This document shows positions 1-64,000 of a stretch of 64,000 nucleotides of DNA, in pieces. Source of the stretch: Dongshaea marina (GTDB taxonomy: Bacteria > Pseudomonadota > Gammaproteobacteria > Enterobacterales > Aeromonadaceae); NCBI RefSeq assembly GCF_003072645.1, contig NZ_CP028897.1, positions 2,927,658-2,991,657 on the forward strand. The letters are read 5' to 3'. Numbering within the stretch: position 1 is the stretch's first letter; the number at the start of each line of letters is the position of its first letter. The position numbers and the translations under genes are program-made. The notes below the pieces were generated by a model. It was not told the DNA's origin and did no database searches. It saw only the letters and a list, made by a program, of their open reading frames with translations.

Positions 1-2
1 AT

Positions 3-455
3 GAACAACAAAAAAGATCGAATCTGACACCTGATAGCATGCACGGAATAGGAACCCGAGCCGAAATCATCGATTTTTTTCTTACCCCGGATCAAACCTT
101 GTCGATCACAGTAAAAGGGATCGATCGCTTTAAGTTCAAGCAGGTCCGCGAGGCCCGTGATGGGCTCGAGTGGGCTGACATTGACCCTCTCCCCAATTGG
201 CAGGATCAACTGTTAGATGGTGAAGAGCAGGTTTTAGCGTCCATGTTGGAAGACATCTACCTCAGCTACCCAGAGCTGTCTGAGCTACATCCACAAAAGG
301 CGCTCGACGATGCGGCCTGGATCTCTCAGCGCTGGCTTGAGTTGCTGCCGATCTCCGATAGTGAGAAGCAGATGCTCCTGGAGCACTCCAGCTGTACCCC
401 GGTGGTTGCCTACCTGCAACAGATGCTAAGCCAATCAACCATGAGTTGTCATTAA
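3..455 (+). CDS. LON-domain protein, C-terminal part (runs off left edge)
   Basis: The frame is open to the window edge, so the start lies outside; the first internal Met is at 39. The visible residues resemble the LON substrate-binding domain (PF02190) of small Lon-like proteins that lack ATPase and protease domains: a GTRAEI strand, a hydrophobic stretch ending in a GIDRFKF-like motif typical of the domain, then a helical tail. Such proteins are cytoplasmic and of uncertain function. The C-terminus ends at a normal stop 40 bp before a converging gene. Family assignment rests on the GxxRF motif and overall pattern only. Confidence 0.65.
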   Translation, partial: EQQKRSNLTPDSMHGIGTRAEIIDFFLTPDQTLSITVKGIDRFKFKQVREARDGLEWADIDPLPNWQDQLLDGEEQVLASMLEDIYLSYPELSELHPQKALDDAAWISQRWLELLPISDSEKQMLLEHSSCTPVVAYLQQMLSQSTMSCH

Positions 456-494
456 GCCAGCGCCCGCCACCTCAAATCGATGGCGGGCGATTTT

Positions 495-1255
495 TCACAC
501 CGGATTATCAATATCGATAAAGCTGACGTCCAGTCCATGTTGCTGCTGTAACCACTCCCCCAATGCTTTCACGCCATAACGCTCGGTGGCATGGTGCCCC
601 GCAGAGAAAAAGTGGATCCCCCCTCCCGGGCAATATGCACAGTTTGCTCCGAAACCTCACCACTGATAAAGGCATCACAGCCCGCCCGGGCGGCCTGCTC
701 TATATAGCTCTGACCACCACCGGTACACCAGGCAATCCGCTTGATGACCGCCGGCCCGGAATCACTACATACGAATGGCTCTCTTCCCAGCGCTTGTTTG
801 ATCCGCTGGGTTAACTGGGCCGCCGACGCACTCTCACGCAATTCACCCAACATGGCGATCGGCTTTTTCTCAGCCGGATCCAGTCCTCCCAAGGCCTCTA
901 GCCCAAGAAGCTTGGCCAGCTGAGCGTTATTTCCAAGCAGGGAGTGGCCATCCAGGGGAAGGTGATAGGCAAAAAGATTGATATCGTGGGCCAACAGCGT
1001 CTTAAGGCGGCGCTGCTTGATCCCCACCAGAGGTGCAGCCTCCCCCTTCCAGAAGTAACCATGGTGAACCAGCAGGGCATCGGCTTTTTCAGCCACTGCA
1101 GCATCGATCAGAGCCTGGCTTGCGGTAACACCTGTCACCACCTTTCGAATCGAGGAGCGCCCTTCGACCTGCAACCCATTGGGGCAGTAATCGCGATAAA
1201 AATGGGGTTCAAGAAGCTCATTGAGCAGATGTTCAAGCTGAAAATTTTCGATCAT
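495..1255 (-). pseudogene. Nif3-like dinuclear metal centre protein (YbgI), frameshifted
   Basis: Nif3/YbgI proteins form hexameric toroids with a two-metal site per subunit; E. coli YbgI is the familiar member and its reaction is unclear. The first 210 residues match well: CPNGLQVEG near the start, the metal-binding LLVHHGYFW and the LPLDGH motif. The frame then leaves the family and stops at 569. Moving one base in the C tract 618-623 (G tract on the coding strand) restores GIHFFSAGHHATERYGVKAL and an ending at 495 (FIDIDNPV). The lost part holds the GHHATE metal ligands, so the truncated product would be inactive. The family needs seven G where six are present. Either an assembly error or a genuine mutation. 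Confidence 0.85.
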
Positions 1256-1357
1256 GAAAGAAGTTCCTGTTACTCAGCGATGGCGCCAATTGTAACAGAT
1301 TGCTGGCAATGAAGTTGCTGGAAAAAGAATCGAAAAGTCAGGAGATATAAAGAGAAC

Positions 1358-1431
1358 TGGAGGCGCGTCCCGGAGTCGAACCGAGGTCCACGGATTTGCA
1401 ATCCGCTGCATAGCCACTCTGCCAACGCGCC
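1358..1431 (-). tRNA. tRNA-Cys (GCA)
   Basis: 74-nt cloverleaf including an encoded CCA end. The anticodon loop reads GATTGCAAATCC, giving anticodon GCA. The acceptor stem GGCGCG pairs with CGCGCC. It follows tRNA-Gly on the same transcript and is repeated without change at 63734-63807. Confidence 0.95.
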
Positions 1432-1440
1432 TTCATTTTT

Positions 1441-1516
<76 letters not shown>

Positions 1517-1536
1517 TTGTCTTGAAGACGAGACGA

Positions 1537-1564
1537 ATTATAAGTACTCTGGCTCTGGGTGCAA
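1537..1564 (-). promoter_or_regulatory. Promoter of the left tRNA Gly-Cys operon
   Basis: Reading the minus strand, TTGCAC (1559-1564) is separated by 16 bp from a perfect TATAAT (1537-1542). The -10 lies about 20 bp upstream of the tRNA-Gly 5' end, a normal arrangement for a tRNA operon. Confidence 0.7.
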
Positions 1565-1734
1565 GCTTTTTATCTAGAAAAAGGTTTGTTTGCCGTAAAA
1601 TCACCCAAGATGGGTGAATTGACAACATATCCTGGTGATTCAGCCCTCTTCGGCCCTGTGCACTGAACAATTCACCACCGGATAATTAATTCCCCCTTGG
1701 GACAGATTCAATCACTGAGCAAATAGGAATAAGC

Positions 1735-1977
1735 ATGAGCGCTATCCAGTTCTCCAACGAGGAAAAAGCCGAGATCCTTACTAAAATCCAGAAATACCTG
1801 CTCGATGAGCTGGATCTCCCCCTTGAGCAGTTTGATGCAGAGTTCCTGCTGGATTTTTTGAGCAAAGAGCTGGGGCCCTATTTCTATAACCGGGCGATTT
1901 ATGATGCCCAGAGCCTCCTTGAAAAACAGATGGATAATCTTCACGAGAGCCTCTACCTTCTGGAAAAATCCTCTTAG
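1735..1977 (+). CDS. DUF2164 family protein
   Basis: An 80-residue acidic cytoplasmic protein. The pattern F-S-x-E-E-K at the N-terminus, FDAEFLLDFL in the middle and LGPYFYNRAIYDAQ after it match the uncharacterised DUF2164 family, whose members have about this length. It is free-standing, with divergent tRNAs upstream and a 430-bp gap downstream. No function is known for the family. Confidence 0.7.
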   Translation: MSAIQFSNEEKAEILTKIQKYLLDELDLPLEQFDAEFLLDFLSKELGPYFYNRAIYDAQSLLEKQMDNLHESLYLLEKSS

Positions 1978-2407
1978 GCCGATAGCGCCGGCATCATCCT
2001 GCGCAGCTAAAAATGTGGTCCCTTAACCTTACTCATCAAAATGAATGATAGCCGAATCGTTTACCCCTAAATCGCCAAACTGATTGCTCTGTCCGGTTAG
2101 GCCAGAAGATGCGCGTTGATTCGAAGTAAGATTCAAATCTCTTGCGGTTCAAGGAGCGTCAGGCCATCAAGCTCAACGTCATCAATCAGAGGATAACACG
2201 GTTAGTTGAGACTCTCTTCCCAACCGCCAGCCTAGTGTTTGGCTAGGATAACTGTGATTTTTTGAAACCACAGCCCAATAATGGTAGATTGGCGCGCTTT
2301 TTAACGATTGATGCTCAGTTTCCACTCAATACTTGATGCGGCTTGCATGAAATTTTGGGAGTGCTGAATATCAAGCAATCTCTTCCCCCCTTTAAATAGA
2401 GATAGAT
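1978..2407. other. Non-coding gap before adeP
   Basis: 430 bp with no convincing open frame. A 5-bp stem (CCTAG/CTAGG, 2231-2247) is the only hairpin noticed. I looked for a purine riboswitch because a purine permease follows, but saw no recognisable aptamer. Confidence 0.5.
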
Positions 2408-3739
2408 ATGCAACAGGATACTCCAGGCTCACAACTTCCCCGTGCTGGCCTGCTCGACAGAATATTTCAGCTCAAGTCTCATGGCACAACACTGCGCAAC
2501 GAGGTGATCGCCGGGATCACGACCTTCTTCACCATGGTGTACATCATCTTTGTGAACCCCCAGCTGCTTGCAAATGCCGGCATGGATAAGAGCGCGGTCT
2601 TCGTCACCACCTGCCTTATCGCTGCGATTGGCTCAATCCTGATGGGAGTTATTGCGAACCTGCCTATCGCCCTGGCCCCCGCCATGGGACTCAACGCCTT
2701 TTTCGCTTTTGTGGTGGTTGTGAGCATGAAGTACAGCTGGCAAACCGGGATGGGGACCATTTTCTGGGGAGCCCTTGGCTTTTTCCTGCTCAGCCTGTTT
2801 CGGGTTCGCTACTGGATCCTGGCCAATATCCCAAGCTCGCTTAGGATCGGCATCGCCAGTGGGATTGGCTTGATGATCGCTTTGATGGGCCTGCACAATG
2901 CGGGGATCATCGTCAGTAATCCGGACACCATGGTGAGCCTGGGCGATCTGAGCTCTCCCTCCTGCCTGCTGGGCGCATTAGGATTTTTTATAATCGTGAT
3001 CCTCGCGGCTCGCGGGCTGCACGCCGCGGTGCTAATCGCCATGGTGGTGACCACCATCCTCGGCCTTGTGACCGGAAATGCCGAGTTTCACGGCATTATC
3101 TCCACGCCTCCCAGCATAGCTCCTGTGTTTGGACAGCTGGATCTGAAAGGTTCCTTTAATCAGGCCCTGGCCGGGGTCATTTTCTCCTTCATGCTGGTGA
3201 ATCTATTCGATTCATCCGGCACCTTAATCGGCCTGACCAATAAGGCCGGACTGGCTGATGAGCGGGGGCAGTTTCCCCGAATGAAACAGGCTCTGTTCGT
3301 TGATAGCCTCTCATCCATGCTGGGCGCCTTTATGGGAACCTCATCCGTCGGAGCCTATGTTGAAAGCTCCTCAGGGATCTCGGTTGGAGGACGAACCGGG
3401 CTGGTTGCGGTTGTCGTTGGCCTGCTGTTTCTGCTGGCGATCTTCTTTGCCCCCCTGGCAGAGATGATCCCGGCTTATGCCGCTGCAGGGGCTCTGGTGT
3501 ATGTGGGGGTGTTGATGATCTCCGAGCTTTCTAAAATTCAGTGGGACGATCTCAGTGAAGCAACCCCGGCTTTTATTACCGCGGTGATGATGCCATTTAG
3601 CTTTTCGATCACCGACGGCATCGCCATGGGCTTTATCAGCTATGTGGTGATCAAACTGGGGACCGGGCACTTTAAAGCGCTCAATCCTTGTGTCATCGGC
3701 GTTGCGCTGGTGTTTCTACTCAAATACATACTGGTATAG
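2408..3739 (+). CDS. adeP: Adenine permease, NCS2/AzgA family
   Basis: A 443-residue inner-membrane proton symporter for purine bases, about 12 to 14 membrane segments. It closely follows E. coli AdeP (PurP) in remembered sequence: LPVALAPAMGLNAFFAF-type motif in segment 3, SLRIGI-GIGLMIALMGL in the middle, NLFDSSGTLIG and the ESSSGISVGGRTGL signature near residue 320, and FITAVMMPFSFSIT towards the end. Those signatures distinguish the AzgA-like branch from uracil permeases. The gene stands alone. Family is certain; adenine rather than guanine/hypoxanthine is inferred from similarity to AdeP. Confidence 0.88.
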   Translation: MQQDTPGSQLPRAGLLDRIFQLKSHGTTLRNEVIAGITTFFTMVYIIFVNPQLLANAGMDKSAVFVTTCLIAAIGSILMGVIANLPIALAPAMGLNAFFAFVVVVSMKYSWQTGMGTIFWGALGFFLLSLFRVRYWILANIPSSLRIGIASGIGLMIALMGLHNAGIIVSNPDTMVSLGDLSSPSCLLGALGFFIIVILAARGLHAAVLIAMVVTTILGLVTGNAEFHGIISTPPSIAPVFGQLDLKGSFNQALAGVIFSFMLVNLFDSSGTLIGLTNKAGLADERGQFPRMKQALFVDSLSSMLGAFMGTSSVGAYVESSSGISVGGRTGLVAVVVGLLFLLAIFFAPLAEMIPAYAAAGALVYVGVLMISELSKIQWDDLSEATPAFITAVMMPFSFSITDGIAMGFISYVVIKLGTGHFKALNPCVIGVALVFLLKYILV

Positions 3740-3828
3740 AGCAGATAAGCGTTATTATCTGTACCGCTTATCTGAGTGCTTTTGCTTGCACCACAACTGC
3801 AAACAATGTCGGGGGTGCCCGACTGCAC

Positions 3829-3854
3829 CCTACTTTTGGATCGTCAAAAGTAGG
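3829..3854. repeat. Intergenic palindrome, TACTTTTGG type
   Basis: A 9-bp perfect stem CCTACTTTT / AAAAGTAGG around an 8-nt loop. A sister palindrome with the same TACTTTTG...CAAAAGTA arms occurs at 62794-62819, so this is likely a dispersed intergenic repeat. There is no T tract, so it is not a simple terminator. Confidence 0.55.
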
Positions 3855-3880
3855 AAAAACCTTACTCCGCGCGATGCATT

Positions 3881-4053
3881 TATCATCCCTGATAAACCTC
3901 TCCAGCTCGATGTCCGATCTCGCGTGAAGTTGCTCCGTGAGCAACTTCACGCCTCCATCGAGCTACGTGACTCGCCGATTACCATCCTTGATAACCTTTC
4001 CCTGCTCGGTGTCCATACCTCGCGCTACGTTATTCCACGAATAACTTCGCCCA
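3881..4053. repeat. Degenerate tandem repeat with hairpins
   Basis: Two diverged copies about 99 bp apart (about 3881-3955 and 3980-4053) share ATCATCCxTGATAAcC, CTCGrTGTCC and CTCGCG blocks. Each ends in a hairpin: copy 1 has a 14-bp perfect stem with a 3-nt loop (3922-3952), copy 2 a shorter GTTATT/AATAAC stem. The hairpin sequences differ while their position is kept. No coding frame is convincing between 3740 and 4281. Confidence 0.5.
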
Positions 4054-4281
4054 TGGCTCAAGTACTTCATTGAACAAGTGGGTGGTAAAAGTATTTAAGC
4101 GATGCAGCACTAGTAGAGCTAAGTGAAACCTCCCTGCGCAGGCATTATGGATTTAGTGCCTGCGATTTCAGATTTTGTAAACTGCCGAAAATGGGGTTTA
4201 GCAATTCCAACCCGGATCAAGTTTCCCGCCTCTGGTTTCATGCTAGCCTTTTTTTCCCTAGCTAAAATCAGAACAAATATC

Positions 4282-5064
4282 ATGAAAAAACAGTACCTTC
4301 TGCTCAGCTCCGCCCTGCTCCTGACAACTAGCGCCTTTGCGCAGTCCATCTCGGCCCCGGTCTGCTATCAGCACAGCTGTCCGGTGGGAGCCCCCTCCGG
4401 CGATCACCTGATCGTCAGAGATCTCTATGCTCTGGATAACAATGGCAGCACAAAATTTGCCGACTGGGTGGCATATCGGGTCTCCAGTGTAACGATTCAT
4501 CCAAGCGATGGGCATAAGTGCTCGCGAGTCTGGAAAGCAGATCCGGATTTAGATCCCACCCATACCCTGCAACCCTCAGACTATTCGGGAGCCCACGCAC
4601 AGCTTGCAACCGACAGGGGGCATCAGGCACCGTTGGGCTCTTTGTGTGGGTTTTCAGACTGGAAGGCAACCGACTATCTTTCTAATATCACACCGCAAAA
4701 AAGTGATCTCAACCAGGGGCCCTGGGAAAAACTGGAGCAGGCGGTGCGTGATAAAGCGGATATTCCAAATGGAGAGGTCTATGTGGTGACCGGCCCCTAT
4801 TACGACCCATCACAACCTATGCCGACCCTGCCGGCCAACAGCCAGGTGATGATCCCAAATGGCTACTGGAAAGTTGTAGCCGCAAAAGTCGATGGCCAAC
4901 TCCAGACAGCGGCTTTTATTATGAGCCAGGATGCCGGACGTAAGGATGATTTTTGTGATTACCGGACAACGGTTAAGGCGGTTGACCTAAAAGCCGGGTT
5001 TAGTGTCATGCCGGCCCTAACCTCTGACGAGGAGAGCTCGCCTCACAACTGGCTCTGTAGCTAG
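4282..5064 (+). CDS. Secreted DNA/RNA non-specific endonuclease (NucA/NucC type)
   Basis: A 260-residue metal-dependent nuclease of the beta-beta-alpha-metal superfamily, close to Serratia marcescens nuclease. A signal peptide is clear (MKKQ, hydrophobic core, AFA cleavage near residue 20). The catalytic DRGH motif is at residues 111-114, with His114 as general base, and the DLNQGPW block at 142-148 supplies the metal-binding Asn144. Several cysteines suggest disulfides after export. I chose the Met at 4282 because the signal peptide begins there; the frame is open to 4123 but that extension has no such logic. Probably degrades extracellular nucleic acid. Confidence 0.9.
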   Translation: MKKQYLLLSSALLLTTSAFAQSISAPVCYQHSCPVGAPSGDHLIVRDLYALDNNGSTKFADWVAYRVSSVTIHPSDGHKCSRVWKADPDLDPTHTLQPSDYSGAHAQLATDRGHQAPLGSLCGFSDWKATDYLSNITPQKSDLNQGPWEKLEQAVRDKADIPNGEVYVVTGPYYDPSQPMPTLPANSQVMIPNGYWKVVAAKVDGQLQTAAFIMSQDAGRKDDFCDYRTTVKAVDLKAGFSVMPALTSDEESSPHNWLCS

Positions 5065-5290
5065 CCCTTCTCTTACTCCCCCTTGATTTAAAACGATCAT
5101 AAAGAAACTGAGTTTGTCAGGAGATCTGCCTGGCAAACTCCACTTCGCTCTAACGGTCTCATTCGGCTCCGCCCTTCAATTGTCTTTTTTACAAAATAGG
5201 ACTTGGTTCATACACTTAAAAAGTCAAAACCACCATCCAGCTGTTTGTGGCTCGCAGGAACCCAAACCTACCCGGGTGTAAGGCTCTGTT

Positions 5291-6091
5291 ATGAAGTTCA
5301 CTACAAGATTGGCGATCGGACTGCTCTGTATCTGCCTGTTTAGCCTCAAGGTCGCAAACGGTGAAACCATCCTCAAAATTGCCACCGATGACTGGCCTCC
5401 CTACGAGTTCTACGATGAACAGCAGAATGTGACTGGTTTTAGTAGCGAGATGCTGACAGAGGTTCTTTCTCGTATGAAGCTGATCCACATGATGAAAGCC
5501 AGGTACAATCGGATCACCATCTATCCCTGGGCCAAAGCGGAGCAGATGGTGTTTAACGGTAAGTTGGATATTCTCTATAGCGCCAGCCCCAGCGAAAACC
5601 GCCACCGTTACTGCTACCTTCCGGATGAGCCTATCATCAAGTCTCCCTGGGTGTTTTTTATTCGCAAGCAGGATGAGGCGCGTCTTAATTATCAATCCTT
5701 TGATAGCCTCAAGGAGCATAGAGTTGGGGTTGTCCGGGGTTACTCCTACACCCCACAGTTGTGGGATTTTCTAAGAAAGCATAGTAACTATAAGCTGGTA
5801 AATACCGACCAGCAGGCATTCACTAAACTTGCCCTGGGACGTTTTGATTACATCATTAGCGAGTTGTACGTGGGCCTTTCAATCATGAAAGAGATGGAGA
5901 TATCCCATAAGCTTATGCCGATTACAGACAAGCCCATCAAGGAAACCGGTCTCTACTACCTTTTTAGTAAAAAAACGATGAGCCCCGAGTTTGTGGCTGA
6001 GTTTTCTTCGGAGCTGAAAAAATTCAAAACAACTTCGGCCTACCAAAAACTCTATCAAAAATATTTCGGAGGCTATGGGCTGTCGTCATAA
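5291..6091 (+). CDS. Periplasmic solute-binding protein, SBP_bac_3 type; 3' end altered by IS
   Basis: A 266-residue exported protein of the extracellular solute-binding family 3 fold: signal peptide (residues 1-24), then LKIATDDWPPYEF, the typical first strand of these amino-acid-binding-like proteins, and a C-terminal FVAEFSSELKKFK helix. No ABC permease or ATPase gene is adjacent, so it is an orphan whose ligand is unknown. Its last codons come from an insertion sequence: the genomic TAG stop is split by the IS at 6076, and the frame reads on to a TAA inside the element, adding about five residues (YGLSS). Function is probably unaffected. Confidence 0.85.
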   Translation: MKFTTRLAIGLLCICLFSLKVANGETILKIATDDWPPYEFYDEQQNVTGFSSEMLTEVLSRMKLIHMMKARYNRITIYPWAKAEQMVFNGKLDILYSASPSENRHRYCYLPDEPIIKSPWVFFIRKQDEARLNYQSFDSLKEHRVGVVRGYSYTPQLWDFLRKHSNYKLVNTDQQAFTKLALGRFDYIISELYVGLSIMKEMEISHKLMPITDKPIKETGLYYLFSKKTMSPEFVAEFSSELKKFKTTSAYQKLYQKYFGGYGLSS

Positions 6092-6920
6092 GATGGCAGC
6101 CCATAGTGCTACACAACGTATTTGAACCGCCGCTTCAAATGAAGCGGTATTTTTTGCATATCGTGTCGCGATTCCTCGCCACCTCTTCAGATGAAGAAAA
6201 GCATTTTCTACCAAATGCCTAACTCTATAGAGACCTTTATCATGCTCCCGTAGCACCTTCCGGTTTCTCCTCGATGGAATAACCACTTTCATTCCCAGAA
6301 ACTCGGCTTGGGAGACCAAGGCATTGGTATCGTAGCCTCTGTCAGCCAGTAAATACTCAGCATCGACACTATCAATCAGAGCCAAGGCCTGAGAACAGTC
6401 TGCCGTTGTACCTGAGGTAACAAAGCACTTAACAGGCATGCCATGAGAGTCTACAGCCACGTGGATTTTACTGTTTAGCCCCCTTTTGTTATCCCCATAT
6501 CCTGATTACCTCCCTGAGCACCGCTGGCATCTGGGTGGACTTTGATATGGCTGGCGTCGATCATCAGCCACTCAAAATCAGGCTCATGGATTAAACGTTC
6601 CTGGAGGCGAGCCCAAACTCCCTTATCACGCCAGCGACTGAAGCGTCGATGGGTATTTTTCCAGTCGCCATAATCGGGAGGAAGGTCTCTCCAAGGTGAG
6701 CCTGTCCTTAAAATCCAAAAAACAGCATTGATAAAGAGTCGGTTATCTCGACCCGCCTTTCCCCAATCACCTTTTCTTCCCAATATATGGGGTTCGATTA
6801 GGCTCCATACTCGGTCTGATATGTCATGGCGTCGGTGGGCTGGGCTCTTCATTGTGTAGTTCCAGATTAATGATGAAAGAATATATTGTACTCAAACTAG
6901 TCCGCTCATGACGACAGCCC
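6076..6920 (-). mobile_element. IS5-family insertion sequence (IS427-like), about 845 bp
   Basis: Terminal inverted repeats GGGCTGTCGTCAT (6077-6089) and its complement (6908-6920) enclose one transposase split over two frames. The flanks carry CTA on both sides (6073-6075 and 6921-6923), a plausible 3-bp target duplication. Removing the element restores GGC TAG, the natural stop of the upstream binding-protein gene. Confidence 0.88.
6086..6852 (-). CDS. IS5-family transposase, made by -1 frameshift
   Basis: Two frames together make one DDE transposase of about 255 residues. The first (6475-6852) holds the N-terminal DUF4096-like domain and the first catalytic region (LMIDASHIKVH); the second (6086-6460) holds VAVDSHGMP and LADRGYDT, the second catalytic Asp region, and the C-terminal Glu region. 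The join lies at A AAA GGG (6481-6487 on the minus strand), a canonical -1 slippery heptamer, after which the -1 frame continues LNSKIHVAVDS. Programmed frameshifting is known in this IS group, so the gene may be active. Confidence 0.85.
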
Positions 6921-7214
6921 CTAGCCTCTGATGAACTTATGCTTATTTTGTGAGCTATAGCGCTGAATCCCCCCCTTCGAGTCCTTACTATGGAAGAGTC
7001 AACGCTATTTTTTGAGCCGTAAGCGCTGTGACGCCGCGTTCCCTTGCCGATAAGGCAAGCCGATTAACTAGCAGCCGTTCGGTATCCTATTGTCCTATCC
7101 GCAGGAACAGCAATCGCCTGTTACCCTGCCTTGCTCTATGGGTAACACCTTGACTCTAAAGTGATTTAAGCCCTGCAAGGGGTGCCAGTCACCATGATCC
7201 CAAGGAGAAACACT

Positions 7215-7526
7215 ATGGAATGGTTACATAATTCAAGGGCAAAAATTGCTGATGCGGTCACTGCCGCTATGTTGCAGCATAAAAAAACCGTAAACCTGCA
7301 TCTCTCACAACAGGGAGTATTAGAGTTGCATATCCGCTCAGGTGTCCCGGATGGAAGCCGCGGTATTGAAACCCGGGTGATTGATGCCTCACCGGCCAAC
7401 GACTCTGCGACACACTCGGATTGGCTGGTCACCGGAGATATTCGTATCGATGGGGAGCACATCGATCCCTTTTTGATCACCAATGAGCTGATCGAGAGGC
7501 TGGAATCTAAGCTTGCAGTCAGATAA
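7215..7526 (+). CDS. Hypothetical protein, 103 aa
   Basis: Start chosen at 7215, where AAGGAG lies 8 bp upstream; the frame is open further but lacks a better site. The protein has an amphipathic N-terminal helix and a mixed beta pattern afterwards (VLELHIRSG, DWLVTGDIRID). No signal peptide or membrane segment. I do not recognise the family. It is the first of a run of small accessory genes up to 10.4 kb. Confidence 0.55.
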   Translation: MEWLHNSRAKIADAVTAAMLQHKKTVNLHLSQQGVLELHIRSGVPDGSRGIETRVIDASPANDSATHSDWLVTGDIRIDGEHIDPFLITNELIERLESKLAVR

Positions 7527-7832
7527 CGGCTAATCAACCGCCCCAAATTGCCAGCGCCAGGAAAGATTGCCAAGCTCTGCTCAGGCAGATCCTTTGCGCC
7601 CGGGGTGAAACGGCTTCTTAGCAATGGAACGAGAGATAAATGGGCACTGGTGATTATCGCTGAGCCGGTAACGTGTCTCATGGATGAGAGTCGGATCCAC
7701 AGTAAGTCTGCGGGTTGATCTCAGCAGATGGAGCAGTATCAGGAGCAGCTATTTATTTTTCTCAGTAACTCAAGCCCGTATCTGTATATCCTGCCACAAG
7801 GTGCGGGCTCATCTTCTTTTGAAAAGACAACC
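7527..7832. other. Gap with no recognised feature
   Basis: About 306 bp between converging genes. I see no convincing frame, terminator or repeat. Confidence 0.4.
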
Positions 7833-8042
7833 TCAGTTTAGGGTGCGATCCTCTGCCAATACCTCAGCCACCAGCTCACCACTGACGATATCAGAGTCAA
7901 TCTGCCAGGTGATGGGGCCATCATCATAACCCGCGGCGATCGCCAGCAGTGAATGAGCCAGGATCAGGCTGACATTTTCCACCCCTTCCTCAGCCTCAAG
8001 CTGTTGAAGGACCAGGGCGAGTTGCTGTCGTGTTGTCATCAT
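7833..8042 (-). CDS. Small acidic protein, paralogue of 24515-24718
   Basis: A 69-residue acidic protein. It shares the pattern LEAEEGVExVSxxLAxSLLxIA, then ITWQIDSDIVSGELVAEV, with the 67-residue product at 24515-24718 inside the island, so both belong to one small family. The family is not one I can name. A GGAGA-like site precedes the ATG. Both copies stand next to other small accessory genes. Confidence 0.6.
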   Translation of the reverse strand: MMTTRQQLALVLQQLEAEEGVENVSLILAHSLLAIAAGYDDGPITWQIDSDIVSGELVAEVLAEDRTLN

Positions 8043-8110
8043 CCTTCTCTCTCCGTGTCAGGATTCAGGCGATTCCAACATTCAATGCAGGGAGCAGGCC
8101 AACACCATTA

Positions 8111-8449
8111 TTACTTGAGCATCTGCATCAGCTCCCTTACATAAGCACACTCACACTTAGCCTTACACCTTGCTAATTGGTGCTCATCTTTGCAATAGCG
8201 TGGGCACTCCGGCCCTCCGGTCTTCCTTTCCGAATAGACTTGCCCCTGGTAGAGATCTTTAAAATCCCCGACCTCAACGGCAAGTGTAGAGCAACAACCC
8301 TCTTTCTCATGGGTAAATAAAAATAATCCGTAATCAAGGCTCTCAAAATCAGCCTTATAGCCATTGAGAACAATCTCAGGATCTGAGATAAAATCTTCCC
8401 TGCTTTTCCACAGAGCAGAACACATCGAGCATTTTTTGAACTCCGGCAT
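8111..8449 (-). CDS. Cysteine-rich hypothetical protein, 112 aa
   Basis: A soluble protein with a CSMC pair near the N-terminus (CxxC after residue 6) and a second cluster (CPRYC, then CKAKCEC) near the end, suggesting one or two metal sites. There is no signal peptide. It sits between other small minus-strand genes. Family not recognised; the coding call rests on length, cysteine pairing and context. Confidence 0.55.
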   Translation of the reverse strand: MPEFKKCSMCSALWKSREDFISDPEIVLNGYKADFESLDYGLFLFTHEKEGCCSTLAVEVGDFKDLYQGQVYSERKTGGPECPRYCKDEHQLARCKAKCECAYVRELMQMLK

Positions 8450-8523
8450 AGGCGCTCCGTTGCCTGATAGATTATTGACGATCGTGGATCTCTTGCAGAG
8501 AGTGCGCCAAAAGCCAGATATGC

Positions 8524-8805
8524 TCAGCCCTTGGCGGAGATTATCATCTGAGCGATCGCCAGATCATGAGCGGGTGCTGCCGGCAAGCCCATGCTCTGAG
8601 TCGAGAGCTCAGTCAGGAGCTGCGCGATTGGCTCCGGAGCATCACTCTCAATCGCCAGTTTGAATACCCTGGGGATATATGGCTGATACTCATCACGAGC
8701 CCCCTCAGCATCACTCATCCGGGAGACCCCAACCGGATCCCATTCAAAAAAAAGGATCTTATCAATGTCTCCATATAACTTAAGTTGACTTGGAGATAGC
8801 TTCAT
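8524..8805 (-). CDS. Small WDP(V/I)GV-motif protein, partner of an antitoxin-like gene
   Basis: A 93-residue acidic helical protein with FFEWDPVGVS at residues 19-28 and ARDEYQPYIP after it. The same motifs occur in the gene split by the IscB element at 27373-29313, so this is the intact paralogue. A WDPxG...DEY pattern recalls DUF1871-like proteins, but I would not assign that family firmly. In both places the gene follows a Phd-like antitoxin domain on the same strand: here 72 bp downstream of the HigA-Phd fusion, there overlapping the Phd-like gene by 11 bp. The conserved pairing suggests a functional link of unknown kind. Confidence 0.65.
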   Translation of the reverse strand: MKLSPSQLKLYGDIDKILFFEWDPVGVSRMSDAEGARDEYQPYIPRVFKLAIESDAPEPIAQLLTELSTQSMGLPAAPAHDLAIAQMIISAKG

Positions 8806-8877
8806 AAACCTGCTCCTTACATTTCGCCTATCCTAAATGGAACTCAGCCCCCTGCAGTTGCACTCAACTGAGCCTGC

Positions 8878-9325
8878 TATCGGATATTTTTCAATTCCTG
8901 GTACTCACGCACTGATAACAGATAGGCCAGAGTTTCACCATTGTGCTCAATCTCGAGGCTCCCCCCTGAGTCGCCTTGATCACTTTTTCTGTCTCACGGC
9001 TAAGCTCAGCCATACTGACCCGGCTCAGAGCTAAATCCGGCTCCTGGCTGACCCCAATCTGAGGCAACTCCTCAGAAGATTCAGCAGCCCAGGCATCATA
9101 TCGTTTCTGAATATCCATCCAGTAGCCTGTGTGATGACCTAAGGCTGAAGCCAACTTGGTGGCCGTGAGGATTTTAAGCTTTTCTCTGCCATTGAGAATC
9201 GCCATCACCCGCCCCTCAGGCAGTCGCATCTTCAACGCCAGATCACTTGGGCTCATCCCCATGGGAGCCAGATAGTCCTCTTTGAGGATAGTCCCGACAT
9301 GGGTGGGTTTATTGGTATTGGTCAT
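8878..9325 (-). pseudogene. HigA-type antitoxin fused to a Phd/YefM-like domain, frameshifted
   Basis: The N-terminal 100 residues are a HigA-family Xre antitoxin (HVGTILKEDYL, then a helix-turn-helix with LNGREK and LASALGHHTGYWMDIQ). From residue 113 a second domain begins (VSMAELSRETEKVIKAT) that matches the Phd-like gene at 29303-32134. A six-base C tract (8961-8966) breaks the frame there; one more base would give QGGSLEIEHNGETLAYLLSV and a stop at 8878. Without it the product ends at 8891 with unrelated residues. No HigB toxin is next to it. Reading: an antitoxin fusion with one missing base, probably an assembly artefact. Confidence 0.7.
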
Positions 9326-9559
9326 TTAAATCCTTTACGTGCCTTGGTGCGTGAGAGTTGTTGTTGCCCTGAGTTCCGTTGCCCGCTTGGTCAACAGGCT
9401 TTACTAACTCAACAGAGTCTGCCATCCGTAGCAGAAAATATCATCCCTCTTTTTCCTGAACTTCGCCTGGCAATTAAAGAAATTGTAACAGCCTCAACCG
9501 CAACAAAGGTTGCTGATTATACTTTTAGTGGAACGCCTCGCTGCTCTGAGAAACCTTGT

Positions 9560-9972
9560 ATGGAATACCAAAAGCAAGCACATGGTGAGTTTGAGTGTGA
9601 TACTGCGCTAACGCAGGAGAGAATCTTGGTATGCCGTTTTATCGGTCCCTGGAACTTAGAAACCGCCCAGAGCTCCGTTAGTGAAGTGCTAAAACATGCC
9701 GAACAGTTTAAACCGCACTCCTGGGGGTAATGTGTGATCTGCGCCGCTGGGAAACCTGCCCACCGGAGGTGATGGAGTTTTTTGACACAACCACCAGAAT
9801 ACTGACCGACTGCGGCCTGCGATACCAGGCCATCCTCACAGGTATGGCTTTACAGAAAATGGTCGTTGATGAGTACGCACACTCCCCCCACCAAAAGCCT
9901 CTGCTCCTGCAGTATTTTGAGAGTGAAGAGAGTGCCTTGGGCTGGTTGAGATCCAAGCTGCGGCAAAGTTAG
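9560..9972 (+). pseudogene. SpoIIAA/STAS-like small protein, frameshifted
   Basis: Two frames join into one protein of about 137 residues. The first carries a strand-helix pattern (ILVCRFIGPWNLETAQ) and runs to 9730; the second starts VMCDLRRWETCPPEVMEFFD and ends at 9972. Adding one G to the five-base tract 9723-9727 fuses them in frame. The alternating strands with a central DLR motif resemble STAS-like proteins, a loose judgement. The start at 9560 is uncertain because the frame is open upstream to 9299 with no good ribosome site. Confidence 0.5.
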
Positions 9973-10179
9973 CCGACCCGGCTCTTACAGAGGGACACAT
10001 CTCATCAGGGTCAAGATCATCCTGGCGGTTGAATCGCGATGCAATAAACAAAAAGCATAATAAACCCGCCACCCCAGGTAAGGGTTTGCAGGTTATCAAA
10101 CGATTCCGGCCAATGTTGAGCCACAAGTGTAGCTACTTCTCACGGCTATCACTGGGGATCTCATCACCTATCAAGGCTG

Positions 10180-10398
10180 TCATCGCACCACTTCACGCGC
10201 CGCAACCTCAAGTCGAGCCTCCAGCCAGTCGATTTCAAAGATACAGCCACTCTGGTTGTCACTCAGGTATAGACTCTTTTGAACCACACTATAAACCCAG
10301 TGCCATCCAGGAGGACTCGCTGCTGCGACCTCGTTGGGGGTGCTCGGCCATTGCTCCAGATTCCCTAATAGCCACTCCATTGCCTCTTGCTTGCCCAT
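10180..10398 (-). CDS. Hypothetical protein, 72 aa
   Basis: A small soluble protein beginning MGKQEAMEWLLGNLEQWP, with a good site (AAGGAAGG) 5 bp before the ATG. No recognised family. It lies between the frameshifted STAS-like gene and the left island junction. Confidence 0.5.
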   Translation of the reverse strand: MGKQEAMEWLLGNLEQWPSTPNEVAAASPPGWHWVYSVVQKSLYLSDNQSGCIFEIDWLEARLEVAAREVVR

Positions 10399-10552
10399 GT
10401 TACCTTCCTTTGCTCGATGAAAACTGCCCTACCAAATAACCCTATAATGCTCTGTAATTCAAGCTCCCTGCATCAGATTGTCATTACAGGCTGCACCCAG
10501 CTCGAAGGCGAAAGCCAGGACTTTATCTGAGCAGATAAGACTCTACAGGCAT

Positions 10553-10592
10553 AAAAAAACCCGCAATCCCTTATATGATAAGGATTTGCGGG
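10553..10592 (-). terminator. Original ssrA terminator, now at the left island end
   Basis: Stem CCCGCAA / TTGCGGG with an inner TCCxTTAT/ATAAGGA extension, followed on the minus strand by seven T. It stands just beyond the att repeat in the position that would follow ssrA before integration. A related terminator lies in the island end at 37797-37838. Confidence 0.75.
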
Positions 10593-10614
10593 CTTAGTCG
10601 GTCCCTGGTGGGAC

Positions 10615-10640
10615 CTGTAGGTGGTGGAGCTGGGGGAGTC
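10615..10640. other. Left attachment site (ssrA 3' end duplicate)
   Basis: CTGTAGGTGGTGGAGCTGGG... repeats the last bases of ssrA and 7 bp beyond (37859-37885). The two copies match over their length except for five rather than six G in the tract. The repeat includes the CCA end of tmRNA, as expected for integration into ssrA. Confidence 0.85.
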
Positions 10641-10796
10641 TAATAATCTACATAACCACCTGATATGTAATCAACAATTGAACAGCAATCATAGTCTATG
10701 CACCTACTAATGTACCTTTCGTGCTATTATAATCCCTGCTCAGATCCAATTTGGCTGTATTTGAGAAAAGGGAGTAAATCCTCCCTTTTGGTCTTA

Positions 10797-11081
10797 CTAT
10801 TTTCCTATTGCACGATGCCAAGCTCTAACGGCCTGCTCCTTTGTATCTGCCATGTGCCAGGGGCTGAGATGGCATCCCACATCCATGCGGTATCGGATGA
10901 ATGTGGTCTGGTTGCTATGATCCACCCCCTTGTGGTCGCAAATATCCCAGCTACACGCAAACTTTCTGTATGCTCGGCCATCTGGAACCATCGCGGCCTT
11001 GCGAACCCTCTTGTTGCTGTGCCTCTTCATTCCTGGGCGGTTGAGGGCGTAGCTAATCGTTTTCTTTCTTGAACGGCTCAT
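10797..11081 (-). CDS. Small basic phage-type protein, 94 aa
   Basis: Begins MSRSRKKT, a start seen in many small basic prophage proteins of unknown role, followed by basic residues and a CSWDICDHK segment. No membrane segment. It is the last gene before the left att site; the 200 bp upstream carry a cluster of TGGATCA boxes that may control it. Confidence 0.55.
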   Translation of the reverse strand: MSRSRKKTISYALNRPGMKRHSNKRVRKAAMVPDGRAYRKFACSWDICDHKGVDHSNQTTFIRYRMDVGCHLSPWHMADTKEQAVRAWHRAIGK

Positions 11082-11166
11082 GCCATGTTCTCCAACTAAA
11101 AAAAGTCAGAGATGGCTGAGCTCCCAGTACCATTGAATACTCAATATTTCTCACTCTCTTTCAATG

Positions 11167-11275
11167 TGGATCAGCTTTGGATCACCGCTGCGCCTTGCTA
11201 CGCCTGACTTTTATCACCGCATTACCTTAAGGGGATGTCAGGGTGATCCATTTTTTTGGATCACCTTTTGGATCA
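11167..11275. repeat. Cluster of five TGGATCA boxes
   Basis: Forward copies start at 11167, 11178, 11257 and 11269 and one inverted copy at 11244. The inverted pair 11242-11249 / 11258-11265 makes an 8-bp hairpin (GGTGATCC/GGATCACC). Each holds a GATC site. They lie upstream of the minus-strand gene at 10797-11081. Confidence 0.55.
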
Positions 11276-11292
11276 GTCATGAGCTGCCTCTA

Positions 11293-11574
11293 TCAGCTCC
11301 CTTTCACCAGCGAGTTGAAGCCTCCAGCGGCAGAGGCTAGTAGCATCCAGACAGCCTCCTCATTATCTTTTGCAGCCGCTCGTGTCGTAGGCCAGGCCGC
11401 CTCTTGAAACTTCCCCAAGAGGGCTGGCATATCCCTACCATCATCAGCAGCCATAAGTGCCATTTGCAGAAGCACAGTCACGGCCTCTTGAGGACTGAGC
11501 TCCCCCAGCTCCTCAGATAGTTCAGCGGTACAGTTGATAGCCAGCTCGGTTAACTGGTTTATGTGCATGGTCAA
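11293..11574 (-). CDS. Hypothetical protein, 93 aa
   Basis: A soluble acidic helical protein (INQLTELAINCTAELSEELGEL, later LLQMALMAADDGRDM). It lies directly downstream of the RES toxin gene, 15 bp away on the same strand, so it is probably co-transcribed with the toxin-antitoxin pair. Family not recognised. Confidence 0.5.
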   Translation of the reverse strand: MTMHINQLTELAINCTAELSEELGELSPQEAVTVLLQMALMAADDGRDMPALLGKFQEAAWPTTRAAAKDNEEAVWMLLASAAGGFNSLVKGS

Positions 11575-11589
11575 ATCAATCCTTTTTGG

Positions 11590-12105
11590 TTATACCTGGG
11601 CAAAGGCACGCTTTGAGTAAAGGGGCGAATGGCTATCAAGCAGCGTCATATCCTTAACAGCCTTCTTGGTTGGGTTCAAAACAACATTGGCATAAGTGGA
11701 GCGGCGAACCTCATTGTGGGGCGAGCGAACCAGGCGGTCATTCATGGTGCAAGATGGCACTATCAGGCCGTCATACTGCTTACCCTCTAATATCTCACTG
11801 CCGAACTCCTGGGTGGCCTTTAGTGCCGGGTACTGCTCCCAGCCTTTGGGCAACTCTTCCGGGCGGATCTCATAAAGCCGGAGGGATGGCGACTCAAAGA
11901 CGCCCATGCAAAACATCAGGTTTGCTACCTTGGGGGATGGAGCATAGTTTGATAACTCCAGCATGGCGTTCTGAACATTCGAGCTCATGTAGAGGACGGG
12001 TGTCCCGGGCAAGTTCCAACGCGCCCCGTTCTTGTAGCTGTTCCCCTTCTCGTAGTCTTGCCAGCTATCAAGGTAACGCTTGTGTTGTGCTCTGAAAAGG
12101 ATCAC
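11590..12105 (-). CDS. RES-domain toxin (NAD+ phosphorylase family)
   Basis: A 171-residue RES-domain protein (PF08808). Characterised members of this toxin class degrade NAD+. Visible features are Arg5 (LFRAQH), GARWNLPGTPVLYMSSN at 27-43, whose Arg and Tyr are conserved in the family, and the C-terminal SPHNEVRRSTY block with the conserved Ser and Arg. Its ATG overlaps the antitoxin stop by 4 bp (ATGA), so translation is coupled. The antitoxin gene precedes it, the usual order for this system. Length is normal. Confidence 0.88.
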   Translation of the reverse strand: MILFRAQHKRYLDSWQDYEKGNSYKNGARWNLPGTPVLYMSSNVQNAMLELSNYAPSPKVANLMFCMGVFESPSLRLYEIRPEELPKGWEQYPALKATQEFGSEILEGKQYDGLIVPSCTMNDRLVRSPHNEVRRSTYANVVLNPTKKAVKDMTLLDSHSPLYSKRAFAQV

Positions 12106-12539
12106 GCAAAGTCTCCCTGGCGCAGGGAATCAAGGATCTCCCGAAGAGCCTTTCTGCCTGGTAGAGTTTGCATGAGTTCCTTGGGGGCTCTCCCGTTCAG
12201 AGCCGGGAGCGGATCTGCCAGCCACTCGCGCAGGGTCTCCCCATCGCCCATAAACACCTCGTTCATTTCCTGCCACAGCGCGGTAAGGTCGCTAATGTCC
12301 TCGCTCTGAACTCTTGTTAGGTGCTTCCGGGAGTAGAGCTTACTCAGGTTGGTTACGTTGATATCAATGGAACGGGCAACCACCTCTCGGGGGATAGCCT
12401 TAGCAACAGCCCTTAAGGTTTTTCCTGCCAGCCTTGGCTCTTGCAGAGTTGCCTCTGCCAAATATGAGACTCGCGCCTCAGTGGATCCTGTTCCTATCCG
12501 GGACAAAACCACATCATCCAGTGTTCTCTCAGCCATCAT
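12102..12539 (-). CDS. Xre/MbcA/ParS-type antitoxin of the RES pair
   Basis: A 145-residue protein: a helix-turn-helix region in the middle (KTLRAVAKAIPREVVARSIDINVTNLSKLY, shown here in part) and a C-terminal MbcA/ParS-like toxin-binding domain ending LMQTLPGRKALREILDSLRQGDFA-like, in which DPLPALNGRAPKELM is the signature. It should neutralise the RES enzyme and repress its own operon. A near-perfect dyad lies directly upstream at 12555-12590. Confidence 0.85.
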   Translation of the reverse strand: MMAERTLDDVVLSRIGTGSTEARVSYLAEATLQEPRLAGKTLRAVAKAIPREVVARSIDINVTNLSKLYSRKHLTRVQSEDISDLTALWQEMNEVFMGDGETLREWLADPLPALNGRAPKELMQTLPGRKALREILDSLRQGDFA

Positions 12540-12554
12540 GCTGGCCTCCTTATT

Positions 12555-12590
12555 CGTACCTCATACTATATAACTATAGTATCAAGTACG
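12555..12590. promoter_or_regulatory. Operator dyad of the RES-Xre operon
   Basis: Symmetric about 12572: ATACTATA-TAAC-TATAGTAT (12563-12582) inside an outer CGTAC...GTACG pair (12555-12559, 12586-12590). It lies 16-50 bp upstream of the antitoxin ATG, and the AT-rich core could include the -10. Position suits autoregulation. Confidence 0.7.
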
Positions 12591-12635
12591 ATTATCTGAA
12601 GGAAGTAGGGTGGCTCTCTATCAATGCGATGACTC

Positions 12636-13235
12636 TTAGTGTTTCTCTGTCTGTACCTGGGGGAGCCGACCCTCCAGCGCATCCTTTAGCGCTGGGACCT
12701 TTTGGAGCAGGCGCTTACGGAACTTGGCCGTGGCAATTTCGATTATAGCGTTCGCCTTCTCTCGGGCCTCATCCGCATCATCCTGGGTGTTTTCGTCCTG
12801 GTCGCAGATAATAGAGCGATAGATATCCTCAACACTCATGTAATCCTTAAACCGGGTGCCAAACACTCTCACTTGAACCTTGCCGCCAAAGTTTAAAACT
12901 TTCTTTACGAACTCAGGGGCGTATTCAATAGGGACCAGGTAGCAACAAAACACATGACTTGGACCATCAAATCCGACTTTAATTGAAACAAGGCCAACTT
13001 TTGCCAAGTCTCTTTTTGCTGTGAACGTTATTTGAGGGACGTTCGTAACCCTAGTCTCTTCTTGTAACTCCTTGGTTGTTTTACCAGGGAAGTCTATCGT
13101 CATTTTGAGGGCGGACTTGTAGTCTCCAGAAACCCTTGAAAGACCAAGCCTCTCATGGGGTATGAGCGGATCATAGTGCAGGAACCCGGACGCCTCCCTT
13201 CGCAGTTTTTCACCTCTGGCCGTTAGGTTTTTCAC
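12636..13235 (-). CDS. Hypothetical protein, 199 aa
   Basis: A soluble protein with no signal or membrane segment. The middle reads ITFTAKRDLAKVGLVSIKVGF and VFCCYLVPIEYAPEFVKKVL, a strand-rich pattern; the C-terminal third is a charged helix. It diverges from the small protein at 13350 across a shared AT-rich control region. Family not recognised. Confidence 0.6.
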   Translation of the reverse strand: MKNLTARGEKLRREASGFLHYDPLIPHERLGLSRVSGDYKSALKMTIDFPGKTTKELQEETRVTNVPQITFTAKRDLAKVGLVSIKVGFDGPSHVFCCYLVPIEYAPEFVKKVLNFGGKVQVRVFGTRFKDYMSVEDIYRSIICDQDENTQDDADEAREKANAIIEIATAKFRKRLLQKVPALKDALEGRLPQVQTEKH

Positions 13236-13273
13236 ATCGAACTCCTAATATAATTATATATCTAAGTTGAGCC

Positions 13274-13321
13274 TTTATTATATCCCATGTAAAAGAACTG
13301 TTCAGCTTTTGATATAATAAA
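13274..13321. promoter_or_regulatory. 11-bp inverted repeat between divergent genes
   Basis: TTTATTATATC (13274-13284) and its exact complement GATATAATAAA (13311-13321) are separated by 26 bp. They lie between the starts of the gene at 12636-13235 and the small DNA-binding-like protein at 13350, and could be an operator for either or both. Confidence 0.55.
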
Positions 13322-13349
13322 TGGTCGGTTTGCCACTGGGATTTTTATT

Positions 13350-13523
13350 ATGCGTAACTCGAATGAGAGTAAGCCTGTGAAGAAACTTGTCAGCGTTCCA
13401 TCTGAATTGCTTAGGAAGTTTGAATTATATAAAAGCGAGGGATTAACGGTGCTCAGCTTTAATCAGTTTTTAATTCACACGGCACACGAGAAAATCAAAT
13501 CAGACCAATCAGCCAGCCGCTGA
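13350..13523 (+). CDS. Small ribbon-helix-helix-like protein, 57 aa
   Basis: A short frame beginning MRNSNESKPVKKLVSVPSEL with a basic N-terminus, one strand (KLVSVP) and two helices (SELLRKFELYKSEG, LSFNQFLIHTAHEKIK), the layout of Arc/MetJ-like repressors. A dyad lies immediately upstream. Length is usual for such repressors. The ribosome site is weak (no clear GGAG before the ATG), so the call is moderate. Confidence 0.45.
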   Translation: MRNSNESKPVKKLVSVPSELLRKFELYKSEGLTVLSFNQFLIHTAHEKIKSDQSASR

Positions 13524-13808
13524 TCCTAATGCTACCAGGGCGGGGGCTGCCTCCGCCTGCCTGCCGTGAATAGTTAAGCATCCCAGGAGAGGGTGACACC
13601 AAGGCGGCCAACTGAGCAATCAGCCGAGATAGACTTGCCATGTCCCAATTATGGTGGGAAAATCTGCCATTCTTATTAGCATCGAATCACTGCGCCTAGC
13701 CGCAGTTCCTTAGTTTCCCTGGCTCTCACGCCACTAATCACCGACTGACTAAATATGCACTCCGCCCAGCCCTGGGGGGATTATTCGTGCATAAAACAGG
13801 AGATAACC

Positions 13809-14162
13809 ATGAGCAAATCACTGTCTGAACTATCCGATAGCTTAATCATCCCAACAGCAGAGCAGCGAGTACAGCTACACAGGGAGCTAATACCGCACCT
13901 TTCTCGCAGAGCTACACGAACAAGCCTGGCCATGGATGAGCTGATGACCAGTGGCTTCATAAGTACAGGGAGGCTTGAGAGCGTTGGCACAAACGCAGCA
14001 AACCTCATTCGAACTATGGGCCGGTATCTGTCCCTGGTCGGCTGCGTTCTTGTGCATGAGCCAATCCCAAGCAAGCCAAAGTTCGGGAAGTATGCCCTTC
14101 GGATGATCCCTGACAATATGCAAGGACGGGACGCGCTTAGGATCGGCATGTGGGGCTGCTAA
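13809..14162 (+). CDS. Hypothetical island protein, 117 aa
   Basis: Start at 13809 because AGGAGATAACC stands directly before it; an upstream Met at 13755 lacks a site. The protein is basic and helical, with LMTSGFISTGRLESVGTNAANLIRTMGRYL in the middle. Antisense frames overlap it but have no ribosome sites. Unknown function; it precedes the interrupted rha gene. Confidence 0.55.
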   Translation: MSKSLSELSDSLIIPTAEQRVQLHRELIPHLSRRATRTSLAMDELMTSGFISTGRLESVGTNAANLIRTMGRYLSLVGCVLVHEPIPSKPKFGKYALRMIPDNMQGRDALRIGMWGC

Positions 14163-14183
14163 GCCTCACACCTTAAACCCTCT

Positions 14184-14249
14184 CTGCCCCGGCCACCAGC
14201 CAACATCTGACACTAAAATATCACCGTACCGGCAATAGCTGGGGCTTTA
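14184..14249 (+). repeat. 66-bp leader repeat, copy 1 (before rha)
   Basis: Matches 17712-17777 with two mismatches over 66 bp. It contains pairing segments (GCCCC/GGGGC, CCAGC/GCTGG). Copy 1 lies 28 bp upstream of the interrupted rha start. Confidence 0.75.
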
Positions 14250-14874
14250 CCGTGCCTGTAATTCAGGGAGCAAGACTATGAATACAACTTTATATCCAAA
14301 AGGACCAAGCCTAAACAAAGCGATTATTGACAGAATTGTGTACGTCAAGCAAGGGCAGGTTGTGACTGATAGCGCAATCATTGCAGACCACCTGAAAGTG
14401 AAGCATTGGCGAGTTTCTCGTGCTGTCGAAAGTGTCATTGATGACTACCCCCACAAAACTGTCGGATTAAGGGTCACAATTTGTGACCCTAAACTTCTAG
14501 GTTTTTCCGCCTCATGTTGGACAGTTACAAAGGAGTACCGTGGTCAGAAATACGATGTTTATGTGATGGATAAAGCGATGGTGTCCTTGGTGTCGATGCG
14601 CTTTACCACCAAGCAGGCCCGGCAATGGCAGCTTAGGTATTGCGTTTTTTGGTCCATCGCGATCACCCAATAAGATCGATAGCGATCACTGAATAATATC
14701 GATCGCGATCGCTCAATAATATCGATGGCGATCACTTTTGAGTTTTATATTATTGGGTGATCGGCATGAATATTATGCAGTCCCGACCGAAATGTTATTC
14801 ATTTCAACTCCCGTTTCGCAGGTGTTTTTTTAACCGGCTATGCTCTCTGTTTGACCTCGAGCGGAGAGCCAGCC

Positions 14875-16422
14875 ATGCCAACGGTGCATATCACCATGCG
14901 AAAACTCAAAGAGATCCTCAGACTCAAGTACCAAGGCGGCCTGAGTCACCGCCAGATCGCAAGCAGCCTGTCTGTGTCTCCGTCGACTGTGTCCAATTAC
15001 TGCAAAAGGGCCCAACAGATGGGGCTATGCCAATGGCCTCTGCCTGCTGAGTGGGATGAAGAGCGGCTGCGCCGTGAGTTCCTTGAGACCCGGATCACGG
15101 TTCGTCAGACACCTCCTCTGCCGGATTGGGCCGTGGCCCATCAGGAGCTCAGACGCAAAGGGATGACGCTACAACTCCTGTGGGAGGAGTATGCTGAGCG
15201 ACATCCCAAGAACCACTACAGCTATAACCATTACTGCATGCGTTATCGTGAGTGGCGTAAATGCCAGTCTCCCTCAATGCGTCAGAGCCATAAAGCCGGT
15301 GAAAAACTGTTTGTTGATTACTGCGGTCCAACCGTGCCCATCGTGGATCCGAGGACTGGGGAGGAGCGTCGGGCTCAGATCTTTGTCGCTGTGATGGGTG
15401 CATCCAGCTACACCTACGCCGATGCAACCTTGAGTCAGGGGCTGGAAGACTGGGTGATGAGCCATAAACGGGCCTTCGAATTTCTGGGGGGAGTACCAGA
15501 GATGATCGTTCCGGATAATCTCAAAAGCGGAGTCAGTAGAGCGTGTCGCTACGAGCCAGATCTCAATCCTACCTATCAGCAGCTGGCTGCACACTATGGT
15601 GTTGCAGTGCTTCCTGCCCGTCCTTACAAGCCCAAAGATAAAGCCAAGGCTGAGGTGGGCGTGCAGATCGTTGAGCGCTGGATCCTGGCAAAACTGCGCC
15701 ATGAGACCTTCTTCAGTCTGGCTCAGCTAAACCAGCGGATCGGGGCTCTGCTCACCGAGTTGAACAATCGCCCGTTCAAGAAGCTGCCGGGAAGCCGTAA
15801 ATCACAGTTTGAATTGCTAGACAAACCGGTGCTCAAATCGCTGCCTCAAAACCCCTATCAGTTCACCCGGGTGAAGGCGGTTCGGGTTCATATCGACTAT
15901 CACATCGAGCTCGACAAGCACTACTACTCGGTTCCCTATACCCTGCTCAAACGCAAGCTTGAAGCGCATATCTGCGACAACCTGGTACGGATCTATCATG
16001 GTGGTCGCTGTGTCGCGACACATCCACGCAGCTATCAGCAGGGAGGGCAAACCACCCACCCCGATCATATGCCGGTCGCACACCAAAAGCAGATGCAATG
16101 GACCCCGGGACGCTTTCTGAACTGGGCTCAGGAGATAGGCCCCTCCACGCTTGCGGTGATCAAACAGCTGCTCTACCGAAAGTCCCACCCGGAGCTTGGA
16201 TATCGGGCCAGCCTTGGGATCCTCAACCTGGAAAAGCGATATGGACGCCCCCGCTTAGAAGCGGCCTGCCAGCGAGCAGACCGAACGGGCGTTTACTATC
16301 AGAAAGGGATCCGCTCCATCCTGGAAAAGGGGCTGGATGGCCAGCCACTGCCCGAAACTCAGCCGGATCGTCTGGCGGAGCTCACTCACCTCAATATCCG
16401 TGGCTCAGGCTACTATCACTAA
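14875..16422 (+). CDS. istA: IS21 transposase IstA
   Basis: A 515-residue DDE transposase. An N-terminal helix-turn-helix lies in LSHRQIASSLSVSPSTVSNY; the integrase core follows, with LFVDYCGPTVPI (first Asp), [11 protein letters not shown] (second Asp) and [10 protein letters not shown] (Glu). I chose the Met at 14875, which has GGAGAG upstream, rather than 14851. istB begins 9 bp after the stop. This copy is intact, unlike the second copy. Confidence 0.93.
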   Translation: MPTVHITMRKLKEILRLKYQGGLSHRQIASSLSVSPSTVSNYCKRAQQMGLCQWPLPAEWDEERLRREFLETRITVRQTPPLPDWAVAHQELRRKGMTLQLLWEEYAERHPKNHYSYNHYCMRYREWRKCQSPSMRQSHKAGEKLFVDYCGPTVPIVDPRTGEERRAQIFVAVMGASSYTYADATLSQGLEDWVMSHKRAFEFLGGVPEMIVPDNLKSGVSRACRYEPDLNPTYQQLAAHYGVAVLPARPYKPKDKAKAEVGVQIVERWILAKLRHETFFSLAQLNQRIGALLTELNNRPFKKLPGSRKSQFELLDKPVLKSLPQNPYQFTRVKAVRVHIDYHIELDKHYYSVPYTLLKRKLEAHICDNLVRIYHGGRCVATHPRSYQQGGQTTHPDHMPVAHQKQMQWTPGRFLNWAQEIGPSTLAVIKQLLYRKSHPELGYRASLGILNLEKRYGRPRLEAACQRADRTGVYYQKGIRSILEKGLDGQPLPETQPDRLAELTHLNIRGSGYYH

Positions 16423-16431
16423 GGATCAAAG

Positions 16432-17187
16432 ATGACAGAACAACTCAAACAGCAACTTCGGGAGCTGAAACTAAGTGGTATCCGGGATGCCCTGGAAAGG
16501 CAACATCAGCAACCCGGGCACTACCAGGAACTCGGGTTCGAAGAGCGACTCAGCCTGCTGCTGGAGCAGGAGCTGACGGATCGGTCTCAGCGGCGGATCG
16601 AGCGCCTTATCAAGCAGGCCCGATTCCGGCTGCAGGCAAATCTGGAGCAACTGGATTATCGAAGTGATCGCGGCTTGCATAGAGCCCAGATCCGCTCACT
16701 GGCAGAGGGATACTGGCTTAGCCTGGGGCAGACTCTGATCCTGACCGGGGCGACCGGGTGCGGGAAAACCTATCTGGCCTGCGCCCTGGGCCATCACTTC
16801 TGTCTGCAGGGACTCGGGGTTCGCTACTTCCGGTTTAAAGAGCTGCTGGAGCAACTGCAGCTGGCTCAGGCTGATGGCAGCTATCGAAAGCTGATGGTTC
16901 AGTTGAGAAACACGCCGCTTCTGATCCTCGATGACTGGGGACTGGAGTCGCTGAATGCGCTTCAGCGTAGCGATCTACTGGAGTTAATCGATGCTCGCCA
17001 TGGTCACGGAGCCACACTGATCGGCAGCCAGCTTCCGCTGGAGCACTGGCACACAATGATCGGTGAATCAACCCATGCGGATGCGATCCTGGATCGTCTG
17101 GTTCATGGAGCGATCCGTGTAGAATTATGCGGAGAATCGATGAGAAAAATCACCGCAGAGTTGACGGATGCCGATCACTCAGGGTAA
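16432..17187 (+). CDS. istB: IS21 helper ATPase IstB
   Basis: A 251-residue AAA+ ATPase related to DnaC that assists IstA in target capture. Walker A is GATGCGKT (about residue 105), Walker B LLILDDWG (about residue 162). An AAGGATC site precedes the ATG. The two copies in the window encode the same protein. Confidence 0.95.
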   Translation: MTEQLKQQLRELKLSGIRDALERQHQQPGHYQELGFEERLSLLLEQELTDRSQRRIERLIKQARFRLQANLEQLDYRSDRGLHRAQIRSLAEGYWLSLGQTLILTGATGCGKTYLACALGHHFCLQGLGVRYFRFKELLEQLQLAQADGSYRKLMVQLRNTPLLILDDWGLESLNALQRSDLLELIDARHGHGATLIGSQLPLEHWHTMIGESTHADAILDRLVHGAIRVELCGESMRKITAELTDADHSG

Positions 17188-17711
17188 AAAATAACCCAGT
17201 CTGTGAGACGGGATGTTGAGGTGATCGACATCATATTATTCGGTGATCGCCATCGCGATAATACGCAGGTATGTTGCGGCACATGAAAAAATGGAGCAGT
17301 TCATTCTACAGTCAAAGCGAAACTCAGTAGATACGGCTTGGCAGCAACAGCGACACCACGAGATAGGCTTCCGCCACCAGTTGACCGACTGTATTAAGGC
17401 TTTCACCGAGTACGCAGATGAACAGGGTAGCCGCTCCGCTTCGCGATATTACAAGGCAATAACGGATCTGTGCCACAAAACTGTTGGTATCGGCTCTGGT
17501 CTGCGAGATGCCCTAACCCCTTTGCAGTTATCCCAGCTTGTCGTTGTTGAGAACGCAGCTATCAGTGCCATCTCATCCTCAATGGCCCGGGAGACCCCAT
17601 ATAAAGAGGTTTACCAAAATGTTAAGGCGGAGCTTGAGTGCCTGGCGATTGCTATGGGGACCTCAACCCCTGTAACAGGATAGGTTTAAAACCTACCCTA
17701 GACCCTCACTC

Positions 17712-17777
17712 CTGCCCCGGCCACCAGCCAACATCTGACGCTCAAATATCACCGTACCGGCAATAGCTGGGGCTTTA
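17712..17777 (+). repeat. 66-bp leader repeat, copy 2 (before primase-helicase gene)
   Basis: Second copy of the leader at 14184-14249, 30 bp upstream of the primase-helicase start. The conserved length and position suggest a shared promoter or RNA control element for the two genes. Confidence 0.75.
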
Positions 17778-17807
17778 CTGTGGGTGACATATAAGGATCT
17801 TCTTTTG

Positions 17808-20669
17808 ATGAACAAAAAACCCGCAACAGCTGGAGACAGCAAAAATACAGTTCGTGCGATTGCCTCCCCCCGGCCAGCAAAAGTAACTGTTGTCACAAGC
17901 ACGCAGCCAGCCAGGCTCACAAAGTCATTCCATATCAGCGCATCGGGCGAAATGGTGAAAGAGTCAGGCGGTCAACTGGTCACAGGGAGCTACACAACCC
18001 AAGAGTTCGATAATCTATCAGAGTTTTCAGAACTACTTACTGGCCTTGATACGAACCAGGCTCTCATCTTTGGGGTGAGTAACAAAGGCGAATCAGGGCG
18101 CATGATGAGCGAAAAAGAATGGATCCGGTCAGGGACGCCAGCTGATGTTACCTTGAGGCAGCTGCGCCATTTTGGGTGGAGCCGGGACAAGTCGGTGCTC
18201 ATGCTGGACTATGATCCACAGGCAGAAGCTCCGGCGCTGTCCAGGGATGAGTTGGTATCTACAATTCGGAATGCCATCCCAGAACTTCAATCTGTGGAGA
18301 TGCTTTGGTGGTGTAGTTCCAGCTCTAACATAAGCAACACCCAGACAGAAAAGGCTATAAGCGGTGTTCGCGGACAGCGGTTATATCTTCTCGTTGATAG
18401 CGGGGCTCGCATTGCCGACATAGGCAAACTAATAGACAAGCGCCTATGGGCTACTGGTTACGGGTACTTCGCAGTCAGTAGTAGCGGCTCACTTCTCAAA
18501 CGCTCCCTGGTTGATACGAGCGTATGGCAACCCAACCGCCTTGATTTTGCAGCTGGCGCAGAGTGTAAGCCACCGCTACAGCAAAGCCGGGGTTTGCCTG
18601 TGGTCATTCCTGGTGACAACCCTTTCATTCTCACTGAGTCAGTGCTGGAAAGCATCTCACACGATGACCTATCTAAACTTGATGCGCAGGTTCTTGAGCA
18701 AGAGGAGCAAAAAAGAGCCGAAGCTCGCCCTCAGCAGCTTATTAAGCGCAACATCTGGCTTGAGTCACAGACCACAAAGATAGTTGATGATGCCAAACTG
18801 GATGACAGAGAAGTAACTACCGAAGAGGCAAGGGAGTTAGCAACCAGGGCGCTAGATTCAGGGATACTGACGGGATCCTGGTTGATTCAACTTACTCGCA
18901 GGGATGGCGTTCAAGAGTCTGTTCCTGTTGGCCGCATTATGGATAGGCCAGCCTTGTACCATGGCGCAAAAACCAAAGACCCAACAGAGCCAGAGTATGA
19001 CGGCGGCCGATGGGTAGGGAAATTGTATCTTATGGATGGTAGGCCAACTCTCTACTCTCAGGCTCATGGCGGGAAGAGCTATAAGCTACTGCGCCAGGTT
19101 TCGGAAATTGAACTGGTGTCAGGTAAAACAGTGGACGCAACCCAAAGAACAATCGAGCTAATGAGTGTGATGCCGGATATTTTTGACCATGGGGATAAGC
19201 TGGTTCAAGTATCCGGTGGCGTGATGCGACCATTTACGCAAGGCTCTCTTAGGTTTTGGTTGGGCCAGCGCATACAATACTGGTCAAACAGGAAGTTAAA
19301 GAATGGGGAGCTCACCAAGGTGAACCGTGACGCCCCCAAAGAACTCCCGCTTATGGTGCTTGAGCTTGGGCGTGACCGGGGTTTACAGCAGATAAAGGCC
19401 GTAGTTACCGCCCCTGTACTTACGCACGACGGACGCCTACTAAACCGCCCTGGGCTTGATAGCCTGTCTGGTATTTTTTGCGCATTCAATCCTGACGACA
19501 CAGCACCCGTCCCCTCCAGGCCATCTGAACAGCAAATGCTAGATGCTGTTGATATACTCATGCGCCCGTTTCAGGACTTTGCATTTTGCACTCCGCTTGA
19601 CCGTTCTGTTCTCATGGCCGCGCTACTGTCGGCAGCTATCCGGCTTGCGGTCTCCACCTGCCCTGGCTTCGCATTCGACGCACCCATCCAAGGTTCAGGT
19701 AAAACTCTACTCGCCCGGTGTGTCGGTGCGCTCTGTACCGGATCAGACCCCGCAGCACTCCCACCACCGAAAGGAAATGATGAGGGAGAGGTACGAAAGA
19801 GACTTACAGCACTCCTGTCTGAGGGTTCCCGCTACTGTCTCTGGGATAACGTTCTTGGTGTTCTTGATTCAGCAGCTATTGCAGCAGCATTCACAAGCGC
19901 CAGCTCAAAGGACAGGATCCTGGGGCAAAGCTCTATGGTGGAGTCTGCAAATCACATGCTGTTCGTCATCACAGGAAACAATGTAAGCCTCGGCGGTGAT
20001 ATGCCCAGGCGTGTCTATACATGCCGAATAAACCCAGAAACAGACAGGCCGTATGCCAGGCGATTTAACTTCGATCCGCTACAGCACTGCTTGGCAAACC
20101 GTCAGCAAATGGTAGCGGCAGCTCTGACCATTATTCGTTACAGACAGCAAAGCCAAGAGCCATTAGCCGATGGATCCACAGCATCATTTGAACAGTGGGA
20201 TGACATGGTAAGGCAGCCCATAGCCCTGGTCTCTCGATTGCGCCCCCAAGATTATGGTGACGTTATGGAAGTGATGAACAATGCTCAGCGCTCAGACCCG
20301 GAGCAAGAGGATCTGCTCAACCTTATCAGGGGCGTTCATGCGTGTTTCGGGGTTAACCGGGTGACAGCAGCAGATATAAAAAACGCTATTACTGGCGACA
20401 GGAACATTCGACCAAAGGCACAAATATCCACTAACCAAAGAGATATTGAGTCGCTAAAGGATGCCCTTGAGTCAATATGTGGGCGACCGGCGCAGCAGTT
20501 AACATCAAAGACTATATCCCGCACATTACAGAACCGGAACGAGCGTCTTGTCCAAGGGTGCTGCTTGCGCATGGCCCCGTCTCGAAAAAACGGTGCCTCT
20601 TACTGGGTGGAGATTCGACAGAACTGTAGCGTGCTCGACAGCGGTTTGATTGCCGCCGTTCAAACTTAA
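17808..20669 (+). CDS. Large primase-helicase-like replication protein, 953 aa
   Basis: Probably the island's replication enzyme. Residues about 60-260 resemble an archaeo-eukaryotic primase-like fold: SVLMLDYDPQAEAP (about 130) recalls the acidic DxD metal motif, and VRGQRLYLLVD and RLDFAAG lie where similar proteins have their later motifs. The C-terminal part is an ATPase with Walker A QGSGKT (about 628) and a Walker B-like YCLWDN (about 674). Start at 17808 has AAGGA 10 bp upstream; a Met at 17784 is in frame but lacks a site. It follows leader repeat copy 2. The primase assignment is inference; the ATPase motif is clear. Confidence 0.65.
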   Translation: MNKKPATAGDSKNTVRAIASPRPAKVTVVTSTQPARLTKSFHISASGEMVKESGGQLVTGSYTTQEFDNLSEFSELLTGLDTNQALIFGVSNKGESGRMMSEKEWIRSGTPADVTLRQLRHFGWSRDKSVLMLDYDPQAEAPALSRDELVSTIRNAIPELQSVEMLWWCSSSSNISNTQTEKAISGVRGQRLYLLVDSGARIADIGKLIDKRLWATGYGYFAVSSSGSLLKRSLVDTSVWQPNRLDFAAGAECKPPLQQSRGLPVVIPGDNPFILTESVLESISHDDLSKLDAQVLEQEEQKRAEARPQQLIKRNIWLESQTTKIVDDAKLDDREVTTEEARELATRALDSGILTGSWLIQLTRRDGVQESVPVGRIMDRPALYHGAKTKDPTEPEYDGGRWVGKLYLMDGRPTLYSQAHGGKSYKLLRQVSEIELVSGKTVDATQRTIELMSVMPDIFDHGDKLVQVSGGVMRPFTQGSLRFWLGQRIQYWSNRKLKNGELTKVNRDAPKELPLMVLELGRDRGLQQIKAVVTAPVLTHDGRLLNRPGLDSLSGIFCAFNPDDTAPVPSRPSEQQMLDAVDILMRPFQDFAFCTPLDRSVLMAALLSAAIRLAVSTCPGFAFDAPIQGSGKTLLARCVGALCTGSDPAALPPPKGNDEGEVRKRLTALLSEGSRYCLWDNVLGVLDSAAIAAAFTSASSKDRILGQSSMVESANHMLFVITGNNVSLGGDMPRRVYTCRINPETDRPYARRFNFDPLQHCLANRQQMVAAALTIIRYRQQSQEPLADGSTASFEQWDDMVRQPIALVSRLRPQDYGDVMEVMNNAQRSDPEQEDLLNLIRGVHACFGVNRVTAADIKNAITGDRNIRPKAQISTNQRDIESLKDALESICGRPAQQLTSKTISRTLQNRNERLVQGCCLRMAPSRKNGASYWVEIRQNCSVLDSGLIAAVQT

Positions 20670-20704
20670 CATTCGGGTATTTTTTATACAAAAAAGATTA
20701 TAAA

Positions 20705-20749
20705 GGGGGTTTCGGGGGTTTCGGGGGTTTCGGGGGTTTCGGGGGTTTC
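20705..20749 (+). repeat. Five tandem GGGGGTTTC units
   Basis: Five exact 9-bp units directly after the primase-helicase stop. Five G5 tracts spaced by TTTC could form a G-quadruplex on the plus strand. Confidence 0.9.
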
Positions 20750-20938
20750 AGGGTGTTTCAATATCAATACCTTTTCAATTGTTATCCCGGATAACTCCTG
20801 CGCGTCTAGTTATTTTGAATCCCCCGAAGCACCCGAATCCCCCCTAGCACTCCAGTAAGGTTATAAATTGAACAAAAACTGAGTATTTTGCAGACATCAT
20901 ATCAACTAGGTCAGTTTTTAAGGGCATGGGTACAATAA

Positions 20939-20982
20939 CTACCGGGATAACCGTGACAAACTACCGGGATAACCGTGACAAA
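20939..20982 (+). repeat. Tandem 22-bp direct repeat
   Basis: CTACCGGGATAACCGTGACA plus AA occurs at 20939-20960 and again at 20961-20982. The GACCGTGACAAACTA part returns near 21440, and ACTACCG motifs recur at about 22289-22340, on the other side of the rha gene. Confidence 0.85.
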
Positions 20983-21544
20983 CTTAGACTCCAAAATAGG
21001 CTCTCAGCCCAGCTATGGCACGGCTCTCAGCGTTTTGCTATTTTTCCGTACTAGTATTTACTAATAAATACTATAGGAGCCTCCTTTGGGAGGGGCTCCA
21101 ACAACCCCCAGCCAGGCTCCCCCCAGACCGGCACAAGTCGAACCAACGAAAACCAAACGAACACCAGCAAGCTCTCAACAGAATGCGACCAAGAGGAACA
21201 AGCAGGTTGAGAACCACCCGAGAAGCGGCCGCTGTGAGTCCCTGAGATGAATGGGAGCGCGATCCAGGCTCCGACCCTGACAAACCTGTTTTAGGCTAAT
21301 AGTGGAGCCTACAGGAACGCATTTAGGCATTGAGCAGCCAGAAAAGATTGTAAAAGTTACGGGCTCTGGATAACTATACCGCTCCCCTGTAAGCGCAGGT
21401 TAAGCACATTCAAATAGTGCTCATGCGTGTTTCGGGGATGACCGTGACAAACTATAGTGCTCAAGAACACAAGCTGGCTCACATTCCAGAACGGCGCACT
21501 GTTCTTTGGTTGGTTAGCTGCCCAGATTATCCCCCAGGGCAGGA

Positions 21545-22132
21545 TCAGAGCTCAGCCTTAAGGGGATGTCGCCAAATATCGCCTTTGACCCCCTGTATAT
21601 GCTTCCAAATGTTACCGGAAACCTTAGTATTCCTTAGCAAAATGTATCCAAATATAACCATCCAACAGCAGAGGGGGAGGCTGGCTGAGCGCTTGGTTTG
21701 CGCCTGGTTTGCGCTGGTTTGCGCCTGGTCTTTCTTGGTCCGCTTGTAATCAGCCAGCTCCCGGCCACACATAAATGCCAGCTCCTTACTCTTCTTAATC
21801 TGGGATGCCAGGCGTTCCAGCTTTTTAATGCTTGGCTCCTGGTTTCGGGCCTCATACTCCATTGCATTGAACGCATCTATATAGCGTTTCTTCCACATCG
21901 CGGCCTTCTTTCCAGTGAACCCCATACAAAGGAACGCAAATCCATCTTTAGTCATCAGGAAACAAGGTGCGTCCTTGTTTTGCGCGGTTTTGTAGGAGGA
22001 GGGCGAGAAATATCGCTCTCTAAATTCGTCAGAACATTCCATCTGTCGGATGCTTTTCATCACATCTTTATGTGGCTTTCCGAACTTCTCAGCCACCTTG
22101 AGGGATAACACCATCGGCACACCATCCACCAT
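21545..22132 (-). CDS. Rha-family phage regulatory protein
   Basis: A typical Rha-domain protein: VLSLKVAEKFGKPHKDVMKSI near the N-terminus, FLMTKDGFAFLCMGFTGKKA and WKKRYIDAFNAMEYEAR in the middle, then a Gln/Ala/Thr-rich tail encoded by 11-bp DNA repeats. I place the start at 22132, where GAGGAG lies 9 bp upstream; the frame is open to 22210 but those codons also fall within repeats. Rha proteins affect phage lytic growth and need host factors in the described cases. One of three Rha-like genes in the island. Confidence 0.82.
   Translation of the reverse strand: MVDGVPMVLSLKVAEKFGKPHKDVMKSIRQMECSDEFRERYFSPSSYKTAQNKDAPCFLMTKDGFAFLCMGFTGKKAAMWKKRYIDAFNAMEYEARNQEPSIKKLERLASQIKKSKELAFMCGRELADYKRTKKDQAQTSANQAQTKRSASLPLCCWMVIFGYILLRNTKVSGNIWKHIQGVKGDIWRHPLKAEL
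21693..21743. repeat. 11-bp repeat array A (about 5 units)
   Basis: Units TTGGTTTGCGC, CTGGTTTGCGC and shorter variants, lying within the 3' end of the rha gene on the opposite strand. Same unit as array B. Confidence 0.75.
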
Positions 22133-22177
22133 GGTTACCAACTCCTCTATGACACAATTTTCATTAGGCGCTAGGGC

Positions 22178-22254
22178 CTGGTTTGCGCCTGGTCCGCACT
22201 TGGTCCGCACTTGGTCCGCACTTGGTTTGCGCTTGGTTTGCGCTTGGTGCGCAC
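22178..22254. repeat. 11-bp repeat array B (7 units)
   Basis: Exactly seven 11-bp units of consensus YTGGTyyGCrC (CTGGTTTGCGC, CTGGTCCGCAC, TTGGTCCGCAC twice, TTGGTTTGCGC twice, TTGGTGCGCAC). It lies upstream of the rha start at 22132. The period is close to one helical turn. Confidence 0.9.
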
Positions 22255-22612
22255 TCTCTCAGGGTGCGCACTTTGCCTCGAACATTAACTACCGGCCTGG
22301 AACTACCGACCTCCATTTTAAATACCGACCTGGAACTACCGGAATAATCCCGTCCTTGGGTTTAACCGTCCATCGACCCCGGCCAGAGAGCCATGCTCAA
22401 AGAGCGACGGCATTGTACCAGAGAACCCTCTACCGATTTTTCTGAATCCATCGAGCAAGGCGGATCCCCTTCTTGCATCGTCAAAACACCCAGTCTCAGT
22501 GAGTATCCCTTTTGATACCACCCATTATTGATACCAATCAATCGTAATGAGACCATCTATATGATACCATATTGTGATACCAATGTTTTTGAGACCATGA
22601 GAAGGCAGCACC
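22211..22612. other. Intergenic region between divergent rha and resolvase
   Basis: About 400 bp: the end of array B, two to three ACTACCG-containing motifs (22289-22340) and the six TGAKACCA boxes before the resolvase. No gene seen. Confidence 0.5.
22513..22597 (+). repeat. Six TGAKACCA boxes before the resolvase
   Basis: TGATACCA at 22513, 22529, 22562 and 22575; TGAGACCA at 22548 and 22590. Spacing is 13 to 19 bp, all in one orientation, ending 15 bp before the resolvase ATG. Either a res recombination site with accessory sites or an operator array. Confidence 0.8.
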
Positions 22613-23242
22613 ATGTTTGTACGCGCATATCTAAGAGCATCGACCAAAGAGCAGGACGCAGAACGCGCAAGGGAAAGGCTGATCCAGTTTGCAGAAGGGA
22701 ACAATCAGCAGATTGCATCCTTCTATGTTGAGAATGAATCTGGCACCAAGTTAGAACGCCCCGAGCTCAACCGCCTACTGTCCGACTCACACCCAGGTGA
22801 CATTATCCTGATAGAGTCAGTGGATCGCCTTACCCGTTTACAACGTGAACAGTGGGAGCTACTCAAGCAGCGCATGGGTGAAAAGCGGATCCGAGTAGTT
22901 GCCCTCGACCTACCTACCTCTCACCGAGCTCTGACCCAGACAGAGAGCGATGGGTTCACCGATGCCATGCTGGACGCTATCAATGGAATGATGCTGGATA
23001 TGCTGGCCGCCATCGCACTAAAGGACTACGAACAAAGACGCCAACGACAGGCAGAAGGATTGAAGCGAGCAAAAGACCGGGGTGTTCTGACAGGACGCAA
23101 AGCAGATCCAAAGCTACACGCCCAGGTAGAGGCACTACTTGAAGCAGGAAAGAGCTGGAACCAGATAACCGAACTGGCCGATGTATCACGAGCCACAGTT
23201 TCACGAATCGCCAAGAAGATGAAAAAGGAATCTATCCAATGA
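22613..23242 (+). CDS. Serine recombinase (resolvase/invertase family)
   Basis: A 209-residue small serine recombinase. The N-terminal catalytic domain shows YLRASTKEQDAERA (catalytic Ser10), IESVDRLTRL (conserved SVDRLTR motif) and the long E helix; the C-terminus has RATVSRI, a helix-turn-helix for DNA binding. It could resolve replicated dimers or invert DNA. Six repeated boxes upstream are its likely binding sites. The next gene starts in the ATGA overlap. Confidence 0.9.
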   Translation: MFVRAYLRASTKEQDAERARERLIQFAEGNNQQIASFYVENESGTKLERPELNRLLSDSHPGDIILIESVDRLTRLQREQWELLKQRMGEKRIRVVALDLPTSHRALTQTESDGFTDAMLDAINGMMLDMLAAIALKDYEQRRQRQAEGLKRAKDRGVLTGRKADPKLHAQVEALLEAGKSWNQITELADVSRATVSRIAKKMKKESIQ

Positions 23243-23529
23243 CCGAGACTCTCTATGTTTTTGAGGATGACTGCTCCCCTACCTTGGGTGAACAGCTCGA
23301 CGCTTTAACTGCCGCCTCCAACTCCTGGGATCAGATATTGATTGAAAGGCCAACCCGGCGAGCGGTGAAGTCCAGATCCGCAAAGCGCAGGCGTGATATA
23401 GATGAAGTGGCCCCAGCGATAACCAACAGAACAGGCGTCCCCATTGATAAGGTGATCCGAGTTATCAGCCTGTACCACAAGGAGCGCGGCAAGCTGTACG
23501 CACAGCAGGCGGTGAACATCAGCTCCTGA
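23239..23529 (+). CDS. Hypothetical protein coupled to the resolvase, 96 aa
   Basis: Overlaps the resolvase stop by 4 bp (ATGA), so it is translated with it. It has an acidic N-terminus, a basic centre (RRAVKSRSAKRRRD) and a C-terminal helix that may bind DNA (GVPIDKVIRVISLYHKERGK). A strong terminator follows. Family not recognised; possibly an accessory DNA-binding protein. Confidence 0.6.
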   Translation: MTETLYVFEDDCSPTLGEQLDALTAASNSWDQILIERPTRRAVKSRSAKRRRDIDEVAPAITNRTGVPIDKVIRVISLYHKERGKLYAQQAVNISS

Positions 23530-23550
23530 GTTGATTTTTCGTCAGAAATT

Positions 23551-23580
23551 AAAGGTGTAGAATTTACACCTTTATTTTTT
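23551..23580 (+). terminator. Rho-independent terminator after the resolvase operon
   Basis: Stem AAAGGTGTA / TACACCTTT with a 5-nt loop, followed by ATTTTTTTT. Confidence 0.85.
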
Positions 23581-23899
23581 TGGGTGTGCTGATTACCAAT
23601 CTTTTCGCGGAAAGCCTCATCCTGAGCTTGCGAAGGGTGGGGAGCAGTCACCCAGCATCTTTGCCAGTCCACCCTCATTTGATTCTGTTACGCTTTCATA
23701 TTGAATTGATAGCCCGTACCATGCCCGGAACACTACCGGATAGCTCAAAATTGAGCCGCCCCCTGCCGCCAGCTTTAAAAGTTTTGGTTTAGCAGGGTTA
23801 TCCCCCTGTAGATTTTACAGAGGATCGCCTTATTTTTAGCCGGTCGGTGAATAGCGCTTGAATAATTATGTTCTACACCAGAGAGCACAGGAGGCAGAG
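23581..23899. other. Gap with no recognised gene
   Basis: About 320 bp after the terminator. I see no convincing frame or repeat; a weak hairpin is possible around 23790. Confidence 0.4.
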
Positions 23900-24176
23900 A
23901 TGCGAACCCAAACGCGAGAGAGAGTTATCAACGAGTCGAAGCATATTCGGCGCGAGCTCACTGATACGATTCGGGAGTTCGTCGCTTATGCTCAGCGCCA
24001 AGGCAGCCAGAACGGGAGAATGTACTATTCCATCATCACCAGGCTATGCAATGCTGTCGCCGGTATCGGTAGGGAACGGGAGGTGTGTAGAACCCCATGA
24101 GCTGCTCAGACTTATGAGTATCGAGTGTTATATAGCCATACAGGCTACCCTATATTGGAATGATTTAACGTCGTAA
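23900..24176 (+). pseudogene. Rha C-terminal-like fragment, frameshifted
   Basis: Residues IRRELTDTIREFVAYAQRQG then NGRMYYSIITRLCNAVAGIG match the C-terminal half of the IS21-split rha gene (HQLTDCIKAFTEYADEQG; SRYYKAITDLCHKTVGIG). The frame then breaks near a C4 tract (about 24095) and a second frame continues HELLRLMSIECYIAIQATL, matching the later part of the relative. The Rha N-terminal domain is absent. A decayed or partial duplicate. Confidence 0.55.
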
Positions 24177-24514
24177 GTGCCGCATACTTGTGTGGCATCA
24201 ACATAAGGGGCGTAGCTGCTCCTACGGCATTCTGTCATTAAAAAACGTATAGAAGCATGATTGTTATAACTATAATCAGCAAAGTTCCTACGATAGCACC
24301 GATAATGGCACAACGACGACACCATTTATCCTCACCATTTCCATTCCTACCCATAAAAACCGCTCTAACTATAGCCACTAATTTGAATATAGTACCTTCA
24401 TGACTTGTTAGTTGAGTAGCACTCAGCCTGTTGTATCTACCCTTCAGATTCTAATCCATCCTGGCTCACTCTATGCAAGTGCTCAGATGAGACTGATAAT
24501 TGACAGAGGTAAGT
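24177..24514. other. Gap with a possible small membrane-protein gene
   Basis: The only candidate in these 338 bp is the minus-strand 38-codon frame at 24238-24354. A short inverted sequence (CGTAG...CTACG, 24211-24225) lies beside it. Confidence 0.4.
24238..24354 (-). CDS. Possible small single-pass membrane protein, 38 aa
   Basis: Reads MGRNGNGEDKWCRRCAII..., a charged start with a CRRC motif followed by about 22 hydrophobic residues ending VF. The layout suits a small inner-membrane protein, but the ribosome site is weak and the frame is short, so this may be chance. Confidence 0.3.
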   Translation of the reverse strand: MGRNGNGEDKWCRRCAIIGAIVGTLLIIVITIMLLYVF

Positions 24515-24718
24515 ATGAGCGCAAGACAGAGGCTAATCCAAGCTCTGAAAGAGATGGAAGCAGAGGAAGGAATTGAAGCTGTAAGTATCACCCTGGCAGC
24601 ATCGTTGCTGACCATAGCTGAACGTTCATCTAATGGACGTATTTCTTGGCAGATTGATTCAGGTATTGTTAGTGGAGATTTAGTTGCGGAGGTCAGGCAG
24701 AGAGCACTTGTCAGTTAA
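24515..24718 (+). CDS. Small acidic protein, paralogue of 7833-8042
   Basis: 67 residues, starting at 24515 with GAGGTAAGT upstream. It shares MEAEEGIEAVS, then LAASLLTIA and ISWQIDSGIVSGDLVAEV, with the gene at 7833-8042 outside the island. Unknown family. The C-terminal residues differ. Confidence 0.6.
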   Translation: MSARQRLIQALKEMEAEEGIEAVSITLAASLLTIAERSSNGRISWQIDSGIVSGDLVAEVRQRALVS

Positions 24719-24782
24719 GACAATAGAAGTCTCCATGAATTATGTCGTAGCATTGCAATCAAGGTAATTAAGGAAGGACGAC

Positions 24783-25079
24783 ATGATGATTGAATTTGAT
24801 TGGGATGTTCACAAGCCAGGGTTGAACCCGGTGGATATTATAGGAGCCAGCAGCACCACTTCCCATTCGGCGTGGCTAACGTCTGAGAACCAAATGTATT
24901 GTTATTTAGTGAAAATAACTGACTCAGACCGGTATGGGTTTCAGGGGGTTATCGAGCAGGTTATTCCTGGCCAAAACTTCCCTCGATGGGTTAGTGCAAA
25001 TAGAGAAGTGCCCTTGCATACAGGACTAGAAGCTCAGTTTTTAGCTGAGCATGTGATGGAGCTTGTTGAGGAAATTTGA
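24783..25079 (+). CDS. Hypothetical protein, 98 aa
   Basis: A soluble strand-rich protein (MYCYLVKITDSDRYGFQGVIEQVIPG). GGAAGGAC precedes the ATG closely. No family recognised. It is part of a plus-strand run of four small genes that ends at 25757. Confidence 0.55.
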   Translation: MMIEFDWDVHKPGLNPVDIIGASSTTSHSAWLTSENQMYCYLVKITDSDRYGFQGVIEQVIPGQNFPRWVSANREVPLHTGLEAQFLAEHVMELVEEI

Positions 25080-25181
25080 TCCATACTTATGGGGCCACCT
25101 TGGGTCTGTACCCTCTATGGTTCCATAGCCTCCACCATAGCGCCAAGGTGGCGAACTGTTTTTCCAAGGATAGGAGAGACC

Positions 25182-25475
25182 ATGTTCAAGAAACATCCTC
25201 AAGCCTATGAGATGATCCGGCAGGCGTTAACTTTCCTCGCTGAAACGGATGTTCCTCTCATCGAGAAAGCTGAGCATGTGGCCCCATATATTGCACCACT
25301 TAGCAGCATGTCAGACCTACCTGACTTTGTGGGTGAAGAGCTCAAGGTGTTACAGACACAGATTATGAAGTTACACATGGGAGCTCAGGATGAGTTGCTG
25401 GCAGATGATGTGCTTCAGTCGTTACTCAGTTTGTTTGAAGCAATCTGCGAGGCTGAGTTTTCGGATCGAGAGTAG
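25182..25475 (+). CDS. Hypothetical helical protein, 97 aa
   Basis: Start at 25182, with AGGAGAG upstream. Almost wholly helical and acidic (HPQAYEMIRQALTFLAETDV; ELLADDVLQSLLSLFEAICE). Ten bases separate it from the next gene, implying one transcript. Family not recognised. Confidence 0.55.
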   Translation: MFKKHPQAYEMIRQALTFLAETDVPLIEKAEHVAPYIAPLSSMSDLPDFVGEELKVLQTQIMKLHMGAQDELLADDVLQSLLSLFEAICEAEFSDRE

Positions 25476-25484
25476 GAGGTATTT

Positions 25485-25757
25485 ATGCCAGGAAGGTTAA
25501 AAGAGCTCCCAACGGAAGAGCTTACAAGGGTCAGAGATAAGGTTGAAGCCGTTCTGAGGCAAAATGCAGGTGAATGGATGAGAGTCAAAGATGTTTCAGA
25601 GATTGTTGATATACCACCAGAGCGCACTCTACAAGCCTTAAGAGACTTATTCAATGTTGATACGAACTTTGAAAAGCTAGTAAAAGATGGTGTTAGCCTG
25701 TTTAGATACTCCCCATCAGCAGAGCTATGGAGAAAGGTCCTAAGTACGCCTCTGTGA
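25485..25757 (+). CDS. Winged-helix-like small protein, 90 aa
   Basis: AGGAGGT lies 8 bp before the ATG. The pattern RDKVEAVLRQNAGEWMRVKDVSEIV then PPERTLQALRDLFN and a VSLFRYS wing resembles a single winged helix, so DNA binding is plausible. Last gene of the plus-strand run, converging on the RusA operon. Confidence 0.55.
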   Translation: MPGRLKELPTEELTRVRDKVEAVLRQNAGEWMRVKDVSEIVDIPPERTLQALRDLFNVDTNFEKLVKDGVSLFRYSPSAELWRKVLSTPL

Positions 25758-25789
25758 GCACGCTATGCTTCAGGCGCTATACTACTTCA

Positions 25790-26101
25790 CTAATTTGATA
25801 GGGGCTTGTCGTCGGGCAAAACTAGTGTATAGGAATCGTCTTTTTCAGCTTTGATTATTCGACCAGTCGGATAGAACTCAGCAGCATACTTTTTGGCCTC
25901 TTCAAGACTCCCACGCTCAAGCAAAATTTCGATGAGTTTATCCGGTGGGATTTCAACTACAACGGTGTATGTCGTCACTCTTTTACTACTCAGACTTGTT
26001 ACTGTTAGATTTGACAGTAACAAGTCTGAAGAAGAATACCAAGTTGTTAGCTCTGCTATCATTCTATATAGATATATTTTTACTTCGATGCGCCCGGCCA
26101 T
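25790..26101 (-). CDS. Hypothetical protein downstream of rusA
   Basis: The frame overlaps the rusA end by 38 bp. The last 60 residues form a compact mixed fold (TTYTVVVEIPPDKLIEILLE, then EEAKKYAAEFYP). The first 40 residues are encoded by a 16-bp perfect hairpin and its flanks, which makes that part doubtful. A GTG at 25978 with AAAAGA upstream, just past the hairpin, is an alternative start giving 62 residues. Family not recognised. Confidence 0.5.
   Translation of the reverse strand: MAGRIEVKIYLYRMIAELTTWYSSSDLLLSNLTVTSLSSKRVTTYTVVVEIPPDKLIEILLERGSLEEAKKYAAEFYPTGRIIKAEKDDSYTLVLPDDKPLSN
25990..26029. repeat. 16-bp perfect inverted repeat
   Basis: TCAGACTTGTTACTGT and its exact complement around an 8-nt loop (26006-26013). 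It lies between the rusA stop and the alternative start of the next gene. No T tract follows on either strand. Confidence 0.85.
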
Positions 26102-26546
26102 ACCGACTCATAGCATGACTCTGTGGTCGGGTATTTTTATCAGCAAACCACGCCGGGAGCCCCTCTGTATGGGGAGTGATCCGCAGGTACGACCGACCGC
26201 CTTTTATGATAGGCCCCTTAATTGAACGGATAGACTGAACCTGGCTGTCGTCTTTGATGGCACCGCACTGTACCAGGGCATCGAGTACCGCCTTGCTAAA
26301 GTTATCGCTGTCATAGCGCCTTTTGGTCGCGGGACACAGCACCAGCTCCACATCCACCAGGTCGGAGATCCGAGCGTTGTACGCCCCTGCTTCCCAGATA
26401 GAGACCTCGGCACGCTTCTGGAACCTCCGGGCCTCATCCCCTTTTCGGATCCGCAGCTTTCCGTTCTGAACGGTTGGCTTATGGTGCTTGTTAACGGATG
26501 GCGGGAAGTCGAACTTGATAGTGAGCGGTAGTTTTTCGTGTGGCAT
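26064..26546 (-). CDS. RusA-family Holliday junction resolvase
   Basis: A 160-residue protein of the RusA family (PF05866). The catalytic block RRYDSDNFSKAVLDALVQCG followed by IKDDSQV holds the conserved Asp residues (D..DN..K..LD.L and DD). RusA resolves four-way junctions and is common in prophages. The C-terminal 40 residues extend past the usual length and may be a non-family tail. It lies downstream of the zinc-ribbon gene on the minus strand. Start ATG at 26546. Confidence 0.88.
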   Translation of the reverse strand: MPHEKLPLTIKFDFPPSVNKHHKPTVQNGKLRIRKGDEARRFQKRAEVSIWEAGAYNARISDLVDVELVLCPATKRRYDSDNFSKAVLDALVQCGAIKDDSQVQSIRSIKGPIIKGGRSYLRITPHTEGLPAWFADKNTRPQSHAMSRYGRAHRSKNISI

Positions 26547-26758
26547 GACTGGCTCCTTTGGTGCCTATTTTACCAGTCATTCAGGGGGAAGCGCCCGTTA
26601 AAAAACCGCCAAAATGAGCGAGGTTCGAACAAGGCTAATATATACACAACCCGCTCGGGCTCCTTGCTGGGATTGGAGTTCAGGCGATTGATTGGCAAAA
26701 AAACGAACAACTTTCGTTCGGTTTTTCGTTCGGTATTGGGGCGGGAAGGATGTCAATT

Positions 26759-27394
26759 TCAACGGATCCTCTTCGCTTGCTCTCTTGCCTTGGCAGAATC
26801 AGACACCAGGCACCCGCAGCTTTGGGTAGCGCCCGCCCTCACCGTGGAGTTGTCTCGTACAATCTCAGCCCCACAGTCACAGCGGAAGCGGGATTTTGAC
26901 TTGCCACGCTCAACAGGCACAGGCCCCAAAACAGTTAACCGGCCGTACCGCTCACCAGGTTGAAAGGACCGGCGCTTGTGAGCTGATTGTTCAGCCGTCC
27001 TCGGCCCTCGCAGTTTGCTCATGCAACCGCAACTGGTTGTGTGTCCGCCCCTGAGACTCTGCGCTGCCCTGGTGACTGTCCTCCCGCAGTCGCAGAGGCA
27101 GACGTAGTGGATCAGCCTTGATGGGTTGCCCTCATCTCGATGCAAAACAGTCAGGTGATTGAACCGGGTGCCCTTGGGGATCGCCCCTATCGCTCCCTTT
27201 TGGTGCCTGAGAGGCTTTACACAGCCACAGTGCCAGCGTTCCCCCGTGACAACTTGAGTATTCTTGAAGGTCTTAACCGATCCGCACCGACACCGGAACT
27301 CAGACAAGGACGGACCAGACTTAACCGGGACGTTCGCCACCACAGTAAGATGATTGAACACCAGCCCAGGTTCTAGGGTTTTCCTACCCGGCAT
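26759..27394 (-). CDS. Tandem zinc-ribbon protein, three repeats
   Basis: A 211-residue protein built of three repeats of about 55-65 residues: each has (F/Y)xxLTVL, then C-x-CG, about 17 residues, then CGC (CRCG...CGCV; CDCG...CGCM; CDCG...CGCL). The four cysteines per repeat should bind one zinc. Such modules are known at the N-terminus of phage HNH or AP2-domain proteins; here no nuclease domain follows. A two-repeat relative lies at 32104-32532. Likely nucleic-acid binding. Its start overlaps the end of the gene that the IscB element splits. Confidence 0.7.
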   Translation of the reverse strand: MPGRKTLEPGLVFNHLTVVANVPVKSGPSLSEFRCRCGSVKTFKNTQVVTGERWHCGCVKPLRHQKGAIGAIPKGTRFNHLTVLHRDEGNPSRLIHYVCLCDCGRTVTRAAQSLRGGHTTSCGCMSKLRGPRTAEQSAHKRRSFQPGERYGRLTVLGPVPVERGKSKSRFRCDCGAEIVRDNSTVRAGATQSCGCLVSDSAKAREQAKRIR

Positions 27395-27672
27395 CTATTC
27401 CCCTGGCTGGCTGCAATGAGCTTTTCAGCAATGCCCAGGGCAAACCCATCAGCTGTTGGCAGGCCGATTTGTTCAGCAGCAACCCACTCCAGGTACTTTG
27501 CGATCCGTTCTGCCCCAGCGTTCTCTGACACCAGCTGCATAACATCCGGCACATAAGAGCGGTATTCGTCCCTAGCGCACTCGGCATTGTCCATCAAAAA
27601 TATCCTCTTAGTTAACTCTGCACCGGCAAGGGCCGGGGACCCCCGTCTTTAGGCGGGGGAGGAGGCGACGAC

Positions 27673-28995
27673 TCAGGCATACGAATACCCATCGCACGAG
27701 TGAACCTTCGTGCAATACCTATGACTCACATCTCTTTTCCCTGCTGAATCTTGCAGGCTAAACGTACCTGTTTTTCTCACGGAGATTCGGCCTAGGTATT
27801 TGCCTGCATACTTACCAACAGGCACGACAGCTTTAACTACATCCCCAGTCCTGAACCCTTTAACCCGACTGCAACCTTTCGCTTTGGTTCTTGGGAAACC
27901 GTACTTATCAGGCAGCGTCATTTGCCGGGAGCCGTGACCGGTTGCTTTAATTGCCAGCGGCACAGCACTAGAAGGGATAAACACTTGCTGGCCAGTCTCA
28001 CCCACGCAAGCAGCATCCAACCAGTGGTCTTTTTGATAACCTTGCTGCGACCGATTGAACTTGGTTCGTCCGCCACTCCAGAAAGTAGTGGGTAGGCCGG
28101 TCGCCTTCATCACATCGCCAATCCGATACCGGGTAGCATTAACTGCCGCCGCATCTCGCATTGAAGGGCTCCGGCCAGCTATGACCTTTGGTATTCTGGT
28201 TGCCCTTGCCTTGTTGAGTTTGGAGCGTGACTTGCTGACAGCTTTCAACCAATCGGATAGCAGTGTGGCCCCTTTATCCTCATTGCAGGTTCGGCATGAG
28301 GTGACTAGGTTCTTAGCGCTATCGCTGCCGCCTTTAGCTCTGGGTTGCACATGGTCGATGTTCAGAACAGGGTCACCGGAAGCGCCGCCGCAATATCGGC
28401 AAGTGTGCCCGTCCCGCTGCAACAAATACTCACGGAGTTCATAGCCATGCAAGCTGCCTTGCTGATACTCGACACCGGCAATCTTCGGGTTAGCCATGAG
28501 TTGCATATCAAAGCGAACGGTCTCAATGGCAATGTCAGTTACCGGGCAGAGTCGGATTAGCCGATAAGCCCATGTCTCGCAGTTGTGAACCCGGCTCATC
28601 AAGCTGGGAGCAAGCCAGCCTTTGGGCTTCGCTCTATTGTCGAATCGCGCCGGGCGATAGCGAGTCTTTCGGTTGCGCCTCGCTCTGCGCTGGGCTGCTC
28701 TCGATGACAAGCTTTCGCTAATCGCATGGCCGCGATGAGATAGGTTGCCAGCCCAAACAAGGCGGATGCCGTTATCCCCGTGAACAGTCAGAGCCATCCC
28801 CGTTGTCTTGCTCCCGGGGTCTAACTTCAACTCGGTCCTTTGTAGTTCCCCACCTTCCCGCTCTTTCAGGATTATCGTGAACGGGAACCGGCGAAAGACA
28901 GCCGCTTTCTTTTCTTTGAGTAGCTCCCGCGCCCTTGCCGGATGGCAAGGCATAAGCGGTTGCTTCTTACTACTCAAAACTAAAACTCGTTGCAT
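27673..28995 (-). CDS. iscB: RNA-guided nuclease IscB
   Basis: 440 residues, the usual IscB size. Domains in order: PLMP motif at 13-16; RuvC-I with Asp59 (LKLDPGSKTTG); arginine-rich bridge helix at about 99-115; RuvC-II with Glu158 (IAIETVRF); HNH with CRYC (199-202), DH 214-215, Asn229 and CRTC (234-237); RuvC-III HWLD with His324 and Asp327; then a C-terminal TAM-interacting region. All catalytic residues are present, so it looks active. IscB, related to the ancestor of Cas9, cuts DNA using an omega-RNA encoded upstream. GAGGTAA precedes the ATG. Confidence 0.95.
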   Translation of the reverse strand: MQRVLVLSSKKQPLMPCHPARARELLKEKKAAVFRRFPFTIILKEREGGELQRTELKLDPGSKTTGMALTVHGDNGIRLVWAGNLSHRGHAISESLSSRAAQRRARRNRKTRYRPARFDNRAKPKGWLAPSLMSRVHNCETWAYRLIRLCPVTDIAIETVRFDMQLMANPKIAGVEYQQGSLHGYELREYLLQRDGHTCRYCGGASGDPVLNIDHVQPRAKGGSDSAKNLVTSCRTCNEDKGATLLSDWLKAVSKSRSKLNKARATRIPKVIAGRSPSMRDAAAVNATRYRIGDVMKATGLPTTFWSGGRTKFNRSQQGYQKDHWLDAACVGETGQQVFIPSSAVPLAIKATGHGSRQMTLPDKYGFPRTKAKGCSRVKGFRTGDVVKAVVPVGKYAGKYLGRISVRKTGTFSLQDSAGKRDVSHRYCTKVHSCDGYSYA

Positions 28996-29241
28996 CGTGT
29001 TACCTCTAATGCAGTCTCGGGTTTCCCCGGTAAAAATCGCATCGACAATGTTATGGAAAGGTTTGATGGCAACAGCACTGGCTTAACCTCTTACACCTGT
29101 TTAGCTGTTACCCGCAGAGCGTGGGACTTGCGAAGGTCATCCCACGGTGCCTATGGATTCTTTCCTAACGTAGCCAGTTAAGGCTTAGTCTGGTCAACAT
29201 GGGCTTTTACAAGCCCGGTCCTTTAGGGCCGGGTAGTTGAC
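28996..29241 (-). ncRNA. Omega-RNA scaffold region of IscB
   Basis: About 246 bp between the element's left end and the iscB start with no open frame. The 5' end folds into CCCGGCCC-TAAA-GGACCGGG (29214-29233), followed by GGGCTTGTAAAAGCCC (about 29199-29214) and a longer hairpin GTGGGATGACC...GGTCATCCCAC-like pairing near 29120-29150. This is where IscB omega-RNAs lie, and the opening hairpin is characteristic. The guide would be the flanking DNA just upstream, about 29242-29257. Confidence 0.8.
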
Positions 29242-29449
29242 CTTGGACACACCGATAGGATCCCAGTCGTAGAACAGGATTGCGTCAATTTGGTGGAACA
29301 GTTCACTGACCATGCTCGGCCTCCTGTTTCAGCCTCATGGCCAGCTCAAAGAACTCGGCCGACACCAGGTGCGTATTATCGCGATGGCGATCACCGAATA
29401 ATATGATGTCGATCACCTCAACATCCCGTCTCACAGACTGGGTTATTTT

Positions 29450-30205
29450 TTACCCTGAGTGATCGGCATCCGTCAACTCTGCGGTGATTTTTCTCATCGA
29501 TTCTCCGCATAATTCTACACGGATCGCTCCATGAACCAGACGATCCAGGATCGCATCCGCATGGGTTGATTCACCGATCATTGTGTGCCAGTGCTCCAGC
29601 GGAAGCTGGCTGCCGATCAGTGTGGCTCCGTGACCATGGCGAGCATCGATTAACTCCAGTAGATCGCTACGCTGAAGCGCATTCAGCGACTCCAGTCCCC
29701 AGTCATCGAGGATCAGAAGCGGCGTGTTTCTCAACTGAACCATCAGCTTTCGATAGCTGCCATCAGCCTGAGCCAGCTGCAGTTGCTCCAGCAGCTCTTT
29801 AAACCGGAAGTAGCGAACCCCGAGTCCCTGCAGACAGAAGTGATGGCCCAGGGCGCAGGCCAGATAGGTTTTCCCGCACCCGGTCGCCCCGGTCAGGATC
29901 AGAGTCTGCCCCAGGCTAAGCCAGTATCCCTCTGCCAGTGAGCGGATCTGGGCTCTATGCAAGCCGCGATCACTTCGATAATCCAGTTGCTCCAGATTTG
30001 CCTGCAGCCGGAATCGGGCCTGCTTGATAAGGCGCTCGATCCGCCGCTGAGACCGATCCGTCAGCTCCTGCTCCAGCAGCAGGCTGAGTCGCTCTTCGAA
30101 CCCGAGTTCCTGGTAGTGCCCGGGTTGCTGATGTTGCCTTTCCAGGGCATCCCGGATACCACTTAGTTTCAGCTCCCGAAGTTGCTGTTTGAGTTGTTCT
30201 GTCAT
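29450..30205 (-). CDS. istB: IS21 helper ATPase IstB (copy 2)
   Basis: Encodes the same 251-residue protein as the gene at 16432-17187, with Walker A GATGCGKT and Walker B LLILDDWG. Its partner istA in this copy is frameshifted, but a functional IstA could be supplied by copy 1. Confidence 0.95.
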   Translation of the reverse strand: MTEQLKQQLRELKLSGIRDALERQHQQPGHYQELGFEERLSLLLEQELTDRSQRRIERLIKQARFRLQANLEQLDYRSDRGLHRAQIRSLAEGYWLSLGQTLILTGATGCGKTYLACALGHHFCLQGLGVRYFRFKELLEQLQLAQADGSYRKLMVQLRNTPLLILDDWGLESLNALQRSDLLELIDARHGHGATLIGSQLPLEHWHTMIGESTHADAILDRLVHGAIRVELCGESMRKITAELTDADHSG

Positions 30206-30214
30206 CTTTGATCC

Positions 30215-31761
30215 TTAGTGATAGTAGCCTGAGCCACGGATATTGAGGTGAGTGAGCTCCGCCAGACGATCCGGCTGAGTTTCGGGCAGTGGCTGGCCAT
30301 CCAGCCCCTTTTCCAGGATGGAGCGGATCCCTTTCTGATAGTAAACGCCCGTTCGGTCTGCTCGCTGGCAGGCCGCTTCTAAGCGGGGGCGTCCATATCG
30401 CTTTTCCAGGTTGAGGATCCCAAGGCTGGCCCGATATCCAAGCTCCGGGTGGGACTTTCGGTAGAGCAGCTGTTTGATCACCGCAAGCGTGGAGGGGCCT
30501 ATCTCCTGAGCCCAGTTCAGAAAGCGTCCCGGGGTCCATTGCATCTGCTTTTGGTGTGCGACCGGCATATGATCGGGGTGGGTGGTTTGCCCTCCCTGCT
30601 GATAGCTGCGTGGATGTGTCGCGACACAGCGACCACCATGATAGATCCGTACCAGGTTGTCGCAGATATGCGCTTCAAGCTTGCGTTTGAGCAGGGTATA
30701 GGGAACCGAGTAGTAGTGCTTGTCGAGCTCGATGTGATAGTCGATATGAACCCGAACCGCCTTCACCCGGGTGAACTGATAGGGGTTTTGAGGCAGCGAT
30801 TTGAGCACCGGTTTGTCTAGCAATTCAAACTGTGATTTACGGCTTCCCGGCAGCTTCTTGAACGGGCGATTGTTCAACTCGGTGAGCAGAGCCCCGATCC
30901 GCTGGTTTAGCTGAGCCAGACTGAAGAAGGTCTCATGGCGCAGTTTTGCCAGGATCCAGCGCTCAACGATCTGCACGCCCACCTCAGCCTTGGCTTTATC
31001 TTTGGGCTTGTAAGGACGGGCAGGAAGCACTGCAACACCATAGTGTGCAGCCAGCTGCTGATAGGTAGGATTGAGATCTGGCTCGTAGCGACACGCTCTA
31101 CTGACTCCGCTTTTGAGATTATCCGGAACGATCATCTCTGGTACTCCCCCAGAAATTCGAAGGCCCGTTTATGGCTCATCACCCAGTCTTCCAGCCCCTG
31201 ACTCAAGGTTGCATCGGCGTAGGTGTAGCTGGATGCACCCATCACAGCGACAAAGATCTGAGCCCGACGCTCCTCCCCAGTCCTCGGATCCACGATGGGC
31301 ACGGTTGGACCGCAGTAATCAACAAACAGTTTTTCACCGGCTTTATGGCTCTGACGCATTGAGGGAGACTGGCATTTACGCCACTCACGATAACGCATGC
31401 AGTAATGGTTATAGCTGTAGTGGTTCTTGGGATGTCGCTCAGCATACTCCTCCCACAGGAGTTGTAGCGTCATCCCTTTGCGTCTGAGCTCCTGATGGGC
31501 CACGGCCCAATCCGGCAGAGGAGGTGTCTGACGAACCGTGATCCGGGTCTCAAGGAACTCACGGCGCAGCCGCTCTTCATCCCACTCAGCAGGCAGAGGC
31601 CATTGGCATAGCCCCATCTGTTGGGCCCTTTTGCAGTAATTGGACACAGTCGACGGAGACACAGACAGGCTGCTTGCGATCTGGCGGTGACTCAGGCCGC
31701 CTTGGTACTTGAGTCTGAGGATCTCTTTGAGTTTTCGCATGGTGATATGCACCGTTGGCAT
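30215..31761 (-). pseudogene. istA: IS21 transposase IstA (copy 2), frameshifted
   Basis: Identical to copy 1 except that the tract at 31146-31150 has five bases where copy 1 (15485-15490) has six. The frame then ends after FLGEYQR instead of reading FLGGVPEM. The C-terminal 306 codons remain open. A one-base difference between otherwise identical copies fits either a recent mutation or a base-calling error. Confidence 0.9.
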
Positions 31762-32103
31762 GGCTGGCTCTCCGCTCGAGGTCAAACAGAGAGCATAGCC
31801 GGTTAAAAAAACACCTGCGAAACGGGAGTTGAAATGAATAACATTTCGGTCGGGACTGCATAATATTCATGCCGATCACCCAATAATATAAAACTCAAAA
31901 GTGATCGCCATCGATATTATTGAGCGATCGCGATCGATATTATTCAGTGATCGCTATCGATCTTATTGGGTGATCGCGATGGACCAAAAAACGCACCAGG
32001 TAGGCAACTGTCTCCCCTTTGCGCTGGATCTCCACAGGCGCATCCTGAGCGGCCCGGATCGTCTTGTTTGCTTCTCTGGCGAGCTGAGCAACGTTAATCT
32101 TTT

Positions 32104-32532
32104 TCAATCTTTCCTCCTGCCTGTTCGACGGCACCCGCAGCTTTTTTTATGCCCGGCAGCCACTACCGCGTTCTTGAGCACAGCCACAGCGCCGCAGTCA
32201 CAGCGGAACCTGGTAAGAGATGGCCCAGACTCAACCTCGATAGACTCCAGAGCAGTGAGGCTACCGTACTTGGTCCCCACAGGGACAATCACTCTTCGGT
32301 ACTGGCCACCGAAACCAACCTGCTCCCTTGCTCTTACAGGCAGTAGTTCAGCACGCAGGCACCCGCAGCTTTTCGTCTTGCCGATTAGGATGAATGCTTT
32401 TCTCTTGGTGACTACAGCCCCGCAGTCACATTTAAGATCCACCCACAGCTCACCTTTGATACTTTTAGGCTCGGCGATGGCTACCAGCCGCCCGAACCTA
32501 TCCCCTGGGTGAACAGGTCTCTTAACTGTCAT
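32104..32532 (-). CDS. Tandem zinc-ribbon protein, two repeats
   Basis: 142 residues with two copies of the module seen at 26759-27394: RFGRLVAI...CDCG...SCGCL and KYGSLTAL...CDCG...SCGCR. Four cysteines per repeat. The stop overlaps the start of the Phd-like gene. Upstream, 3 bp from the stop of the 91-residue gene, so one operon runs exonuclease, 91-aa gene, zinc ribbon, Phd-like gene. No catalytic domain. Confidence 0.68.
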   Translation of the reverse strand: MTVKRPVHPGDRFGRLVAIAEPKSIKGELWVDLKCDCGAVVTKRKAFILIGKTKSCGCLRAELLPVRAREQVGFGGQYRRVIVPVGTKYGSLTALESIEVESGPSLTRFRCDCGAVAVLKNAVVAAGHKKSCGCRRTGRRKD

Positions 32533-32535
32533 TTT

Positions 32536-32811
32536 CTATTTGCCCTTTGATTTCGTTACGTTATCAATGCCGCTGGTCTTGAATGTTATGTGTTGCGGCT
32601 TACCTTTCAGGCTCCGGTGGAACACTGGCTCACTCTCGACGGGCTGATAGTTATTGTCTATCTCATCGGTCTCATCCAAGTGCCGGATAAGCTCCCTGAT
32701 AGTGCCCTGGTACGCCATGGGGATCCGCATTACTGTAGTCTCCCCTCGGATAGCCTTACGTCCTGCTCCAGGGCGAGCCCCGCCTCTGCCGTCCTTTGGC
32801 TTATCAGTCAT
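32536..32811 (-). CDS. GARPGAGRK-motif small protein, 91 aa
   Basis: Begins with a flexible N-terminus containing GGARPGAGRK, a motif common at the start of small phage proteins that may contact DNA, followed by a helical segment. Its ATG overlaps the exonuclease stop by 4 bp. Function unknown. Confidence 0.6.
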   Translation of the reverse strand: MTDKPKDGRGGARPGAGRKAIRGETTVMRIPMAYQGTIRELIRHLDETDEIDNNYQPVESEPVFHRSLKGKPQHITFKTSGIDNVTKSKGK

Positions 32812-33344
32812 GCGCCTTGCCTCTTGTTGTTATGTTTTAGCTGTTGGCCGTCAAGGTAGGCCCAGACGGTAGCTGTCGCCCTGGCATCGGCCAGCGCCCG
32901 GTGTGCCTCATCCTTTCCCCAAGTATGGCCAGCCTCTTCTGCTGCCTTGGTGAGCTTGTGCCATTTCAGATTGCCGTCCTTTTCGCGGTACTCGTTATTG
33001 TGCTCAGCCCATCGGATCATGGCGCACTCAATACCCTCGGCCCCATCCAGAAGGGATCCCAAGAACGGCGCATCGAACTTTCTGTTGTAGATAACAATGG
33101 TACGGCCTGCTACTGCCTCCCGGATCTTTGGGGCCAGCTCTCCCAGGGTGGGAGCGCTCGCTACATCAGCTGGAGTGATACCGTGAATCGCTTGTGCTTC
33201 CGGCCATTTGGTTTTGTTGACCGGGCGAACCAATGAATTGAGGATCGGGTTTCCAAATTGGTCACAGATTGCTATCTCCAGCAGCTCATCTGTTTCCGGA
33301 TTCAGGCCCGTGGTTTCGGTGTCGAGGATTGCCAAGTTGCTCAT
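32808..33344 (-). CDS. DEDDh 3'-5' exonuclease (DnaQ-like)
   Basis: 178 residues of the exonuclease fold. Motif I is LAILDTETTGLNP (Asp and Glu), motif II lies around IVIYNRKFDAPFL, and motif III HRALADARAT has the His and Asp of the DEDDh type. It is a stand-alone proofreading-like domain of the kind found in phages and islands. First gene of a minus-strand operon with a dyad at 33360-33382 upstream. Confidence 0.88.
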   Translation of the reverse strand: MSNLAILDTETTGLNPETDELLEIAICDQFGNPILNSLVRPVNKTKWPEAQAIHGITPADVASAPTLGELAPKIREAVAGRTIVIYNRKFDAPFLGSLLDGAEGIECAMIRWAEHNNEYREKDGNLKWHKLTKAAEEAGHTWGKDEAHRALADARATATVWAYLDGQQLKHNNKRQGA

Positions 33345-33359
33345 AGTTTGATTGATTAC

Positions 33360-33382
33360 GTTACATTTTCAATAAGTGTAAC
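33360..33382. promoter_or_regulatory. Dyad upstream of the exonuclease operon
   Basis: GTTACA (33360-33365) and TGTAAC (33377-33382) with an 11-bp spacer, 16-38 bp upstream of the exonuclease start. A possible operator. Confidence 0.4.
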
Positions 33383-33497
33383 ACTGTGGGAGGATCAATT
33401 TCGATAAGTTTGCTGATTTACTGTACCTGTTCGCAGTGATAGCATCTGCGCTCTTTAAAAACTGAGAGCCGTTTGGGGTTCAACCAGAGAGGGACGC

Positions 33498-33719
33498 ATG
33501 GTTAGCTTAGTGATGCTCCACTTTGATAAGCGGAAAGTCATTGTCAGGTTCACTTGTACCGGAGAGACAGCGGAGCTCTGCCCTCTCGATCCTCTTCTGG
33601 ATACGCTCCTGGCCCACATGAGCAAGTCAGACCAGGGGATGATTACGAAATACCGCTATGCTGTTGCGGGAGTTTGGGAAAGGTTAATGGAGCACTCTAC
33701 CTGTGATGATATGTTTTAG
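33498..33719 (+). CDS. Hypothetical protein, 73 aa
   Basis: A small protein with a strand-rich N-terminus (VMLHFDKRKVIVRFTC) and a helix near the end (GMITKYRYAVAGVWERLM). The ending faintly resembles the tail motif of the island's Rha-like genes. GAGAGGGA stands before the ATG. It overlaps the converging gene by 23 bp. Family not recognised. Confidence 0.5.
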   Translation: MVSLVMLHFDKRKVIVRFTCTGETAELCPLDPLLDTLLAHMSKSDQGMITKYRYAVAGVWERLMEHSTCDDMF

Positions 33720-34125
33720 TAGAGGATGGCATACGAACGCCGGTAGTAGCATCATTTTGAAGCTGGTTTTGTGGTAGCGAAATAGGAACCGAGAACCTGA
33801 CGCGCGATTCTGTACCACTCGTTGCCGTAGTGCTGGCCTCTACCCCAGCATTCAGCATCTTGAGCACCTTGATCCCTCCACTGCCTTTGGTTCCGCTTTC
33901 GTCATGCGTGGTGACAGCCACATCAAAATCGACACTCTCAACCAGTGAGTATGTATTATCCCCCAGGTAAGTGAGCTTGCTACCACTGTTCTTACCACTG
34001 GAACGCTCCACTGGGCAGTTCAATACGGCATTAGAACCGGACTCCCGCAAAGTGGCCTGAGCTCGCTCGACGCCCTGGGCAACCTGCACAAGAACCTTAT
34101 CCACAAAATCATCTAACTCCATCAA
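33697..34125 (-). CDS. Hypothetical protein, 142 aa
   Basis: Begins MMELDDFVDKVLVQVAQGVERAQ, then a strand-rich part with YSLVESVDFDVAVTT and a C-terminal VRFSVPISLP. The pattern recalls 'trypsin-co-occurring' small proteins, an uncertain match. Soluble. It stands alone on the minus strand. Confidence 0.5.
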   Translation of the reverse strand: MMELDDFVDKVLVQVAQGVERAQATLRESGSNAVLNCPVERSSGKNSGSKLTYLGDNTYSLVESVDFDVAVTTHDESGTKGSGGIKVLKMLNAGVEASTTATSGTESRVRFSVPISLPQNQLQNDATTGVRMPSSTKTYHHR

Positions 34126-34335
34126 CGAACCTCGTTATTGTTTAAGTGCTGCTAATTGTTATAGCTTGCTTGATTGTTTATTTTTGAGTCATCCCGCTGA
34201 TATCGGCCATATCATTCTTTGGTGCTGTTCCTTTGTCTTGGGTTTGTACCTGGGGCAGAGATTTAACTTCCTTGTGTCCAGGATTGAAGTGGAACCAGGT
34301 TGATGCCAATAGAGCAAGGCCACTGATGAGAACAG

Positions 34336-34725
34336 CTAACCAGGAGCGGCCAATAGCCCCCTCTGCTCGGCTCTATCCTCCCATCGTTTCTGTAGCTCCT
34401 TACCGGCCTCAAAGTCTGTGCCCTGCATGTACGGTAGATAGAAACACTTTCGGCGCGGTACATCGAACACAAGACGCTCCACTTCAAGAGCCTTTTTCTC
34501 ATCGGTCGATTCTTCAAGACGCCCATAGTACCAGACCCCCATGCCACATAGGTAAGGGGGATTAGGGCGAACACTGATCCGAAAGACAGACCGCTTGCGA
34601 GCTTTGACATTGTCCCGAGTACGCCCATGCACCGGTCGGTTGTAATAACTATTCGGTCCGCACTGCTCATTCCGGCAAAAGAAATGACAGTCAGCACAGC
34701 GGTTTTTCTTAAAGATGTTTAGCAA
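34336..34725 (-). CDS. Cysteine-containing hypothetical protein, 129 aa
   Basis: TTG start at 34725 with GGAG 7 bp upstream. CADCHFFCRNEQC near the N-terminus could bind a metal; later LCGMGVWYYGRL and CFYLPY. An overlapping minus-strand frame (34263-34697) is less likely because it lacks a ribosome site and domain pattern. Unknown family. Confidence 0.45.
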   Translation of the reverse strand: MLNIFKKNRCADCHFFCRNEQCGPNSYYNRPVHGRTRDNVKARKRSVFRISVRPNPPYLCGMGVWYYGRLEESTDEKKALEVERLVFDVPRRKCFYLPYMQGTDFEAGKELQKRWEDRAEQRGLLAAPG

Positions 34726-35005
34726 CGAAAGCTCCCTACGACTATCACTTCAGGCAATCCAACACCCGGTTTATCATCTACTCCCTACAATTGTTTGGCC
34801 AGAACTCCTGATAGAGCGGGTGGCTATCAGATATGGGTGATTTCCAAGTATTTTGGATCACTTTTTCCACCGTGTCATGCTTTGATCCTCTCAATGTTGA
34901 GTTTCCCCCATTTGTTCGAGCAACTGTTGAGCCTGACTAATCATCTCTCTACCACGTTCGTTGGCTTCAGGTCACCTATGCGCAAAATCTCCATCGCTCT
35001 CTGGT

Positions 35006-35563
35006 TCATTGCAGGGCTCCAGGTATACCAAAGCGAGCCATCCCTACTTGAGTTAGCTCTGTTTTGGTTATTTTTTGTGTGGATAACAACTCAGATGGAT
35101 TGGTATTGGATCTTAATAATGGATCATTACTAATAACGGATCGGGGGTCACCGTTGACCTGTCCACTCCCCTGTTTTTTGTCCGATTTGACCTGTCCACT
35201 CTCTGATTTGACCTGTCCACTCCCCTGTTTTTTGTCCGATTTGACCTGTCCACTCTTGGGTGGATGGGTCACTGTTGAGCTATCCACTATTTTTGAGGTG
35301 AACTGATACTGATTTGACTGGTTTTTACGCCCATCACTGTAGTTACCAGCCCTTTTTCGTCGGGTTAGCCAGCCATCATCAACGAGTCGCTTGATACACC
35401 GCTTCACAGTGCTCTCGGACTGCGTGGTCATCTTCGCTATCGTTTCGATGGACGGCCAACAAGCGCCATCATCTCGGCAAAAATCAGCAAGGCAAAGGGC
35501 CACAATCCTTTCTGGCATAGGGATACTCGATTCCCACACAGCTCTTGTGATTGCTATCCCCAC
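35006..35563 (-). CDS. Replication protein O-like winged-helix protein
   Basis: 185 residues, GTG start overlapping the alpA stop by 1 bp. The N-terminal domain (MPERIVALCLADFC, CWPSIETIAKMTTQSESTVKR, LVDDGWLTRR) is the winged helix found in lambda O-like and plasmid Rep proteins. The middle is a repeat (SGQVKSDKKQGS, SGQVKSES) whose DNA carries four GACCTGTCCACTC units, and the 3' region holds a DnaA box. The layout matches a lambda-like origin inside the initiator gene. The tail is unrelated. Function inferred. Confidence 0.72.
   Translation of the reverse strand: MGIAITRAVWESSIPMPERIVALCLADFCRDDGACWPSIETIAKMTTQSESTVKRCIKRLVDDGWLTRRKRAGNYSDGRKNQSNQYQFTSKIVDSSTVTHPPKSGQVKSDKKQGSGQVKSESGQVKSDKKQGSGQVNGDPRSVISNDPLLRSNTNPSELLSTQKITKTELTQVGMARFGIPGALQ
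35078..35255. other. Putative replication origin with four iterons
   Basis: GACCTGTCCACTC begins at 35156, 35189, 35210 and 35243; the units are 33, 21 and 33 bp apart. An AT-rich stretch (35060-35140) adjoins, with a perfect DnaA box TGTGGATAA at 35078-35086. All lie within the O-like gene, as iterons do in lambda O. Confidence 0.6.
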
Positions 35564-35808
35564 TACGCCACTAACTCCTGGCGCCTCTCTACCAGCTCTC
35601 TAACCAAATTCCGCAACTCGTCTGGATTAGATCCATTAACCATTGCTGCCATAACAGCATCAAGCTCAGTAGACACCCACGCTACTGAACGCCCACCGAG
35701 CGACACTGGGGGTGGCACAAGGCCATCATTTATCCTGCCATAGAGGACCGTGTTACTCAGGCCAAGCATTTTTAGAGTTTCGGGGCGACGGACAAATCTA
35801 TAGCTCAT
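35563..35808 (-). CDS. AlpA-family transcriptional regulator
   Basis: 81 residues with the AlpA/MerR-like DNA-binding domain: FVRRPETLKMLGLSNTVLYGRI, PPPVSLGGRSVAWVSTELDA. AlpA proteins activate integrase or excision genes in P4-like and PICI elements. It is transcribed with the O-like gene; the unknown gene and integrase lie upstream. Confidence 0.88.
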   Translation of the reverse strand: MSYRFVRRPETLKMLGLSNTVLYGRINDGLVPPPVSLGGRSVAWVSTELDAVMAAMVNGSNPDELRNLVRELVERRQELVA

Positions 35809-35919
35809 GTTAAGTACCTAACAGCTTCAATTGGAATATAGTGGGAACATTAAAGCACGGATAAAGAACGCGTTAAAGTTATCAGCCCACGTTAACTACC
35901 CATTTAGACTAAAAATTTT

Positions 35920-36498
35920 TTAGTCGATGAAAACTTGAGCAATATATTTGCGAATAGAGTCTACACTTCGAGGAACCTCACCGCTTTCATATATCCGTTG
36001 AGCTATCTCACGTTGGGATAATGTTGGATCCTCGCTAAGAAGCTGAGCAGCTATCTCTTGAGCTTTCTGGACTAAAGGCTTCGCCTGTGCACTACGCTTC
36101 AACCCGCTAACAGCACCAGCCTTTGAGGCCCACTTTTGGCGGTTTTCCGGTGTGGTTTTTTCTTTTTTTAAGCCGTGTATTTCCACAGCCAATTGTGCCC
36201 AGCTCTCTTTAAGCTGATTTGTGCTAGCCTCATAACTCTTGGCTAGCCCAAGCATTTCTTCAAGTTCAATTGCACGCCGTTCCGAAATTTTTGATAACAG
36301 ACTCTGTGTTGATCCAAAAGCAACCAACCTTGTGATTACGTCACAAAGGAGCTCTAGCTCATAAGTCACTTCAATCTCTTGACCCTTAAAGGTTTCCTTA
36401 AGAACCTTTTTTGCAGATTTGCTTGCCTCTACATGATCCGCACCATCCACCATTAACGTACAGAGGCTCTTACTCAGCTCAGATGCATCCATAGACAT
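35920..36498 (-). CDS. Hypothetical protein next to the integrase, 192 aa
   Basis: Start taken at 36498 (MSMDASELSK), overlapping the integrase stop by about 20 bp; an upstream Met at 36531 is possible. Long helices (coiled-coil-like, SKISERRAIELEEMLGLAKSYEAS) and a C-terminal segment LSQREIAQRIYESGEVPRSVDSIRK that looks like a helix-turn-helix. Perhaps a DNA-binding partner of the integrase. Family not recognised. Confidence 0.6.
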   Translation of the reverse strand: MSMDASELSKSLCTLMVDGADHVEASKSAKKVLKETFKGQEIEVTYELELLCDVITRLVAFGSTQSLLSKISERRAIELEEMLGLAKSYEASTNQLKESWAQLAVEIHGLKKEKTTPENRQKWASKAGAVSGLKRSAQAKPLVQKAQEIAAQLLSEDPTLSQREIAQRIYESGEVPRSVDSIRKYIAQVFID

Positions 36499-37702
36499 GC
36501 GCCTGTCCTCCCGACTGTTGGATGTGGTCACTCCACCATGCCATCATTGCCCGGCGTCGCTTCAGGTAATCAGCTCGATTATAAGCTCGCCTGACTTCGT
36601 TTTTGTCCATGTGACTCAGTGCTGCTTCGATAAGGTCTGGGTCGAATAGACCTGATTCATTGAGAGCGGTGCTTGCTAAGGACCTCAAACCATGCGCTAC
36701 CAGTCTATTTTTGTAACCACATTTCCTAAGCATCTTGTTCACCGTTGCAGATGATGCGCGCTTGTTTAGGTCAGAGTCCGACACAAAGATCCACTCTGTG
36801 TGCCCACTGATAGGGCGTACTGTATCCAGTATTTTTAAACACTGCGGTGTCAGAGGGATTGTGTGTGTCTTGCCCATCTTCATTTTGCTAGCCGGGATAA
36901 CCCAGACATTGCGTTCAAGGTCTAGTTCATCCCATCTGGCAGTGGATGCCTCCCCCGGACGAGACATGGTGTGCAGCTGCCACTCGAACATGGCCTTAGT
37001 AATAATCCGTGACTTGGATTCAGAGACTCGCTTCAATAGCTCACCCAATTCATCGGGCCTAAGTGTTGGCAGATGCTCTTTCTTCGGTGATTTGAATACC
37101 GAACGGATCCCCATCAAAGGGTTGGCTTGAATAAGGCCAGCATTAACTGCATACGTCATCACCTCATTAGCTCGCTGGCAAAGGCGTTTCACGCTCTCCA
37201 ACTTCCGTTGCTTTGCTAATGGCTGTAGAGCTTCGATAGCTAAGGGAGCTGTGATTTTATGAATGGGAACATCACCAATCATTGGGAATAGATGATTTTC
37301 AAGTGAGCTCCACACATCAAAAGCATAGTCTTCAGTGAGGCTCTCTCGTTTCACCTCAAACCATAGCGAAGCGATATACTGAAAGGTATTTAGATGGGCT
37401 CCCTCCGCCTCCCTTCGTTGTCTATCTCGGTGCTCTTTCGGATCAACGTCTTGAGCCAGAAGCACCCTATACTCTCGCCGGAACTCTCTAGCTTCAGACA
37501 ATGATGTTTCTGGAAAAGAGCCTAACCCTATCTGTGTGCGCTTTTTTATGAAGGGGCGCTGATAATTGAACAGCCATTTTTTGCTACCGTTTGGGTGAAC
37601 ACGCAGGCGGAGACCTTCGCCATCAACCAGGACATACTCTTTGTCCTTTGGCTTAGCGGCCTTAATCTCTGTTGTTGTGAGCGGTTTTGTTGTCCTGCCC
37701 AT
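36479..37702 (-). CDS. Tyrosine integrase (P4-type)
   Basis: 407 residues with the DUF4102 arm-binding N-terminus (LTTTEIKAAKPKDKEYVLVD, LRVHPNGSKKWLFNYQ), a SAM-like core-binding domain and a catalytic domain showing SRPGEA (Arg), AHGLRS (His and Arg) and RRAYNRADY (nucleophile Tyr). P4-type integrases commonly target tRNA and tmRNA genes. The Met at 37702 has GGAGAAAG upstream; a Met at 37741 lacks a site. It lies just inside the right att repeat. Confidence 0.93.
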   Translation of the reverse strand: MGRTTKPLTTTEIKAAKPKDKEYVLVDGEGLRLRVHPNGSKKWLFNYQRPFIKKRTQIGLGSFPETSLSEAREFRREYRVLLAQDVDPKEHRDRQRREAEGAHLNTFQYIASLWFEVKRESLTEDYAFDVWSSLENHLFPMIGDVPIHKITAPLAIEALQPLAKQRKLESVKRLCQRANEVMTYAVNAGLIQANPLMGIRSVFKSPKKEHLPTLRPDELGELLKRVSESKSRIITKAMFEWQLHTMSRPGEASTARWDELDLERNVWVIPASKMKMGKTHTIPLTPQCLKILDTVRPISGHTEWIFVSDSDLNKRASSATVNKMLRKCGYKNRLVAHGLRSLASTALNESGLFDPDLIEAALSHMDKNEVRRAYNRADYLKRRRAMMAWWSDHIQQSGGQAHVYGCI

Positions 37703-37796
37703 AACTTTCTCCAGCAAAGGTACACAGAACCCGTGTACCAATTCATGTACCCAAAATTGTAGGATGTCAGCACATCTCTACGGACGTTCTGGTAAT

Positions 37797-37838
37797 AAAA
37801 AAGCCCGCAAAACCAAGCGTGAGCTCAATCTTGCGGGC
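37797..37838 (-). terminator. Island-borne replacement terminator for ssrA
   Basis: GCCCGCAA (37803-37810) pairs with TTGCGGGC (37831-37838); T tract on the minus strand. It follows the tmRNA 3' end directly after the att site. It replaces the original terminator, now 27 kb away at 10553-10592. Confidence 0.75.
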
Positions 37839-37858
37839 CTCTCCGACCTTGGTCAGGT

Positions 37859-37885
37859 CTGTAGGTGGTGGAGCTGGGGGGAGTC
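37859..37885. other. Right attachment site within the ssrA 3' end
   Basis: CTGTAGGTGGTGGAGCTGGG... spans the last 20 bases of ssrA and 7 bp beyond, matching the left repeat at 10615-10640 but for one G. Confidence 0.85.
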
Positions 37886-38226
37886 GAACCCCCGTCCGAA
37901 AAACCTACGCCTTCGGTACTACATGCTTAGCCCAATCTTGACATTCGCCGGCAAGCTGCTGATGGGCAAGCTACTGACCGACTAGCCTAATTCGATTTAA
38001 CGCTTCAGACCCTAGGCAAGGTATCCACGCGATCCTGTGAGGGATGACCCTCAAAGCCCCTAAGTCACAGGCAAGTTAGGGAAGAGGGGCCTTTGCAGGT
38101 TATTAAGCTGCTAGAGCGTAGTTGTCTTCGTTTGCAACTATTAGTTTGCGGCTTTTTTACGAGGCCAACCGCACCTCGGCATGCACCTTGGGTTTCGTGA
38201 ATTCCGTCGAGTCCTGAATCAGCCCC
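37866..38226 (-). ncRNA. ssrA: tmRNA (ssrA)
   Basis: 361 nt. The 5' GGGGCTGATTCAGGA and the 3' TTCGACTCCCCCCAGCTCCACCA-type end form the alanyl-tRNA-like domain. The tag frame (38103-38135) reads ANEDNYALAA then stop, resuming at GCA. It rescues stalled ribosomes with SmpB, whose gene lies 76 bp upstream. The island uses its 3' end and leaves the gene intact. Confidence 0.97.
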
Positions 38227-38302
38227 AAGTGACAGGCGATATACTAACGAAAATCGCCTTAAAATCAAGGGAAAAGATAACAAAAGTTATCTTTTCTCAG
38301 TG

Positions 38303-38788
38303 TTAACGCACACTATTCTTCATCATGCGTTCTTTTTGTACTTTCCACTCCCTATCCTTAGTGGAAGTGCGCTTATCGTGGGATTGTTTACCCTTGGCAA
38401 GGCCAATCTTGAGTTTGACCCATGCCTTACTCCAGTATAGCTCCAAAGCAACCAGAGTATAGCCCTGGCGCTCAACCAGCCCCTGCATCCGATCGATTTC
38501 ACGACGGTGCATCAGGAGTTTGCGGGTTCTCTCGGGATCGCATACCACATGACTAGATGCAGCATCCAGCGGGGTAAAGGTTCCTCCCAGCAAAAATGCC
38601 TGCCCCTGACGCAAAATCACATATGCGTCACTAATGTTGCCTTTTCCGGCGCGCAGCGACTTAACTTCCCATCCCTGAAGCTCAAGGCCTGCCTCATAAG
38701 TCTCTTCAATAAAGTACTCATGACGCGCCTTTTTATTGAGGGCGATGGTACTGGCGCTCGCCTTTGATTTTGATTTTTTCTTTGCCAT
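38303..38788 (-). CDS. smpB: SsrA-binding protein SmpB
   Basis: 161 residues, usual length. [22 protein letters not shown]-like start, [18 protein letters not shown] and a basic disordered tail ending KNSVR. Binds tmRNA and delivers it to the ribosome. Next to ssrA, as in most gammaproteobacteria. Confidence 0.97.
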
Positions 38789-38875
38789 AGGCAGGCTATT
38801 ATACGCGGCGCCGCCACTGAGTAAACCGCCAGAATCAAATTAGGATTTTCCGGTTGAGGCTTTATGCCCTGGGGA

Positions 38876-39670
38876 TTATTTTTTGCTCTGCTCTGGCTCT
38901 AGCTGACCACTGCGAGACATAAAGATCAGCTGATTGAGTCGACCTCTGGCCTTGAGTTTCTTAAGACCTCGGTTAAATTTATCCAGTAGCGATTGAGCGT
39001 TAGCCCCCTTCTTGGAGAGCAGCAGATAACTCATCTGAACCATCGCCGCCTTAGGGTGATTGGTAAAGAGATCAACCGTGTACTGGGGATACCACTGACG
39101 TAACGAGTAGTAACCGACGTCAATCGACTCAAGGGTTGCATCTATCTTACCCGCCAACATTAGATCGAAGCTCTGCTTGAGGCGGTCGACAAACAGCACA
39201 TCAATCTCTCCCTCTTCAATCGCCTTATAAAAATCGGCACTGTAAGTATAACCATTGATGGCTGCAATCCGTACCCCCTTGAGATCGCTAAAGCTGTTCC
39301 AGTTCAGGGGGTGCCCCTTCATATGGAACCAGACTATGGTTTCACTCATCAGAGGATCGCTATAGAGATGATCTTCGCGGCGAGCCTTGGACTCATACCA
39401 GTGGGCCGTCCCGCTTACCATTCCATCGCGGGATTGATTGTAAGCCTGAGTCCAGGGCATAAACTTGTAGTCAACCTCTACCCCCTCATAGCGAAATGAC
39501 TCAGAGACAATCGCCGGGACAAGTCCCTTGAGCTTAAAGCGTTCGGAGTTTAGGGGAGGAAACTCGCCGGTCGAAATGGTGATGGTTTCTGCCGAGGCCA
39601 AGCCAGGCAGGAGATTTCCAAGGACAATCAATAATCCAATCCAAAGCAATCGATACAGCCGCCCCATCAT
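38876..39670 (-). CDS. Periplasmic solute-binding protein, SBP_bac_3 type
   Basis: 264 residues: signal peptide to about residue 27 (ending ASA), then TITISTGEFPPLNS, the first strand of the family, and FMPWTQAYNQSRDG, a conserved motif of gammaproteobacterial transporter substrate-binding-domain proteins. Orphan: no permease nearby. One of five such genes in the window. Ligand unknown. Confidence 0.85.
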   Translation of the reverse strand: MMGRLYRLLWIGLLIVLGNLLPGLASAETITISTGEFPPLNSERFKLKGLVPAIVSESFRYEGVEVDYKFMPWTQAYNQSRDGMVSGTAHWYESKARREDHLYSDPLMSETIVWFHMKGHPLNWNSFSDLKGVRIAAINGYTYSADFYKAIEEGEIDVLFVDRLKQSFDLMLAGKIDATLESIDVGYYSLRQWYPQYTVDLFTNHPKAAMVQMSYLLLSKKGANAQSLLDKFNRGLKKLKARGRLNQLIFMSRSGQLEPEQSKK

Positions 39671-39783
39671 GATCCATCACCCTATTGCTTCCCTCTCCCA
39701 TAACCATAGCAGAAGCATCTGCGGCGATGATCTTGTTCACGGGTGGGAATAACCTGAACCGTCTCCGTTAGCAGCCTGACAGC

Positions 39784-41580
39784 TTAATCAAAAAACAGGG
39801 CATTGGCTTCCAATTCGGGAATCGCATCCGTGACCCTATTCTCAACCAGCAGCACCTTGGCGACCCTCAGTAACAGGCGCTGGATCTCACGCATCGTCTG
39901 ACAATCATTCATCAAAGAGCTGGCAACCAGGGGATCGACTCTGTTACTCAAGATCAGCAGCTCCAGATCATCCCGATCCTGACTGGCATCATGGCGTAAG
40001 CGTTTTTTTTGCTCCTCTGCCCAGCGCTGCCGGTCTTCAGGATCCCCAACTTTAGGCAGGTGATGCATCCCTCGCAGTAAGCCAATTAACCGCTCCTGAA
40101 GCTGATGGTATTTATCACGCAATGGCCGTGCGCCGGTCAGGATCGCCGAAGACATATTATGCTGAATGTTGCGCTCCAGCCGGATCACCTCCACTATGGT
40201 CCGGCAAACCGAGACCAGCTGATCGATACGTTCTATATCCTTTTCACTCATCCCCTCTTTGCAGGTCGCAGCAAAGGTCAGGATCTCGCCGAACAGGGTC
40301 TTGGCTCTCTGGTAGTAGAGAAGTTTCACCGAGGGCCAGACATTATCCGCAGAGCGAAGCACCTCATTGGTCGGCTTGGTCGAATAAATTGCATGGCGCG
40401 GCACCCCCACTAACCCACGGGCTGTGATCTTCTGAAACTGGTGAAACAGGTGCGCCGTCTCCCGAACCAGAGACTCCAGGGCTGAGGCCGAGGTGCCGCC
40501 CGCCATCTTGGTCAGATAACGTGCGTGAATTACGTTATCCTGGGTCTTACGCCTGGGCAGGACCCACTGAATAAAACGGATCAGGGGATCGACAAAGGGC
40601 ACCAGCAGCAACACACCCAGCAGATTGAACAGGGAGTGAAAAAGGGCCAGTCTCAGGGTGTAATCACCCGAGTTAATCTGCAGCAGATCGGCCAGCATGT
40701 TATTGAAGGTCAACAGGGGATAGAAGAGAGAGATCACCACAACACTAGTGATGAGGTTAAACACCAGGTGGGCTAACGCGAGCCGCTTTCCCTCCAGGTG
40801 GGCCTGAATCGAGCCAAGAATCGCGGTGATGGTGGTTCCAAGATTTGAGCCAATCGCCACCGCCAGTGCATTCACATAGCTAAGCTGTCCCGTGCTCAGA
40901 GCGGCAATGGTCAGCAGCAGGGTTGCGTGACTCGACTGCAATACCAGGGTGATCAGGATCCCGATGGGAATAAAGATCAATAACCCCTTCCACCCGTGAA
41001 AGTGATATTTACCCAACTCTATGGTCTGGCTGAAACTTTCAAACCCCTCCTTGATAAAATCGATTCCAAGAAACAGAAATCCCACCCCGGCCAGTACAAA
41101 GCCACAGCCACGAATGGTTCTTTGATTGAATGAGATGAGAACGATCGCCGGGACCAACAGGGGTAAGGCGTAAGCCGCAACCTTAATTTTCAGGCCCAGG
41201 GCCGCAATGAGCCAGGCCCCTGTGGTGGTTCCAAGGTTTGCACCAAAGATGATGCCGATCCCCGCCTTAAGGCTCAAAAGTCCGGCGCTGAGAAATGAGA
41301 TGGTGAGCAGGGATATGAGTGAGCTGGACTGCGCCAGGGCCGTGGTGATCACCCCCAGAGATAAACTTCGGGGTATGGTATTGGTAAAACGTCGCAGATA
41401 CTCTTTTAATTGCTCGCTACTGAGCTGAGAGAACCCCTGCTCAAGAAAATACATCCCAAACAGGAATACCGCGATCCCTGCGGTGATCAGCTGCACATGA
41501 TGATTGCGCGACACCAACCAAATCAAAGCCAGAACCGCAATCACCAAAGAAACAAACGTGAATTGGCGATTATTAAACAT
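39784..41580 (-). CDS. Na/Pi cotransporter family protein
   Basis: 598 residues. The membrane half has two inverted repeats with the hallmark glutamine-serine motifs: LAQSSSLISLLT (about residue 83) and LVLQSSHATLLL (about 213). The C-terminal third is soluble and helical, like the PhoU-like domain of NptA/YjbB proteins. Predicted to export or import phosphate with sodium at the inner membrane. Stand-alone gene. No PHO box was recognised upstream. Confidence 0.88.
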   Translation of the reverse strand: MFNNRQFTFVSLVIAVLALIWLVSRNHHVQLITAGIAVFLFGMYFLEQGFSQLSSEQLKEYLRRFTNTIPRSLSLGVITTALAQSSSLISLLTISFLSAGLLSLKAGIGIIFGANLGTTTGAWLIAALGLKIKVAAYALPLLVPAIVLISFNQRTIRGCGFVLAGVGFLFLGIDFIKEGFESFSQTIELGKYHFHGWKGLLIFIPIGILITLVLQSSHATLLLTIAALSTGQLSYVNALAVAIGSNLGTTITAILGSIQAHLEGKRLALAHLVFNLITSVVVISLFYPLLTFNNMLADLLQINSGDYTLRLALFHSLFNLLGVLLLVPFVDPLIRFIQWVLPRRKTQDNVIHARYLTKMAGGTSASALESLVRETAHLFHQFQKITARGLVGVPRHAIYSTKPTNEVLRSADNVWPSVKLLYYQRAKTLFGEILTFAATCKEGMSEKDIERIDQLVSVCRTIVEVIRLERNIQHNMSSAILTGARPLRDKYHQLQERLIGLLRGMHHLPKVGDPEDRQRWAEEQKKRLRHDASQDRDDLELLILSNRVDPLVASSLMNDCQTMREIQRLLLRVAKVLLVENRVTDAIPELEANALFFD

Positions 41581-41832
41581 CCCTGAACTACCTTCGTCCG
41601 CTGTGATTATTATTTTTGTTCTCCTCTTTAAGGTTAATACAGTTTGAGAGGTTTCTTTGGAAAATTAACACTTTAGTTTAAATTCTTGGGATAGTTCACA
41701 TAACTCAAGCTTTGCTTGTCGCTCTCTGGCTGCGTTGGCCTTTTGGATCCGGGCACAATCTCAACTCTCTCTTTCGTTTTGTGGTGCAACTCGCTACCAT
41801 CAATCTCATCTGGGTATGTCTAAGGAATTAAG

Positions 41833-42648
41833 ATGGAGAAGACACGAGTCTGTATTATCGGTTGTGCCGGACGGATGGGGCGCGCCCTGCTGGAGGCTGT
41901 CTATCAATCAACCAATGCCGTCATTGGTGCGGCTATTGAAACCCCGGGAAACGAAGTCCTGGGACTGGATGCAGGGCAACTGATCGGCCCGGAACGGCTC
42001 GGGGTGCCTGTGGTCAGTAGCCTGGCAAGTGTTGTCGACTCAGTGGATGTGATCATAGATTTCAGTGAGCCCTCGGCGACCCTGGCCCACGGTGAGATCG
42101 CCGCACAAAGCAAGGTCCCTATGATTGTCGGAACTACGGGCTTTAGCAGCGAGCAGAAAAAGCGTTTACACGCTTTGAGCGAGCGGATCCCCCTGGTGAT
42201 CTCCTCCAACTACAGCATTGGGGTTAACCTGCTGTTCCGTTTGCTCCGAGAGGCCGCTGCCGTGATGGGAGATGAAGCGGATATTGAGATCATCGAGGCC
42301 CACCATAGATTTAAGATCGATGCTCCCAGTGGGACGGCGCTAAGTATGGGCGAAGAGATTGCCAAAACATTAGGCCGTGACCTTCAGCAACATGCGGTCT
42401 ACGGCCGTGAGGGGATCACCGGCGAGCGAGACCCCAAGACCATAGGTTTTTCAACCATCCGCGCCGGGGACATAGTAGGCGATCATAAGGTGCTGTTTGC
42501 CACCCTGGGTGAGCGGATCGAAATCTCTCATAAGGCCAGTAATCGCCTGACCTTTGCCGCAGGCGCGGTGCGTGCAGCCTGCTGGGTAGTCTCTCAGCCA
42601 CAGCGAGTTTATGATATGCAGGATGTATTAGGGTTTAACAAAGGCTAA
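41833..42648 (+). CDS. dapB: 4-hydroxy-tetrahydrodipicolinate reductase
   Basis: 271 residues, usual length. The Rossmann GCAGRMGRAL motif binds NAD(P)H; VGTTGF and SSNYSIGVNLL follow; EAHHRFKIDAPSGTA holds the catalytic His and Lys. Makes tetrahydrodipicolinate for lysine and peptidoglycan synthesis. TAAGGAAT lies upstream. carAB, its frequent neighbour in other gammaproteobacteria, is absent here. Confidence 0.96.
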   Translation: MEKTRVCIIGCAGRMGRALLEAVYQSTNAVIGAAIETPGNEVLGLDAGQLIGPERLGVPVVSSLASVVDSVDVIIDFSEPSATLAHGEIAAQSKVPMIVGTTGFSSEQKKRLHALSERIPLVISSNYSIGVNLLFRLLREAAAVMGDEADIEIIEAHHRFKIDAPSGTALSMGEEIAKTLGRDLQQHAVYGREGITGERDPKTIGFSTIRAGDIVGDHKVLFATLGERIEISHKASNRLTFAAGAVRAACWVVSQPQRVYDMQDVLGFNKG

Positions 42649-42706
42649 ACTTATAGCAAACCCTGATCTCAAGGGGTCTGGGCCCCTTGTCACTGCCAAG
42701 GATCTG

Positions 42707-42985
42707 ATGATGAAAACATTGATTACAATGCTGGTAACCCTAATGTTTTGCGCCTCTGTATCCGCCGCCTCTATGCGCTGTGGGAGCAAAATAATTCAGG
42801 AGGGAACCTCCGCAGCCAAGGTTCTGGAGTATTGCGGTACGCCATTGGAATCAGGAGCAGCTTCTGTATCGGCCTCTGATAATAACCAAACCTGGACCTA
42901 TGATCATGGCTCAACTCATATGATTCATCAGCTCCACCTGACCAATGGGGTCGTAACAGCCATTCGTGACCTTCCACGTAACTAA
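42707..42985 (+). CDS. DUF2845 protein, 92 aa
   Basis: Signal peptide (MMKTLITM...SVSAAS) followed by SMRCGSKIIQEG, LEYCGTPLE and TWTYDHGSTHMIHQLHLTNGVVTAI, the DUF2845 pattern. The two cysteines may form a disulfide. Likely periplasmic, function unknown. Followed within 70 bp by a related gene on the same strand. Confidence 0.82.
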   Translation: MMKTLITMLVTLMFCASVSAASMRCGSKIIQEGTSAAKVLEYCGTPLESGAASVSASDNNQTWTYDHGSTHMIHQLHLTNGVVTAIRDLPRN

Positions 42986-43052
42986 TTAATCACGGCTCCC
43001 GTACCACAGAATTATTACAAGCGGGAGTTATGAAATTTACAGGAGAGTATCT

Positions 43053-43421
43053 ATGCGCCTGCTCATTATGCTAGCCCTGCTATTGAGCTTTGGTCTTCAC
43101 GCTCAGGCCTTTCGTTGCAGCGGCCATGTGATTAAACAAGGAACCCTTACCAGTCAGTTGCTAGAGTTTTGCGGTCAACCCGCCAGTAAGGAAAAAGTCA
43201 CGACGAACAAAGGCTCAAACTATATCCGCAAGCAGTGTAATGCCAGTGGCCAGTGCCAGCTCGTGCCATGTACCAGCAATGAGATCGGCTGCTATGCCAG
43301 CCAGAATATCGAGCAAAGCTACGAGCTATGGACCTATGATTTCGGCTATGGCCGGTTACTCTATCGACTCAAAGTCGATGATGGACAGATCCAGGATATC
43401 CAGACCTTTCCACGCCAGTAA
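43053..43421 (+). CDS. DUF2845 protein, 122 aa
   Basis: Paralogue of the preceding gene: signal peptide (ending AQA), FRCSGHVIKQG, LEFCGQPASKEK, ELWTYDFGYGRLLYRLKV. An insertion with CNASGQC and CTSNEIGCY adds cysteines. Tandem duplicates of DUF2845 genes are common; function unknown. Confidence 0.82.
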   Translation: MRLLIMLALLLSFGLHAQAFRCSGHVIKQGTLTSQLLEFCGQPASKEKVTTNKGSNYIRKQCNASGQCQLVPCTSNEIGCYASQNIEQSYELWTYDFGYGRLLYRLKVDDGQIQDIQTFPRQ

Positions 43422-43560
43422 CTAAAAAGGCTCTGAGTCGGCTTTAGCTCCAGCGGATATCAATCTCGCAGAGCTCGCTTAATTAGCGCCTGACATTGGC
43501 GGCCTGTGAGGATCCCCTCTAATCTTGAATCAAAGAGGTATCAACCGAAGGGATCTCATC

Positions 43561-44322
43561 ATGCGGATACCACTGCTGTCATCTTTGCTCCTTGGCTTGT
43601 GTCTTCCTTTCATGGTGCAATCGGCACAAGATGAACCCGACTTCAGCAAACTCAGCTACCTGACCGAGGAGTACAAACCCTTTAACTACACCGAAGATGG
43701 CAAGATCAAGGGACTGTCGGTTGAACTTCTCAAGCTGGTGTGGAAAAAACTCGGGGTCGAGGAGCAACCGATCCGCGTTCTTCCCTGGGCGCGGGGTTAT
43801 TACCTGCTTTTGCAAAAACCCAATACCGTGCTGTTTGCCACCGCTCGCAGCCAGGCTCGTGAGCCGCTGTTCAAGTGGGCCTGCCACATAGGTTACTCAG
43901 AGATAGTGCTGTTGGGTAAAAAAGATGATGGGATCAAGCTTAAGACCCTTAATGAAGCGAAGAAATATAAGATCAGTGCCGTTCGCTCCGATATTGGTGA
44001 ACAACTGCTGTTTGATAATGGTTTTGATGACACCCTGATCCAGGTTTCAAACCGCTTGGAAAACTCTGTCAAACAACTTCTGATCGACAGGGTGCAGATG
44101 ATCTCCACCAACAAGTTGATCGCGATGCAAAAGGTCAAGGATATGGGTCTGGATCCCCACCGCTTTGAGGTCAAGTGGGAGCTGAGCAGCGAGCAGTTCT
44201 GCTACGCCTTTAACAGCAATGTGGATAACAAGCTGGTTCAAAAATTCCAAAGAGCCCTCAATCGGGTGCATGCCGAGCCCAGATCGCGTCGGCTGATGGA
44301 AAAATATAACCCGTACCAGTGA
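43561..44322 (+). CDS. Periplasmic solute-binding protein, SBP_bac_3 type
   Basis: 253 residues from the Met at 43561; signal peptide to about residue 22. LSYLTEEYKPFNYTEDGKIKG is the family's opening strand (LxYxTExxxPxN), with VLPWARGYYLLL after it. The frame is open to 43525 but the signal peptide supports the later start. No transporter genes nearby. Ligand unknown. Confidence 0.84.
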   Translation: MRIPLLSSLLLGLCLPFMVQSAQDEPDFSKLSYLTEEYKPFNYTEDGKIKGLSVELLKLVWKKLGVEEQPIRVLPWARGYYLLLQKPNTVLFATARSQAREPLFKWACHIGYSEIVLLGKKDDGIKLKTLNEAKKYKISAVRSDIGEQLLFDNGFDDTLIQVSNRLENSVKQLLIDRVQMISTNKLIAMQKVKDMGLDPHRFEVKWELSSEQFCYAFNSNVDNKLVQKFQRALNRVHAEPRSRRLMEKYNPYQ

Positions 44323-44573
44323 CCCACTGAAATTGGATCTCTGGCTGGATGATAGCGAGGCATTTTCTGCCCCCCATACCCGTTATCGAAGGGAGCTTTC
44401 CAGCATCCGCCCTAATTCTTTAATATTGAGCGCATAACTAATAGCGAAAAGCTCATAAAACAGACGCCCCGAGACTCAATTGCATCCAAGCTATTGATTT
44501 CTAAGATTTTTACTTGCATCACCCCTGCATCCTTCGTCTAATAATCTTTTGCAATCAAAGAGTACCGGTAAGG

Positions 44574-45137
44574 ATGTACCAACATATCATCGACAATATC
44601 CTCAGTTATGCTCAAACCGCCCCTCGCTTTTCTGAGATGATGGAATACCTCCTCCACGGCATCCAAAAGTATTGCGGCTTTGAGTCTGTAGCCTTCGCAC
44701 AAAAACAAGCTGTAGGTCATCATCCTCTCTATCACTACTCCGGCTCAATGGATCAATTTCTTATCCTTAATCCCGAAGAGGCACCCGACACGGAGCAGAG
44801 CAGCACAGAGCGGACCCTCTTTGAAGCACACCGGGAGCTGCTGAAGATCTTAAGCGAGCAACCGGCTAAAAATTTTGCTCCCGAAACCACAGGCTTTCAA
44901 ACCGGGCACAGCTTTTGGAGTAACCATCTTTCCCGGGAGCTAAGACAAGTCAGCCAGGCTGAGTCCGTCGGTTTGTTTGCTATTCGCTACTCAGGGATCA
45001 CCCTGGGAACACTCCTGCTTTGGGATCCAAGAGAGAAGCTCTTCACCCCTGAGCTTCTCGACACCCTGCAGAAGCTCGCAAACCGGGCCGCCCCCTTAAT
45101 CTTCAGCTCCCAGTACCTTCACCCTGACTCCGAATAA
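44574..45137 (+). CDS. GAF-like domain protein
   Basis: 187 residues from the Met at 44574; the frame is open to 44514 and neither start has a well-spaced ribosome site. Helix-strand order with FSEMMEYLLHGIQKYCGFESVAF and SVGLFAIRYSGITLGTLLLW is like a GAF sensory domain. No output domain is attached, so it may work through a partner. Moderate confidence in the fold. Confidence 0.55.
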   Translation: MYQHIIDNILSYAQTAPRFSEMMEYLLHGIQKYCGFESVAFAQKQAVGHHPLYHYSGSMDQFLILNPEEAPDTEQSSTERTLFEAHRELLKILSEQPAKNFAPETTGFQTGHSFWSNHLSRELRQVSQAESVGLFAIRYSGITLGTLLLWDPREKLFTPELLDTLQKLANRAAPLIFSSQYLHPDSE

Positions 45138-45445
45138 GCGAGTCCCCTCTCCCTATTAGCCCCCAAGACTCATCTGCCTTGCACTGCGAACTAGAATCCT
45201 CATAACTTTGACTGGCTAACCAGCCCGAAAGGGATCAATTGAGAGCGAGATCTCATTTGGAGCAGTGTTGGTTTGCTCTGAGTAAAAGGATCAAATATCA
45301 TCTGCGCAAACGTTTTCCTTGGAATAAAAAAGCAAAAAAACATCTCGAATATGCTGATTAGCGGTTTTAAATACAAAGCCCGATCCGTTGAAATTCGTGT
45401 GACTCACTCAGATATTGGCCCTCAGGGGCGAACTATGGAGAGATT
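45138..45445. other. Gap upstream of the sugar transporter gene
   Basis: 308 bp. Contains no gene; GAGAGATT near 45437 is the ribosome site of the next gene. A promoter is expected here but I cannot point to boxes. Confidence 0.4.
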
Positions 45446-46446
45446 ATGTTTACCGTTCATTCATATACGATTGCGATGGTGATGTGCATCATTACCATGA
45501 TGTGCTGGGGCTCCTGGGCGAATGCAACCAAACTGGTTGATGGCAAGCGCTGGCCATTTCAGCTGTTCTACTGGGATTACGCTATCGGGATCCTGCTCTT
45601 CTCACTGGTCCTCGCCTTTACCGCAGGCTCCATGGGACAGGAGGGGCGCCCCTTTATTCTGGATCTCCACCAGGCAGACTGGAACAACCTGGGATCGGCA
45701 CTTCTGGGGGGATCATCTTTAACCTGTCCAACATTCTGCTGGTTGCCGCCATCGATCTCGCAGGCATGGCCGTTGCGTTCCCGATCGGGGTGGGACTGGC
45801 CCTGGTTCTTGGGGTGATCACCAACTACATAGGCACGCCTCAGGGCAACCCAGAGCTGCTGTTTGCCGGGGTTGGCTGTGTGACCCTGGCGATTGTGCTG
45901 ACGGCTCTGGCATACAAGCGGATCCAGACGGGTGAAAACTCCAATAAGCTCAAGGGAATGATCACTGCGATTATTGCCGGGGTGATCATGGGCTGGTTCT
46001 ACCGCTTTGTAGCCTCCTCAATGGCTCTTGACTTCAGCCACCCGGCCTCAGGGAAACTCACACCCTACACGGCACTGGTGCTATTTTCCCTCGGTGTTTT
46101 CCTCTCCAACTTTGTATGGAACCTGTTGGTGATGAAAAAGCCGATCTCGGGTAAGCCGGTGAGCGGGCGAGCCTATTTTAAAGGTAGCCGCAAAGAGCAC
46201 GGTTTCGGTATCCTTGGCGGGGTGATCTGGAGTGTCGGCATGTCCTTTAGCATTCTGGCCTCTGGGGTCGCCGGTTATGCGGTCTCTTACGGATTGGGCC
46301 AGGGGGCCACCATGATCGCCGTGATCTGGGGAGTGTTCATCTGGCGGGAGTTCTCCTCGGCACCAAAGGGAACCAACAAGCTGCTGGCCCTGGTGTTTGC
46401 CTTCTACATCTTAGGGATCATCCTGATCATCGCTGCCAATAGCTAA
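45446..46446 (+). pseudogene. GRP-family sugar transporter, frameshifted
   Basis: A 10-segment permease of the DMT-like GRP family (PF06800-like), which carries glucose or ribose in Firmicutes. The first frame ends at 45817 with unrelated residues; the second resumes GMAVAFPIGVGLALVLGVI. Adding one G to the six-base tract 45706-45711 gives LGGIIFNLSNILLVAAIDLAGM and a full-length protein. Followed 16 bp later by ribokinase, so ribose is the probable substrate. The break matches the others in the window. Confidence 0.85.
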
Positions 46447-46462
46447 ACAGAGGATAAAAATA

Positions 46463-47383
46463 ATGACTCAAAAAAATATCGTAGTACTGGGAAGCGTCAA
46501 CCTGGATCATGCGGTGCAATCCCCTCGCCTGCCTCAGCAGGGTGAAACCATCATGGGCCACAGCTATCAGCAGGCTCGCGGAGGCAAAGGAGCCAACCAG
46601 GCGGTGGCAGCGGCCCGACTTGGGGCAAAGCCAAGCTTCATCGCCTGTGTTGGAGACGACGCAGCTGCCCATGAGGCCGTTGAGAGCTTTCGTTCTGATG
46701 GCATAAACACGGATCACGTGCGGATTTGTGAAGGTGAGTCAACCGGGGTCGCGCTGATCCTGGTGGATAGTGAAGGTCATAACTGCATCTCGATCGCGCA
46801 AAATGCCAACGCCAAACTCAGCGCCGACGTTGTCGGTGATAAACAGGAGGTGATCCAGCAAGCAGACTACCTGTTGATGCAGCTTGAAACTCCTCTTGAT
46901 GGCATTGAGCGTGCCGTTGAGATCGCGAGCCAGGCCAACACCCGGATCGTCCTCAACCCGGCTCCCGCCCGTCCCCTCGACGATGAGCTGCTTTCACAGC
47001 TGTATCTTATTACCCCCAACGAAACCGAAGCGGAGATCCTGACAGGAGTCAAGGTGACAGATACCGCCACGGCTCAGCAAGCTGCCGAACTCCTGGCGAG
47101 CAAAGGGGTCGAGATGGTGATCATCACCATGGGGGCCCAGGGAGCCTACCTTTACCAGCAGGGCCAGGGAGAGCTGATCCCGGGCTTCAGGGTCGAAGCA
47201 AAGGATACGACGGCCGCCGGAGATACCTTTAACGGTGCTCTGCTGGTTGCCCTGAGCCGGGGAGACGCCATGAAGGATGCGATCCGCTTCGCCCACAAGG
47301 CCAGTGCCCTATCCGTCACCCGGATGGGGGCTCAAAGCTCGATCCCATATCCTGACGAGCTCACCATTTTTGATGACAAGTAG
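46463..47383 (+). CDS. rbsK: Ribokinase
   Basis: 306 residues of the PfkB family. VLGSVNLDHAVQSPRLP, GGKGANQAVAAARLGA (substrate-binding Gly-Gly-Lys-Gly), and DTTAAGDTFNGAL with the catalytic Asp. Phosphorylates ribose to ribose 5-phosphate with ATP. Follows the sugar transporter by 16 bp, so the two form a ribose-use operon. AGAGGATAA precedes the ATG. Confidence 0.9.
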   Translation: MTQKNIVVLGSVNLDHAVQSPRLPQQGETIMGHSYQQARGGKGANQAVAAARLGAKPSFIACVGDDAAAHEAVESFRSDGINTDHVRICEGESTGVALILVDSEGHNCISIAQNANAKLSADVVGDKQEVIQQADYLLMQLETPLDGIERAVEIASQANTRIVLNPAPARPLDDELLSQLYLITPNETEAEILTGVKVTDTATAQQAAELLASKGVEMVIITMGAQGAYLYQQGQGELIPGFRVEAKDTTAAGDTFNGALLVALSRGDAMKDAIRFAHKASALSVTRMGAQSSIPYPDELTIFDDK

Positions 47384-47391
47384 GTAACAGC

Positions 47392-47416
47392 AAGCTGGCT
47401 CAGCAAGAGCCAGCTT
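47392..47416 (+). terminator. Hairpin after rbsK
   Basis: AAGCTGGCTC / GAGCCAGCTT with a 5-nt loop, 9 bp past the stop; no T tract follows, so termination is not certain. Confidence 0.5.
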
Positions 47417-47745
47417 ATAACCTGCTTGCACCTTATTCGTCACCATCCGCAGCCAGCTGATTATTCTGTCCACATTAACTGTGAACTGGCTGTGGATAAC
47501 ACTGTGAGAATCCAGTTCCCACAGGCGCTGATGCCGATGATTAAATTATCGTCTCAGTCGCAGCGAAGGTAGACAAAGCAGAAGTGCGGATACCCGCTTC
47601 CCGCGAATCCACAGTTTTTTGCCGGCGCTCCCCCACAAAATTGTCCTTTAGGCCCCTTTAAGCCTATTTCCTTACTATTTATGCTCGCTTCTGTCGGAAG
47701 CTTTTTTTAAAATAGCTCTCCCAACGAATTAGCAAGGAATCGGCC
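47417..47745. other. Intergenic region before selD
   Basis: About 330 bp without a gene. It includes one perfect DnaA box (TGTGGATAA, 47491-47499) and an AT-rich stretch before the selD start. Nothing else is recognised. Confidence 0.45.
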
Positions 47746-48786
47746 ATGAGCGATATTCGCCTGACCCAATACAGCCACGGCGCAGGTTGTGGGTGCAAAA
47801 TTGCACCCAATGTACTCGAAACTATTTTAAAAAGTCAGCTGCCTACCTTTAACGATCCCAACCTGGTCGTTGGTAACAGCAGCAAAGATGATGCAGCCGT
47901 CGTTGATATTGGAGATGGAAAAGGAATTGTTTCAACCACAGATTTTTTCATGCCCATTGTCGATGATCCCTTTACCTTTGGCCGTATCGCGGCGACCAAT
48001 GCGATCAGTGATATCTATGCCATGGGTGGCACCCCGATCATGGCGATCGCGATTCTTGGCTGGCCAATCGAAAAACTTCCTGCCGAGGTGGCTCAGCAGG
48101 TGGTCGATGGTGGACGTCAAGCTTGTCGTGATGCCGGGATCTCCCTGGCTGGCGGCCATAGTATCGACTCCCCCGAGCCGATCTTTGGCCTGGCGGTGAC
48201 CGGTATCGTCAACCTGGATCGACTCAAGCAGAACGATACCGCTGAAGCGGGTTGCAAACTGTACCTGACCAAACCCCTGGGGATCGGGATCCTCACCACG
48301 GCCCAGAAAAAAGGCGTTCTGCAAGCCGAGCATGCCTCTCTCGCCCCTGAAGCCATGTGTGCCATCAATAAGATTGGCGGACAGCTGGCTGAACTTCCCG
48401 GAGTCACGGCAATGACCGATGTGACAGGGTTTGGCCTGATGGGTCACTTGCTGGAGATGTGTGAAGGCTCAGGAGTTCGCGCCCGAATTGAACTGGGCCG
48501 CCTACCCACCCTGCCCGCCATCGACCACTACCTTGAGCAGGGTTGTGTACCCGGAGGAACCTGCCGTAATTTTGCATCCTACGGGCACAAGGCCGGTGAG
48601 CTGACCGAGCGCCAGCGCAACCTGCTGTGCGATCCTCAGACCAGTGGTGGCCTGCTGGTCGCGGTTCGGCCAGAGGGCGAAGAGGCATTCCTTGAGCTGA
48701 CCCGGAGTCACGGATTGGATCTCAGCCCGATCGGTGAGCTGCTGCCCGCAGGTGAGGGGTCACTGGTTGAGGTTGTGGATGAGTGA
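47746..48786 (+). CDS. selD: Selenide, water dikinase (selenophosphate synthase)
   Basis: 346 residues. GAGCGCK near the N-terminus holds the active-site Cys (residue 15, equal to E. coli Cys17) and Lys18; here cysteine rather than selenocysteine. [13 protein letters not shown] and [16 protein letters not shown] motifs bind ATP and metal. Makes selenophosphate from selenide. Its stop overlaps the mnmH start by 8 bp, so the pair is coupled. Confidence 0.96.
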
Positions 48787-49873
48787 GCTGTTTAGCGATT
48801 TCGAACGATTAATTGTCGAAAATCGCCCCCTGATCGATGTTCGGGCGCCTTGTGAGTTTTCACAGGGCGCTATTCCGTGCAGCATCAATCTTCCCATTCT
48901 GGATGACGATCAGCGCGCCGCCGTCGGAACCTGTTACAAAAAGCAGGGGCCAGAAGCTGCGATGGTGTTGGGACATAAGCTCATCAGTGGGGAACTCAAG
49001 CAGCAACGGCTCCAGGGGTGGATCCGGGAGCTTGAGGAGCACCCGGATGCCATCCTCTGCTGTTTTCGTGGCGGCGATCGTTCACGGATCACTCAGCAAT
49101 GGCTGGCAAACGAGGGCTACTCCCGTCCACGAGTCCAGGGGGGCTATAAGGCCCTGCGTCGCTATCTGATCGATACCATTGAGCAGTCCTGCGTCAGGGA
49201 TAACTGGTGGGTCCTGAGCGGAATGACCGGAAGTGGTAAGACCCACCTGCTCCACCAGCTGAAGATGGCGATCGATCTTGAGGGACTGGCCCATCACAGG
49301 GGATCCTCTTTCGGACGGATGATTGAAGAGCAGCCCTGCCAGATCAATTTTGAAAACGCCCTGGCTAAGTCGATTCTGGAGCAGTACCAGCAGGGACAGC
49401 ACAGCTTTATTGTTGAGGATGAAAGCCGCCTCATCGGTCGCTGCTGCCTGCCCGATACTCTGTATGACACCATGCAACAAGCTCCGATCGTGGCGCTGGA
49501 AGCGACACAGGAGGAGCGAGCCCAGCAGATCCGTGAGGATTATGTCGATGACATGTATCAGCGCTACCTTCGCCACTACGGAGAGACATCCGGGATCCCG
49601 GCCTATCGTCAATACCTGACCGATAGCCTGACCCGCCTCAAGAAACGCTTAGGCGATCAGGGGCTTCGCAGCATCAATGATAAGTTGCAATCCGCCATTG
49701 ATACCCAGCTCGACAATGGTGATACCCAAGCTCACCTGGCCTGGATCCATGAGCTACTGGAGCGTTATTACGATCCCATGTACAGCTACCAGCAGCAGCG
49801 CAAAGGCTCACGGATCACGTTTCAGGGCGATCGCCAGGCCTGCCTTGAGTTTATCAGGGAGAAACTGAGTTAA
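48779..49873 (+). CDS. mnmH: tRNA 2-selenouridine synthase
   Basis: 364 residues (start MSELFSDF at 48779, overlapping selD). An N-terminal rhodanese domain with CCFRGGDRS (catalytic Cys) and a C-terminal P-loop domain with [12 protein letters not shown]. Replaces sulfur by selenium at the wobble uridine of certain tRNAs using selenophosphate from SelD. The selD-mnmH pair is common. An in-frame upstream Met at 48734 lies within selD. Confidence 0.95.
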
Positions 49874-49933
49874 CTCCAAAGCCGGGGCCCAGGCTCCGGC
49901 CACTTATTCATTTTGCCAACATAGGCGATTGTT

Positions 49934-50566
49934 ATGCTTGAATATCAAATCATTCCGGTTACCCCATTTCAGCAGAACTGCTCCTTAGTCTGGTGTACCG
50001 ACACCATGGAAGCGGCGATCATCGATCCCGGTGGTGAGCTTGGAAAGCTGGCTCAGATCATTGCCGACAAGGGAGTCAAACTCACCAAGGTGCTACTCAC
50101 CCATGGCCACCTGGACCATGTGGGCGCGGCCAAAGAGCTGAGCAAACTGCTCGATTGTGAGCTCATCGGGCCTCATCAGGCGGATCAGTTCTGGTTAGAG
50201 CAGCTGCCGGAGCAGGCAAAGATGTTTGGCCTGCCAAGCATTGAATCTTTTACTCCGGATCGCTGGCTCAGCGAGGGTGAAACTATCACCCTGGGTCAAC
50301 AGCAGCTTCAGGTTCTGCACTGCCCGGGACACACCCCAGGCCATGTGGTGTTTTTTGCAGCCCAGCCTCAGCTTGCCTTTGTGGGTGATGTGCTGTTCTA
50401 CCGCTCCATCGGTCGCACCGACTTCCCCCAGGGCAACCACGCCGAACTTATCAGCTCGATTAAGAACAAGCTGTTCCCGCTCGGTGATGAAGTCACCTTT
50501 ATTCCGGGCCATGGACCCAACTCAACCTTTGGCAATGAGCGGCTCTCCAATCCGTTTGTGCGCTAA
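49934..50566 (+). CDS. gloC: MBL-fold hydrolase, GloC/YcbL type
   Basis: 210 residues. THGHLDHVGAAKEL (HxHxDH metal motif), CPGHTPGHVVFF and PGHGPNSTFGNER, as in E. coli YcbL (GloC), a type II glyoxalase that hydrolyses S-lactoylglutathione. Binds zinc at the cytoplasm. Length fits. Free-standing. Confidence 0.9.
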   Translation: MLEYQIIPVTPFQQNCSLVWCTDTMEAAIIDPGGELGKLAQIIADKGVKLTKVLLTHGHLDHVGAAKELSKLLDCELIGPHQADQFWLEQLPEQAKMFGLPSIESFTPDRWLSEGETITLGQQQLQVLHCPGHTPGHVVFFAAQPQLAFVGDVLFYRSIGRTDFPQGNHAELISSIKNKLFPLGDEVTFIPGHGPNSTFGNERLSNPFVR

Positions 50567-50816
50567 CTCATATCCCGGGGACCCGCCGATATCTGTGGTC
50601 CCCTTCTTAGCCGACCAGGGCAAATCTATTCTCGGCCAGCAAGTTCAACTCTCAGGCTTGTGCAACACACTCCTGCCACTTTGCCTCTGTCGACAAAAGA
50701 GTGCTCTCCGCTTAACCCTGAACAGCTGAACCAAGCCCTGGCTTGTTATTCACTTAAGATCTTGCATGCTATGGTTAGCAAGTAACAAACCCAAAATCCA
50801 TGGGAAGGATCACGAC

Positions 50817-51578
50817 ATGAAACAGCTGGCACTCCTTGGGATCCTGTTAACCACCCTGCTAAGCTCTCCAACCCGGGGCGCTGAGGCTGAACTGTTCATA
50901 GAGTTCCTTCCCGCAAAAGATCGTCAGGAGCAGCTTATCCGCCAGCAGCTGGAGGGAGCTGAAGCTATCCGCCAGTTTCGCGCCCTTGTCGATGAAACCT
51001 TCAAATTATCTGAACCCCTCACCATCAGCTTTGGGGCAACCGATGGTCCTCTGTACGATCCCGAAACCAACCAGATCGAGATCCCCTACGCCTTTATTCT
51101 TGAGGTCACTGAACGATTTGAGGGCATCGGGGAAAAGCAATTGGGGATCCCGGTCAGTGAAGCCACCCAGGATGTACTGATGCATACCCTGTTTCATGAG
51201 CTGGGCCATGCGCTGATCTCTGCCTATCAACTTCCGGTTGTGGGCCGGGAGGAGGATGCGGTCGACGGGTTAGCCACCTGGATGCTAATCAACGAGTTTG
51301 AACAGGGCTCAGAGATCGCCATCAGTGCCGCCCAGCTGTTTGAGCTTGAAAGCGAAGATAGCGACGAGATTGACGATGTTCAACTCCAAGGGGAGCATAG
51401 CCTGGACTTGCAGCGCTTTTTCCAGACGCTGTGCCATGTGGTGGGGCATGATCCTTCGCATTATCAGGAGATGGCCCAGCAAGCAGGACTGTCCCGGGAA
51501 AGAGTCGAGTCATGTATCGACGAGTATCAACAGCTCGATGACAGCTGGATGACGCTACTTGCTCCCCATCTCAAATAG
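50817..51578 (+). CDS. DUF4344 putative metallopeptidase
   Basis: 253 residues from the Met at 50817; signal peptide ending near GAEA. TLFHELGHALI contains an HExxH zinc motif, and VGREEDAVDGLATWMLI provides a likely third ligand. These match DUF4344 metallopeptidases, secreted or periplasmic, with no known substrate. The frame upstream to 50766 is open but lacks a ribosome site. Confidence 0.8.
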   Translation: MKQLALLGILLTTLLSSPTRGAEAELFIEFLPAKDRQEQLIRQQLEGAEAIRQFRALVDETFKLSEPLTISFGATDGPLYDPETNQIEIPYAFILEVTERFEGIGEKQLGIPVSEATQDVLMHTLFHELGHALISAYQLPVVGREEDAVDGLATWMLINEFEQGSEIAISAAQLFELESEDSDEIDDVQLQGEHSLDLQRFFQTLCHVVGHDPSHYQEMAQQAGLSRERVESCIDEYQQLDDSWMTLLAPHLK

Positions 51579-51613
51579 GCTAAGCATCCCAGGTCCAGCC
51601 CGGTTCGATCCGC

Positions 51614-51991
51614 TTAAAAACGGATCGGCTTACGCCCGGTAGATGGCTTCTTTTTATCCACCTTAGATTTTGCAGGCTTTGTGGGGGCTTTCTGCTCCCG
51701 GCTCATAGCCGCTGGCTGCTCTGGTAACTGCTGAGGGCTATCCTGGGGTGACTGCTCACAGATCACCAGGTAGAACTCGCCATTAAAGGTGATGAGATCG
51801 CCATCGTATATTTTGCGACGCTTGCGAAGCTCCTGCTCGCCATTGACGCCTACATAGCCTTGGGAGATCGCCTGCTTTGCCTCTCCGCCCCCACTGACCA
51901 CATCAGCAAGCTTGAGTATCTTATACAACTCAATCGGTTGAGAGGAGATCTCAATCCCGACCGCTTCTACCTCAAATTCATCTTCAGACAT
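51614..51991 (-). CDS. S4-domain RNA-binding protein (YbcJ-like)
   Basis: About 125 residues from the Met at 51991 (an earlier Met lies at 52006). IELYKILKLADVVSGGGEAKQAISQGYVGVNGEQELRKRRKIYDGD is an S4 domain like YbcJ/RNA-binding proteins; the tail is Gln/Pro/Lys-rich and disordered. Probably binds structured RNA. Confidence 0.85.
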   Translation of the reverse strand: MSEDEFEVEAVGIEISSQPIELYKILKLADVVSGGGEAKQAISQGYVGVNGEQELRKRRKIYDGDLITFNGEFYLVICEQSPQDSPQQLPEQPAAMSREQKAPTKPAKSKVDKKKPSTGRKPIRF

Positions 51992-52134
51992 GCTTTCACT
52001 CACCAAAAAGTATTAACGTCAGTCTACCTCAAAGGCAAACCCAGGCTCCACCTGTGTTTGCATGCTTATCCCCGAGGGCTTCCTGGCCCGGGGAGCCGCT
52101 CGCCTGCTCATCATCGAAAATGCGGGCCTGCTGG

Positions 52135-52473
52135 TTACTGACCACAACACTTTTTATATTTTTTACCACTGCCGCAGGTACAAGGCTCATTACGGTTTGG
52201 TTGTTTCTCAAACGTCTGAGTTTGGGGCTTGTTGAGGATAGCTTCCAGCTCCAGGATATTCTCCTGCGCCGAGGCCTCAACCTTGATCTGGCCCACCAGA
52301 TCATGCTCCAGCAAGATAGCTTGAACCTCAGCCTTACGCTCTTCATCTGGAACCGTCAGCTTCAGAGGGTTGGTCTGCGAGCCCGCTTTGGCTGAGCGCT
52401 TGGTGTTATACCCGTAGCTCTCGTGTTTGGGCTTTTTTTGCTTACGCCCTTTATAGAAAAACTTATCCGACAT
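52135..52473 (-). CDS. SWIM/SEC-C metal-binding protein, PBPRA1643 type
   Basis: 112 residues ending in a SEC-C motif, [20 protein letters not shown] (CxCx8CC), which binds zinc. The rest, with a basic [13 protein letters not shown] start and a helical centre, matches the PBPRA1643 family of Vibrionales-like bacteria. Role unknown; the motif recalls SecA's zinc site. Confidence 0.82.
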
Positions 52474-52540
52474 GGGGATCCTGTATACTTGGATAGATTG
52501 GAGCGAAGCTTATACTACAAAATGCAGTCGGGATAAATCA

Positions 52541-52972
52541 CTATCTGCACTGAGCCCGTCCTATCCTGACAAAGGGGTTCCCCCTTGGATCCACCACCAC
52601 ACCATCATTTCGAAGATGCAACATCACGGCTCCGGGACCACTTGAGTTTGAACTCCACTGCAAAGCAGCCTGATTTCCCTGAGTTGCGATCTGCCAGCGC
52701 CCCATATCCTGAACCGGGGTACATTGGTAACCCTTGGCAATGATATTGGGCCGGCAGGAGCGGCCGCCACTGTAATAAAGGCCGCTGGCACAATAGTGAA
52801 CCTCAAGTTCGACCCTGGGATTGTTGGAGGAGGTACCACTCCCGTAGCCAAATTGAATGGCTGAACCCGAGAAGTATTGATTCAGGTAGGATTTAAGATC
52901 GGCACCACTCACCCCTAGGGAGATAAGGGGCAATGAGATGCTCAAAAGGATCCGTTGCAGTAGAGTGCTCAT
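52541..52972 (-). CDS. Secreted hypothetical protein, 143 aa
   Basis: Signal peptide (ending GVSGA, about residue 24), then an extracellular domain with several cysteines (HYCASGLYY, SCRPN, YQCTPVQDMGRW). PGAVMLHLRNDGVVVDPRGNPFVRIGRAQC near the end. Not a family I know. Confidence 0.6.
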   Translation of the reverse strand: MSTLLQRILLSISLPLISLGVSGADLKSYLNQYFSGSAIQFGYGSGTSSNNPRVELEVHYCASGLYYSGGRSCRPNIIAKGYQCTPVQDMGRWQIATQGNQAALQWSSNSSGPGAVMLHLRNDGVVVDPRGNPFVRIGRAQCR

Positions 52973-53065
52973 GCCAGACTCTCCTTGTCCTTAACACGGC
53001 TTAAGTATAGACGCCTGCCTTTTAAGGGGTCAGCTGACGGAGGCTCTATCAATGACCACCACAGC

Positions 53066-53506
53066 TCAGGCCCCGGATGTCTTGGCCTGCTCCCCGGGCT
53101 GCTTTTTCGGGGGCTGTTTTTTCGCCTCCTCAATAGGTGTTATCACCTGAGTCCCTTCCGATTCTTTGGTTTCCCCCACAAAATGGCCGCCCTTTTCGAT
53201 ACTGAGATCGCTGGAGTAGATGATCCCTTTGACGGTTCCGTTGCTCAGGATCTCAATCCCGTTGGCGGCACATTCGCCCTCGATCAGGCCACTAACAAGT
53301 ACCCGTTTGGCACATATATTCCCCTTCACCCGCCCCTCTTTACCCACAATCAGGGTTTGGCTGGTCTCAAGTTTTCCTTCAACATAGCCATCGACATGGA
53401 TATCACACTCTAGGGAGAGGGCTCCCTGGATGCTACAACCACGGGCGATAACAGTTGTTGTGGAATTCTCACCGTCTGGTCGATCACTGCGACTAAAGAT
53501 GCCCAT
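53066..53506 (-). CDS. Bactofilin
   Basis: 146 residues of the polymer-forming bactofilin family: repeats of short strands such as IHVDGYVEGKLETSQTLIVG, VKGNICAKRVLVSGLIEG and GIEILSNGTVKGIIYSSDL form a beta-helix; the C-terminus is disordered. Bactofilins shape cells by positioning wall enzymes. The M23 peptidase gene overlaps its start by 97 bp. Confidence 0.93.
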   Translation of the reverse strand: MGIFSRSDRPDGENSTTTVIARGCSIQGALSLECDIHVDGYVEGKLETSQTLIVGKEGRVKGNICAKRVLVSGLIEGECAANGIEILSNGTVKGIIYSSDLSIEKGGHFVGETKESEGTQVITPIEEAKKQPPKKQPGEQAKTSGA

Positions 53507-54396
53507 TTGACTCGCTTCTCCTTGCTAAACAACTGAGAAAAATTGGTCGATGACCAATTCATGAAGTTCACCGGATCCAGCACCCGCGATAAAAAACGTA
53601 CTTCATAATGGAGGTGAGGTCCAGTAGAGTCCCCGGAGTTTCCTGACCAGGCGATCAGATCTCCTTTATGCACAAATTTCCCATAGCTGACATTAAATTT
53701 GGACAGATGCCCATACAGGGTGGTAAAGCCAAATGAGTGATTGAGGATCATAAAATTACCATAGCCCTTTTTTCCCCGGCGCATATACTCCACCACGCCA
53801 TCGGCGGGCGCATAGATGGGCGTCCCCATCGAAGCCACCAAATCGATCCCCGGATGACGCTCGCGCTTTTTGGTGATCGGATTCTCTCTCATGCCAAACT
53901 TGGATGAGGCGTATCTATACTCAAGGGGCTTTCCACTGGGGATCAGCTCCAGCATGACGGCGCGCAACACGGAGTCCGTTGCCAGGTTTTGTAATCTCAA
54001 CTCAACTTCATGGCTATCGGGCTGGGCCTTCTTCTCCTGCTCTCTAAGTTCCCGCTCACTGCGTAACCCAAGGGTCTGTTCGAGTTCATCCATTCTCAGG
54101 TTAAAGTGCACCAGCTCGGCCCGTTTATCATCCAGGCTGTTTTCTATCTCGCGTTTCTTGCTCATCAGCTGTGAGATATCACCCTTGAGCCCGGAGACGG
54201 TATGCTGCTGGATCACAACCTGTTGCCGGGCAAGATCGACCCTGTGAGACAGATAAGAGATGATGGCGGTGCCTATCCCAAGCAGCAACAGGGTGAAGAT
54301 CGCCGCATAGGCCAGATAACGAAACATGATCTTTTTTACAGAAAAGTGCCGCGTACCATGAAGATCTGAGATGGTGATCCGATAACTATTTTTCAT
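53410..54396 (-). CDS. M23-family metallopeptidase
   Basis: 328 residues: one N-terminal membrane segment (FRYLAYAAIFTLLLLGIG), a coiled coil (about 60-125), then an LytM/M23 domain with HPGIDL and GPHLHYEVR zinc motifs. Cuts peptide cross-links in peptidoglycan. Its 3' end overlaps the bactofilin gene, a conserved pair of the kind that includes Helicobacter CcmA-Csd1. Bactofilin probably localises it. Confidence 0.92.
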   Translation of the reverse strand: MKNSYRITISDLHGTRHFSVKKIMFRYLAYAAIFTLLLLGIGTAIISYLSHRVDLARQQVVIQQHTVSGLKGDISQLMSKKREIENSLDDKRAELVHFNLRMDELEQTLGLRSERELREQEKKAQPDSHEVELRLQNLATDSVLRAVMLELIPSGKPLEYRYASSKFGMRENPITKKRERHPGIDLVASMGTPIYAPADGVVEYMRRGKKGYGNFMILNHSFGFTTLYGHLSKFNVSYGKFVHKGDLIAWSGNSGDSTGPHLHYEVRFLSRVLDPVNFMNWSSTNFSQLFSKEKRVKWASLVAVIDQTVRIPQQLLSPVVVASREPSP

Positions 54397-55131
54397 TGAC
54401 CCCGACTGCCATGTGGGTAGCTTTTATCCCCTAAGTCTGACACAGATGCTGTCTTTTTGATATTTAGCCGATTTTTAGCAATTGAGCATTACTTTAAGAA
54501 AAATGGAAATTTTTCAAAAATCGCTTTGAGACTGGCCCGGGTGCTTTTAAGATACTCCGGTCATCGCCTGCGAAACCACAAAGAAGTATCCAGGTGCATG
54601 ACCCAAGGAAAGATAGTAGATTGTGCTAGAGCGCCCTTCTCAGGTTGGGCGTCTTTTTTTGCCTGCTGCCTGCCTTCCGGGCTGCGTTGAGGTTTCAGAA
54701 CGGCTTGTGTCGCTGGCAATTTGTCGGCCAGACAGAAGATGGGTGGAAGCATAGCCACTGGCCTATGGATTGCGCCTGAAAAAGTCCTGCTCATTGCTGC
54801 TTATCACTCATTTAGAACCTCTGAACCTGGTAACTCAGGTCACGAACAGACCATTTCGGGGGCAATAGCTCCAACATTGGAAGGGTCAATAACGCCTAAA
54901 AATTCCACGGGAATTTTCACTGCAACTATACTTATAGTGTCCTTCGAAGCGGCTCTGGTCTTAGCCTTTGACTGGAGCGAAGGACAGCCTATTTGTTATC
55001 GATTTGATGCAAGCCCTCTTCGGAGGGCTTTTTTTGTAAGTCTCGGGTTATGAGCCGAAAGATAATGAGCAAGGCTCACCAATCCAGCAGAATTAGCTCG
55101 CTATTTGTCACAGGCGGAGCCTTGCTTAAGC
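54397..55131. other. 735-bp intergenic region with candidate small RNA
   Basis: No convincing gene. Two plus-strand terminators: 54631-54660 (GCGCCC...GGGCG then T7) and 55011-55036 (8-bp stem with UUCG tetraloop, then T7). A hairpin GTCCTTCG...CGAAGGAC (54939-54985) precedes the second, suggesting a small RNA ending near 55036. Confidence 0.5.
55011..55036 (+). terminator. Rho-independent terminator with UUCG loop
   Basis: AAGCCCTC-TTCG-GAGGGCTT followed by TTTTTTT. No gene lies upstream on this strand, so it probably ends a small RNA. Confidence 0.8.
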
Positions 55132-55347
55132 TTAGGAGCTGTAATCACCCTTCATTGTGGACGAGCCTGAAGCAGACAACTCCCGCAACTGGGATTGTCG
55201 GGCAGACTTCTGGCCAAGAGTTAGCTCAATCAGCTCAGGAGGACAAGCATACAGATCATCAATCAGATAAGACTCTTCATCAATGATGCTGTCATAAGAG
55301 AAATAACGGGCAATATTTTTTGCCAGATCCCTATTTATTTTTTGCAT
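55132..55347 (-). CDS. Hypothetical protein, 71 aa
   Basis: Start at 55347, with AAGGGGA upstream. A small acidic helical protein (IARYFSYDSIIDEESYLIDDLY). No membrane segment and no known family. Confidence 0.55.
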   Translation of the reverse strand: MQKINRDLAKNIARYFSYDSIIDEESYLIDDLYACPPELIELTLGQKSARQSQLRELSASGSSTMKGDYSS

Positions 55348-55501
55348 AACAGATCCCCTTAGATAGAAATGGTGTGCCTGAAGCCGAATACTCATCTGAG
55401 TTTAAAGATGCCATAGCCAGGCCTCCAGGCATATCCAGTTGTTCCTTATGCTCTGTTTGTCCGGGACAAACACCTCAAATCCCACCCTTTTATCATTATG
55501 C

Positions 55502-55660
55502 TCAATGAGTCTGTGTCATCAGGAGTGTCAGGAGACAAACACAGAGCAAGCCCCCCACGGCAAAAAGACAGCACTTCATCACTTTAGAAAAGCGCTCAGC
55601 AATAAGTGTGGCCTCAACTTCATCCCTGCCCATCGCTTGTAAAAGATGATTAACTTGCAT
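55502..55660 (-). CDS. Small single-pass membrane protein, 52 aa
   Basis: Start at 55660 with AGGGGAGA upstream. The N-terminal 27 residues are soluble (MQVNHLLQAMGRDEVEATLI), followed by a hydrophobic segment rich in cysteine (CCLFAVGGLLCVCLLTLL) and MTQTH. Inner-membrane location likely. Family unknown. Confidence 0.5.
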   Translation of the reverse strand: MQVNHLLQAMGRDEVEATLIAERFSKVMKCCLFAVGGLLCVCLLTLLMTQTH

Positions 55661-55821
55661 CGGTATCTCTCCCCTGTCGTGCTGTAGAGGCACTATGGCA
55701 GATAAATATGAAATTAATGTGACAGTAAAAATAACCGCTGAGAATGGTGTGAGAGATCAATCGCTAACTCTGGTCGATTGAACATCCAGCATCTTGCTTA
55801 AAAGTGAGGAGTTAAGGCTGC

Positions 55822-56634
55822 TTAGCGCTTAAGAGGGATCCAGGATGCCTCCCGTGGAGCAAGCATATATTTTATTAACAGCGCTTTACCTGAGCTCTCC
55901 CTGACTTTGGTGATCTCGTCCCAAAACTGCTCCGCTTGCTCAGGGCTCTCCTGATAGTACTTTCTTGAAAAGATCAGATAGAGTTTACTGTCGATGAAAA
56001 GCCTGGGCAGTACCTTAAGGCTGGATCCCAAACGATACTGGGAGATCATCTCCCGGGCACTGTCTTCATTGAGGATATAGCCATCGATACGCCCCAGAGC
56101 GACCATCTTGAGTCCTCGCTCTCCATCCGGAAGATAGATGTTCTTAGCATAAGCCCCCATAGATTTTAGCCTCTGAGCCGCAATGTATCCGGGAGGAGAA
56201 CCGATCCCTGTGGTGAGACCACTGAATTGCTTACCATCCCAGCTGACCTTGGAATCGAACCGTACATAGATGGGGTAACGCAGCTGCCAAAAGTAGCGCC
56301 TGCTATCAAGATCTCCCGCAGCATCCCTGGGAAATACAGCAAATCGCTCACGATCAGAGCTCCAGATCGCAGCAAACATCCCATCCATTCGGCTCAACTC
56401 AACCTCACGCAGGCAGCGCTTCCAGGGGGAGCGATGAAACGCCACCTCCAGCCCGCTTGCTCTGGCGGCCAGCAACACCATCTCAACGGCCAGCCCGGGA
56501 TGATCGGGTATATAGTTGTCATACCCCAGAATAAAAGGCTTTAGCTCTGTATCCTCATAACAAATATTAACCCGCTGACCCGCAAAAGCCGCGACCTGAA
56601 ACGTGAGCAGGATAATGAGCAACAGGATTTGCAT
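55822..56634 (-). CDS. Periplasmic solute-binding protein, SBP_bac_3 type
   Basis: 270 residues from the Met at 56634 (MQILLLIILLTFQVAAFAGQ signal peptide). VNICYEDTELKPFILGYDN and FHRSPWKRCLREVEL, with EMVLLAARASG between, match the short orphan SBP_bac_3-like proteins. An upstream Met at 56793 would add a 53-residue extension with no logic. No transporter genes nearby; ligand unknown. Confidence 0.82.
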   Translation of the reverse strand: MQILLLIILLTFQVAAFAGQRVNICYEDTELKPFILGYDNYIPDHPGLAVEMVLLAARASGLEVAFHRSPWKRCLREVELSRMDGMFAAIWSSDRERFAVFPRDAAGDLDSRRYFWQLRYPIYVRFDSKVSWDGKQFSGLTTGIGSPPGYIAAQRLKSMGAYAKNIYLPDGERGLKMVALGRIDGYILNEDSAREMISQYRLGSSLKVLPRLFIDSKLYLIFSRKYYQESPEQAEQFWDEITKVRESSGKALLIKYMLAPREASWIPLKR

Positions 56635-57021
56635 CTGAATTACCACTAGATGACTTACCCGAAGTATAACAGCCGCTTCACTCATCAAATGATCAATGCC
56701 CAGAGCGCTCTCAAGTCGCAGCCCCCCTTTACACCAATTACAGATAATTAAGCTTGCCCTCCCTACAGCAGATGCTGAACCGCTTGCCACCAACAGTCGT
56801 GGTCTGAAGACTTGTCCCTGAAACAGCGTTTGATGATTTTACCAAGGTCTATCGGATGCATTCTTCATCCAGCGGTAATCGCTCATTAAGATCAATTAAA
56901 CTTAACGATTCACGTCACCCACAGACCATTTTCAGAGGCAACAGGATTAAAATTGGAAACCTCAACTGAGCCTAGGTACACTGCCATCCTTTGAACCCTT
57001 AATCTCCCGGAGATAGTCGGC
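56635..57021. other. Gap with no recognised feature
   Basis: 387 bp between divergent genes. It should contain both promoters, but I cannot identify the boxes with confidence. Confidence 0.4.
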
Positions 57022-57747
57022 ATGTTGCCAACCCAGCTCTGTGTTACGGTCGCGGCTTTGTTTTCCCTGCTTCTCAGCCTGCCCGGCTTTGCCAAAACCG
57101 GCCCCCAGCAAAATTTTCGTTCGGCGAAGCGTGAGCTGGTGCGCCTCTACCAGCAACACCCACAGATCCCAACCTTCTATTGCCGGGCTCCCATCAGCTG
57201 GCAGGGCAAAAAAGGGATACCTGAGCTCAAGGAGATCGGTTATAAGGTTCGCAAGCAGCAAAAAAGAGCCAACCGAATCGAGTGGGAGCATGTGATGCCC
57301 GCTTACTGGTTTGGTCACCAGCTCAAGTGCTGGCAACAGGGAGGACGCAAGGCCTGTGAAAAGCACTCGGCCCGGTTTCGACAGATGGAGGGAGACATGC
57401 ACAACCTGGTTCCCTCCATCGGTGAGGTGAATGGCGATCGCTCCAACTACAGATACAGTGACTGGCAGGGGCCCAGCATGTATGGTCGCTGTGAAATGGC
57501 GATCGACTTTAAACGAAAACAAGCCAGACCTCCCCGTTACACCCATGGATTTATCGGCCGAGACTATCTCTATATGCAACAGCGCTATGGGATTAAACTA
57601 TCCAAATCACAGATGAAGATGATGCAGGCCTGGGCACAACAGGCACCGAGCTCGTGGGAGTGTCAGCAAAACAAGCTAATCACCAAGCTTCAGGGAAATG
57701 ATAATCCTTTTGTCACCCGGGCCTGTCATAAGATAGGTTTGGGTTAA
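57022..57747 (+). CDS. Secreted endonuclease I (EndA/Dns family)
   Basis: 241 residues with a signal peptide (ending FAK). ANRIEWEHVMPA is the family's catalytic block with the general-base His; GDMHNLVPSIGEVNGDRSNYR holds the metal-binding Asn residues; MYGRCEMAIDF follows. Cysteines form disulfides in related Vibrio Vvn/Dns enzymes. Degrades extracellular DNA; one of two secreted nucleases in the window. Confidence 0.93.
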   Translation: MLPTQLCVTVAALFSLLLSLPGFAKTGPQQNFRSAKRELVRLYQQHPQIPTFYCRAPISWQGKKGIPELKEIGYKVRKQQKRANRIEWEHVMPAYWFGHQLKCWQQGGRKACEKHSARFRQMEGDMHNLVPSIGEVNGDRSNYRYSDWQGPSMYGRCEMAIDFKRKQARPPRYTHGFIGRDYLYMQQRYGIKLSKSQMKMMQAWAQQAPSSWECQQNKLITKLQGNDNPFVTRACHKIGLG

Positions 57748-57784
57748 TATACAATCGCAACAAACCCGCTCGCAGAGAGATACT

Positions 57785-58873
57785 ATGGATAGCACAGACT
57801 TAAAAAGAAAACCGGGCAGAGTGATTCTGCTCCTTGCCCTGGCCTGCTCTATTGTTGCCAGTTATATCCTGATCTCCCCCTACCTTCAGCCAATCGTGAT
57901 CGCTCTGCTGTTTGGTCTGATGGCGCATCCGCTGCATCAGCGGATTCAGGATAAACTGGGAGGCAGAGCCAATCTTGCCGCAACTATCAGCTGTCTGCTC
58001 CTCACCTTTGTGATCCTGCTGCCCCTGCTGTTTGTGCTGATGGCGATCCTGAGTCAGGCCGTCGTCTACTCAACGACCCTGTTGCATTGGGTTCAATCCG
58101 GAGGGTTTGATCAACTATTGGCTCACCCCTGGGTGAGTAAACTGCATCAGCTGGCTCTGGATGTTCTCCCCCTGGATAAGCTGAAAAACACCAGTATCTC
58201 CCAGGATCTGATCGCAGCAGCATCCAAGATGGGGAAAAATGCCTTGGGGATCAGTGCCGAGATCGCCGGTGATGTCACCCACTTTATCTTCAGCTTTGTG
58301 CTGATGCTGTTTGTGCTGTTTTTTATTCTGCGCGATTACGACAGCATAGTGCGTTTTTTCCACCATGCCCTGCCCCTTTCCCGCAGTCAGGAGGAGATCC
58401 TGATGCGTGAGATCAAAACCGTTTCCAAATCTGCTCTGCTGGGCTCCTTTCTGACGGCCGTCACTCAGGGAATCGCCGGTGGTATTGGCTTTTGGATCGT
58501 TGGGATCCCTGGGTTGTTTTGGGGCAGCATCATGGCCTTTGCCTCACTGATCCCTGTGGTAGGCACAGCTCTTATCTGGGTTCCTGCGGTGCTATTTCTG
58601 TTTATCACCGGTCAATGGCAGTGGGGGATCTTTCTGCTGGCCTGGAGCATTTTAATCGTCGGCTCCATCGATAACTTCTTAAGACCCTGGTTTATGCAAG
58701 GCGCAGCATCGATGGGAACCGTGGTGATCTTCTTTTCATTGATGGGAGGGATCAGCATGTTTGGCCTGATGGGCCTCATCTACGGGCCGCTGGTGATCGC
58801 CATCACCCTGGTGCTGTTTCATCTGTATGAGACCGAGTTTAAAGATTTTCTCGATTATCAGGACAGGCACTGA
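57785..58873 (+). CDS. AI-2E family transporter (YdiK-like)
   Basis: 362 residues and about eight membrane segments. PYLQPIVIALLFGLMAHPLH near the start and FASLIPVVGTALIWVPAVLFLF and ISMFGLMGLIYGPLVIAI later are typical of the family. Members include proposed exporters of autoinducer 2 and Na+/H+ antiporters; the substrate is unknown. A bidirectional terminator follows. Confidence 0.9.
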   Translation: MDSTDLKRKPGRVILLLALACSIVASYILISPYLQPIVIALLFGLMAHPLHQRIQDKLGGRANLAATISCLLLTFVILLPLLFVLMAILSQAVVYSTTLLHWVQSGGFDQLLAHPWVSKLHQLALDVLPLDKLKNTSISQDLIAAASKMGKNALGISAEIAGDVTHFIFSFVLMLFVLFFILRDYDSIVRFFHHALPLSRSQEEILMREIKTVSKSALLGSFLTAVTQGIAGGIGFWIVGIPGLFWGSIMAFASLIPVVGTALIWVPAVLFLFITGQWQWGIFLLAWSILIVGSIDNFLRPWFMQGAASMGTVVIFFSLMGGISMFGLMGLIYGPLVIAITLVLFHLYETEFKDFLDYQDRH

Positions 58874-58884
58874 TCGCTCAAACT

Positions 58885-58912
58885 AAAAAACCCTCCGGAC
58901 TCGGAGGGTTTT
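58885..58912. terminator. Bidirectional terminator
   Basis: AAACCCTCCG / CGGAGGGTTT with a 4-nt loop, with A and T runs either side. It lies between converging genes. Confidence 0.85.
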
Positions 58913-58953
58913 CACAAGGATAAGATAAGGCTCACTGTCAGCCTGGATAAACC

Positions 58954-59277
58954 CTAAGCCTCGATGTCAAAGTAGTTGGCCGCCACATATGCGGCTCTGC
59001 GGGTCGCTTCTCCATGATCCCGGTACTTCTGCTCAAGAAGATCCCTGAAATCCTCCAGCATATGATCGATACGCTCCCAACTTAAGTTCTGATCGCCATT
59101 TTGAATATGATGTTCTTCGAGTTTGAGCCTGAACAGATCGCGGTCGATACGATATTCAGCATCCGATGGATAAGGTGACCGGGATAACTCCTCTTCCCTC
59201 TCCTCATGAGCAAGTCCCCATTTACCGTCTCCCTGACGTAACAACTGCAGATGTGCAATGGTATGGTCCATTATCAT
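58954..59277 (-). CDS. Hypothetical protein, 107 aa
   Basis: A soluble, helical and very charged protein (MIMDHTIAHLQLLRQGDGKW, ERIDHMLEDFRDLLEQKYRDHG). AGGAGAAC precedes the ATG. I do not recognise the family. Confidence 0.6.
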   Translation of the reverse strand: MIMDHTIAHLQLLRQGDGKWGLAHEEREEELSRSPYPSDAEYRIDRDLFRLKLEEHHIQNGDQNLSWERIDHMLEDFRDLLEQKYRDHGEATRRAAYVAANYFDIEA

Positions 59278-59441
59278 TGTTCTCCTTTACAATCGATTGG
59301 GACAGAGCTCATCTTAATCAAACTGACCACCGCTGAACAGGAAAACAGGGTCATCGCCTGTGTATGTCGGATCAAATGTGACTAAGCTCCCAGCCAGAGG
59401 GGATGACTTAACAGAAATCGGTACAGTCGGCGATCAAAAGA

Positions 59442-60278
59442 TCATGAGGCAGGCTCGAGAAAACGTCTGGCCAATTTACGAATATACCCGCTCTGTTTGA
59501 GCTCCTGCAGGGCCCGGTTCCAGCGTGCGACCTCACTGGAAGCAATATTTTTGGACATCGCAATATAGTGCTGCCCCTGTAACACCACCACCGGAGTCTT
59601 GCGGACCAACTCGGGAGAGATTTCATGGGCACTTAGCTTATGCTCGATAGAGTCTTCTGAAGTGATCGCCAGGGCAACCCTGCCACGCTTGAGCAGCCCG
59701 AAACAGGTGGCATAGTTTTTATTTCTGGACAGCGCGGTAAACCCCATCCCGGTCAATAGCCGGTCATGAACCGAACCATTGAGCACACAGATTTTAAGGT
59801 CCCTGGCATCACTCAAAGAGCGGATCCCGGTCGGCCGACTGCGCCACTCGTAAAAATAGTCGGTCCCTGCGGAGATGGGCCCCACCCATTGCACCGTTTT
59901 CTCTCGCTCGGCCGTGCGCTGTACCGCAAAAAAGACGATATTTTTTCGGGTTTGTACGGCGTAAAGACCCCGCTTAAACGGAACCTCACGCATCGGTACA
60001 TCATATCCGAGTTGCTCAGCCAAGGTGTTAACAACCTCCACTTGAAAGGCTCGCTTCCCCTGCCGGGGGATCCCTTCGCACCAGTGCTCCATGCAGGTTA
60101 CCTGTCGGGATAGGTTGTGGGTGTAAAAGGTAAATGGATCGCCATAGGCTCTGGGTGATAAACCGAAGCAGGCCAGTAACAACAAGCCTGGCCAGCCAGT
60201 GAATGTAACAAACGCTCTTTGCAAACAAGCTTTTACAGCAACGGGTTGAGCCAACAGTTGCCCAAACAGACACCCCAA
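59442..60278 (-). CDS. Periplasmic solute-binding protein, SBP_bac_3 type
   Basis: 278 residues with a membrane or signal segment at about 27-46 (WPGLLLLACFGLSPRAYG). FTFYTHNLSRQVTCMEHWCEG is an unusual start of the domain, but PFKRGLYAVQTRKNIVFFAV and IASSEVARWNRALQELK fit. Ligand unknown. An orphan like the other four. Confidence 0.78.
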   Translation of the reverse strand: MGCLFGQLLAQPVAVKACLQRAFVTFTGWPGLLLLACFGLSPRAYGDPFTFYTHNLSRQVTCMEHWCEGIPRQGKRAFQVEVVNTLAEQLGYDVPMREVPFKRGLYAVQTRKNIVFFAVQRTAEREKTVQWVGPISAGTDYFYEWRSRPTGIRSLSDARDLKICVLNGSVHDRLLTGMGFTALSRNKNYATCFGLLKRGRVALAITSEDSIEHKLSAHEISPELVRKTPVVVLQGQHYIAMSKNIASSEVARWNRALQELKQSGYIRKLARRFLEPAS

Positions 60279-60370
60279 AGCCCAGCTCCGATAGTAATAA
60301 GAACTATTATCAGTTTAGTTGAGCTTTAGTCGGAATTCTAACCCCCGCAATGGCTTCACTTTGCCCAAAG

Positions 60371-61264
60371 CTACTCAGAAACCCACAGCTCCAGCAGATC
60401 TCGGGCGATGGCATCTCGTCTGGGCAAGGTAAAAGAGCTATCGGCTCCTTCGGTGAGAACCGCTTTGACCGTCTGTTTATCCACCCAGATCGCATCGGCC
60501 AGCTCATCAGAATCCAGAGCCAGGGCTCGTGTTTTGGCTTCAAGGCGCATTCCCGCCATCAGTGCACAAGGAAAAGGCCAGGGCTGAGAAAAGAGATAAT
60601 TAACCTCCTCCCCCTCGATTCCGGCCTCTTCATAGAGCTCTCGCAGGGCTGCATCTTCGAGGGTTTCTCCGGGTTCAACAAACCCCGCCAGGCAGGAGTA
60701 ATGATTTTCAGGAAAATGTACCCCACGTCCCAATAAGCAGTGATCTCCCTGGGTCACCAGCATGATGACTACCGGATCGACTCTGGGAAAGTGTTTGCTG
60801 TCACATTCACTGCAGTCCCGGCGCCAGCCCCCATGGGTCACCCGGGTTTTCGCACCACAACGAGAACAACAGGGATTATCCCTGTGCCAGTTCAGCGCAC
60901 TTGCTGCCTGGGCCACAATCCCCAAAAGATATTCTGAAGCCTGAGGAGTATGGGCAAACTCGCGAATTGGCATTGGGCTTATCTGTGCCTGAGGAGCCCC
61001 CCTACTACTTGCCGCAAAATAATTTACTCCCTGGTAGGCGCCGAGCAGGATCAGCTCATCTTCAGTAATCTGGGCCTGCCGGATGATAGCCGCAGAAAAG
61101 AGACAAGAGCCACTTGAATCGTCGACCATCACACAAGCCCCATTCAAAAGCAGGAACCGGGAGCTATCCAGTTGACTCAGGGTCCGGATCTGCTCCGGAT
61201 CAGACCGGACCTTGTCCAAGCGGTCCAGGGGGTTTTGACTAAAGAAGGGGTAAGGTCTTTTCAT
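60371..61264 (-). CDS. nudC: NADH pyrophosphatase NudC
   Basis: 297 residues from the Met at 61264; the frame is open to 61366 but that part has no domain match. Zinc ribbon CSRCGAKT...CSEC, then the Nudix box GFVEPGETLEDAALRELYEEAGIEG. NudC hydrolyses NADH and removes NAD caps from RNA. Ends LLELWVSE. Confidence 0.92.
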   Translation of the reverse strand: MKRPYPFFSQNPLDRLDKVRSDPEQIRTLSQLDSSRFLLLNGACVMVDDSSGSCLFSAAIIRQAQITEDELILLGAYQGVNYFAASSRGAPQAQISPMPIREFAHTPQASEYLLGIVAQAASALNWHRDNPCCSRCGAKTRVTHGGWRRDCSECDSKHFPRVDPVVIMLVTQGDHCLLGRGVHFPENHYSCLAGFVEPGETLEDAALRELYEEAGIEGEEVNYLFSQPWPFPCALMAGMRLEAKTRALALDSDELADAIWVDKQTVKAVLTEGADSSFTLPRRDAIARDLLELWVSE

Positions 61265-61484
61265 GCAATCGACACCGCAGTGATGGATTAAGAATGGATG
61301 CAGGATTATATCTGAGTCATTATGACTCAAACAGCCCCAATCCAAGTTCAGCTGCACATCCACCATAGCGAGTCATGACTATTAGGAACCACTCGGGCAG
61401 CGAAGATCCTCTTTACCCTGAAAAAAGAATCGAGTACATTGGGCGCTCCTTAATACCCTATCACAGTAGTCAGGTATACCGTTC

Positions 61485-62501
61485 ATGGCCAGTCTGAGAG
61501 TTTTCGTTTCCACCTCAACCAACCCCTGGTTTAACCTGGCCGTTGAAGAGTGTATATTTCGCTCCATGTCGACGGCTCAACGGGTGCTTTTCCTGTGGCG
61601 TAACGCTGACACTGTTGTGATCGGGCGAGCTCAAAACCCCTGGCGGGAGTGCAATACCCGCAAGATGCAGCAAGATGGGATCACCCTGGCTCGCCGGCAA
61701 AGTGGCGGGGGAGCCGTCTTTCAGGATCTGGGAAACAGCAACTTTACCTTCATGACCGGCAAGCCCGAATACGATAAATCGGTCTCAACCCGGATCATCC
61801 TTAGTGCCCTGGAGCAGCTTGGGATCCAGGGCAAGGCCACCGGCCGTAATGATCTGGTGGTTGAGGACAGCCTCGGGGAGCGTAAATTTTCGGGATCCGC
61901 CTACCGCGAAACCCTGGATAGAGGCTTTCATCACGGTACCCTGCTGCTGAACGCCAATCTATCCCGCCTTGGCAACTACCTTACCCCGGATCCAAAGAAG
62001 CTGCAGGCCAAGGGGATCACCTCGGTGCGCTCCCGGGTCACTAACCTTTGTGATCTTAAGCCTGAGCTCGATCATCAAAGCGTCTGTGATGCGATCATGG
62101 AGGCGTTTTTTAACTTCTATGGTGAACGCGTAAAGCCTGAACTGATCACGGTCGACAAGATGCCCGAGCTCCCCAAGTTTGAAGAGACCTTTGCCAGGCA
62201 GAGTCAATGGGAGTGGAATTTTGGAAAAACCCCTGAGTTCATGTATACCCTGGATGAACGCTTTAGCTGGGGCAACGTCGAGCTACACCTGGATGTCAAA
62301 CAGGCGCAGATAGAGAAAGCCCGGGTCTTCAGTGACAGCCTCAATCCTGAGCCGCTTGAGGCATTTGCGGATGCCTTGTCTGGCCAGGCCTACCGGGCGC
62401 AGGAGATCACAGCAACCGTCGCACAAATTACCAAGCGCTATCCAAACCGCCTGGGTGAGCTGATGGAGCTTCAGAGCTGGCTGAAAACCGCTGTCGCCTA
62501 A
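61485..62501 (+). CDS. lplA: Lipoate-protein ligase A
   Basis: 338 residues, usual for Lpl[34 protein letters not shown] (lipoyl-adenylate site) and [10 protein letters not shown] with KFSGSA later. Attaches lipoate to lipoyl-dependent enzymes such as pyruvate dehydrogenase. The C-terminal domain (from about 250) is present. Divergent from nudC. Confidence 0.95.
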
Positions 62502-62904
62502 GAGGCCCCTTGTACCACATAGCTTAAATAGCTTGATCAGGTAATGGGGTTGCGTCGCTCAGAGTCACACTATTTAGGGGTGACTGCGCAGTGGATGTCT
62601 TCGGAACAATTATCCAGCCTCTGAGCAGCTGTGAAGGCGAACTGTTCAATGCTCTTTTTCCGAGACAGGGTGTAATTGCTCCCAGAGCAATGAAACGCGA
62701 GGTAGGGATACCGAGCTGGGAGGGTTATCAGGGATGGTAACCGTCGAGCTGCGTAGTTCTGTGGAGGGACTCACAGTACGGAGCGAGTTTTTGATTACTT
62801 TTGGCGATACAAAAGTAATGTGCTGCCGGCACCCCGGCATTAATGCAGCTTAGCTGAAAATCGCAATACTCAGATAAGTGGTATAGATAATAACGTTAGC
62901 GCCC
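62502..62904. other. Gap with TACTTTTGG palindrome
   Basis: About 400 bp without a gene. Contains the palindrome ATTACTTTTG / CAAAAGTAAT (62794-62819), related to 3829-3854. Confidence 0.5.
62794..62819. repeat. Intergenic palindrome, TACTTTTGG type
   Basis: 10-bp perfect stem ATTACTTTTG / CAAAAGTAAT with a 6-nt loop; sister of the one at 3829-3854, and the only two seen here. Confidence 0.55.
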
Positions 62905-63432
62905 CTAACCCCACACATAACCAAACTGGCTAAACATCTCAGAGAAGCCTTGGGGATTATCCCCAAAATAGAAGAAGGTTTGTCCCTTGTTGGGGTTTCC
63001 GCCCACCTCCCCGGTTGGCCGGATAAAGCGGATCCGCTTACTGGGGAAACACAGGGCTGAGGCTTTAGACAGCATCGCCTGGTAAGGCTTGGTTTCGGTT
63101 CCCGAGTTCACCAGGACGATCGCTTGTTTGACCCTGCCAGCCTCTAGCTCTGCTAGTAAGCGGCTACAGAAATCACCGAGAAGCCCCCGGCTATAGGGCG
63201 GGTTCATCCACAGGTTTCCTCGCCAGTTTGCCTCAGCAGCCAGCCCTGAGTTCTCTCGGCTATAAAAGCGTTTGGCGCGCACCGAGAGCTGTGCTACCGG
63301 ATTACTCGCCGGATCAACATCAATTGAGCCCATCACCTTCCTGGCAGCCTCAATATATTGAGCCGGGGTATTCCATTCATCGTTATTCAGCGCAGAGTGA
63401 TTGCCGATATGCATGGTGACTGCTTCAGTCAT
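62905..63432 (-). CDS. Phage-type adenine DNA methyltransferase (Dam superfamily)
   Basis: 175 residues of the DNA N-6-adenine-methyltransferase family (PF05869) found in phages. NNDEWNTPAQYIEAARKVMGSIDVDPASNP opens it; MNPPYS is the catalytic NPPY motif; FVRP-like FIRPTGEVGGNPNKGQTFFYF ends it. It methylates adenine in an unknown sequence. It is the only phage-type gene in this part, next to tRNA genes, so probably a remnant of another element. A GGAG-type site precedes the ATG. Confidence 0.88.
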   Translation of the reverse strand: MTEAVTMHIGNHSALNNDEWNTPAQYIEAARKVMGSIDVDPASNPVAQLSVRAKRFYSRENSGLAAEANWRGNLWMNPPYSRGLLGDFCSRLLAELEAGRVKQAIVLVNSGTETKPYQAMLSKASALCFPSKRIRFIRPTGEVGGNPNKGQTFFYFGDNPQGFSEMFSQFGYVWG

Positions 63433-63594
63433 GGAAAACTCCTAAGGTGATGGGTGTCATGAGCGCTGGCAAGTCGTTGTCTAGCTCAACGTTAAGTGCC
63501 TGACCTGTTTGGATGAAGCATTTAATCGGCAGTGCTGAGCATGCAGTCATGGGCTGAGCGGCTTATCGCAGATGAATTACCGAACGCCAGATAG

Positions 63595-63619
63595 CAAAAA
63601 ACCACGTCGAGCGTGGTTT
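63595..63619 (-). terminator. Terminator of the right tRNA operon
   Basis: AAACCACG / CGTGGTTT stem with T tract on the minus strand, 24 bp past the tRNA-Leu end. Confidence 0.8.
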
Positions 63620-63642
63620 GATAAGCCATTTGGCTTGAATGA

Positions 63643-63729
63643 TGGTGCCCGGAGACGGACTTGAACCGTCACGCTGTAACCAGCGAGGGATTTTAAATCC
63701 CTTGTGTCTACCAATTCCACCATCCGGGC
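63643..63729 (-). tRNA. tRNA-Leu (TAA)
   Basis: 87 nt with encoded CCA and a long variable arm. The anticodon loop GATTTAAAATCC gives TAA. Third in the Gly-Cys-Leu operon; no Leu copy follows the left Gly-Cys pair. Confidence 0.95.
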
Positions 63730-63733
63730 AAAC

Positions 63734-63807
63734 TGGAGGCGCGTCCCGGAGTCGAACCGAGGTCCACGGATTTGCAATCCGCTGCATAGCCACTCTGCCA
63801 ACGCGCC
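63734..63807 (-). tRNA. tRNA-Cys (GCA), right copy
   Basis: Same 74-nt sequence as 1358-1431. Lies 4 bp before tRNA-Leu and 7 bp after tRNA-Gly. Confidence 0.95.
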
Positions 63808-63814
63808 TTCATAT

Positions 63815-63890
<76 letters not shown>

Positions 63891-63935
63891 TTTGCATTTC
63901 GTTTCAGATGTTGTTCTGTCCCGAGTGCGAGATGC

Positions 63936-63963
63936 ATTCTATCTTTCTGGGGGTGAGAGTCAA
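63936..63963 (-). promoter_or_regulatory. Promoter of the right tRNA operon
   Basis: Minus strand TTGACT (63958-63963), 16-bp spacer, TAGAAT (63936-63941), followed by a GC-rich stretch, which suits a growth-rate-controlled stable RNA promoter. Confidence 0.65.
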
Positions 63964-64000
63964 CTCCCTTTTTGTAATTCCTTGATCGTTCGGCCAAATT

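Follow-up and report, generated by a model that had tools for sequence, protein, structure and literature searches.

An 11-bp unit, YTGGTYYGCRC, forms two tandem arrays, both on the plus strand, one at each end of a rha gene in the 64-kb stretch of DNA analysed here (the window). The arrays are real, unusual for a rha gene and private to this locus. With moderate confidence, we regard them as a young, locus-specific minisatellite that arose by slippage or unequal exchange and was copied or joined between both ends of rha. A mobile-element regulator with its tail and stop codon overwritten by a repeat common to its 5' side would be a small case of phage-gene remodelling.

One repeat unit on both sides of rha

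The gene and the arrays are located as follows. Strands are those of the feature entries.

21545-22210, minus strand: rha open reading frame (Phage_pRha, PF09669 match); likelier start ATG 22132, chosen from the sequence
21693-21745, minus strand: array A, five units within the 3' end of rha, translated as the peptide DQAQTSANQAQTK
22178-22254, minus strand: array B, located 5' of rha, with seven units exactly 11 bp apart, overlapping the first codons if GTG 22210 is the start
22247-22271, no strand: outer edge of array B, with GTGCGCAC twice (22247-22254 and 22264-22271); a hairpin is possible

Nine exact copies of the unit were found in the window and all of them lie inside the two arrays, whereas dinucleotide shuffles of the window (n = 100) contained 0.66 on average and 3 at most. 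An earlier note on this DNA had reported two arrays of one 11-bp repeat flanking rha, and this count bears it out. The units of array B start at 22178, 22189, 22200, 22211, 22222, 22233 and 22244. When array B was compared with itself at a lag of 11, 56 of 66 positions matched; in 20 simulated 64-kb sequences, the top-scoring stretch of 66 bases had 29-33 matches. The earlier description of seven exact-length units upstream of the start therefore holds for number and spacing. Six of the seven units match the consensus exactly but the last one carries one mismatch, and the array is wholly upstream only if ATG 22132 is used. For array A, five or so units making a repeated protein tail had been described. 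Five are present and encode DQAQTSANQAQTK, but only those at 21693, 21704 and 21714 are exact, those at 21725 and 21735 being degenerate, and the spacing alternates 11/10/11/10 instead of keeping a constant 11. The proposal that an 11-bp period keeps the sites on one face of the helix is weak because of this alternation in A. The alternating steps of A add up to 42 bases (21+21), so that the reading frame is kept.

Identical 11-mers are common to A and B, and whole identical units recur. Two whole-unit types, TTTGCGC and CCGCAC, can be distinguished, with three linked positions that differ together. Short inverted pairs of GCGC and of GTGCGCAC are present at the unit edges and could promote slippage. 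No known RNA family matched at the arrays. With head-to-tail units between 10 and 100 bp, repeated above chance, the arrays agree with a minisatellite (VNTR) in their structure.

The tail of rha is replaced by repeat sequence

The rha product matched PF09669 with 100.8 bits (curated cut-off 29.9) and thus belongs to the family. Its longest open reading frame begins at GTG 22210, inside array B. An in-frame ATG lies at 22132 with AGAGGAG nine bases ahead, and on these sequence grounds it is favoured over the GTG as the start. Array B would then be located 46-122 bases upstream and is most likely noncoding.

Colinear Rha proteins extend 19-21 residues beyond the K-R-x-K-K region, where array A begins. 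The native tail past KK measures 19 residues in phage Rao1 (L094), 20 in L100 and 21 in L176. In the window rha, K-R-x-K-K is directly followed by DQAQTSANQAQTK and then by about 48 residues without a family match. The domain itself is intact and the C-terminal tail native to the colinear subgroup is missing. Since the colinear tails continue past K-R-x-K-K and the window has DQAQTSANQAQTK at this place, we conclude that array A replaced the native tail together with its stop codon.

A 10-bp stretch of the outermost degenerate unit of A, which runs through conserved rha codons, recurs in units of B. The codons AAG CGG ACC AAG contain GCGGACCAAG, which is also present in the CCGCAC-type units of B. 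This stretch may be a seed or junction site, which is plausible, or may match by chance. Because it lies inside the codons for the conserved Rha KRTKK, the last degenerate unit of A could be part of the original coding region. A starting idea, that E. coli phage proteins commonly carry such repeat peptides, gained no support from the searches. Two E. coli Rha matches (H5 and H7) that reach into the N-terminal repeat are without repeats there.

The repeat is private to the locus

Two adjoining units were found in 1 of 198 genomes, which is the genome of the window itself; the 197 others lacked the pattern, and so did the 5.1-Mb own genome outside the two arrays. Single units were somewhat more frequent elsewhere in that genome than a reversed-pattern control (35 against 20 genome-wide), which counts against a minisatellite. 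Among 394 genomes of the same order, 34 including the own genome had a Rha match; loci were available for 30 places, and none of the 29 non-own ones carried even one unit beside rha. Viral rha genes were represented by 80 loci kept of 579 relatives and scanned over the span between 350 bases ahead of the match and 250 past the open reading frame. None of them had a 9-12 bp tandem array, and a single stray unit was seen in two of the 80, both at the same place. Tandem Repeats Finder, applied to 12 further rha loci, detected other repeats and no YTGGTYYGCRC repeat. Unrelated repeats occur within 1.5 kb of some rha loci, for example a 23-bp array in L090 (784-986) and a 24-bp array in L093 (884-947). 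No paper on rha with tandem repeats or on 11-bp intragenic repeats was among the literature matches listed, which does not prove absence.

A relaxed skeleton of the repeat matched four viral contigs, including a small-terminase gene and a DnaD-like replication gene. The reversed and permuted control skeletons matched 11 and 5 contigs. As controls match about equally often, the four matches carry no weight. The terminase-small-subunit match (L007) was dropped as a sign of one shared site because controls give as many arrays, and the replication-gene matches (L012, L061) were dropped as well, the reversed control also hitting L011 and L012. A further 45 motif matches in genome contigs from many phyla came without a control scan, so no inference was drawn from them; open frames were inspected at 18 loci among these 45 and the four viral ones. 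The suggestion of a spreading binding site thus found no backing in the same-order loci, the viral loci, the 197 other genomes or the skeleton comparison, and sites common to relatives of Rha, as an operator array would show, were not seen. The earlier note had itself named repeats absent in relatives as the finding that would speak against it, and within the collections searched they are absent.

An island with its own probable origin

The arrays lie among the following features.

10615-10636 and 37859-37880: 22-bp direct repeat CTGTAGGTGGTGGAGCTGGGGG
37866-38226: tmRNA gene, into which the second copy of the 22-bp repeat extends
36479-37741: tyrosine integrase, adjoining the right 22-bp repeat
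17784-20669: primase-helicase-like gene, within the island
22613-23242: serine recombinase, within the island
RusA-like gene, within the island
14641-17267 and 29370-31995: IS21-type element, two inverted copies within the island, with 99.96% identity across 2627 bases and a single gap

The repeat pair, with its right copy reaching into the tmRNA gene, and the adjacent integrase indicate that a 27-kb island has very probably inserted at this gene, with the 22-bp repeats probably being its attachment sites. In the right-hand IS21-type copy the transposase gene is split into two open reading frames. The open reading frame at 17243-17683, beside the left copy, matches the C-terminal half of the Rha-like family phrog_2657 and is perhaps a second, truncated regulator. 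Near the left island end a RES-domain protein is encoded (11590-12105, Pfam match), which we presume could be the toxin of a toxin-antitoxin pair. An RRXRR/HNH protein at 27673-29241, which we take to be IscB-like, is accompanied by a HEARO RNA at 29030-29241. Around rha, ACTACCG and ACCGTGACA repeats are scattered on both sides (20937-20984, 21440-21455 and 22286-22345), and six GA[TG]ACCA repeats at 22514-22597, shortly before the serine recombinase gene, are perhaps the sites of that enzyme. Other satellite-type elements carry rha too, AH14b being an example described in excerpts of PMC4936722.

A probable replication origin was located at 20704-20844, immediately 3' of the primase-helicase gene. 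It consists of G-rich 9-bp direct repeats (GGGGGTTTC from 20704 on), a spacer and an inverted C-rich arm that ends at about 20844. For comparison, the 260 bases 3' of the longest open reading frame at 20 primase-helicase loci were examined by script against 5' control stretches; at some loci this frame is possibly a gene other than the primase. Inverted 9-11 bp tandem repeats were detected 3' of the frame at 10 of 20 loci and at 0 of 20 in the 5' controls; seven of these control stretches did not reach 260 bases. One of the ten matches (L023) was A+T-rich and was discounted; by eye, G-rich inverted repeats that the script had missed were seen in L015 and L023. No 11-bp array of YTGGTYYGCRC was seen beside the primase homologues, where this different repeat set is conserved, and the arrays were therefore rejected as the primase origin. 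Conservation in place beside an initiator gene in relatives, which characterises iterons, was not found for them. Judged from sequence, the origin of the island is likely the repeat set 3' of the primase-helicase gene, distinct from the 11-bp arrays. Origins of SaPI and SCCmec helicases lie at the same place, 3' of the gene, according to passages of PMC7581432. The O-like replication gene at 35006-35563 contains GACAGGTCAA four times (gene offsets 314, 347, 368 and 401), probably as iterons of its own.

Alternative explanations

Rha homology ends near the beginning of A on one side and a little short of B on the other, and array units and rha codons have 10 bp in common, as would be expected if the arrays were recombination borders and a rha cassette had inserted into a single longer array of which A and B are the two parts. 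The rha gene of phage Rao1 also stands alone, oriented against its neighbours. However, the collections searched yielded no relative in which the array is unsplit or the flanks are the same, blastn of 20670-22620 gave no matches in plasmids, and in phages the best 10 of 12 records align only with part of the rha coding region; we consider this origin doubtful. A bolder version, in which the arrays would be active cassette borders, short GC-rich repeats with which a satellite-type island captures and swaps regulator genes through units and matching end codons, with the helical spacing doubling as an operator, is highly improbable.

Cooperative binding of Rha or another small island regulator, to B at the promoter and to A in the gene, would agree with the near-helical spacing, with the adjacent regulator gene and with the portrayal of PF09669 members as phage regulators in excerpts of PMC4936722. 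Yet neither the 29 rha genes from the same order nor the 80 viral ones have such an array beside them, no promoter-like site was found next to B, and A alternates its spacing and is mostly coding, which makes operators unlikely. If Rha does bind the arrays, they would give a first handle on the DNA seen by Rha, which has no present support. That the arrays could be iterons of the island origin is very unlikely in our judgement. Helical spacing and a primase-helicase gene 1 kb away are compatible with it, and two replication genes, O-like or DnaD-like (L012, L061), likewise carry tandem 11-bp units within the gene, but the G-rich repeats with their inverted C-rich arm fit an origin better and the O-like gene of the island has repeats of its own. 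To our knowledge, rha is not an initiator.

A local minisatellite accounts best for the arrays. Slippage, the other origin proposed in the earlier note, or copying agrees with the identical units across A and B, the two linked unit types, the absence from relatives and the overwritten rha tail. A short stretch would have been multiplied into tandem 11-bp units via slipped-strand copying or unequal exchange. Copying or joining would also have linked the two sides of rha, with the 10-bp match between units and the R-T-K codons as its probable route. On the 5' side this would have left the seven-unit array, and on the 3' side it would have displaced 19-21 or so residues and the stop, so that the frame now closes with a short stretch of repeats followed by the 48 or so further residues. 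We infer this mechanism and its direction, including the role of the 10-bp match, from the arrangement of the units. A dedicated binding protein would not be required, and the arrays presumably lack a function. Selection could be an alternative cause of the exact 11-bp spacing over seven units in B and of the kept frame in A.

Comparison with known systems

Iteron origins, to which the lambda O-gene origin belongs, resemble the arrays in having short direct repeats, spaced at roughly one turn of the helix, close to replication genes. The arrays differ from them in that the repeat set immediately 3' of the island's primase-helicase gene is the better origin candidate. The same likeness holds for the iteron origins served by a replication helicase in SaPI and SCCmec, as far as excerpts of PMC7581432 describe them. 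PARCEL coding repeats are like array A in that tandem repetition gives a gene an additional repeated peptide; in PMC2996958 they are described across diverse microbes, whereas our arrays belong to a single locus. Bacterial minisatellites are likewise tandem, partly coding, built of whole-unit duplicates and absent in relatives. In contrast to these, the arrays described here place one unit at both ends of a single gene.

Follow-up and report, generated by a model that had tools for sequence, protein, structure and literature searches.

Replication origins that lie inside the initiator gene are well established for lambdoid phages (PMC7466680). In lambda, the iterons follow the part of the O gene that encodes the DNA-binding domain, are read in several frames and are succeeded by an AT-rich stretch (PMC7466680); the annotated iterons stand 20/24/23 nt apart, occupy all three frames, and have a GC content of 0.32 just after them. 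A related case is given by the Gram-negative PICIs, which carry an integrase, AlpA and a replication module, have no recognised virion genes, and also contain iterons together with AT-rich DNA (PMC6092414). Here we analysed 64,000 nt of the Dongshaea marina chromosome (NZ_CP028897.1, positions 2,927,658 to 2,991,657), hereafter called the window. The results suggested that the segment at 35.06-35.29 kb is probably an iteron origin, or the recent descendant of one, lying inside its own HTH_36 O-like initiator gene on a 27-kb island in ssrA.

The O-like initiator gene is a 558-bp ORF on the minus strand (35006-35563), which starts with GTG and encodes a protein of 185 aa. Its start codon overlaps the stop codon of the alpA gene (TAGTG). 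The protein matched HTH_36 in a domain search (E=6.5e-10), and it was also matched by many PHROG families whose annotation is replication initiation, O-like or primosomal protein, the best at 4e-23. In an AlphaFold2 model built from an alignment of 36 sequences, residues 1-97 formed a confident winged-helix domain, with pLDDT mostly at 86-98 and reduced around residues 71-80 and 91-97, and residues 98-185 had no predicted structure, giving a domain plan of a winged-helix N-domain followed by about 88 aa of linker and tail. The fold matches of the N-domain model were generic winged helices, such as MarR, and no credible relative of solved structure was found when sought by sequence. The Phage_rep_O N-domain (PF04492), which matches lambda O itself at 5.7e-36, had no match in the 185-aa protein at E<=0.1; the two proteins meet only through shared O-like PHROGs.

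The original prediction had placed four copies of a 13-mer, GACCTGTCCACTC, within this gene. All four were found at the predicted positions (35156-35168, 35189-35201, 35210-35222 and 35243-35255), each of them exact, with spacings of 33, 21 and 33 nt, and no further exact GACCTGTCCACTC is present in the 5.1-Mb genome. The count of four had overlooked a fifth, diverged copy (GGGTCACTGTTGAGCTATCCACTA, 35266-35289), which extends the spacing series to 33/21/33/34 nt and is read in a frame different from that of copies 1-4. When copy 1 is extended to 23 bp (GGGTCACCGTTGACCTGTCCACT, 35145-35167), it becomes the partner of 35266-35288, and the shared word GGGTCACYGTTGASCTRTCCACT, a pattern derived from these two copies themselves, which agree at 20/23 positions, was obtained in 0 of 100 shuffles. 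The two copies lie 121 nt apart and are translated in different frames, as SGQVNGDP and VDSSTVTH. Because the same 23-bp word recurs 121 nt away in another frame, the repeated unit is the DNA rather than the peptide, and the peptide repeat is a consequence of the DNA repeat. Since the 49 nt that start at 35154 are found again, unchanged, at 35208, a tandem duplication of 54 bp in the recent past accounts in part for the identity of the four GACCTGTCCACTC copies; all four SGQV copies use identical codons, which has a chance of 3e-7, though the recent duplication explains part of this as well.

Directly after the iterons in the coding direction, between the repeats and the stop codon, lies an AT-rich stretch (35060-35139; GC 0.30-0.33 in 60-nt windows), a candidate unwinding element, and its GC content of 0.30 at 35060-35119 was the lowest of the region profiled. 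A perfect DnaA box, TTATCCACA, is located inside it on the minus strand (35078-35086), where chance would supply about 0.0014 such boxes per 200 bp, or 0.0034 per 480 bp. Both features had been predicted and proved to be real, as did the placement of the iterons and their AT-rich flank, which follow each other as in lambda and lie within the gene for a winged-helix O-like initiator. A DnaA box beside iterons and AT-rich DNA is also the plan of an iteron plasmid-type origin, although the box is not conserved in the relatives. DnaA boxes lie outside the family's origin plan: the window gene was the only one among 82 O-like genes with a perfect box, and DnaA boxes were rejected as a family feature, with 5 seen against 3.2 expected in the 82 genes. 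A second perfect copy of TTATCCACA was observed at 34097-34105, 1 kb from the first and in the opposite orientation.

The repeats were then compared across the family. O-like genes, 179 in number, were gathered from phage, plasmid, viral-contig and genome collections and reduced to 82 non-redundant genes, the window gene included; copies of an 11-mer, with one mismatch allowed, were counted in the linker after the winged-helix domain, and 410 windows of equal size from other parts of these loci served as controls. At least three repeat copies were present in 80% of the 82 genes and in 1.5% of the control windows, and at least four in 54% and 0%, respectively. As the original prediction pointed out, relatives that conserve the protein without the repeats would speak against an origin. 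This comparison favoured the origin: most relatives keep the repeats in the same place, with iteron sequences that differ from gene to gene and often in several frames. Two subtypes were distinguished, the SfII type, mostly with 15-nt repeats in one frame, and a wider-spaced one, with repeats 17, 22, 24 or 33 nt apart. Among the 35 relatives without 12/15/30-nt spacing, which made up the wider-spaced set, copies occurred in more than one reading frame in 26, and likewise in 10 of the 13 clusters of different iteron sequences. The spacing of the wider-spaced repeats followed the helical turn, with a periodicity of 10.5-11 nt (resultant 0.37, nominal p ~6e-7, uncorrected for relatedness), and showed no 3-nt codon periodicity (resultant 0.12, p 0.2), and in 86% of these genes a fall in GC came immediately behind the last repeat. 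Because the linker repeats of the family, the copies in several frames, the helical spacing and lambda's own iterons all agree, the lambda-like arrangement of the repeats in the window gene is well supported at the sequence level.

No close homologue of the 185-aa protein was found in 61 related genomes, only weak ones were found in 369 genomes of the class, and scanning viral and genome collections with single-protein patterns returned no close relative; the O-like relatives were recovered with an alignment-based search. Across 394 genomes of the order, the GACCTGTCCACTC-type iteron pair turned up at no second locus, and its two matches in 2.9 million viral contigs both lay outside O-like genes. 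These two contigs were rejected as relatives, one being GC-rich repetitive DNA and the other carrying the pair outside any O-like gene. In the latter (L193, 3778-3812), two copies of GACCTGTCCAC with a spacing of 24 nt follow directly on a primase-like gene, and these possibly represent an unrelated origin with a similar word.

The closest sequence relatives are the HTH_36 O-like initiators of enterobacterial phages (SfII type; phrog_391, 1032 and 11896), which share about 33-38% identity with the window protein over much of its first 160 aa and carry repeats in the same linker. They differ in being about 280-350 aa long, in possessing a C-terminal module, and in having repeats mostly 15 nt apart in one frame. 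The HTH_36 initiators with 17/22/33-nt repeats, for example from Amphritea (L155 and L188, with a DnaT domain), Pseudomonas, Sphingomonas and Xenorhabdus, resemble the window gene in spacing near 22 and 33 nt, in multi-frame copies and in the GC dip after the last repeat, whereas their iterons are different, their proteins are longer and their DnaA boxes are no commoner than chance. Within this group, the window gene has the HTH_36 domain and the O-like profile match and lacks the C-terminal module. With in-gene iteron origins it shares repeats inside the initiator gene, 3' of the part encoding the DNA-binding domain, and an AT-rich stretch directly after them. From the lambda O family in the strict sense it departs in the N-domain, which is HTH_36 instead of Phage_rep_O, in the absence of the C-terminal domain that recruits the helicase loader P, and in the lack of an adjacent P gene. 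No P-like gene was found beside the ORF, and the ORFs next in the initiator's transcription direction (34336-34725 and 33697-34125) matched nothing in Pfam, and in PHROG nothing beyond E=0.09. The lambda-likeness originally proposed thus stands for the arrangement and not for the protein or its neighbours; the iteron is also different, and the window gene, unlike that of lambda, lies behind alpA on an island whose scanned genes included no recognised virion gene.

This island spans about 10615-37880, approximately 27 kb, in ssrA, and is bounded by a 22-bp attachment repeat, CTGTAGGTGGTGGAGCTGGGGG, at the 3' end of ssrA (37859-37880; tmRNA 37866-38226) and by its partner at 10615-10636. An AlpA-type excision or regulatory protein is encoded directly upstream of the O-like ORF and overlaps it (35563-35808, minus strand; Phage_AlpA E=6e-12), and the tyrosine integrase lies at 36479-37741 on the same strand. 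The cargo further includes an exonuclease, RusA, a resolvase, a RES/Xre pair, Rha-like genes and a 961-aa primase-helicase-like protein (17784-20669, plus strand), which is a possible partner or rival replication module for the O-like initiator; no virion genes were recognised among the genes scanned. No relatives of the island's 203-aa, 129-aa and 961-aa proteins were found in viral contigs, nor any of the 203-aa protein in the class. Compared with the PICIs, the island, known here from its gene content, measures 27 kb, contains two IS copies, has its primase-helicase far from alpA, and carries an O-like origin rather than a pri-rep one.

Several other elements were observed on the island. 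Two inverted IS21-like copies (istA/istB) lie at 14757-17187 and 29450-31879, with istA a single 523-aa ORF in the former and two ORFs in the latter; 23-bp repeats flank them (14659-14736 and 31900-31980), and a Rha-like gene is apparently interrupted by the copy at 14757-17187, its two parts lying at 14278-14673 and 17243-17683. A domain search found a 440-aa RRXRR/HNH protein at 27673-28995, of a type linked with IscB-like nucleases. The stretch at 20705-22355, which follows the primase-helicase gene and surrounds another Rha-like gene, is dense in repeats, including six copies of the 9-bp GGGGGTTTC, two copies of the 22-bp AACTACCGGGATAACCGTGACA with diverged ones, and arrays of the 11-bp TGGTCCGCACT/TGGTTTGCGCT. 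This stretch is a candidate for a second, competing origin. In the Rha-like gene within it (21545-22210), arrays of 11-bp repeats occupy both ends (22185-22252 and 21689-21729), so that here too repeats enter a coding region.

The locus most likely represents an origin within its O-like gene, carried on a mobile island and working now or until recently in the manner of ori-lambda. Excision by the integrase and AlpA would come first, followed by transcription of the alpA-initiator operon; the winged-helix domain would then bind the five repeats, and the protein-iteron complex would melt the adjoining AT-rich stretch. Because the protein is without the C-terminal module of its relatives, the helicase would have to be brought in either by host DnaA bound at the perfect box or by the island's primase-helicase. 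The sequence itself establishes the sites with their order, the unique repeats, the evidence from reading frames, the family-wide rule and the missing module; that the protein binds and melts the DNA, how the helicase arrives and that the locus is active today are steps that we infer. Against this reading speak the missing module, the lack of close homologues in the genomes searched, the absence of the DnaA box from relatives and the second repeat-rich candidate origin on the island.

The missing module is also what gives weight to the strongest alternative. The 185-aa protein stops after the linker, and the C-terminal domain is absent from both the sequence and the AlphaFold2 model, while nearly all relatives are at least 220 aa long. 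The C-terminal modules of relatives include a DnaT domain (L155), Phg_2220_C (L025) and a part held in common with lambda O through phrog_391. No remnant of such a module was detected in the 270 nt 3' of the stop codon, where all frames hold stops, and a frameshifted C-terminus downstream of the ORF was sought and not found in any frame. Because the module of the relatives is missing and undetectable downstream in any frame, the gene may be a relic, that is, a once functional O-like initiator and origin from a phage which lost its C-terminal half by deletion or frameshift and whose repeats are fossils with a recent tandem duplication. Two O-like genes, from Mixta and Pseudomonas (L182, 5944-6682; L187, 5950-6655), are naturally frameshifted within or next to the repeats, so that their C-terminal part is read in another frame; natural breakage at the repeat region therefore occurs in this type of gene, and the two IS21-like copies within the island also fit such decay. 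However, the N-domain is intact and scores well, the ORF remains open through all the repeats and begins in coupling with alpA, and neither the AT-rich stretch nor the DnaA box is missing, so that we regard a relic as a serious but rather unlikely explanation. Somewhat more doubtful still is a minimal O initiator without a helicase module, which would either form, with the help of DnaA, a plasmid-like iteron origin contained in a single 558-bp gene or act as a dominant-negative block on phage replication.

A more specific form of interference would be a decoy, in which the short protein and the iterons compete with the initiator or origin of a related phage and block its replication (superinfection exclusion) without replicating the island. 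Plasmids with lambda origin DNA are known to block lambda replication (PMC3349717, PMC4488673), and a protein that can bind DNA but has no module for recruiting the helicase might be expected to behave as a dominant negative. Yet the searches described above gave no phage O-like gene with the window iteron and no other iteron-pair locus in the genomes of the order that were searched, and we consider a decoy improbable. That the repeats are instead operators through which the winged-helix protein controls its own operon appears very unlikely: such proteins commonly bind repeats near their own genes, and the MarR-like fold matches agree with this, but the sites lie at the gene's far end rather than at its promoter, next to an AT-rich stretch, the relatives are phage replication genes, and the same arrangement in lambda is a known origin. 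Least credible is selection on the 18-aa linker repeat (KSGQVKSDKKQGSGQV), or neutral tandem duplication, with the DNA repeat as a by-product, since the common frame of copies 1-4, the exact 49-nt duplication and a synonymous-codon null that, when the window gene is taken by itself, yields no more than 4 copies (mean 2.6) are set against a fifth copy in another frame, relatives that read the same DNA repeat in several frames and a linker predicted to be unstructured, which already largely contradict it.

What is new in the preferred reading, an in-gene origin of the O-like initiator, is its alpA-linked setting on an ssrA island, the initiator without a C-terminal module and the family-wide multi-frame evidence; a limited search of the open-access literature found no paper describing any of these. 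The missing module raises the question of whether an O-like DNA-binding domain alone can start replication when given DnaA or another helicase. With this locus, lambda's device of placing the origin in the initiator gene would be seen on an integrative island and in an initiator that does not belong to lambda's own O family. Moreover, the same DNA word in several frames, together with helical spacing, provides a test for origins that needs sequence alone, and it could find origins in unstudied phages and islands.
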